From: a virus
Reading direction: 5' to 3' (one strand)
Length of the DNA stretch: 28,005 nt
IMG/VR virus record: IMGVR_UViG_3300009154_000211
Span: 1-28,005 of that record
Made by a program: the position numbers and the translations under genes. Every line of letters starts with the position of its first letter. The first letter of the stretch is position 1. Of the stretch, positions 1-28,005 are shown in pieces. The notes under the pieces are model-generated. The model was not told the DNA's origin, searched no databases, and saw only the letters and a list, made by a program, of their open reading frames with translations.

Positions 1-115
1 CTAATATAACTAGCAATCTAAATGTTGGGGAAACATTAACAGCCAATACCCTATCCGTAACAGGTAGTGCTAATATAACTAGCAATTTAAATGTTGGGGG
101 GACATTAACAGCTAA
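1..115 (+). repeat. Imperfect 69-bp tandem repeat in the fibre gene
   Basis: The segment beginning CTAATATAACTAGCAAT occurs at position 1 and again at position 70, a period of 69 bp (23 codons). The first about 45 bases of each copy are nearly identical, then they diverge. Each copy encodes NITSNLNVG-TLTAN. More copies probably lie to the left of the window. It is a fibre-shaft repeat in coding sequence. Confidence 0.8.
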
Positions 116-1316
116 CGTATTAAATACCAAACATTTAATGTCTGATTCATTAACTGCCAGTGGCATGTCAGTAACTGATGACGTTGATATAGGTAGCAAT
201 TTATCAGTTAGTGATTCTATAACAACAAATAGCATATATGTTAATGGTGATGCTAAAATTAAAAATAAGTTGTATGCTAATGTAGTTATTATGGATGATT
301 TAACAGTCAACAATAGTGCTAGTATTGGTAAAGATTTGACAGTCTCTGGAAATTTAATAGTTAATGGCAATACAGTTGTTAACGATACAGTTATTAATCA
401 AACCAGCGTTTATTCCACCGATACACTATTTGTTAACAATATTACCCCAGCAGTTTCCACCACTACTGGCGCCATAACTACAACAGGTGGTGTGGGCGTA
501 GCTGGCAATGTTGTAGCTCAAAGTTTTTATTCCAATCAATATTTCTATGCTAATGGAACTCCTTATTTCAATACTGGTTATACTGGATCCAGAGGCGTTG
601 ATGGAATTATAGGTAGAGATGGTGCTGTTGGGCCCAATGGCCCAACAGGTTTTACGGGAAGCAGGGGAAATACTGGTTATACTGGAAGTGAAGGTCCAAG
701 AGGTGGAAGTGGTCCAGTAGGAAATAATGGTAATAATGGTTATACTGGAAGTGTCAGCACAGTGCCTGGTCCAATCGGAGCAACTGGTCCACAGGGTGTT
801 AACATTAAATTAAAAGGTGATTCTCCCTATGTTGGCAGTTTACCTATGTCAGGTAATGAAATTAATGATGCTTACATTGTTCGAGACGATGGCAACACTT
901 GGGTTTGGAATGGGACTGGTTGGTATAATGCGGGAAGGGTGGTTGGTCCTACAGGCTATACTGGATCTGGCGGTTTAGCTACATACGACTTGCATAATTT
1001 TATTAACGGAGCACCACAAACAAATGAAATATTGATGCGTATAATTGCTGTTAGAAATATTTCATTCTCTGAAAATTTTGCAGGAAGTTATGCATATTGT
1101 ATCAATGCACCTACACAAGATTTTGTAATTGATGTTTTAAAAAATACTCAATCAGTTGGGACTTTGACCTTTTCTTTGGGATCGAAACAGGGAGTATTCA
1201 GCGTTCCGGCTATTTCTTTAAAACCTAGCGATCAAATGCATTTAAGATGTTCTACAACTGCAAATACTGGTATTACAGATATTGCCATAGCAATTTTTGG
1301 AACCTCGTCACCGTAA
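3..1316 (+). CDS. Long tail fibre protein, C-terminal part (5' end outside the window)
   Basis: The reading frame is open from the left edge, so this is the 3' part of a longer gene; the first Met, at 138, is only internal. The N-terminal part holds repeats of the kind NITSNLNVG-TLTAN followed by short beta-rich segments (SGNLIVNGNTVVNDT and similar), as in trimeric fibre shafts. The middle (about residues 195-265 of the visible frame) is collagen-like, with Gly-X-Y triplets such as GYTGSRG and GPTGFTG. The last 110 residues form a beta-rich module often found at phage fibre tips (PSDQMHLRC, ending IAIFGT). Role inferred: distal tail fibre, host recognition. It heads a + strand series of tail genes. 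The tail role is fairly certain; the exact fibre identity is not. Confidence 0.85.
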   Translation, partial: NITSNLNVGETLTANTLSVTGSANITSNLNVGGTLTANVLNTKHLMSDSLTASGMSVTDDVDIGSNLSVSDSITTNSIYVNGDAKIKNKLYANVVIMDDLTVNNSASIGKDLTVSGNLIVNGNTVVNDTVINQTSVYSTDTLFVNNITPAVSTTTGAITTTGGVGVAGNVVAQSFYSNQYFYANGTPYFNTGYTGSRGVDGIIGRDGAVGPNGPTGFTGSRGNTGYTGSEGPRGGSGPVGNNGNNGYTGSVSTVPGPIGATGPQGVNIKLKGDSPYVGSLPMSGNEINDAYIVRDDGNTWVWNGTGWYNAGRVVGPTGYTGSGGLATYDLHNFINGAPQTNEILMRIIAVRNISFSENFAGSYAYCINAPTQDFVIDVLKNTQSVGTLTFSLGSKQGVFSVPAISLKPSDQMHLRCSTTANTGITDIAIAIFGTSSP

Positions 1317-1355
1317 TAGAAATAAATATTCCATTAACAACTTGAAAGGTTCGAC

Positions 1356-2291
1356 TTGTCTCTTTTAAAAACACATACTAGAAATAGGTCTGTTCCTGGA
1401 TCTTTAGGTCCACTTGGAAAATCTGTTGGATATTTACAGGGTGGTTACAAAGGTTCTGATATCTTTAGTAAAATACAATATTTTAATACCAATACCAATT
1501 CAGGATCATTGGTTTATGACACTGGGTTTAACAGAAAATATAGGCCAGGTGTAAATGGTAGGTTTAAAGGCTATTTTTCAATAGATGACGCCACTAATTT
1601 TAATTCATTTAACTTTGTTACATATAGTCAAGAATCATCATTTAATATGACCAAAAGCCCAACTGTTACATGTAGTGATTGGACTTTTGAGAGTCAATCT
1701 TGGATGATAACTTCTGATACTGCTGGATGGAATGACAATTCTTTTGGATCAACTTGGATTAAATTAGATTTAACTGTGGATACATTGTCATCTCATGGAA
1801 CTTTATCATCTGGTCCAACCGGTACAACTAGACAAGCCGCAAGCACCACCACTCATGGTTTTTTCTGCCAAATCAGTAGTGGCGATCTTGGAATCGTGTA
1901 TGCTTTGAAATTTTCCACAAAAACTGTATCAAATCAAGGCAGTTCAGATCTTTTAAATAAAGGTATTCAATATGCTTGTGGAATGAGTTGCAGTGAATCA
2001 AGAGTTTATATGGTTGGTTTTGTAGACAGAACCGTACAAATGAATTTTAGTGGTGCAAGTATTACTAGTATACGATTGGCCCAGTCCACTTTTACATATA
2101 ATTTTGGTGAAAGTCATAGTTTGAGTAATTCAACTACTGGTTATATGATGGCAGGATATAAGGATACTACTGGTAGATATGGGGAGCAACATGGTCTATG
2201 TCAATCTATTAATTTTAGTAATGAAGCAATTACCACACAAGCAGATTTAGTATTGCCACAATCTTCGGGACAAATGATGCAGGGTTTTTGA
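1356..2291 (+). CDS. Probable tail fibre / receptor-binding protein, beta-propeller-like
   Basis: 311 aa protein starting at a TTG codon. The start is supported by GAAAGG 6-12 bases upstream and by the absence of a nearby in-frame ATG. It is rich in Ser, Thr, Gly and aromatic residues. Two similar segments, GYLQGGYKGSD near residue 26 and GYMMAGYKDTTG near 262, resemble blades of the repeated-beta-sheet (kelch-like) proteins often found next to phage tail fibres. It lies 39 bases after the fibre gene, and AATAAATA at 1321-1328 (7 of 8 matches to the T4 late box) could drive it. Role inferred: host-surface binding. No enzymatic motif seen. It could also be a fibre-tip adhesin of another fold. 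Confidence 0.6.
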   Translation: MSLLKTHTRNRSVPGSLGPLGKSVGYLQGGYKGSDIFSKIQYFNTNTNSGSLVYDTGFNRKYRPGVNGRFKGYFSIDDATNFNSFNFVTYSQESSFNMTKSPTVTCSDWTFESQSWMITSDTAGWNDNSFGSTWIKLDLTVDTLSSHGTLSSGPTGTTRQAASTTTHGFFCQISSGDLGIVYALKFSTKTVSNQGSSDLLNKGIQYACGMSCSESRVYMVGFVDRTVQMNFSGASITSIRLAQSTFTYNFGESHSLSNSTTGYMMAGYKDTTGRYGEQHGLCQSINFSNEAITTQADLVLPQSSGQMMQGF

Positions 2292-2292
2292 T

Positions 2293-2766
2293 ATGCCAAC
2301 TTATATAGTGAAGAATATTAGTAATAGTTTTGATGCAGACCAACAACCAGATGGATTTAAAGCCATAATGGCTATAGAAAATAGATTTTTTATCTGTGAG
2401 TGCCCAACACCACCTAACGGAGAAATGACCATTTTCTTTCCAGAACAATATTTAAAAGATTTTGTTTATTTTAGATATCCAAATGGAATAAAATTACCAT
2501 TTGATGCATTTAATGGTGAGGTAGAAATAACTTCCCCGGCTCCAGATCATAGAGGACGAGACGTATATAGATATAATGAAAGTCAAATACTTAAAAAACT
2601 TTCGGTGACTAAATGGATTATGATAAATGTGTGGCTTGCTGATAGAGCCAAAATGGAAAATTTATCACAAGAAATAGTCGACCGTATGATTAATGAAATT
2701 AATTTAATTGACAATTTGGTTGACCTACGTACATACATTTCTAACAATTTATATTATAATCTATAA
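2293..2766 (+). CDS. Hypothetical phage protein
   Basis: 157 aa with no family I recognise. The N-terminal half is beta-like with a Pro-rich stretch (ECPTPPNGEMTIFFPEQ), the C-terminal half is helical (residues about 105-157: WIMINVWLADRAKM, then EIVDRMINEINLIDNLVDLRTYI). It starts 1 base after the previous stop, so translation is probably coupled to the receptor-binding-like gene. That position suggests a virion component or an assembly helper for the fibre, as fibre chaperones often follow their client gene, but nothing in the sequence proves it. Confidence 0.6.
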   Translation: MPTYIVKNISNSFDADQQPDGFKAIMAIENRFFICECPTPPNGEMTIFFPEQYLKDFVYFRYPNGIKLPFDAFNGEVEITSPAPDHRGRDVYRYNESQILKKLSVTKWIMINVWLADRAKMENLSQEIVDRMINEINLIDNLVDLRTYISNNLYYNL

Positions 2767-2778
2767 CAGGAGTATAAT

Positions 2779-3414
2779 ATGATAGACTTTTTTCTAAAAT
2801 TAGAACCATTGGTGTCTAATGGCATGAGCCAATTTCAAATGGATTATTTTGTTATAAATGAACAAATAACCGCTTATAAAAAATTAAAACAAGCAATCGT
2901 AGAAGCTAAATCAAGATTAGAAACACAGACCACTGTGGCTTTTGATTTGGAAGAAATGGAAATCAAATTAAAACAAGCACAATTAGAAGAACAATTGGTC
3001 ACTGATGAATTGGATCGTAAACTAAAAAATGTTCAAGTACGAAGAGCTGAATTTTCACTAAATCGAACACAGATTAGATTGGCACAGTTACAATCAGAAT
3101 CACAGTATTTTTTATCACAAATTGAAAAAATAGTGAATGAACATTTTGGTTCAATTGAAAAAGCTGTTGAAATGATGTCTGATCATTCATTTCAATATGA
3201 CCAAGAATCAGAATATTGGAATGAAAAGTTGGCTAGGGGAGTGTATAGCGATTTAATTAACTATGGCACTATATCCAAAGGATTATTAGAAGCTATTGCT
3301 TGTTTACCACAAAGTCAACAAGAAAAAATTCTAAACTCTGCCGTGGTACAACAAACGTCTTTTCATAAACTATTGAACAATACAAAAGATATAGCATTGG
3401 TATCTGAGGATTAA
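2779..3414 (+). CDS. Coiled-coil hypothetical protein
   Basis: 211 aa, preceded by a clear ribosome-binding site (AGGAG, 7 bases before the ATG). Residues about 25-125 are strongly helical and charged with heptad-like spacing (AYKKLKQAIVEAKSRLETQ, LEEMEIKLKQAQLEEQLVT), so a long coiled coil is likely. The C-terminal part (EAIACLPQSQQEKILNSAV) is helical but not coiled-coil. No signal peptide or membrane segment. It lies between the tail genes and the U32-like gene in the same string. It could be a structural connector or a scaffold; I do not recognise a family. Confidence 0.6.
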   Translation: MIDFFLKLEPLVSNGMSQFQMDYFVINEQITAYKKLKQAIVEAKSRLETQTTVAFDLEEMEIKLKQAQLEEQLVTDELDRKLKNVQVRRAEFSLNRTQIRLAQLQSESQYFLSQIEKIVNEHFGSIEKAVEMMSDHSFQYDQESEYWNEKLARGVYSDLINYGTISKGLLEAIACLPQSQQEKILNSAVVQQTSFHKLLNNTKDIALVSED

Positions 3415-3415
3415 A

Positions 3416-4462
3416 ATGCTGTCAGATATAAGGTTTTCTGTTCCACTCTGGCCAGGTCTCAGCCCAGAAGATATAGAAAATGATGTTTATCCATTTTTAG
3501 AAGAATGTAAATCAGTAATTTCAGATATCTATATTACTAGTAGAATTCCACCCTTTAATCAAGACGCTATGGGCGGAATACTTTTTCCTGAGGATGTTGG
3601 CATTGTTGAAAACAATTCACTTGTCGTTAGCGACAAGTTTGATATACCACTTAGTTTGACATTTAATAATATCACGGTATCTCCCTCATTTGAAAATTAT
3701 TTGACTTTTTTAGAAAACTTTAAAAGACTTTATGATCTTGGAATTAGAATAGTCACTATACCCAACACAGCTTGGTTAAGGTTTGGTCTTAAAAAAGAAT
3801 TTCCTGAATTGTTTGTAAAAAATACTATTTTGAATCGAGTTCAAACGGCTGCAGAAGTGGCCAAATTATTTGAGGAAGGATTTGATTATATCAATTTAGA
3901 TAGAATTCTGATGAGGGATACTAAAACATTAAAAGAAATACAAAAAGCTAAATTGTCAATGCAGGATACATTGTTAAAGCCACTCTACGTTTCTTTACTT
4001 TATAACGAAATGTGTGAAGGATTTTGTCCAGTACAACAGGATCATTTTGTTTTTAACTTGAATAGACAAGCATCCGATCCTTCTTATTTTCAATCAAAAA
4101 TGTCAGATATATCCCCCTGCGTTATAAAAGACGACAAGTCTATTTTATGGGCACTTAAATCTGCTAGTATACCTTCATTTTATAGCCATTTGGATCATTA
4201 TTCAAAACTTATCGATGTGTTTAAAATGCATGGTAGAGAAAGTCGACATGTGTTCTATAACACCATGGCTATAATAACACAGTTTGTTAGAAGACAACCT
4301 ATTGAAGATCCATATAGACTTATTTTTAAATCTGCATCAGACGATATTAAAAAAACTTGGCTTAAAACTATTGTCAATTGCAAATTTAATTGTTGGCAAT
4401 GTCAAGTTTGCGAAACCACAGCAGAAAAAATATCATTAGTAAAAAACTTCTCCAATAAATAA
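3416..4462 (+). CDS. Peptidase U32 / UbiU-like protein
   Basis: 348 aa. The sequence shows TIM-barrel-like strand/helix alternation and hallmarks of the U32 collagenase-like family (PrtC, UbiU, UbiV, RlhA): NEMCEGFCPVQQDHFVFN at about 197-214 matches the family NE-C---CP---H-N signature, and FKMHGRES near 269-276 matches the conserved K-GR element. Cysteines at 200, 204 and 235, plus a C-terminal cluster CKFNCWQCQVC (322-332), could bind an iron-sulfur cluster as in UbiU/UbiV. Known members act in O2-independent ubiquinone hydroxylation, 23S rRNA hydroxylation or proteolysis; which role applies here is unknown. It starts 1 base after the previous gene and precedes a permease. Unusual cargo for a phage tail region. 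Confidence 0.65.
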   Translation: MLSDIRFSVPLWPGLSPEDIENDVYPFLEECKSVISDIYITSRIPPFNQDAMGGILFPEDVGIVENNSLVVSDKFDIPLSLTFNNITVSPSFENYLTFLENFKRLYDLGIRIVTIPNTAWLRFGLKKEFPELFVKNTILNRVQTAAEVAKLFEEGFDYINLDRILMRDTKTLKEIQKAKLSMQDTLLKPLYVSLLYNEMCEGFCPVQQDHFVFNLNRQASDPSYFQSKMSDISPCVIKDDKSILWALKSASIPSFYSHLDHYSKLIDVFKMHGRESRHVFYNTMAIITQFVRRQPIEDPYRLIFKSASDDIKKTWLKTIVNCKFNCWQCQVCETTAEKISLVKNFSNK

Positions 4463-4480
4463 TTTTTTAGAAGATTTAAT

Positions 4481-5524
4481 ATGCAATTATTTGATACACT
4501 ATCCAGTGGGCTTGGATATCTATGGATGGTTTTCTTTATTATGATTTCGGCAGGATTGGCCAAAGAATATAATTTATTTGTGCCAGTTTATGCTTATATT
4601 AAAGACACTTTTGGATCTAATAAGTTTGTCGTTGTAATACTCAGCGCAATTGGTGGAATATTGCCAATTGAGGGTCGTGTAACAGTATCGGCCGGTCTTT
4701 TAGATACCGTTGCCCCTAAGTGTGGTCATGGTAGAGAAAAAATGGGTATTGTTGATTATCTATCAACACACCACTATTATATGTGGAGCCCATTAGAAAA
4801 AACTGTACTGTTACCCATTGCCGCATTTGGTCTTACATACTCTGCATTTATTAACATGATAGCTCCGGTTTTGATTGTTAGCTTAGTATATATTAGTTGG
4901 TATATTTGGTTTCAAGTTAAAGAAGATGAAATAGTCATAACGTCTGAAGAGTTTAAAATAAGTGCAGTACTAAGAAATGTGTTGCCTATGTTTGTGGCAT
5001 TAGGCACATATGTTTTTGTTGGTGGAGAAAGTAATGTATTTGCCATTTTTGGTTCATTAGCCCTATATTATGTGATAATTACTCAACAATGGAATTGGAG
5101 AAAATTGTTAAGTTACGTAAATTGGGAAGTGTTAGTTACAGTTGCTTTGGTGATCATTCTTGGAAACTATTTTAAATCACATATGTCTGAATATCAAAAT
5201 CTTATTAAGAATGTAGGATTGAATCCGGGCACTTTTATTGGGATGTTGCTGATTAGCCTAATAGGATTTACAGTTAGTTTTTTAATGGGCAGTAGTGGAA
5301 AATTCATTGCCATAGCTGTATTGATGTCTCAAGTATTCGGTGTTGAATATTTTCTATGGTTCTTTGCCGTCGATTATGCGGGTTATTTATTAAGTCCAAT
5401 GCACAAGTGTGTTATGGTTGGTAATAGATATTTTGGAACTCCGTTTAAAACATATTATATGGCTCTGGGCGGATGGATCTTGCTAATGCTGATTACTTCG
5501 GGCGTCATAGTCTTTCTACTCTAA
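4481..5524 (+). CDS. DUF401-like integral membrane permease
   Basis: 347 aa and very hydrophobic, with roughly eight to ten membrane segments (for example YLWMVFFIMISAGLA, FVVVILSAIGGILP, FIGMLLISLIGFTVSFLMG, GGWILLMLITSGVIVFLL). Conserved-looking polar motifs interrupt the helices: ILPIEGRVTVSAGLLD near 59-74, MGSSGKFIAIAV near 270, and LSPMHKCVMVGNRYFG near 303-318. These resemble the DUF401 transporter-like family (ion-transporter superfamily). Substrate unknown. It is in the host inner membrane if expressed. Last gene of the + strand block, 18 bases after the U32-like gene and before a strong terminator, so the two are probably cotranscribed. Either a metabolic gene taken from a host or a membrane effector. 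Confidence 0.6.
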   Translation: MQLFDTLSSGLGYLWMVFFIMISAGLAKEYNLFVPVYAYIKDTFGSNKFVVVILSAIGGILPIEGRVTVSAGLLDTVAPKCGHGREKMGIVDYLSTHHYYMWSPLEKTVLLPIAAFGLTYSAFINMIAPVLIVSLVYISWYIWFQVKEDEIVITSEEFKISAVLRNVLPMFVALGTYVFVGGESNVFAIFGSLALYYVIITQQWNWRKLLSYVNWEVLVTVALVIILGNYFKSHMSEYQNLIKNVGLNPGTFIGMLLISLIGFTVSFLMGSSGKFIAIAVLMSQVFGVEYFLWFFAVDYAGYLLSPMHKCVMVGNRYFGTPFKTYYMALGGWILLMLITSGVIVFLL

Positions 5525-5540
5525 TTAAATTAGAGCTCAT

Positions 5541-5570
5541 AAAAATAGGCACTTGATGTGCCTATTTTTT
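5541..5570. terminator. Bidirectional rho-independent terminator
   Basis: A perfect 12-bp inverted repeat (AAAAATAGGCAC / GTGCCTATTTTT) with a 5-base loop TTGAT. The stem is flanked by A-runs and T-runs, so it works in both directions. It separates the convergent + strand tail/permease block (ending 5524) and the - strand block (ending 5584). Confidence 0.93.
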
Positions 5571-5583
5571 ATTTCTACAAAAT

Positions 5584-5928
5584 TTATTTTAAATCTTTAA
5601 GAATACTATCAGTCATTGGTTGTATGACATTGGCTACATCGTCAACATTAACAAAGTAATCGACATCATCAATATAATTTTCTAATTGTTCTAATTTTTC
5701 ATTTAAAAAGGCTTCAACTTCTTCAGATGAATATCCAGAATTAATTAGTTCTTTAATATTGACCTTGACATCAGTACCATCAACTAATTTGAATGTCACA
5801 GCTTGTAAAACATCAACCGGGACAGATTCTTTCTCAACTTCTTTAAGAATTTTATTCCACCTATCCTTGGTAGAAATATTAAGCCGCTTTTGGCTTTTTC
5901 TTGGCTGGGACGGTTTTTGTTTTGGCAT
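5584..5928 (-). CDS. Conserved phage hypothetical protein
   Basis: 114 aa. Basic N-terminus (PKQKPSQPRKSQKR), a central strand pair (AVTFKLVDGTDVKVNIKELI) and an acidic C-terminus (EKLEQLENYIDDVDYFVNVDD). Its start overlaps the end of the upstream gene by 50 bases, longer than usual; the ATG is kept because no other start keeps the domain, but a later non-ATG start is possible. Last gene of the - strand string, directly before the terminator. Small acidic proteins of this type recur in T4-like phages of aquatic bacteria; no function is known to me. Confidence 0.7.
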   Translation of the reverse strand: MPKQKPSQPRKSQKRLNISTKDRWNKILKEVEKESVPVDVLQAVTFKLVDGTDVKVNIKELINSGYSSEEVEAFLNEKLEQLENYIDDVDYFVNVDDVANVIQPMTDSILKDLK

Positions 5929-6562
5929 TTTCTTTAAGTAATGGTTTGGTTGGTGCCAACATGCTTTCTGCTTCTTTTTGCAATCTTTCGGCTTCGGCTA
6001 ATAATTGTGTTGCGTTGAGTCGCATGGCATTGGCTTGCTCTAATCTGCCACGTGCAAGGTCTTCGTCGGTTAACACACCCATAGTACCAGTTGACTCAAC
6101 TGGTATACCTCTGCTGGCTGGACTTACACCAACTTCTTTAGTTTCAGTGGTTTTCTTTTTGCTGACCATACCTTTATTAGCATCAATTTCAGCTAATCTT
6201 TTTACAGCTTCTTCACCCTTTGACATTTCATTCAACAAGTCGTTTAACTCGTCCAATCTCACACTACTTGCGGGTGTTGGTGTCATTATGACTTGATTTG
6301 TTGGGACTTTTTTCATCAAACCATCTTTATGTAAAGCTTCTAGGCAATTACGACCATCTGGCATAAAATCCCTAAACAATGCATCAGCAAAATTTTCGGC
6401 TTGTTGCCCTACTGGACTTTCCAAGATTTTCATCATTGAGTCGTGGTATAGTCTAGGCAATAGGTCACTGTAAACTACCAAACACATATGATCTTCATTA
6501 GGTACTTGCCTAAACAAAACCACAATTTTTTTATCACCATGTCTTCCTACATGTTTATACAT
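5879..6562 (-). CDS. Conserved phage hypothetical protein with helical C-terminus
   Basis: 227 aa with a good ribosome-binding site (AAGGAGA before the ATG). The N-terminal 100 residues (MYKHVGRHGDKKIVVLFRQVP, ESPVGQQAENFADALFRDFMPDGRN, PTNQVIMTPTPASSVRLDELNDLL) match a pattern I recognise as recurrent in large T4-like phages, always as hypothetical. Residues about 160-205 are a helical Ala/Glu-rich stretch (ARGRLEQANAMRLNATQLL), and the tail is Lys-rich (PAKKKPKAA). It lies in a co-directional string with the next small genes. Possibly a DNA- or virion-associated protein; not assignable. Confidence 0.75.
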   Translation of the reverse strand: MYKHVGRHGDKKIVVLFRQVPNEDHMCLVVYSDLLPRLYHDSMMKILESPVGQQAENFADALFRDFMPDGRNCLEALHKDGLMKKVPTNQVIMTPTPASSVRLDELNDLLNEMSKGEEAVKRLAEIDANKGMVSKKKTTETKEVGVSPASRGIPVESTGTMGVLTDEDLARGRLEQANAMRLNATQLLAEAERLQKEAESMLAPTKPLLKENAKTKTVPAKKKPKAA

Positions 6563-6590
6563 TATCTGTCTCCTTGATATTTTTGAAAAA

Positions 6591-6830
6591 TTATTTAGCT
6601 TTAACTGATTTAACTGGTTTAACAGCTTTTTCTGCCACTTCCGGCGGCTCTGGTTCAGTTGGTGGGGTTACAGACTGTAAAAAAGAACTTAAACGATCAT
6701 AAAGCAAGCCAACACCGCTGAGCTCATCAGCACGAAATGCTCCCCTGGCGCTACACACTTTAACAATTTCAACAACTTGTGCTAGATCACGGATTGTTAA
6801 ACCAGTGTCATTATTAACTGAATCTGACAT
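6591..6830 (-). CDS. Small conserved phage hypothetical protein
   Basis: 79 aa, ribosome-binding site GGAG 7 bases before the ATG. The helical core LTIRDLAQVVEIVKVCSARGAFRADELSGVGLLYDRLSSFL is a recurrent module in large phages; here it is followed by a Pro/Glu- and Lys-rich tail (PPTEPEPPEVAEK, VKPVKSVKAK) that looks unstructured. No catalytic motif. It is 28 bases from the next gene in the same direction. Function unknown. Confidence 0.75.
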   Translation of the reverse strand: MSDSVNNDTGLTIRDLAQVVEIVKVCSARGAFRADELSGVGLLYDRLSSFLQSVTPPTEPEPPEVAEKAVKPVKSVKAK

Positions 6831-6897
6831 AAAATCTCCATTCCTAAATGTAATTGTAATTATTTACATCGGTCTACGGAGACACAAAAATAAATCA

Positions 6898-7185
6898 TCA
6901 AAAGTCGTATAGCGATTTATTAATTTGATCCAACATTAATCCCAAATAACTTGCTTCACTGGCACGTTCAAATGCGGCAAGAGTTTGTATGGTAAACACA
7001 CCATCTTGACTATATGAATGATCGCCCAGGTAAAACCTACCCTCTAAGTTGGTATAAATCCAATCAGAAATTATTTTGATATCACACTTGAGATCAAATA
7101 ATATCTTTTCAAAATGTGGAGGGCAATGATCTAACCTTCTTAGACCAAATACATTTAATGGATTGACTTCACCATGAATTAACAT
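6898..7185 (-). CDS. Hypothetical phage protein
   Basis: 95 aa, mixed alpha/beta, with no recognised motif (begins MLIHGEVNPLNVFGLRRLDHC; C-terminal helix AAFERASEASYLGLMLDQI). Its ATG overlaps the previous stop by one base (TAATG), which implies translational coupling with the coiled-coil gene 7185-7439. The 67 bases after it, up to the next gene, contain AT-rich sequence and the ribosome-binding site of that gene only. Confidence 0.7.
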   Translation of the reverse strand: MLIHGEVNPLNVFGLRRLDHCPPHFEKILFDLKCDIKIISDWIYTNLEGRFYLGDHSYSQDGVFTIQTLAAFERASEASYLGLMLDQINKSLYDF

Positions 7186-7439
7186 TATTCATAGATCCTA
7201 AGTTTGAGATCAGTGTTTTCCCCAACAGCAGGAATTTCCAATCGATCTAATAATTGCTCCTCGGCTGTTTGTCTAAAACTGTCTACTAACTGATATTGAT
7301 TGGTAAATCTGGCAATCTCAACCGACCTAGATAAATCATCTAAAGCCTGTTCTCTGGCTAATAACCTTGCTTGAAGGTCATTTATAATTTTACGTGCCTC
7401 TGTTACTTTACGCAATTTTTCTGTGTCAATTAGCTTCAT
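7185..7439 (-). CDS. Small coiled-coil hypothetical protein
   Basis: 84 aa. Residues about 5-45 are a charged amphipathic helix (KLRKVTEARKIINDLQARLLAREQALDDL) and the rest is helical too (RQTAEEQLLDRLEIPAV). No other motif. Its stop codon is shared with the start of the next gene (TAATG). The roughly 90 bases upstream hold a weak 7-bp inverted repeat (7472-7478 with 7506-7512) and no clear promoter. Confidence 0.7.
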   Translation of the reverse strand: MKLIDTEKLRKVTEARKIINDLQARLLAREQALDDLSRSVEIARFTNQYQLVDSFRQTAEEQLLDRLEIPAVGENTDLKLRIYE

Positions 7440-7528
7440 TTTAATGTATATCAGTTAAAAATCTGTTGATTCTAAGCAATTTTTAATAGGTTTTCTACCA
7501 CCAACTGCTTAGGTACTAGACAATATAC

Positions 7529-7723
7529 TCACTTAGTGATTTCGTCTTTAATATTTCTATTTAATTGAATTACAGCAGCATCCGCACACTTGACGGCCCA
7601 AGTAGCAACTTCGTCAGGGGTATAAGGAGTGCTAGAATGATTACGACCAGCTAACAGTCCAGCAAGAGCTAGTCCAGTTAGGATCAACCTAGCATTTTGA
7701 TTATTTTCGTCCTGATTGGTCAT
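7529..7723 (-). CDS. Small protein with one hydrophobic segment
   Basis: 64 aa, taken from the ATG at 7723. A longer open frame reaches 7846 but would overlap the metallopeptidase gene by about 145 bases, so the shorter start (23-base overlap) is preferred. Residues about 11-26 (ARLILTGLALAGLLAG) could be a membrane segment; the rest is soluble, TPDEVATWAVKCADAAV. Small genes like this often follow the MoxR/VWA pair in large phages. Possibly a membrane-anchoring partner; inference only. Confidence 0.6.
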   Translation of the reverse strand: MTNQDENNQNARLILTGLALAGLLAGRNHSSTPYTPDEVATWAVKCADAAVIQLNRNIKDEITK

Positions 7724-8978
7724 AATGTGCCCATACTCCAAATTCTGGTTTAGCTTCGGGATTGTCTTTGATAATCCAAACAGTGTCGCAATAATCCTTA
7801 ACTTCATCTGGATTCCAACCATAGAAGCAAAAGTCGGTGAATACAATTAATTTTTTTGGAACCAAATCTTGTTTAGTAAGATAGTTCCAAATACAATGAG
7901 GATCAGTTCCTCCACCGCCACCTGGCTCATATTCCCTAATATCAACCCCAGAATCGGCAGTAAAATCTTGTGGATTATAAACTTCAGTATCCCAAGTGGC
8001 TATATGAATTTTATAATCAGTATAAGTATCCATAATACCTTTGATCTCACTTAAAAAGATTTTCAAGTCTTGATCACTAATACTACCAGACGTATCAATA
8101 AACACTGCCACATCTACAGTTTCCTCGGGCTTTAGTCCAGGCAATACTGCATCCATATGCCAGCTTCTGCGACTAGGACGTGCCCATGAATAATCACTTT
8201 TAATAGTACTTTGAATCTGTTGCGGCAACAGTTCACGCCAATTGACTGTGGGCTCTGTAAGATCTTTAATTAGTCGTTTGACACCCCCGGGAACATTGCC
8301 AGCGCCTGCGGCCTGTGCTGCCGACAACATAGCTTCTTTGATTTCGTCTCGAATAGCCTGTTGTTCTTCTTTGGAGAGTTTAGGTCGACCATTTCCATCT
8401 TTTTCGTTATCGCCTTCACCCTCTCCCTGACCTTCACCTTGACCATCCATATGCTCATCTAGGATTTGCTTAGCCAAACTACTGATATCAATCTTATCAG
8501 CGTTTTGATAAAGGTCATCATAGACTTCCTCAGCACTCCAACCTTGATATTTCTGATTGTAGAGAATTGGCACTTTATTAATTTTTTCACCAATCCGCTG
8601 TTCAATTAAATCAGAATTTACACAATAGTCATCTGCAATATTCCATAATTGTGGATCTCGGTCGCCACGGCGTCCCATATGGTCATAACAGACATGTAAA
8701 ACTTCGTGCCCGAATAAAAACTCACATTCTTTAAGACTCAATTGATTGATAAATTCACTGTTATAGTAAAAATGCCTACCTTCTGTGGCTGCGGTAGGAC
8801 ACCAAGCATCGGCATTAACCAATTTTAGTCGAGTTGCTAAGTTACCAAAAAACGGTGCCCTGAGCAAAAGACCAACTCGGGAAGTTACCAATTTGTCACG
8901 AGCTGCCGCATCAATTTTTGGATTGGTAACTGTTACTGCTTTGCTTTTTTCTGCAAGAGTAGAATCTTGTGATGCCAT
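7701..8978 (-). CDS. Metallopeptidase/VWA domain protein (DUF2201-like), partner of MoxR ATPase
   Basis: 425 aa. N-terminal domain has a zinc-peptidase motif HEVLH at 91-95 within ECEFLFGHEVLHVCYDHMGRR, plus DPQLWNIADDYCVN (108-121) typical of the DUF2201 family. A Gly/Glu linker (GEGQGEGEGD, about 181-190) leads to a VWA-like domain with an intact MIDAS metal site DTSGS at 295-299. Known MoxR/VWA pairs act as chaperone-like systems that insert cofactors or remodel complexes, and the AAA gene is just upstream here. Start supported by GAGGA 6 bases before the ATG and by a consensus promoter. Likely soluble, cytoplasmic. Whether it cleaves anything in phage infection is unknown. Confidence 0.85.
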   Translation of the reverse strand: MASQDSTLAEKSKAVTVTNPKIDAAARDKLVTSRVGLLLRAPFFGNLATRLKLVNADAWCPTAATEGRHFYYNSEFINQLSLKECEFLFGHEVLHVCYDHMGRRGDRDPQLWNIADDYCVNSDLIEQRIGEKINKVPILYNQKYQGWSAEEVYDDLYQNADKIDISSLAKQILDEHMDGQGEGQGEGEGDNEKDGNGRPKLSKEEQQAIRDEIKEAMLSAAQAAGAGNVPGGVKRLIKDLTEPTVNWRELLPQQIQSTIKSDYSWARPSRRSWHMDAVLPGLKPEETVDVAVFIDTSGSISDQDLKIFLSEIKGIMDTYTDYKIHIATWDTEVYNPQDFTADSGVDIREYEPGGGGGTDPHCIWNYLTKQDLVPKKLIVFTDFCFYGWNPDEVKDYCDTVWIIKDNPEAKPEFGVWAHYDQSGRK

Positions 8979-9011
8979 TGTAAATCCTCTAATGTATCAT
9001 CTAATGTAGTT

Positions 9012-9040
9012 ATTATACTACCAAAAATAAGTTATGTCAA
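9012..9040 (-). promoter_or_regulatory. Consensus sigma70 promoter for the metallopeptidase/VWA gene
   Basis: On the - strand TTGACA (9040-9035) and TATAAT (9017-9012) are both perfect, separated by exactly 17 bases. Predicted start near 9005, giving a leader of about 27 bases with a GAGGA site. Early transcription by host RNA polymerase is implied. The -35 box overlaps a hairpin (9038-9062). Confidence 0.9.
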
Positions 9041-9062
9041 TGGGGGAAATAATCCCCCATTG
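9038..9062. terminator. Strong hairpin between the MoxR and VWA genes
   Basis: Perfect 9-bp stem CAATGGGGG / CCCCCATTG with a 7-base loop. On the + strand it is followed by TTTTTATTT, a classical terminator for antisense RNA; on the - strand (gene direction) no T-run follows. So it may mainly block + strand transcription, or form a 3' end for the MoxR message. Three bases of the stem are shared with the -35 box of the next promoter. Confidence 0.65.
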
Positions 9063-9065
9063 TTT

Positions 9066-10175
9066 TTATTTGCCGCTAGCCGCTAGCACATATTTGCCAT
9101 ATTTTGCATGGAATTCATTGAAACTTTCAATTTTTCCAGGGACAAAAGGCAATCCATAAGTTGTCAATGCAACACGGGCACCCATAACAACAAGCTCAGT
9201 GGTGAAGTTGTTCATCATAAACTTGAAGAAATTATTGGCTTGATTATGCCATTCTGCAATTTTACCAGACTTGCTGAGTTTTACGTGACTGTCTTGCAAC
9301 TCATAGCAAAGACTCACAGTCAATGAATACATGGCGCTAATTTCTTTTGTCTTAAGTTCTGCAACATTGCCACGCAATACTTCGATAGGATCTGGCATCT
9401 GTCCAGAAACTTTTCTATGTGCGGCAAATTTAACAGCGAGACCTTCACCAATGGTGCCTGCAATCAAATCCATATTTGTTGAATCATCCAAGTCATCATC
9501 CAACAGTTCGCTAACAAAGGTCCAGCTACGTGGTGTAGCAAAACTGCGACTGGAACTACGTGGATCAAAATCATAAAGATCTTGTTTAGCAAAACTCAAA
9601 TAACCCACAACATCTTTGTGAATTTTATTTGACACTGCCCATTGTTGCCAGCTTTCAAAGTCTGGACGCATTTCCAAGTGAACAAAACGATTAGCCAATG
9701 GAGTTGGCATGCGATATGTAATGCCCTTATCACTTTCGCGGTTACCAGCAGCCACAACAACTACGTTATCGGGTAATTTATACTTACCAACACGACGATT
9801 CAAAATCAATTGAAATGCGGCTCCCTGTACAGCGGGAGCAGCTTGATTCATTTCATCCAAGAAAAGAATAACGATGGGATATTTACTAGCCAATTCCTCA
9901 TCTGGCAAATCAATGGGAGGTGCCCAATCCATTTTATTGATTTCCTTGTTATAAAAAGGAATACCACGGATGTCTGTGGGTTCAGTCTGCCCCAAACGAA
10001 GATCCAATGTAATACCGCCAAGTTCTTCACCAATGCTGGCTACTAACTCACTTTTACCAATACCTGGAGGGCCCCACAGGAAAACTGGACGCTGTTTCTT
10101 AAAACAACGAAGCAAAGCTGACCTAGCTTCTACTGAAGTAACTGTGCGATTTTCGCTGATTGCTGATGTTGCCAT
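9066..10175 (-). CDS. MoxR-type AAA+ ATPase
   Basis: 369 aa. Walker A GPPGIGKS at 35-42, Walker B LFLDE at 104-108, sensor 1 region AAGNRESD at 142-149, then PLANRFVHLEMRPD (159-172) with the arginine expected near the finger; this order and the GNRESDKG-TYRMP-PLANRF spacing are typical of MoxR/RavA ATPases. The C-terminal 150 residues are the helical lid. It is expected to work with the VWA/metallopeptidase protein encoded directly downstream, using ATP to remodel a target. Start: ATG with AAGGAG 7-12 bases upstream. A promoter candidate lies at 10205-10233. Pairs of these two genes recur in large phages, but their role in infection is not established. Confidence 0.92.
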   Translation of the reverse strand: MATSAISENRTVTSVEARSALLRCFKKQRPVFLWGPPGIGKSELVASIGEELGGITLDLRLGQTEPTDIRGIPFYNKEINKMDWAPPIDLPDEELASKYPIVILFLDEMNQAAPAVQGAAFQLILNRRVGKYKLPDNVVVVAAGNRESDKGITYRMPTPLANRFVHLEMRPDFESWQQWAVSNKIHKDVVGYLSFAKQDLYDFDPRSSSRSFATPRSWTFVSELLDDDLDDSTNMDLIAGTIGEGLAVKFAAHRKVSGQMPDPIEVLRGNVAELKTKEISAMYSLTVSLCYELQDSHVKLSKSGKIAEWHNQANNFFKFMMNNFTTELVVMGARVALTTYGLPFVPGKIESFNEFHAKYGKYVLAASGK

Positions 10176-10204
10176 TTAGGACTCCTTTGTTAAACAATAC
10201 GTTA

Positions 10205-10233
10205 ATTATACATTCATTATTCAAAATCACCAA
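10205..10233 (-). promoter_or_regulatory. Probable sigma70 promoter for the MoxR gene
   Basis: Perfect TATAAT (10210-10205) on the - strand with TTGGTG 17 bases upstream (10233-10228), a weaker -35 than the other promoters in the window. It would give a leader of about 23 bases with an AAGGAG site. Confidence 0.6.
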
Positions 10234-10260
10234 CCAAAATCTGTATGATTTTTGCAACAT

Positions 10261-10812
10261 TTAGGCATTAAGATTCACAGTCCAACCATGTGCAGTATCA
10301 TAAAATATGTGGCGACCAATTTGAGTGGTTACCTTTTGATAGTTGGTCCATTTTGGGGCTTTGATGTAATCGGCATGGTAGAATAAACTACGATTCAAAC
10401 CATTAACACCTATTCCATTTAAACTGTTTTTGGCTATTGATAAACATTCCTGCCACAATTTGGCATCTGGTTTAGGAAGTTTTTTGATCAAAGTCCAAGA
10501 AAACTGTTTTGGTGAATAGACAACACGACAAATATTATTTCCCCATTGTCCGGACCTTAAGCGATTCAATGTGACTTGAGCCACAGCATATCTACCAACT
10601 TGATTTTCTACACCGGCTTCATAATAAATATTTTTTGCTAAACATTCAATTTCTTCTTTAGAATGTTTGACAGTAGTTCCGGTATTAATCAAATATTTTC
10701 CAGGCATCAACTTTGCACTCAATGTTTTTGCCGGTTTAGCATTAGCAATCTGATTTGGAGCAATTCCAAAAACAGATAGCACTGCCAAAACTATGACATG
10801 ACGTTTATTCAT
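10261..10812 (-). CDS. SleB/CwlJ-type cell wall hydrolase with signal peptide
   Basis: 183 aa. The N-terminus is a signal peptide: KR, hydrophobic VIVLAVLSVFGIAP, then ANA at 23-25 as a likely signal peptidase I site. Residues about 52-175 match the Hydrolase_2 (SleB) domain: EEIECLAKNIYYEAGVENQ with the likely catalytic Glu65, AVAQVTLNRLRSGQW, and CRVVYSPKQFSWTL. SleB-type enzymes are lytic transglycosylases that cut peptidoglycan. Probably the lysis enzyme, exported by the host Sec system, which would not need a holin for release. It follows the 85-aa gene by 13 bases. A virion-bound role is less likely given the signal peptide. Confidence 0.85.
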   Translation of the reverse strand: MNKRHVIVLAVLSVFGIAPNQIANAKPAKTLSAKLMPGKYLINTGTTVKHSKEEIECLAKNIYYEAGVENQVGRYAVAQVTLNRLRSGQWGNNICRVVYSPKQFSWTLIKKLPKPDAKLWQECLSIAKNSLNGIGVNGLNRSLFYHADYIKAPKWTNYQKVTTQIGRHIFYDTAHGWTVNLNA

Positions 10813-10825
10813 ACCTAGTATGAAA

Positions 10826-11083
10826 TCAGATATCTGTTTTGATTTTAGCGTTTAGCAATCGTTTGCTTCGAGTTTTAGTAAACTCATTGCTGAGATAAAA
10901 ATCCAACAAAGCCTGGGTTGTATGTCCCACAACACTTAGTTCCTTGGGAGAGTGAAAAAGCACAGGGCAATTTCTCCAAGAACCAGTTTTTCTAAATTCG
11001 TGAACCCAAGCACGATGATCTGCGTTTTCTACGTCAAAATTTACGACTGGGCGGCAATGTGCATCTAGAATAGTTGCGTTCAT
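10826..11083 (-). CDS. Small hypothetical protein
   Basis: 85 aa with no recognised family. Begins MNATILDAHCRPVVNFDVENADHR-like alpha/beta sequence and ends in a basic stretch (TKTRSKRLLNAKIK). It has its own near-consensus sigma70 promoter and an AAAGGA ribosome-binding site 6-11 bases before the ATG, so early expression is likely, together with the downstream hydrolase. Strong early promoters often drive small host-takeover proteins, but nothing specific can be seen here. Confidence 0.65.
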   Translation of the reverse strand: MNATILDAHCRPVVNFDVENADHRAWVHEFRKTGSWRNCPVLFHSPKELSVVGHTTQALLDFYLSNEFTKTRSKRLLNAKIKTDI

Positions 11084-11118
11084 TTTATTCCTTTTAAAGA
11101 TTGCGTTAATAAAATCAA

Positions 11119-11147
11119 ATTATATATAAAAACATACTCACCGTCAA
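11119..11147 (-). promoter_or_regulatory. Sigma70 promoter upstream of the 85-aa gene
   Basis: On the - strand TTGACG (11147-11142), 17-base spacer, TATAAT (11124-11119). The -10 is perfect and the -35 has five of six matches. Predicted leader about 30 bases with an AAGGA site. Confidence 0.85.
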
Positions 11148-11178
11148 CCAATTTTTATCTGTGTTGTTTTTTTACAAA

Positions 11179-11526
11179 TCAAGTTTGGGATTCTAAATCA
11201 TTGAGATATTTTTGTAAATTATTGGAATTTAATGTCAACATCAGTGCAGTAGATTCGTCAAATATATGTATTTGTCTTAGAGTTTGAACATAATATGGAA
11301 ATCTAATATATCTCTCCAATTGAAGAAGATTTTTTGGAGAAATTTTATCTTTTAAAGTAAACTTATAATCGATTAAATCGAGATGGAGGCAAAGGTGTCT
11401 CCAACCAGACTTGGTCAATCTCATACTATATGGGTTGGTTGGATTGAACCAAAGATCTATTGGATTTTCAGTTCTATCTTTTAAATTACCAAATTTATAA
11501 TACCATTGAATTTGGGTAAGTTTCAT
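11179..11526 (-). CDS. Hypothetical protein
   Basis: 115 aa, rich in aromatic and basic residues (MKLTQIQWYYKFGNL; GWRHLCLHLDLIDYKF; LERYIRFPYYVQTLRQIHIF). No catalytic motif, signal peptide or membrane segment recognised. It starts 6 bases after the stop of the upstream gene. The about 95 bases after its stop hold only the promoter for the next gene and poly-T stretches on the + strand. Confidence 0.65.
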   Translation of the reverse strand: MKLTQIQWYYKFGNLKDRTENPIDLWFNPTNPYSMRLTKSGWRHLCLHLDLIDYKFTLKDKISPKNLLQLERYIRFPYYVQTLRQIHIFDESTALMLTLNSNNLQKYLNDLESQT

Positions 11527-11532
11527 CCTGTT

Positions 11533-11820
11533 TTAAGGATAAATTTTTTCACCCTCAATTAACAAAACAACTGAAAATTTATCAGTTTTAAATTGTGTAT
11601 TGAGTTTTTTGCAAAGATTGACGGCATGTCCACGATTACCAAAACTGCTTTTTTTATATTTTGGGCCTGGGTAATTGACTAAGATGTTTTGAGTTTTTAG
11701 ATTGATTGGTTTGCCGTCATAATATACTGCATATATGCCGGCGGCATCTAAGACTTGATCACTTTTATATGTGACCTTATTGAGATGTTCAAGTATTACT
11801 GTTGGCTTTGGTCTTGACAT
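11533..11820 (-). CDS. Conserved small phage protein of unknown function
   Basis: 95 aa. The pattern KPTVILEHLNKVTYKSDQVL, GIYAVYYDGKPINLKTQNIL, YPGPKYKKSSFGNRGHAVNL followed by a helix and a last strand is one I recognise as recurrent in T4-like phages, always without a function. Compact alpha/beta protein, no obvious catalytic set. A TATAAT lies 11-16 bases before the ATG (11836-11831), but no acceptable -35 accompanies it. Confidence 0.72.
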   Translation of the reverse strand: MSRPKPTVILEHLNKVTYKSDQVLDAAGIYAVYYDGKPINLKTQNILVNYPGPKYKKSSFGNRGHAVNLCKKLNTQFKTDKFSVVLLIEGEKIYP

Positions 11821-11865
11821 GATTTAAATCATTATAGTATTAGTTTATTTATCCTATTTAAATTG

Positions 11866-12333
11866 TCATTCAGATTGCGACAATGTTACACTATTTTTAG
11901 CATCTATTTCTTGATGATATGGGCCATTAAACTTATTTCTAGACAACACAATGGACTTTGGGCAAAATTGAATAGTCCAAATATCGTTAATAAAAATTGA
12001 ATAATATCCAGCACAGTAATAGCTTTTGCTATCAGACCGTGTAGTATAAAGTGGAAGCTTTCTTTTTAGATCATATACTATATTATAAGGCTTGCAATCT
12101 ACTGGAAAATCATAAACTTGATTTGTGGATTTATTTGATTTTTGTTTACTTGAATCAAATTCAATATTGTATTTGTCACCAAGACTTTTAAGTGAACTAA
12201 ATCTTTCCTTTTTTTGATCACTTACTAAAATCACACCATTATCAACTGATTGAATACACCCAATATGATTATTACTTTTTTCGAGACTCCAAAGTTTGTT
12301 TTTTACTATTGGTTTTGCTAATAACTTTTCCAT
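11866..12333 (-). CDS. Hypothetical protein
   Basis: 155 aa, no family recognised. Mostly beta-like with many Lys, Ser and Asn residues; an SH3-like opening is possible (KNKLWSLEKSNNHIGCIQSVDNGVILVSDQKKERF), then a Ser/Lys-rich linker and a second beta region (YYCAGYYSIFINDIWTIQFCPKS). It follows the 72-aa gene with 3 bases between them, so it belongs to the nuclease operon. Possibly a small nucleic-acid-related protein; inference from the neighbours only. Confidence 0.62.
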   Translation of the reverse strand: MEKLLAKPIVKNKLWSLEKSNNHIGCIQSVDNGVILVSDQKKERFSSLKSLGDKYNIEFDSSKQKSNKSTNQVYDFPVDCKPYNIVYDLKRKLPLYTTRSDSKSYYCAGYYSIFINDIWTIQFCPKSIVLSRNKFNGPYHQEIDAKNSVTLSQSE

Positions 12334-12336
12334 AGA

Positions 12337-12555
12337 TTATTCCTCCAAAGCCAATTGTTTGATAGCATTAATACTTTGAAAAACAGTACGGCTAACTAAA
12401 CCTTGGTCGTAACTAGTGCCGGCTGAGGAAGCATTGGCGGTTTCAATGGCCAAAATACATTGATCCAAAATCATTTGAGTATAGTCTTCCAAATCCCTTA
12501 TATTGACCCATTTTTTGGATGTGTCAGTTTTTGCATATTTAATAAGTTTTTTCAT
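12337..12555 (-). CDS. Small helical hypothetical protein
   Basis: 72 aa, basic N-terminus (MKKLIKYAKTDTSKKW) then helices (EDYTQMILDQCILAIETANAS, TVFQSINAIKQLALEE). Its ATG overlaps the stop of the nuclease gene by 4 bases (ATGA), so the two are translationally coupled. No recognised motif; the coupling suggests a role in replication or repair alongside the nuclease. Confidence 0.68.
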   Translation of the reverse strand: MKKLIKYAKTDTSKKWVNIRDLEDYTQMILDQCILAIETANASSAGTSYDQGLVSRTVFQSINAIKQLALEE

Positions 12556-13544
12556 TTTGAATATCCTGTTGATAAAAATTCAGCATAGCTCGTGGCTTGT
12601 TCGCTGATCTTGTTAAGTTGATGTCGACCACAAAATTTTAAAAATTGAGCACCTACCATAGGCCTATTTAAAGTCACTGCTTTATCAGTAACAGTTTGAT
12701 TGATAATTTGCCTAATATCTTCTGGCTGTGCAGTTAAATCAACCAATGTCTTGTTTCTATTGTAATCATCCAATACACGATGTTCCACACCATTATGATC
12801 TATCCATTTTTGCAACATCATGTTATTCCAAGCAAATCCTTTTTTTGTCATATCCGAATATGCTTCTATTAGACCTATTTTATTTTTTGTGCCCTTAGCT
12901 CTAACGCCTGGATATGCACTAAAAACATTATCAGTCGGATCGCCCCTCATACATTTTTCAAATAAGATCCAACCGGGTTCAGGAATTTTTTTAGGCTCTT
13001 TGGTCTTGTTATCAATTACTAATCGACCTTTCTTATCTAGGATCCCATTTAATGTATGTAACTCATCACTGATACCATTATATTGTTGAACATTTTCGGA
13101 CAACAGTTGATAAAAATCAGTATCACTACTAACAATAACATGATGATCTTCGGGATGATTTTGTATCCATCCAGCGATTAGATCATCAGCTTCCAATCGA
13201 CTATGTTGCAATACTGTGCAATTGGTTTTTTCTGACACAAAAGTTTTTAGATCATCAAAGGCTGACCAAAACGCTTGATCTTCCTCTTGTTCAGATGCAG
13301 TTAATGCAGCTCTGGCTACTGCTCGATTTTTCTTATAAGGCTCATAATAATCCTTGCGCCAAGAGCGACCTTCGAGACAGAAAACCACATGATCGGCTTT
13401 TTGATCACGCCAGGCTTTATTGACACTGGATAATGTAACGTGAATGGCAAATGCTACTTTTGTCTCTAGATCACTAGCTCTATGAGCTGCATGTCTTGCT
13501 CGAAAAAATGTATTTGCCGTGTCAATAATTAAATATTTTGTCAT
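12552..13544 (-). CDS. T4 RNase H type 5' flap nuclease (FEN/PIN-like)
   Basis: 330 aa. Acidic active-site residues of the 5'-3' exonuclease family are in place: D8 in YLIIDTANTFFRARH, E118/D120/D121 in LEADD, D141 and D143 in SSDTDF, and D202/D205 in GDPTDN, which opens a helix-hairpin-helix DNA-binding region. In T4 this enzyme removes RNA primers and short flaps from Okazaki fragments. Length is close to that of T4 RNase H. The ATG has no Shine-Dalgarno sequence and sits 7 bases after a -10 box (see findings), so the message may be leaderless. The start cannot be later because D8 is essential. Confidence 0.88.
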   Translation of the reverse strand: MTKYLIIDTANTFFRARHAAHRASDLETKVAFAIHVTLSSVNKAWRDQKADHVVFCLEGRSWRKDYYEPYKKNRAVARAALTASEQEEDQAFWSAFDDLKTFVSEKTNCTVLQHSRLEADDLIAGWIQNHPEDHHVIVSSDTDFYQLLSENVQQYNGISDELHTLNGILDKKGRLVIDNKTKEPKKIPEPGWILFEKCMRGDPTDNVFSAYPGVRAKGTKNKIGLIEAYSDMTKKGFAWNNMMLQKWIDHNGVEHRVLDDYNRNKTLVDLTAQPEDIRQIINQTVTDKAVTLNRPMVGAQFLKFCGRHQLNKISEQATSYAEFLSTGYSK

Positions 13545-13550
13545 GCCAAT

Positions 13551-13579
13551 ATAATAGCAGTTAATGACGCAACAGTCAA
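13551..13579 (-). promoter_or_regulatory. Sigma70 promoter of the flap nuclease gene
   Basis: TTGACT (13579-13574), 17-base spacer, TATTAT (13556-13551) on the - strand. The -10 box is followed by ATTGGC and then the start ATG, so the expected transcription start coincides with the first base of the start codon. Confidence 0.8.
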
Positions 13580-13594
13580 GTAAATTGTTATTAA

Positions 13595-14026
13595 TTAACT
13601 CATTTCAGAATAGCCGCCGCCGATATCTCTTCGATCAACAGTTGATCTTTTAGCGGGGTCAGCCATTTCTTGCTCGAAGTTTTCTGCAATAACATTTCTA
13701 CAAATCAAATTGAACCACTGGTCAACAATTTGCTGATCTGTTTTTCCAGTAAACCCAGCTCGCATTAATTTGGCAAGAAATATTTCATTCCAATCAAGTT
13801 CAAAACTTCCAGATCCTAAATTATTTGGATCAAGTTCCACATTGATAACCGACACCCAAGGTTCGCCTTTTTGCGTGGCTAATTCTTTAGGAGAAGGTAC
13901 TGTGAATGGTTTTTTCACAGTTTTTTTAGCAGTCTTTTTTGCCGCAGGTTTTCTTTTTTTCTTAACAGGCACAGGTTCTGGCTCAACTGCTGGCTGCGTT
14001 TTCTTGAATTTATCAAATAGTCCCAT
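13595..14026 (-). CDS. Conserved T4-like phage protein with basic N-terminus
   Basis: 143 aa. Residues about 18-42 are Lys/Pro/Ala-rich (VPVKKKRKPAAKKTAKKTVK), a likely disordered nucleic-acid-binding tail. The following part (ELATQKGEPWVSVINVELDPNNLGSGSFELDWNEIFLAKLMRAGF, then DQWFNLICRNVIAENFEQE) is a module I recognise as recurrent in T4-like phages of aquatic bacteria, without assigned function. Last gene of the queuosine-type operon, with an AGAGG site before its ATG. No catalytic residues evident. Confidence 0.75.
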   Translation of the reverse strand: MGLFDKFKKTQPAVEPEPVPVKKKRKPAAKKTAKKTVKKPFTVPSPKELATQKGEPWVSVINVELDPNNLGSGSFELDWNEIFLAKLMRAGFTGKTDQQIVDQWFNLICRNVIAENFEQEMADPAKRSTVDRRDIGGGYSEMS

Positions 14027-14035
14027 GTTAACCTC

Positions 14036-14467
14036 TTATTGATATTTATTGTTAATTTTTACATCAGTTAGAGCAGCCACTAGTTGAAATTGTTCCCAAG
14101 CGGATTTTGCGGCAGGATTAGATTCCAAGTCAGTGTCTAGTAATACTGCTTCTAACCAAATTTCAGGTCGTCGTCGAGGATTGGCACCAAATTGTCTAGG
14201 TTGGTGTAATTTGCCCTGCTCCCACAGCTCAACACAAACACTACGAACACGATCTTCATCTTCAACTAAAAATTCGTTCCACTCAGGTTGACTCCAAGGG
14301 CTACCCAAAGTTTGACCACCGCCATAACCTTTCCAAACACCCTCCCATTGATCTGCATCCCTAGGATCAAAATCTGTACGGGATATAATCACCAACACAT
14401 CAGCAATGTTAACTCGACCATTTACAATGTCTCGAACACATCTGGATAGCGATAACCCAATTTTCAT
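14036..14467 (-). CDS. Hypothetical phage protein
   Basis: 143 aa, alpha/beta, Trp-rich (DADQWEGVWKGYGGGQ, SPWSQPEWNEFL). Conserved-looking Arg and Asp residues (RDIVNGRVNIADVLVIISRTDFDP) but no motif that I can tie to a family. It abuts the methyltransferase stop without a gap (stop at 14468, start at 14467), so it is translated from the same message. Similar proteins seem to accompany deazaguanine or replication genes in large phages; function unknown. Confidence 0.7.
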   Translation of the reverse strand: MKIGLSLSRCVRDIVNGRVNIADVLVIISRTDFDPRDADQWEGVWKGYGGGQTLGSPWSQPEWNEFLVEDEDRVRSVCVELWEQGKLHQPRQFGANPRRRPEIWLEAVLLDTDLESNPAAKSAWEQFQLVAALTDVKINNKYQ

Positions 14468-15019
14468 CTATTTTACCGTTTCTAAATGATAAGTCAAATC
14501 TTCCATTGGATAAAGATGACTAAAATTACTTTCATAAAAGTTTGGCCATTTATTGGCCCAAACTAACATTATATGTCTAAACCAACTTTTGTCAATGTTT
14601 TCATTAAATGCCTTTTTATGTATTTTAAATTTGGCAGTTAATGAATATGCATATCTATGATGGTACATATGATCTACATCAAAATAACTTAATGTATCAA
14701 CAGTGAAAAAATGTTTATGTGTTGGATCTAAATGTGCCCAAATACTTCTAAAATAAGGAACAATAATAGTTATTTTTGAATTGGGTTTGGAAATCCTGTG
14801 AAGTTCTTCCATTACTGCAATAATATCAGTTAGATGTTCTAACACATTATCCAAATGTATTTGGTCAAACTCATTGTCTTGGAATGGATAAGGAAATTGA
14901 TCTAAATCGTGTATAACATCTGCACCGACATTGGGATTGATATCCACAGTAATCACAGTATCAGAATCCTTAGATTCAAAACCTTTCTTACCACAACCTA
15001 ATACCAATATCTTAGACAT
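14468..15019 (-). CDS. Class I SAM-dependent methyltransferase
   Basis: 183 aa. Motif I (ILVLGCGKKG, Gly-Cys-Gly at 8-10), an acidic residue at the end of strand 2 (TVITVDINPN, D26) and the post-motif LDNVLEHL (56-63) fit the Methyltransf_11 type. The C-terminal half (THKHFFTVDTLSYFDV, KSWFRHIMLVWANKWPNFYE) is less typical. Such enzymes methylate small molecules, sugars or proteins; none of the DNA-methylase motifs (such as NPPY or PC) is present. Starts inside the end of the upstream one-TM gene (8-base overlap). Substrate unknown; the neighbouring cupin hints at a sugar or small-molecule pathway. Confidence 0.82.
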   Translation of the reverse strand: MSKILVLGCGKKGFESKDSDTVITVDINPNVGADVIHDLDQFPYPFQDNEFDQIHLDNVLEHLTDIIAVMEELHRISKPNSKITIIVPYFRSIWAHLDPTHKHFFTVDTLSYFDVDHMYHHRYAYSLTAKFKIHKKAFNENIDKSWFRHIMLVWANKWPNFYESNFSHLYPMEDLTYHLETVK

Positions 15020-15197
15020 TTTGGTTATCCTTGCAGTTGCAGTTACGACCTTGATTGCAATCTTGATTACAATCCGACTTATGTGTAGGAAATAGCCAAT
15101 GGGTTAAAAACCCAAAGCATCCAATCAAATAAGTTATTACTAAAATTAATAGACTGACAATTAACCATTTGTCAAATGTTAAAAATTCATTAAACAT
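15012..15197 (-). CDS. Single-TM protein with Cys-rich tail
   Basis: 61 aa. Residues about 11-33 form one membrane segment (WLIVSLLILVITYLIGCFGFL). The tail has five cysteines in 12 residues (DCNQDCNQGRNCNCKDNQ, about 42-59). Similar CNQ-CNQGR-C-C tails occur in other phage and proteobacterial small proteins, as I recall. They might bind a metal or mediate disulfides at the membrane. It overlaps the cupin gene and the methyltransferase gene by 8 bases each. Function unknown; small size makes start choice dependent on the overlap. Confidence 0.7.
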   Translation of the reverse strand: MFNEFLTFDKWLIVSLLILVITYLIGCFGFLTHWLFPTHKSDCNQDCNQGRNCNCKDNQNV

Positions 15198-15555
15198 TTT
15201 TTTGACTATCGCCTTTCATTACTCGATAATTGTCTTCCACTGAATCGGGCGTACTCACTTCTATCAGTGTGCCTTCTTCAATGCAGATAACTTGATGAGG
15301 AAACAACGGTTCATTTCTCCATGTGTCCCCAAACATTAAAATTTGACTATCTGTTGTGGCATCTTTGGTGTTGATCCAACGCACTTCAAACTTTCCATCT
15401 AACACAAACCAAGTTTCATCTTTGATACTATGAAAGTGCATACTGAATTTGGCATCTTTATTAAACTTTAATAATTTGCCGCAATACTTGTCATTGGTTG
15501 CAAAAATAAATTCATGCCCCCAACCCTTTTCAACAAAACCTTCCAATCTAGTCAT
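15190..15555 (-). CDS. Cupin (sugar-phosphate isomerase-like)
   Basis: 121 aa, the size of a single cupin domain. Metal ligands are visible: H40, H42 and E47 in FSMHFHSIKDETWFVLDG, and H87 in FPHQVICIEEG. The WGHE near the start and the ending IEVSTPDSVEDNYRV are typical of type II mannose-6-phosphate isomerase cupins and related LPS/capsule sugar enzymes. So a sugar isomerase or epimerase-like role is plausible. It starts 3 bases after the QueE stop in the same operon. Phages may use such enzymes to alter sugars for DNA decoration; this is inference. Confidence 0.8.
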   Translation of the reverse strand: MTRLEGFVEKGWGHEFIFATNDKYCGKLLKFNKDAKFSMHFHSIKDETWFVLDGKFEVRWINTKDATTDSQILMFGDTWRNEPLFPHQVICIEEGTLIEVSTPDSVEDNYRVMKGDSQKNV

Positions 15556-15558
15556 TGA

Positions 15559-16404
15559 TCACGTCCCCCATTGATTTTTAAAGAGAGGCACTTGAAGTCG
15601 ATCACTATAGCGCCATCCTCTCTGCATTGCCATTTCCGCTACTGTTCTATTATTAAGACTGTAAACTGACTCAACGCCACCAACAGGCATAAGATAAACA
15701 TGACCTGAAAAACCAGCCGCACGATAAGCACCAACTGCACATTCTGCATCTGACACATCTTGTTCTGTTGCAACAACAAATTTCAAATAAGTTGTACCAA
15801 ACCATTCATATTCACAAACAATATTTGGTTGAATTGCATCTTCCCATTTCTCTCCGCTACATGGCAATTTAGCACTTACACTAAACGTAAGTTCTCTACC
15901 ATTTTGTTTGGACCATTTGAACAAATATGATTTAAACTCATCAGACAGCCGTTGAGTGCCATTTGTTTCAAACGTAATTTCTTTTAAAGATGCCATGCTT
16001 GGGTGATCCAATAGATCTGGATAAGCACGTTGCCATCCCAATAGAGGTTCGCCACCAGTAATAACCAAATGTTCATCTACCCAACGCTTATGCGGAAGTA
16101 TTTCCATAATTTGATTTGCAATAGCGTCGCTAGTCAACATTGGGCTTAGTTCTTTAAACTCTGGCATCCAAGATGCGTATGAGTCGCAACCAGTACTTAC
16201 CAATGGAAGTTCTTCATATTTGTTATAAAGATGTGCTACCTGGGCAATATCCTCCGCTTCTGTACTGACAGTACCACGCGACATTCCAAAACCAGCGCAT
16301 TTAAAATTACAGCCAAAAGTTCTAAGGAATACGCTGGGTACCCCCATATATCTACCTTCTCCCTGTATTGAGTAGAATAATTCTGATATCTTAATCTTTG
16401 ACAT
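15559..16404 (-). CDS. queE: QueE-like radical SAM protein (7-carboxy-7-deazaguanine synthase)
   Basis: 281 aa from the ATG at 16404, chosen because AGGAGT lies 5-10 bases upstream and MSKIKISELFYSIQGEGRYMGVPSVFLRTFGCNFKC then begins as QueE proteins do. A 10-residue longer start (16434) would overlap MazG by 29 bases. QueE converts carboxy-tetrahydropterin to 7-carboxy-7-deazaguanine. SIQGEG, GEPLL-type VITGGEPLLGW and TFETNGT are intact. The cluster motif is odd: C32 and C36 are followed by GF rather than WC, and the third Cys, in TGCDSYASW, lies 36 residues later (C73). This resembles an insertion inside the usual CX3CX2C. It sits with QueD, so the pair probably makes a deazaguanine for DNA modification. 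Confidence 0.85.
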   Translation of the reverse strand: MSKIKISELFYSIQGEGRYMGVPSVFLRTFGCNFKCAGFGMSRGTVSTEAEDIAQVAHLYNKYEELPLVSTGCDSYASWMPEFKELSPMLTSDAIANQIMEILPHKRWVDEHLVITGGEPLLGWQRAYPDLLDHPSMASLKEITFETNGTQRLSDEFKSYLFKWSKQNGRELTFSVSAKLPCSGEKWEDAIQPNIVCEYEWFGTTYLKFVVATEQDVSDAECAVGAYRAAGFSGHVYLMPVGGVESVYSLNNRTVAEMAMQRGWRYSDRLQVPLFKNQWGT

Positions 16405-16405
16405 A

Positions 16406-16693
16406 TTACTCCTTTGTGGATGGTTTTGAATCATGAATGCTGCTCCACTGCTTCAATTTAACCAATTTTTTAGATTTTGCTAACTGTGTTCGCTCCTCAT
16501 TGATCAATTCAAATTCTCTCATGAGATCAATCATACAAAGCAAATCACCAACCTCATCTTCTAATCGTTGCCTATTTGTGCGCTCTAAATATTCAGAATC
16601 AATTCCAAATCTAAAGATTTTACTAATAGCCTGCGTTACCTCGGCACATTCTTCTTGTGCAATTAGAAGGATTTCTTTTTGTTGTGAGTTCAT
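16406..16693 (-). CDS. MazG-like nucleotide pyrophosphohydrolase
   Basis: 95 aa, the size of a single all-alpha NTP-PPase domain. The EECAEVTQAISK (14-25) and EDEVGDLLCMIDL (45-57) pair gives the MazG metal-binding arrangement EE-E ... E--D. These enzymes hydrolyse nucleoside triphosphates or alarmones to monophosphates. In a phage, it may clear a damaged or competing dNTP, or alter (p)ppGpp signalling. It lies one base before QueE and 4 bases after the 58-aa gene in the operon. The neighbours suggest a nucleotide-pool role in the deazaguanine pathway; the substrate is not deducible. Confidence 0.82.
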   Translation of the reverse strand: MNSQQKEILLIAQEECAEVTQAISKIFRFGIDSEYLERTNRQRLEDEVGDLLCMIDLMREFELINEERTQLAKSKKLVKLKQWSSIHDSKPSTKE

Positions 16694-16697
16694 AATT

Positions 16698-16874
16698 TTA
16701 CTTTAAATTTTTAATTCGGTCAATGACCAAGTTGGCTTCTTCGAAGCCACTATTATTTAGGTCTTGTTCTTGATCATCTTCTAATTTTTTTGTAAGAATT
16801 TGCATCAAGTTTGTGGTTGTGGTAAAACTATATGGTTGTCGCCATTTTACAGAATATAGTTGTTTTTTATCCAT
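16698..16874 (-). CDS. 58-aa hypothetical protein in the QueD-QueE operon
   Basis: 58 aa, a small frame between the CDGSH-like and MazG genes. It begins MDKKQLYSVKWRQPYSF and has a helical acidic C-terminus (LEDDQEQDLNNSGFEEANLV). The ATG overlaps the stop of the CDGSH-like gene by 8 bases (ATGGATAA), and the stop is 4 bases before MazG, as expected of a real coupled gene; these overlaps are the main evidence. No recognised motif. The repeated spacing in the operon makes it likely to be translated. Confidence 0.65.
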   Translation of the reverse strand: MDKKQLYSVKWRQPYSFTTTTNLMQILTKKLEDDQEQDLNNSGFEEANLVIDRIKNLK

Positions 16875-17016
16875 TGTTATTTCCTTTAGACATTTCAGGT
16901 TTTTTAAATAGTTGTGCCAATCTCTGTGTACGTTCTTGATATTGTTGATCAGTCAAGCTACAGCTATTATCGCACATGGGCTTTCTAGTAGTTCTACCAC
17001 AAACACAATTACTCAT
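16867..17016 (-). CDS. CDGSH-like iron-sulfur mini-protein
   Basis: 49 aa. The first 19 residues (SNCVCGRTTRKPMCDNSC) keep the exact CDGSH spacing C-x-C-x2-S/T-x3-P-x-C-D-x-S-x: C4, C6, T9, P13, C15, D16, S18. The usual final His is Cys here (C19), and the usual Gly is Asn. So four cysteines, not three Cys and one His, would bind a [2Fe-2S] cluster. The rest is a helix (LTDQQYQERTQRLAQLFKKP). Overlaps the QueD stop by 4 bases (ATGA) and the next gene by 8. It may feed electrons or iron-sulfur to QueE, which needs a cluster; inference from context. Alternatively a zinc-binding Cys4 protein. Confidence 0.72.
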   Translation of the reverse strand: MSNCVCGRTTRKPMCDNSCSLTDQQYQERTQRLAQLFKKPEMSKGNNNG

Positions 17017-17537
17017 GCTTCATAAATGGCACTATTGCCAGCATGTTCAAACACTTCGGCACTGCGCAGTTTTACACCGGAGCCAACTGGGTACCTTGCT
17101 TCAAATACTCGGCCATCCGGGTGAGTCCAACCACGTCCCTCTTGATATGCCTCTAAGATTTCTTTCATTGTTCGGAATACTAGTTCAGCAAATTTTTCGC
17201 AACCTACTCCGACCACAACTCTCAAATCCACCACACCACCCTCTGCTTGTTTACCCAATTGTGCCAATTCTTTAAATTTATACATGAGTGGGTCATCCAA
17301 GGCCACAATGGTTTTATGATCAAACTGCCAATCGGCCCACTCTTTAAATGCCTTGAGTCCACCAAAGTCCATGACCCAATTTTTCTCGTCTAAAGTACTG
17401 CTTTCAAAGATCAGTTTGATACCAATCGAGTAACCGTGTAACAATGAACAATGGCTATGATTGGCACGCCATTGACGAAAACAGCATGACAAGCCTCTGT
17501 CAGTGCCGTAGGTTTTTGTAGAAAGATATTTTGCCAT
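17013..17537 (-). CDS. queD: QueD-like 6-carboxytetrahydropterin synthase
   Basis: 174 aa. Family hallmarks: a catalytic-type Cys before the LHG element (SHCSLLHGYSIGI, C30, H34), DFGGLKAFKEW (57-67), DHKTIVALDDP (73-83) with the conserved DH, and E near the C-terminus in SAEVFEHAGNSAIY. QueD makes carboxy-tetrahydropterin from dihydroneopterin triphosphate, the substrate of QueE. The usual HGH zinc motif is HGY here, and the first His of the F-x-A-A-H motif is absent. H27 and H29 may replace the lost ligands. It is the first gene of the operon, with an AGGAG site and an extended -10 promoter. Confident as family, less as activity. Confidence 0.85.
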   Translation of the reverse strand: MAKYLSTKTYGTDRGLSCCFRQWRANHSHCSLLHGYSIGIKLIFESSTLDEKNWVMDFGGLKAFKEWADWQFDHKTIVALDDPLMYKFKELAQLGKQAEGGVVDLRVVVGVGCEKFAELVFRTMKEILEAYQEGRGWTHPDGRVFEARYPVGSGVKLRSAEVFEHAGNSAIYEA

Positions 17538-17555
17538 GTATTTCTCCTATGTTAA

Positions 17556-17584
17556 ATTATAGCATAGACGGCAGAGTTTGTATA
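17556..17584 (-). promoter_or_regulatory. Extended -10 promoter of the QueD-QueE operon
   Basis: TGCTATAAT (17564-17556) on the - strand, a perfect -10 with the TGn extension, and TATACA (17584-17579) 17 bases upstream (four of six matches to the -35 consensus). Leader of about 12 bases with AGGAG before the ATG. Confidence 0.75.
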
Positions 17585-17620
17585 GCGGGAATGACATCAA
17601 AAGACCGCTGTTTTGGGAAT

Positions 17621-17836
17621 TTATTTCAAAAATCCCACAATATAAACCAAACCACAAAATAGGTTCAGTAACCAAAGACTTGGTTGGCGCCAAAGTACAC
17701 CAACCCAGGTCCAAAGAGCACAACCTGTTAAAAATAAGATCTTATTTGCTGGATTGATATCAAAAGCATTAGCCAATGTAGCCAACACAATCACCAAAGT
17801 GGCAGTCCATTTTAAGACAAAGTCTAATTTCTTCAT
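17621..17836 (-). CDS. Small membrane protein with two to three hydrophobic segments
   Basis: 71 aa from the ATG at 17836; an earlier in-frame start (17875) would add 13 residues overlapping the upstream gene. The chosen start lies seven bases after a -10 box. Hydrophobic segments: about 9-23 (KWTATLVIVLATLANAF), 30-46 (KILFLTGCALWTWVGVL) and 52-70 (SLWLLNLFCGLVYIVGFLK). Membrane proteins of this size in phages can be holins, superinfection-exclusion or membrane-remodelling proteins; nothing in the sequence decides. The nearest lysis enzyme (10261-10812) is far away, so a holin role is not supported by context. Confidence 0.65.
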   Translation of the reverse strand: MKKLDFVLKWTATLVIVLATLANAFDINPANKILFLTGCALWTWVGVLWRQPSLWLLNLFCGLVYIVGFLK

Positions 17837-17842
17837 AATAAT

Positions 17843-17871
17843 ATTATAGCAAAAATAAAGTAATTTATCAA
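17843..17871 (-). promoter_or_regulatory. Sigma70 promoter of the small membrane-protein gene
   Basis: TTGATA (17871-17866), 17-base spacer, TATAAT (17848-17843) on the - strand. It is followed by ATTATT and then ATG at 17836, so the predicted start of transcription is the A of the start codon. The -35 overlaps the end of the nucleotidyltransferase gene. Confidence 0.8.
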
Positions 17872-18575
17872 CCAATACTTAATTTTTGATCTTGAAAATC
17901 AACCAGTCCTTGATATAATTTTTCCATCCAGCCCAAATTTCTAATTATTTTAAAGGCTAGGTTTTCTGTACTAAACTCACCGCCAGTATCTAATCCACTT
18001 TGTCGCATTTTTCTTATCTTATCGATAAGTCTTTGAAAATCACTGTCAGAATCGGCGGATTTTAATGTTTTAGATATTGCATCTATTAGAGATTGTGCTT
18101 TAATATTCACAGCACGTTGACTATAAGATGGATCAATGTGTTCAGGTTCTTTGACCCAACGATTTTTTAATATTGAATAGATCCCCCCACTAACTGGTGG
18201 TGTTTTAACATCTTCAACATATAATTCAACTTCGTGATCGTAGATAGTAATATCGTGCAGATCATTCCAAATTTGTTTTTTAGCTTTATATAATGTTTCG
18301 GCCAAGTCATCACAGCCTAGATCTTGATAATTAGTTACTATATGCAAATCAAAGTCGCTATACTTGGTATAGTTATAATTAGCCATACTGCCAGCCAGGA
18401 CAATATCAGATATTTTAAAGTCCCTAATGTTCAAATATTCAACAAAAATTTTAGCTATATTTAACAAAGATTTGCGTACTTTAGGATTCATTGAATTCTC
18501 GTACCAAACAACATTGTTTAACTGTTTGTGATATTCCACATTACCTTTAATTAGATTTACTTCGTTGATTTTCAT
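17868..18575 (-). CDS. Polymerase-beta-type nucleotidyltransferase
   Basis: 235 aa. GSMANYNYTKYSDFDLHIV (62-80) is the NTP_transf_2 signature: GS at 62-63 followed by D74 and D76 as metal ligands; VELYV near 116-120 could supply the third acidic strand. These enzymes move nucleotide units onto RNA, proteins or antibiotics, as in MntA/HEPN toxin neutralisation. The C-terminal half (KAQSLIDAISKTLKSADSD, then a long helix) is not typical. It starts KINEV and has no clear internal-protein peptide. It is 4 bases after the next upstream gene; the ATG lacks a strong ribosome-binding site. Target unknown. Confidence 0.8.
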   Translation of the reverse strand: MKINEVNLIKGNVEYHKQLNNVVWYENSMNPKVRKSLLNIAKIFVEYLNIRDFKISDIVLAGSMANYNYTKYSDFDLHIVTNYQDLGCDDLAETLYKAKKQIWNDLHDITIYDHEVELYVEDVKTPPVSGGIYSILKNRWVKEPEHIDPSYSQRAVNIKAQSLIDAISKTLKSADSDSDFQRLIDKIRKMRQSGLDTGGEFSTENLAFKIIRNLGWMEKLYQGLVDFQDQKLSIG

Positions 18576-18579
18576 AATA

Positions 18580-19656
18580 TCAAATCAAAATATTACATGG
18601 TATAGCATTTTCTATAACTGTACCAACTGGGGGAATATTCAAAGTTCTGTAAAGGTCAAAATCTTTTATTCTTTTTCTACCAGAGTAATATCTAAAAGCC
18701 CCATAATCACTACCTTCAGGTAAAGTAATCAATGCCGGTTCTGTGTTATTTGACCTATTTTTAATTGCTGGCAATACCAAACCCGAATCAACACCACTTT
18801 TTGTCCAAAAAAATCCATCATAAAGAATATTTATCTTAGCGCCAGAACCACGATTTGATCCATTAATTGGATAAATTTCACTTCCTTCGATTTCCTCAAT
18901 CCAAATTTCGACATTTTTATTTTTTGGAAGTTCTGGAAAAATTTCACATTCTATCTGATTTGAATTTGGCATTTTTTTAATAAAAATAAAATATCTACCC
19001 TTCAATGCAGTTCTTTCACTTATTGGTACTAAATCGAGTTCGGTTGGGTCAGAAATGTCATTCAATCCATTAAATGGCAATTCAGGCAGATATACTATGT
19101 CATGACCATATGTATATGAATTTGTTATTTTTCCACGGAAATAAACATGTTTAATAATATGATGTTGAATAAATGATGTGCTATTATGCCAGCCATTTGC
19201 ATCAAAATCATAAACCAATGGGTCATAATATTTTTCAAATGGTGCAAAACCGCCCGGATTCTGGCTTTTTGGATATGACTTATAAGCAAATGAATATGAA
19301 TTTACATCCATATAATTGTCACTTCTTTTAACTGAATACGGGACGTTGCCTAATTTAGGATATGCCAATGTGACACTGGTGTTTGTAGTAGCCACTGCTC
19401 TGAAAGTTCCAGAATAAGATGAATTACCTGGAACAACGACCGTATATTTGCCTTTTGGATAATTGCCGAGAGACTTTAATTTATAAGGCGCATATAGAAC
19501 ATGCCTACGATCTACAGTTGTATCATTAGACATTAAAGATATAGGAATCTGACTACGCATTACCTGATTGGGAACTGCCCCCACATATCCATTAAAATGT
19601 GGATTATTTATTAATGTTACATAAGGCGGTAAGTTGTAAGTGACTAATTTTGACAT
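18580..19656 (-). CDS. Probable beta-rich virion protein
   Basis: 358 aa. Rich in Tyr, Asn, Gly and Pro with alternating strands (YVTLINNPHFNGYVGAV, NVPYSVKRSDNYMDVNSYSFAYK, HVYFRGKITNSYTYGHDIVYLP, YFIFIKKMPNSNQIECEIFP), like neck, baseplate or head-decoration proteins. No enzyme motif, no collagen repeats. It lies between the two nucleotidyltransferase-type genes in a co-directional string, only 3-4 bases from each neighbour. It may be a structural component carried with the head-associated proteins; identity not recognised. Confidence 0.6.
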   Translation of the reverse strand: MSKLVTYNLPPYVTLINNPHFNGYVGAVPNQVMRSQIPISLMSNDTTVDRRHVLYAPYKLKSLGNYPKGKYTVVVPGNSSYSGTFRAVATTNTSVTLAYPKLGNVPYSVKRSDNYMDVNSYSFAYKSYPKSQNPGGFAPFEKYYDPLVYDFDANGWHNSTSFIQHHIIKHVYFRGKITNSYTYGHDIVYLPELPFNGLNDISDPTELDLVPISERTALKGRYFIFIKKMPNSNQIECEIFPELPKNKNVEIWIEEIEGSEIYPINGSNRGSGAKINILYDGFFWTKSGVDSGLVLPAIKNRSNNTEPALITLPEGSDYGAFRYYSGRKRIKDFDLYRTLNIPPVGTVIENAIPCNILI

Positions 19657-19659
19657 AAA

Positions 19660-21516
19660 TTATTTATTAGAAGTCACATCACTTGCTGTATTGATTGCTT
19701 TTGAATCTTTAATTCCCATACCTTCTCTGGTCGATTGATATAGGGTTTTTCCGGCAACTATTATATTGCTAGTAACACCGGTATATTGTTGGAATAATTC
19801 TTCATCCCCAATTTCAGCTGCTGATCTAGCCTTGGTTCCACTGTATCCAGCAATACCAACTGCATCTGGATCTCTTTCTCCACTGCTAATGAACTGTATA
19901 ACTACATGGTCTCTCGCTCCCGACGGGTCAGATGATCTAATAGGACCACTATTCCAGCTATTTAATAATTTTTCAATACTGCCCTTTTCCTTGCCCAATC
20001 TGTCACTTCCAGCCACAAAGGCCATATTTCTGAAACCTTTGGAATAAAGCCAGTTGGCTGCATATATTGGGCCTTGTACATAATCTGTGACAATATGTTT
20101 AGCAAATTTAGGATAAATCTCAGCTATGAATTTTGCTTTTATATTAGGATTTAGTGGGTCATCATCACCCACACTATTACTTAAAAATATAAAGGAATTA
20201 GCACCACCAACATCCAAAGTTTTTTGCATAACTAAACCATGACCCAAAGTTGGTGGGTTCATTCGGCCAAAACAAAATGCTGCCAATGGCATAGCACTTT
20301 TTTGTGTTATTTCTTGATCAGAAACTTTATGTTTTGCAAAATTGGCCCTGCTAAATCCCAATCTATCAATCAATTTTAGTTTATCCTTACCAGACCCAAA
20401 CACATAGCCTTCATGAGCATTTAGTCCGTCAGTTATTGCAACAATTTCACTACCTTGTTGTTGTGTATCAATTTGTTGCTTAATATGAATTTTTAATTCA
20501 GTAATTTTTGCCCAGATAGTCCAAATGGCCAATAATCCAGCAGCACCTCCTCGACCATTCACAGGATCATTTGGGTTGGGTTCTCCCATGTCCTGATAAA
20601 GCCAACCATCTTTATTTGATCCCAACATCTTTTTAGCTGATGCCTCACCTAAACGTTCTAATAGAAAATCTAAAAATCTAGGAACAATATTATTTTGTAT
20701 ATCATCTTCTTCTAGCATACGTGTTATAAACGGACCCATTGAAGAAACAACACTTTTACTTTTCAATGTTGTCAAATCTTTAAGAAATTGATCTATAATT
20801 TGCTTATTTTGATCAATTGTTTTCTTGGCATCAGCAAGCAAGTTTTTATTGACAGCCACTTTTGGTTTGTCTTGCATTTCCCCAACCATAAAGGTAATTC
20901 CAGCATTGTCATCCAATCCCTTTAGTCCCACTAACGGTTGATCCTCTTGACCTAAACCAGCAATATATGTGTGTACTGCTATGCCGCCAACACTTCGTGC
21001 CATCTTATCGCTAAGTGTATTGCCCCTTCCAGGAGTGGCATCAATCTTAACTCTATACTCAACAGTATTTGGTTTGAAAACAAAATATCCATTTTCTGTT
21101 TTTGGAGTTCCTGACCACATTAGATCACCCATCCAATAACGATCTTTGACATTGGGGATGGCTTTTTCTAAAGCTGGTCGCAATACACTTTCTTTCTCCC
21201 AAAGATCTCCACGATTAGCATCACGTGATATATCATAATCTTTGATGCTCATAAATTTCATTGTGCCCTTAACAACTTTGTCATACATGTGTTTGTCCAT
21301 GAAGACCAAGTTTCCATTACCATCCCTTCCAAAAACAACGGCAGGAAATCCATCCCATTTGATAGAAACTGTGATTGGATTTTTTTCTAAATTGGCTAAA
21401 TCTGTTAGAACTCTTTCTGCACCTGCACCGCCTTGACTGATAATTCGATCTTCAGGATGGTCAATACCTTCCATTATTTCTCGTTTAGTTGGTGTGAATA
21501 GTTCTATTAAGTACAT
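19660..21516 (-). CDS. DUF6267-like fusion: ligase-type adenylyltransferase plus cytidylyltransferase domain
   Basis: 618 aa. N-terminal part has a covalent nucleotidyltransferase (ligase) motif I KWDG at 53-56 in SIKWDGFPAVVFGRDGNG; GDLMW near 130 as a motif III-like strand; EGYVF at 369-373 and KLKL at 379-382 fit motifs IV and V. An insertion of about 150 residues separates III and IV. The C-terminal domain (410-600) has GRMNPPTLGH (417-426), a (H/T)xGH nucleotidylyltransferase motif, and SGTKARSA (559-566), as in NMN adenylyltransferases. So it may join or cap nucleic acids, or process NAD. The N-terminus MYLIELFTPTKREIME-G resembles T4 capsid-targeting peptides (see findings). A late box lies directly upstream. 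The exact reaction is not known. Confidence 0.8.
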   Translation of the reverse strand: MYLIELFTPTKREIMEGIDHPEDRIISQGGAGAERVLTDLANLEKNPITVSIKWDGFPAVVFGRDGNGNLVFMDKHMYDKVVKGTMKFMSIKDYDISRDANRGDLWEKESVLRPALEKAIPNVKDRYWMGDLMWSGTPKTENGYFVFKPNTVEYRVKIDATPGRGNTLSDKMARSVGGIAVHTYIAGLGQEDQPLVGLKGLDDNAGITFMVGEMQDKPKVAVNKNLLADAKKTIDQNKQIIDQFLKDLTTLKSKSVVSSMGPFITRMLEEDDIQNNIVPRFLDFLLERLGEASAKKMLGSNKDGWLYQDMGEPNPNDPVNGRGGAAGLLAIWTIWAKITELKIHIKQQIDTQQQGSEIVAITDGLNAHEGYVFGSGKDKLKLIDRLGFSRANFAKHKVSDQEITQKSAMPLAAFCFGRMNPPTLGHGLVMQKTLDVGGANSFIFLSNSVGDDDPLNPNIKAKFIAEIYPKFAKHIVTDYVQGPIYAANWLYSKGFRNMAFVAGSDRLGKEKGSIEKLLNSWNSGPIRSSDPSGARDHVVIQFISSGERDPDAVGIAGYSGTKARSAAEIGDEELFQQYTGVTSNIIVAGKTLYQSTREGMGIKDSKAINTASDVTSNK

Positions 21517-21523
21517 TGTATTA

Positions 21524-21531
21524 TATTTATA
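21524..21531 (-). promoter_or_regulatory. T4-type late promoter box for the ligase fusion gene
   Basis: A perfect TATAAATA on the - strand (21531-21524), followed by TAATACA and then the ATG at 21516. T4 late promoters start transcription about seven bases after the box, so the message would begin at or next to the ATG. In an AT-rich genome a single 8-base match can occur by chance; position supports it. Confidence 0.6.
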
Positions 21532-21537
21532 ACATAT

Positions 21538-22398
21538 TCAAGCAAACAATTGTTTGACTTGATTCCATTTTTCAGGATGTTTTTGTAATGCTGTCTTAAT
21601 ACCAGTAACACTTGATATATCTCTAGCAGTGGCCTCTGGACCTATTAGGATTTTAGCAATTTCGTCCTTATCTATGGCCACAACTTGATTGGTAGTTCTA
21701 TCAACCAAACCTCTATCCGGACTATATTGCAAACTTCCTTTTTCTTCACCAGTTTTTGGATCAATGAATGTAGTCTTGCTACTAATTTTAGTTAATAAAG
21801 GATATATGTTTACCCAAAGATCTGCGCCACGCATACCTGGATCTTTGCTAAAGTCATGTGTATGAAGAATCCAAGCAGCACGTGGTCTAAGTATTAAGTC
21901 TATCGAAAAGTTTTTTCCATTTTTAGAATATTGTACGGTCAATGTACCAGGGTCAGTGGGAAATCCTTTTTTAGTCATATAATCAGCCAATGCCCATTTA
22001 CTGGCATCACGTTGATAAGCTGCTTTTTTTTCTGGATTAGCTAGGGCATTAGCCAATGCTTTTGGTCCAACTTTTTTATTTCCCAACTGTTCTGCTGCCC
22101 TGTTATATTCTTGAACATATTGTTCTATATCTTTTGGAAATTTTTCTAAAAGTTCTTCTGGATCAATCATAATATCAATATCACCGGAATCTTGCCTGCC
22201 ACCCCCACCATATGGATGTTCAGGATCAAAGCTACCAGCGCCGCCCACGCTCCATCCAGCAGCCAATCCAGCCTTTGCTAAAACGGGATTAATTGATTTT
22301 TTTGCCGTTAGGAAATCTTGTTCAGTAACTCGTGACACGACGACTCCAGCTTTAGCTAGGCGTTTTCCACTTTCAGATATAAATTCTTGTGCTCGCAT
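21538..22398 (-). CDS. Nucleotidyltransferase with T4-like capsid-targeting peptide
   Basis: 286 aa. The start MRAQEFISE-S is close to the T4 internal-protein signal, MKTYQEFIAE-A, which is cut by the prohead protease after Glu; here the cut would fall after E9. The body carries a polymerase-beta-type motif: GS at 55-56 in GAGSFDPEHPYGGGGRQDSGDIDIMID (the D-x-D is D73/D75), with FSIDLIL as a possible third acidic strand. It ends in a short Lys-rich region. Length and motif are good; the Gly-rich loop between GS and D-x-D is longer than usual. Role inferred: an enzyme packaged in the head and injected into the host, where it may transfer a nucleotide to a host molecule. Confidence 0.75.
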   Translation of the reverse strand: MRAQEFISESGKRLAKAGVVVSRVTEQDFLTAKKSINPVLAKAGLAAGWSVGGAGSFDPEHPYGGGGRQDSGDIDIMIDPEELLEKFPKDIEQYVQEYNRAAEQLGNKKVGPKALANALANPEKKAAYQRDASKWALADYMTKKGFPTDPGTLTVQYSKNGKNFSIDLILRPRAAWILHTHDFSKDPGMRGADLWVNIYPLLTKISSKTTFIDPKTGEEKGSLQYSPDRGLVDRTTNQVVAIDKDEIAKILIGPEATARDISSVTGIKTALQKHPEKWNQVKQLFA

Positions 22399-22406
22399 AT
22401 GTTAGG

Positions 22407-22427
22407 TGGTTGTAGTCAATACAACCA
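22407..22427 (-). promoter_or_regulatory. Leader hairpin before the capsid-targeted nucleotidyltransferase
   Basis: An 8-bp perfect stem TGGTTGTA / TACAACCA with loop GTCAA (+ strand reading), ending 9 bases before the ATG. It would fold in the mRNA leader. AATAAATA on the - strand (22446-22439, 7 of 8 to the T4 late box) could be the promoter. Suggests a stabilising or translation-controlling leader; no terminator T-run follows. Confidence 0.5.
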
Positions 22428-22444
22428 AAAGTATATATTATTTA

Positions 22445-23041
22445 TTAAAGAATATTTGCAGTATAGTCGTAGTTGACCATAATACAAAAACTTTGCATTT
22501 TTCTTTTATCACTAACATCTGCGTCAGGAATAACCCTTAACAAGCTGGCACCATTTCTAATATGAAATCTAGCCACAGGATCTTTTTGTTCACGTAAAAA
22601 TTCAGCAATAACTTTGACGTCTGGTGGCTCGTTAAAATGTGCGCTCAAGTTTGGTATTGGGCTCATGGTGACAAAATGATTTATTTCACTTTTATTATTT
22701 TTAATCCAAGTAGCAGCTTCTCTTATCAAAACTGCTCCAGTATTTTTCACCTTAGTGGATTCATTGGTTCTGAATACACTATAAAAAATAGCATGGTCAG
22801 CAGTTTCTTCTACAGGACTTTGGTCTGCCAAAATGTCATTAATGTTGTCTTTGAGCCCCAATGCATATGCTACACATAATACGGCAGTTACCACAGCATC
22901 TTCTATCCAAAAGAAGATATTTCGATCCTGTTGACATCTTCTGTCAAGACTTCGATCAACAGAGAACGAATGTACTGGATCCTGGTCCAGATAACGCAAG
23001 TAATCCCTTGAAAAATTTGATGATTGAAGATGAGCTAACAT
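22445..23041 (-). CDS. Miniature malonyl-CoA decarboxylase-like (GNAT-fold) protein
   Basis: 198 aa. Matches the C-terminal catalytic domain of malonyl-CoA decarboxylase (MCD): NDILADQSPVEETADHAIFYSVF (68-90), HFVTMSPIPNL (122-132; family LSPIPGF, S127), DPVARFHIRNGASLLRVI (154-171; family FHL-NGA, H160) and MVNYDY (188-193). In MCD the corresponding Ser and His are catalytic, and both are kept. MCD makes acetyl-CoA from malonyl-CoA. The N-terminal helical domain of normal MCD (about 450 aa in all) is absent, so this is a single-domain form. Because MCD has a GNAT fold, another acyl-CoA reaction is possible. A perfect TATAAATA box is 24 bases upstream of the ATG. Confidence 0.78.
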   Translation of the reverse strand: MLAHLQSSNFSRDYLRYLDQDPVHSFSVDRSLDRRCQQDRNIFFWIEDAVVTAVLCVAYALGLKDNINDILADQSPVEETADHAIFYSVFRTNESTKVKNTGAVLIREAATWIKNNKSEINHFVTMSPIPNLSAHFNEPPDVKVIAEFLREQKDPVARFHIRNGASLLRVIPDADVSDKRKMQSFCIMVNYDYTANIL

Positions 23042-23064
23042 GGCATGATTGAGTAATATACAGC

Positions 23065-23072
23065 TATTTATA
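23065..23072 (-). promoter_or_regulatory. T4-type late promoter box for the MCD-like gene
   Basis: Perfect TATAAATA on the - strand (23072-23065), giving a predicted transcription start about 16 bases before the ATG. It lies in the 116-base divergent gap between the - strand MCD-like gene and the + strand tail gene; the + strand gene has only weaker candidates (TATAAAAT near 23080). Confidence 0.6.
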
Positions 23073-23157
23073 TTTTACTATAAAATACATTAAATTAGCA
23101 ATATCTAAAAATACCAATTTGACTAAATACTTTAAACTTTATAGCATCAGGCAATAT

Positions 23158-23811
23158 ATGGCAGATCCCACACCAATTAAAATTTCAGAATTTCCAAACT
23201 TAAATGCAGTTAGCGATTCAACAATTTTTCCAGTATTGGATTCTGGAACAAATTTAAAAGTCACTGCCGATAAATTAAAAACATATGTTGGGGCCACCAT
23301 AATTGCTCAATCTACTGCTCCAGCAAATCACAATATATTATGGCTTGATACTAGCACACCTGCTGTACAAGGTATAGGCGCCACCGGAGCCTCTGGACCC
23401 ACCGGAGCAACCGGAGCCTCTGGACCCACCGGAGCAACAGGAGTAGGTGCAGGTTCAACAACTGGTAGCTGGACATTAACACCAGGTGTTAATACAGTAA
23501 GTTTTACAGTTACGGCAGGTCGCACATATTGTATGTGGGTTAACGGAAATATTCCTAACGGTATTGTTAAGTGGAATGCTACAGTATCACTATCAAACAC
23601 AAATGTACCGGCGGTAGGAACACAATATGGGTGGTATTATGCCGCTGGAAATGCTTTAGTACTTACATCAATACCAAATCACATTGTTGGAACCCCTAAT
23701 ACCATTGTCACTACTTCACCGGCAACTACCACAAGTAATGTCTTTACATTTGGTATCACAAATAACAGCGGATCAACGCAAACAGTCTACTGGGGTTACA
23801 TTACTCTTTAA
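23158..23811 (+). CDS. Tail fibre protein with collagen-like repeats
   Basis: 217 aa from ATG 23158. An earlier TTG (23119) was rejected because MADPTPIKISEFPNLNAVSDSTIFPVLDSG is a typical start of phage tail proteins with the KISEFP-VFPV-D motif. A Gly-X-Y collagen-like stretch (GATGASGPTGATGASGPTGA) at about residues 77-99 links the N-terminal attachment part to a beta-rich C-terminus (YCMWVNGNIPNGIVKWNATV, FTFGITNNSGSTQTVYWGYITL) that probably forms the knob. It is the first gene of the second tail-gene run. Role inferred: short or side fibre. Confidence 0.8.
   Translation: MADPTPIKISEFPNLNAVSDSTIFPVLDSGTNLKVTADKLKTYVGATIIAQSTAPANHNILWLDTSTPAVQGIGATGASGPTGATGASGPTGATGVGAGSTTGSWTLTPGVNTVSFTVTAGRTYCMWVNGNIPNGIVKWNATVSLSNTNVPAVGTQYGWYYAAGNALVLTSIPNHIVGTPNTIVTTSPATTTSNVFTFGITNNSGSTQTVYWGYITL
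23383..23436 (+). repeat. 27-bp direct repeat encoding collagen triplets
   Basis: Two identical 27-bp units (ACCGGAGCCTCTGGACCCAC-type) in tandem, each encoding nine residues TGASGPTGA. Recombination between such units would change fibre-shaft length. The repeated bases are GC-richer than their surroundings. Confidence 0.85.
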
Positions 23812-23835
23812 CAGTTAAATGAATAGGATTACATA

Positions 23836-25122
23836 ATGTCAGTATTAAAATATTGGGACCCGGGAACATCATCATGGCAAGCTGTCATAGTCGGCGCACA
23901 AGGAGCTAATGTAAGTGCCAATGTGTCAGAGACACTGGTATGGGAGACGGTTGGATCTACTAGAACATTGTCTGGTTATAAAGAAGGCTCGGTCGTTAAA
24001 ACTATTAGATCAGCAGAATTCGTAAACAATAAATTTACAATTACATTGGCAGAATTTACACCAACAATTGGTGCTAGTGCTTTACCTTCAAACAGTTTGA
24101 ATTGGGATATAAGTGCTAGCGGATTTTCCGTAACTGCTAACAATCCATCAGATTTTGTCAGTCAATATATCAGTTCAGTTAAGTCAATCACAGCCACAAG
24201 TGGTTCCATTAGTAATTTGTTAACTTTTGTTGCTGCTGCTTATTCAGCCACGCCTGCTGGTGGTGTTAATTGGACTAGACAATTTACTAGCAATGCTTCA
24301 TCATATATACGTCCACAATCAACAACTGTTAATGGTGGAACAGTGAGTGCTGATGTGGTATTTAATTATAATAATGGGTCTTCAGAAGTAGAATTTACGG
24401 CTCAAAAGGCAACATTTACTGTCAATTGGGTAACACCAACGACTAGCGTGAGTCTATCAGCATTGAGTGGACAAACATTTTTATCAACTTATACATCAAC
24501 CAGTTATACAGTTTCGGTAACTGGAATCACAAATAGCAGCAACTATGTTCATAATTGTGTAGCTACTGGTGGTACATTGAGCAGCGCAACTGGATCAGGC
24601 ACTATGACCTTTACTGATCCCGTACACAAAGATAATGCTGGGGTATCAAGATCTATCACTAATACAACCACATTAACTAGACCTGCAAACGTGACTGGAA
24701 CCAGTTATAGTGTACAGGCAACGGCTAATTCTGTTTTATCTGGAGCAACATTTACTTACCCAACAGTTTGGTTATGGACTAATTCCACTGCCACAAAACC
24801 AACAAGATCTGACATTGTATCAGGAACAGCATTTTCGGGCTCAGCAACACAATTGGGAAATCAAGTCAAAATATTCAGTGGAGTTGTTAACAATTCAGCA
24901 GCAGTGCCAAGAGCTTTTTGGTTTGCTGTTAGGGCTTCCACTGCACAGCCATCAACGTTCAAAACAGGTGCTTCATCATCTTTACTTTCTGATGTAGTTC
25001 CAAACACAGGGTCAACTGTTGGATTAGCTCCTGATTCTATTCCATCTGGATACACGCCAGAATCTTACAATCTATACGGGATAACTTTGCAGCCCGGTAA
25101 CACTTATGTGAGTATAGCATGA
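23836..25122 (+). CDS. Beta-rich tail fibre / structural protein
   Basis: 428 aa, Ser/Thr/Asn-rich throughout. It opens MSVLKYWDPGTSSWQAVIVGAQG, a start typical of phage tail proteins in which a short WD--S--W- element binds the baseplate. Repeated beta segments with Ig- or cadherin-like spacing (VSLSALSGQTFLSTYTSTSYTVSVTG; FTDPVHKDNAGVSRSI) suggest several beta-sandwich domains. No enzyme motif. The ribosome-binding site is AGGA 8-11 bases upstream. Overlaps the next gene by 4 bases. Role: part of a fibre; exact place not recognised. Confidence 0.72.
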   Translation: MSVLKYWDPGTSSWQAVIVGAQGANVSANVSETLVWETVGSTRTLSGYKEGSVVKTIRSAEFVNNKFTITLAEFTPTIGASALPSNSLNWDISASGFSVTANNPSDFVSQYISSVKSITATSGSISNLLTFVAAAYSATPAGGVNWTRQFTSNASSYIRPQSTTVNGGTVSADVVFNYNNGSSEVEFTAQKATFTVNWVTPTTSVSLSALSGQTFLSTYTSTSYTVSVTGITNSSNYVHNCVATGGTLSSATGSGTMTFTDPVHKDNAGVSRSITNTTTLTRPANVTGTSYSVQATANSVLSGATFTYPTVWLWTNSTATKPTRSDIVSGTAFSGSATQLGNQVKIFSGVVNNSAAVPRAFWFAVRASTAQPSTFKTGASSSLLSDVVPNTGSTVGLAPDSIPSGYTPESYNLYGITLQPGNTYVSIA

Positions 25123-25769
25123 CAACAAATTATGATGGTTTAACAAAAAATTCTTGGCCAGGAACATGGAGTCCAAGTTCTAATGCACCTATTGCTTTGG
25201 ACACTGAGCTTAGAGGAACACTACAAAGTATTTCCGGAGCAGCCGGGGATAGATTGACTGATATTTTTGGACAACGCCTAACAGAAGGTATGATGGTTTA
25301 TTTAAAAACCGGATATAGTGCTGATGGTAAAACTAGATTATCTGACTCATATTACAAATATAAACTTTTAAATGGTGAAAGTAGAAATTCATCAACAGGA
25401 TCTATGCCCAACTCAGAATCTAATTGGTCTGAGGTTAGTTTTGGAAGTTCCTCTAATCAAGTATCGTCTGGCAGTTTAGATTTATCAAAAGATTTTATTA
25501 TCACTAGCACTACCGAATCAACAACTTTGGATGTGGGATCATTACAGACAAAGGGCGGAGCCTCCGTTTCTGGAAATTTATTTGTTGGTGGAAATGTTTT
25601 TACTAATGGGAATGTTAAATTAACTCAACAAAAAATTACATTAGCAGAAGCCCCACCAAACAATCCAAAATTAGGAGATATCTGGTATGACATATTAGAG
25701 GGCGGTAGCTATCAATATATCAGTGATGATACTAGTAGCTTCTGGATACAATTTGGAAGTAGTTTTTGA
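25119..25769 (+). CDS. Tail structural protein
   Basis: 216 aa, starting in the stop of the previous gene (ATGA overlap). Begins MTTNYDGLTKNSWPGTWSPSSNAPIALDTELRGTLQSISG and contains the LTEGMMVYLKTGYSADGKTRLSDSYYKYK element common in phage tail proteins, then a beta-rich shaft-like part (FIITSTTESTTLDVGSL, GGASVSGNLFVGGNVFTNGNVKL), which resembles the left-edge fibre. C-terminal NPKLGDIWYDILEGGSYQYI is another usual motif of phage fibres. Probably a fibre-associated connector. Confidence 0.72.
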   Translation: MTTNYDGLTKNSWPGTWSPSSNAPIALDTELRGTLQSISGAAGDRLTDIFGQRLTEGMMVYLKTGYSADGKTRLSDSYYKYKLLNGESRNSSTGSMPNSESNWSEVSFGSSSNQVSSGSLDLSKDFIITSTTESTTLDVGSLQTKGGASVSGNLFVGGNVFTNGNVKLTQQKITLAEAPPNNPKLGDIWYDILEGGSYQYISDDTSSFWIQFGSSF

Positions 25770-25785
25770 TATTTAAGGAATAGAT

Positions 25786-26634
25786 ATGCCAGTAATGTTT
25801 CCATCAAGCCCCACAGTGGGCCAAACAGCTAAAGTAGGTAGCAGAACTTACCAATGGTCAGGAGTTGCTTGGAAGGTTTACACCGGCGATGCCACAGTAA
25901 CTGCCAATAATGTAACTGCTGGAGATACTGTTAAAGCACCAACAGTAACTGCCAATAATGTAACTGCTGGAGATACTGTTAAAGCACCAACAGTAACTGC
26001 CAATAATGTAACTGCTGGAGATACTGTTAAAGCACCAACAATTACATCCAACAACGTAACTGCAAACACAAGCGTGACATCACCAACAGTCAACGCTAAT
26101 GTGATCACTGCCAATACTATAAATGCAGACAACGTTAATTATTCAAATGGTCAACCCAGAACAATAGGCACAGTATCATACGTGGATGTTCTAGGCGGGA
26201 ATACTGGCTTAACAACCTCCGGTGGACCAATTACTACTGTTGGTAATATCATTTTATCTGGAATTTTAAGTGTTGAACATGGGGGAACTGGCAGAAATAC
26301 TGCTAATGCTGCCATATCTTCCTTATTGCCGGATCAAACAGGTAACAGTGGAAAGTTCTTAAAGACAACTACTAATGGATTACAATGGGCAACAGCCACT
26401 GGTGGTGCTGCTGTTCCAGAACCATCATATGTTCAATATTTTTATGATGATCAAGCCAGAGCTATTCGTGTAGATGAAACTATTGATAGCGAGCACAGGA
26501 TATCATCCTATACATATAATAGCAATAGTACTGTAGCCACAGTAACCATTGCTTTTCAAGGAATCACTAGGGTTGAAACATATAACTATGATAGTAATGG
26601 TTTGGTAACTAGTATGACCGCCACTTATCCTTAA
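25786..26634 (+). CDS. Tail fibre protein with 16-aa repeats
   Basis: 282 aa. Opens MPVMFPSSPTVGQTAKVGSRTYQWSGVAWKVYTG, a usual phage fibre start. Residues about 37-110 are tandem TVTANNVTAGDTVKAP repeats. The middle (GGNTGLTTSGGPITTVGNIILSG, VEHGGTGRNTANAAI, PDQTGNSGKFLKTTTNGLQWA) is a common fibre module. The last 65 residues (SYVQYFYDDQARAIRVDE, YNYDSNGLVTSMTATYP) resemble YD/RHS-like strand repeats and may be the binding tip. Ends the + strand tail run; a convergent gene begins 4 bases later. Confidence 0.8.
   Translation: MPVMFPSSPTVGQTAKVGSRTYQWSGVAWKVYTGDATVTANNVTAGDTVKAPTVTANNVTAGDTVKAPTVTANNVTAGDTVKAPTITSNNVTANTSVTSPTVNANVITANTINADNVNYSNGQPRTIGTVSYVDVLGGNTGLTTSGGPITTVGNIILSGILSVEHGGTGRNTANAAISSLLPDQTGNSGKFLKTTTNGLQWATATGGAAVPEPSYVQYFYDDQARAIRVDETIDSEHRISSYTYNSNSTVATVTIAFQGITRVETYNYDSNGLVTSMTATYP
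25894..26037 (+). repeat. 48-bp tandem repeat, three perfect copies
   Basis: A 48-bp unit starting ACAGTAACTGCCAATAATG is repeated exactly three times (25894, 25942, 25990), encoding TVTANNVTAGDTVKAP. A fourth, decayed copy follows (TITSNNVTANTSVTSP). Exact identity suggests recent duplication and possible copy-number change. Confidence 0.93.
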
Positions 26635-26637
26635 GAT

Positions 26638-28005
26638 TTATTTTTTTCGCCCATTGCGCATATTTATTTGCCAGCGTGCCAGTTGTCCTTTTCGGCCTTT
26701 AGCGTGGCTAGCTTTTTCTAATTCGGCCATAGTAGCATTTTTAGGAATACCGTGGCGTTGGCTATCTCCTGGGCGCCCAGGACCCTTACCATCTGCAAAG
26801 TTTTCTGTCACAGACTCGGGTGACCAGGCCAGACTCTTGCTGCCCTTGACTGTGGGCTTGAATCCTGCGCTCTTGTAAAACTTCATCAATTTGCTTTGAC
26901 TCACTTGTCCCTTGTCCCAAGGAAACAGTGTGAGTGAGATACCATCTTCTTGTGCCAGGCGTTGCAATTCCTGCATGGCTCTAGTGCCAACACCTTGACG
27001 TAGTGGATAGGCCTGGAACCATTTGATTTCCACAGCACCGCGCTGGCTCATGCTGGGAACCAGTTCAAACGTGGCAAACTGTTGATCATCGCCTGAACCG
27101 CCCAGGGGCATGACATGATTGTTTTGCCAAGTCTGTGGGTATGCGGCGTAGACCTTTTCGATCCAGGCCAGTGCTTTGGCATTACTGTTGATTTTGATTT
27201 GAGTTGGCTGGTCATCGTCTTCCGCCACACCTTGCGCGGGACGATCAATGCCCAGATACTTTATGGCATATTCTCTGGCACGTTGTTTGTCTTCGGGAGT
27301 GTATGATTTGTCAAGAGCATCCCATCCTTGAAGTACAATCCATTTTTCTTGCGCTTTGTCCCATTCCATATAGTGGCTGACGTTCACCAAGTCTTGAGTC
27401 TCAGCTGGGAATTTGTTATGTCTGGTAGAATTAAAATCGCGTCCAATCATGGGCAACTGTTTGTGTCTGCCTTCTGCGTCTATGTATTCTCGAGTTAGTG
27501 CATCGTACACATAGGCGTGAGTCAATGTCCAATTTTCATGATTGTATTTTATATCCCGTTGCCGGACAGGATCCAGTTCGTCAAACTCATCAGGTTCTAG
27601 ATACCTGTCCGGCAACGAATCAAAGAATTCATAAACAAATCCCAGTGTAAATCTCTGAGGATTCATGTTGCGTATGGTGAGAGCTAATACTGCACATTCA
27701 CCTTGCATGTACTGAATTTTTGCGATTTCTCGCTCGCTTGTACTTTCTCGCGTCAAATGTTTTTCCGAGCCTTCCGTCACACCTTGCTGACCTTCGTGTT
27801 CGCCACGGACAGCACGATCAACATAATCATCGGTGACTGGTCGCTCTAGGTCTACACTCACGCCCAGTTGCTTTGCAAGTTTTAATATCTGACCACGCAC
27901 TAGGGGGTCTTTATATATCGCAGTTAAACTATACTGACCTTCACTGTAATCACTTTGATCTTGAAACAGTGGTATCACTCCGGGAATCTTCTGCAACCCT
28001 GCGTA
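26638..28005 (-). CDS. Multidomain protein: papain-like, GNAT and basic tail (5' end outside the window)
   Basis: The frame is open to the right edge (codons for YAG precede the first listed residue), so the true start lies beyond the window; a TTG at 27996 is only internal. Using that codon as residue 1: GVTE (72-75) ends an N-terminal part; residues 76-259 have QGECAVLALTIRNMNP (98-113) and THAYVYDALTREYIDAEG (159-176), fitting a Cys-His-Asp papain-like peptidase; GVAE (256-259); a GNAT acetyltransferase with PLRQGVGTRAM (331-341) and FYKSAGF (373-379); SVTE (395-398); then a basic tail (GKGPGRPGDSQR, KGRKGQLARWQINMRNGRKK). The hydrophobic-X-Glu motifs fit prohead-protease sites. GC-richer than its neighbours (27001-27060: 33 of 60 G+C; 22081-22140: 21 of 60). 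Confidence 0.7.
   Translation of the reverse strand, partial: YAGLQKIPGVIPLFQDQSDYSEGQYSLTAIYKDPLVRGQILKLAKQLGVSVDLERPVTDDYVDRAVRGEHEGQQGVTEGSEKHLTRESTSEREIAKIQYMQGECAVLALTIRNMNPQRFTLGFVYEFFDSLPDRYLEPDEFDELDPVRQRDIKYNHENWTLTHAYVYDALTREYIDAEGRHKQLPMIGRDFNSTRHNKFPAETQDLVNVSHYMEWDKAQEKWIVLQGWDALDKSYTPEDKQRAREYAIKYLGIDRPAQGVAEDDDQPTQIKINSNAKALAWIEKVYAAYPQTWQNNHVMPLGGSGDDQQFATFELVPSMSQRGAVEIKWFQAYPLRQGVGTRAMQELQRLAQEDGISLTLFPWDKGQVSQSKLMKFYKSAGFKPTVKGSKSLAWSPESVTENFADGKGPGRPGDSQRHGIPKNATMAELEKASHAKGRKGQLARWQINMRNGRKK
27557..27617 (-). repeat. 14-bp perfect inverted repeat inside the multidomain gene
   Basis: CGTTGCCGGACAGG (27557-27570) and its exact reverse complement CCTGTCCGGCAACG (27604-27617), with 33 bases between them. 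It would form a GC-rich hairpin in the message at the codons for SLPDR ... DPVRQR. No T-run follows. Confidence 0.85.

Follow-up and report, generated by a model that had tools for sequence, protein, structure and literature searches.

The stretch of DNA analysed here, hereafter the window, is a 28,005-base IMG/VR fragment that ends within a polyprotein gene encoded on the minus strand (26638..28005). This 3' part of the gene counts 455 codons, is open at its 5' end and has its stop at 26638; the start lies beyond the contig end, and the gene's own N-terminus and capsid targeting sequence (CTS) are absent from the window. Four modules can be delimited along the chain, all on the minus strand. 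Module 1 (aa 1-73, 27787..28005), truncated by the contig end, belongs to a 'KEIEFVCVNPKFP..' family whose function is not known; two relatives (L024 and L022) carry about 34 extra residues of it together with additional modules upstream, and upstream modules are usual in relatives. It is followed by junction 1, QGVTE, with E78 as its glutamate (27771..27786, DNA CAAGGTGTGACGGAAG), and by module 2 (aa 79-257, 27235..27770), a candidate cysteine hydrolase with a conserved C104-H163-D176. Junction 2, QGVAE with E262 (27219..27234, DNA CAAGGTGTGGCGGAAG), is an exact copy of the conserved linker described below and precedes module 3 (aa 263-397, 26815..27218), a predicted GNAT acetyltransferase with an RQGVGT acetyl-CoA loop. 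Junction 3, SVTE with E401 (26803..26814), leads to module 4 (aa 402-455, 26641..26802), a basic NFADGKGPGRPGDSQRHGIPK tail that is the most frequent shared module. The residues E78, E262 and E401 are counted along the open frame and correspond to E75, E259 and E398 of an earlier note on this DNA, which counted from the first TTG.

That note had placed the motifs GVTE, GVAE and SVTE exactly between predicted modules, and this is borne out by other phage proteins, homology to which starts and stops at the motifs. An IMG/VR scan returned 80 loci whose matches mostly span single modules. Over all loci, the homology blocks cover residues 1-73/75, 89-253/254, 264-397 and 397/401-455, some of them continuing through a shared junction. 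When single modules were searched, module 1 matched nine contigs with homology ending at aa 73-75 and none further, and module 2 was matched by four contigs; tail homology begins at 397-401 in most matching loci. A stand-alone 110-aa copy of module 1, beginning with MIITE, is encoded by L098. Since the homology blocks end at the motifs, each motif marks a seam between independently moving sequences. The additional GV-E motifs and domains that the earlier note proposed to look for are both present in the chains of relatives. The window chain contains four [VIL]xE motifs only, three of which lie at module edges; the fourth, VYE, is found inside module 2 and is counted against reading the motifs as cleavage sites.

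AlphaFold2 places the three junction motifs in low-confidence coil (68-89, 256-269 and 385-409), as expected of motifs lying outside folded cores. The full-length model is poor except for module 1 and the GNAT domain, whose core is modelled with pLDDT >90 across most of 271-360. Of the two domains named in the earlier note, the GNAT domain stood. Foldseek and AlphaFold2 agree on a GNAT fold for module 3, the R/Q-x-x-G-x-G/A loop is present as RQGVGT, and the Pfam match to GNAT, weak and below cut-off in the window, is above cut-off in a relative (L005); the modelled structure thus supports the prediction of a GNAT acetyltransferase. The Foldseek matches are GNAT enzymes including the anti-CRISPR AcrVA5 (probability 1.00, TM 0.63 by target), a likeness at fold level only (E 7e-3) that ordinary GNATs equal in score and that gives no pointer to Cas12a as target. 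The papain-like domain did not stand beyond the conservation of C104, H163 and D176, which are invariant in relatives covering these positions, including one that is 36% identical. Module 2 had no Pfam match and no PDB sequence match, and its best Foldseek hit against the PDB reached E 0.76 and probability 0.04 with a model of pLDDT 77 built from 6 sequences. A papain-like fold was not recovered by any of these searches, so that the term stays a guess, and we propose a peptidase for module 2 only tentatively, from its residue pattern.

Chains of the same kind elsewhere contain ART-PolyVal, ParB, GNAT and amidoligase domains. Much of this domain set corresponds to the repertoire of polyvalent proteins (PMC5512222); at least two unrelated effector-like domains are found per chain, and their order is mosaic among phages. 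In one related polyprotein (L002, 2846-3979), a module resembling, by eye, a RelA/SpoT HD hydrolase lies between the GNAT module and the basic tail, and could possibly be an injected alarmone hydrolase.

The association of the motif with module edges was quantified in related loci. Their ORFs of at least 100 aa were compared all against all, internal homology starts and stops were listed, and ~170 representative proteins were evaluated with random positions as control. The motif [VIL]xE was found near 168 of 460 internal homology starts (84 expected) and near 153 of 384 internal ends (69 expected), counts to be read with the caveat that homology edges are partly interdependent and that local alignments stretch to shared matching residues. 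No excess at edges was seen when the Glu slot was swapped for D, K, Q, R, S, G or A. Among the 20 residues tried in the first slot, V (z 11.3), L (z 8.0) and I (z 6.2) came out on top, followed by T (z 3.3), and the edge excess persisted when all QGVxE were masked (z 9.1 and 10.7). The most frequent junction reads V-x-E|G, whereas CTS sites here and in T4 favour L/I-x-E|S/A. The T4 prohead protease gp21 cleaves after L/I-X-E (PMC9026906); the valine at the junction departs from this rule and counts against cleavage by a prohead protease. The C-terminus of T4 gp22 (L344) reads NFVTE|AVED, a V-x-E|A site on the face of its letters, and gp21 may accept valine there.

The earlier note presupposed a prohead protease of the gp21 type. 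The window, as a 28-kb fragment, contains neither a protease gene nor a capsid gene, and such a protease is present in phages of the same group. On two larger contigs that contain relatives, G002 (238 kb) and G003 (328 kb), a PF03420 (gp21-type) protease (E ~5e-26; at 307459-308085 on G003) adjoins a gp22-like scaffold and gp23, and the same trio is found on loci L020, L021 and L073. The N-terminal part of gp23 carries NTRKYLSE|SATAG on G002 and NTRKYLAE|AATAG on G003, a T4-like LxE|A/S site, presumably the one used in maturation. Matches to the window were found for fourteen genes of G003, of which ten form a collinear block at about G003 256-263 kb. No gp21 or gp23 was found on G001 (342 kb), whose homology to G003 ends just before that cluster, and a contig edge can explain their absence. 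The nearest cultured gp23 proteins (~70%) belong to Vibrio phage 2.275.O, Sinorhizobium phage Phosso and Cronobacter phage GAP32. The linker was not found in these three phages, and a CTS scan of GAP32 and Vibrio phage 2.275.O rose little above background, with no clear excess; for GAP32 and Vibrio phage 2.275.O, the lack of both counts against the explanation favoured below. Searching INPHARED by tblastn with the window ORF gave zero matches. With the polyproteins of two relatives, the only matches were to the HAD/5'-nucleotidase module with which the L022 chain begins, hit in Methylophilales phage Melnitz among others, and to a DUF5661 region in one Vibrio phage.

In the T4 record, IPII and IPIII begin with MKTYQEFIAE|, which continues as AS in IPIII, and the first ten residues of IPIII are enough for head targeting (PMC9026906). 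N-termini of this kind were found in relatives on the very modules of the window chain, in line with the head packaging put forward in the earlier note. The GNAT module comes first in other phages' chains, after MRLYELINE|, MRLYEFIDE| or MRAQEFVAE|, and the Cys-His module comes first in the L093 chain, after MRANEFIVE|. Within the window, a stand-alone gene with a T4-type CTS (21538..22398, minus strand) begins MRAQEFISE|SGKRL. Across related loci, 90 of 554 closed ORFs (16%) have CTS-like starts against a background of 3%; P3 is L/I in 78 of 84 and P1' is mainly S/A, like T4 IPIII and gp23. With a stricter pattern, 13 such starts were counted on G003 against ~2 expected, and CTS genes are few on G002. 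The chain of L091/L092 reads ELAE|ANEFIVE|SDERAI, in which ANEFIVE| is a former N-terminal CTS, now a fossil inside a fusion. At the site equivalent to the CTS end, hxE is present in 64 of 94 internal copies, a raw count taken with no control; about one third of the copies lack it, which counts against cleavage.

The junction is conserved as DNA as well. A ~20-bp element, AGCAAGGTGTGGCGGAAGGC, encodes QGVAE at module junctions of many IMG/VR contigs (for example L179, L220 and L229), and a 16-mer scan of IMG/VR yielded at least 120 stretches. The window holds two copies (27219-27234 and 27771-27786, minus strand) against 0.09 expected. Among 40 distinct QGVAE contexts, 27 have CAAGGTGTGGCGGAA as the coding DNA. 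Codon choice is strongly biased across 45 QGVAE/QGVTE contexts: the Ala/Thr codon ends in G in 82% (for Ala, GCG has a share of 9% here), valine is encoded by GTG in 89% (usage 21%) and glycine by GGT in 98% (usage 44%); this wobble-position conservation falls to background beyond ~20 bp. VAE is written GTGGCG in 34 of 39 cases after QG, as compared with 2 of 74 elsewhere (not after G or S). An 18-mer of the element had 24 scattered matches, each single, in 84,980 bacterial and archaeal genomes, and no multi-linker ORF occurred among the bacterial-genome matches; the element is therefore not a cellular repeat. Clean insertions, in which a chain carries an extra module as compared with a relative, amount to 108 distinct cases; both breakpoints fall at hxE in 59 of them against 11.4 expected, and this gain and loss of modules at junctions suggests homology-driven shuffling at the seams.

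We consider it likely that the window gene encodes a T4-type head-packaged 'polyvalent' polyprotein, cut by a prohead protease, whose modules are injected with the DNA. One gene would thus probably give rise to several head-packed proteins that enter the cell together with the phage genome. From the modules, the junction motif, the CTS N-termini on the same modules and the gp21, gp22 and gp23 genes of the phage group, all read at the level of sequence, we infer cleavage, packaging, injection and targets of the window polyprotein. The same tests lend support to the central proposal of the earlier note, several proteins made as one chain with prohead-protease-like sites. The phage would be a large T4-like one, and its modular polyprotein would be directed into the prohead core by a CTS at the N-terminus, located off-contig here. 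A gp21-type prohead protease would cut after the Glu of every [V/I/L]-x-E junction, and the freed modules would remain in the head, enter the cell along with the DNA and act early, on the host or on host defences. In this case the delivered set would comprise an acetyltransferase, possibly a cysteine hydrolase, the small basic protein of the tail and module 1, which has no known function.

The chain could also be packaged in the head as a polyvalent protein and injected intact, the hxE stretches being mere flexible tethers between domains. The coil predicted at the junctions by AlphaFold2 would suit tethers, and the virion RNA polymerase of N4, a polyvalent protein, is packaged unprocessed (PMC5512222). 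A tether, however, requires neither a fixed Glu nor V, I or L two residues earlier, both of which stand out, and the junction is interchangeable with the CTS end, which T4 cuts; an intact chain is in our opinion unlikely, if still worth keeping in mind. We find it improbable that the junctions are cut by a peptidase within the polyprotein, or by a host protease, instead of the prohead protease. Embedded peptidases were proposed for polyvalent proteins by Iyer et al. (PMC5512222), and module 2 displays a Cys-His-Asp pattern, but among 71 multi-linker proteins the Cys-His module occurs in two and HExxH in four, whereas the junction occurs in all, and the junction fits the logic of gp21 and of the CTS.

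The conserved wobble positions of QGVAE and the gain and loss of modules at junctions would be accounted for if the linker were mainly a DNA-level repeat, a recombination site fusing genes, with an incidental peptide and nothing packaged or cut. Yet all 112 exact copies examined lie in a single reading frame (six of them meet a stop within 30 codons, owing to their position near the ORF end), and hxE is kept at junctions devoid of the DNA repeat, which makes this reading very improbable indeed. Other selection acting on DNA or RNA may lie behind the conservation of the element. It is quite possible, if somewhat short of probable, that the ~20-bp junction serves two purposes, as a DNA recombination seam for trading modules and as a prohead-protease site for releasing them; injected effectors would then be organised in these phages as a cassette system able to evolve.

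Head targeting and prohead-protease sites are known from T4, and polyvalent effectors are known too; what would be new is their combination as a shuffled polyprotein, and no description of effector polyproteins cut by a prohead protease was found in the searchable open-access literature. T4 IPI-III and Alt resemble the CTS-bearing relatives in their short N-terminal MxxxEFIxE propeptide, the gp21 cut after Glu and the co-delivery with DNA (PMC9026906). The T4 site is N-terminal, with one also near the C-terminus in Alt (PMC9026906), whereas the chains described here link many modules and have a site at each junction. Polyvalent proteins likewise combine ART-PolyVal, GNAT, Pol-beta, ParB and zincin-like domains in one chain and in mosaic order; the accessible text describes them as cut by embedded peptidases or uncut, and reports no T4-type CTS or prohead-protease sites (PMC5512222). 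Head proteins of phiKZ and SPN3US also possess multiple Glu-terminated prohead protease sites per protein (PMC10052503), but there the cuts take off long propeptides, whereas here they would part functional modules. DarA and DdrB of P1, a phage unrelated to that of the window, are head-packaged and proteolytically processed before packaging (PMC5512222); head packaging and processing would be shared by the window chain. Should the favoured explanation hold, uncultured phages of a widespread group make many injected effectors as single chains separated at head maturation, a phage counterpart of RNA-virus polyproteins in which the capsid protease does the processing. The CTS together with [VIL]xE would then provide a sequence rule to spot, in metagenomes, injected host-takeover and counter-defence proteins that otherwise lack annotation.

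Several other genes of the window deserve mention. A Pol-beta-type nucleotidyltransferase (17868..18575, minus strand; PHROG 36119, E 2.6e-45) looks by eye like the first polyprotein module in L008 and L099-L102. A protein that matches the malonyl-CoA decarboxylase C-terminal domain (PF05292, E 2.9e-28), unexpected for a phage, is encoded at 22445-23041 (minus strand). By eye, QueE-like radical SAM and QueD-like genes are located at 15559-16434 and 17013-17537 (minus strand), which suggests 7-deazaguanine (preQ0-type) DNA modification. A 348-aa ORF resembling, by eye, a U32-type peptidase (3416-4462) adjoins the gene of a 347-aa multi-pass membrane protein, possibly a transporter (4481-5524, plus strand). 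Finally, DUF6267 and cytidyltransferase domains are fused in a two-enzyme chain encoded at 19660-21516 (minus strand).
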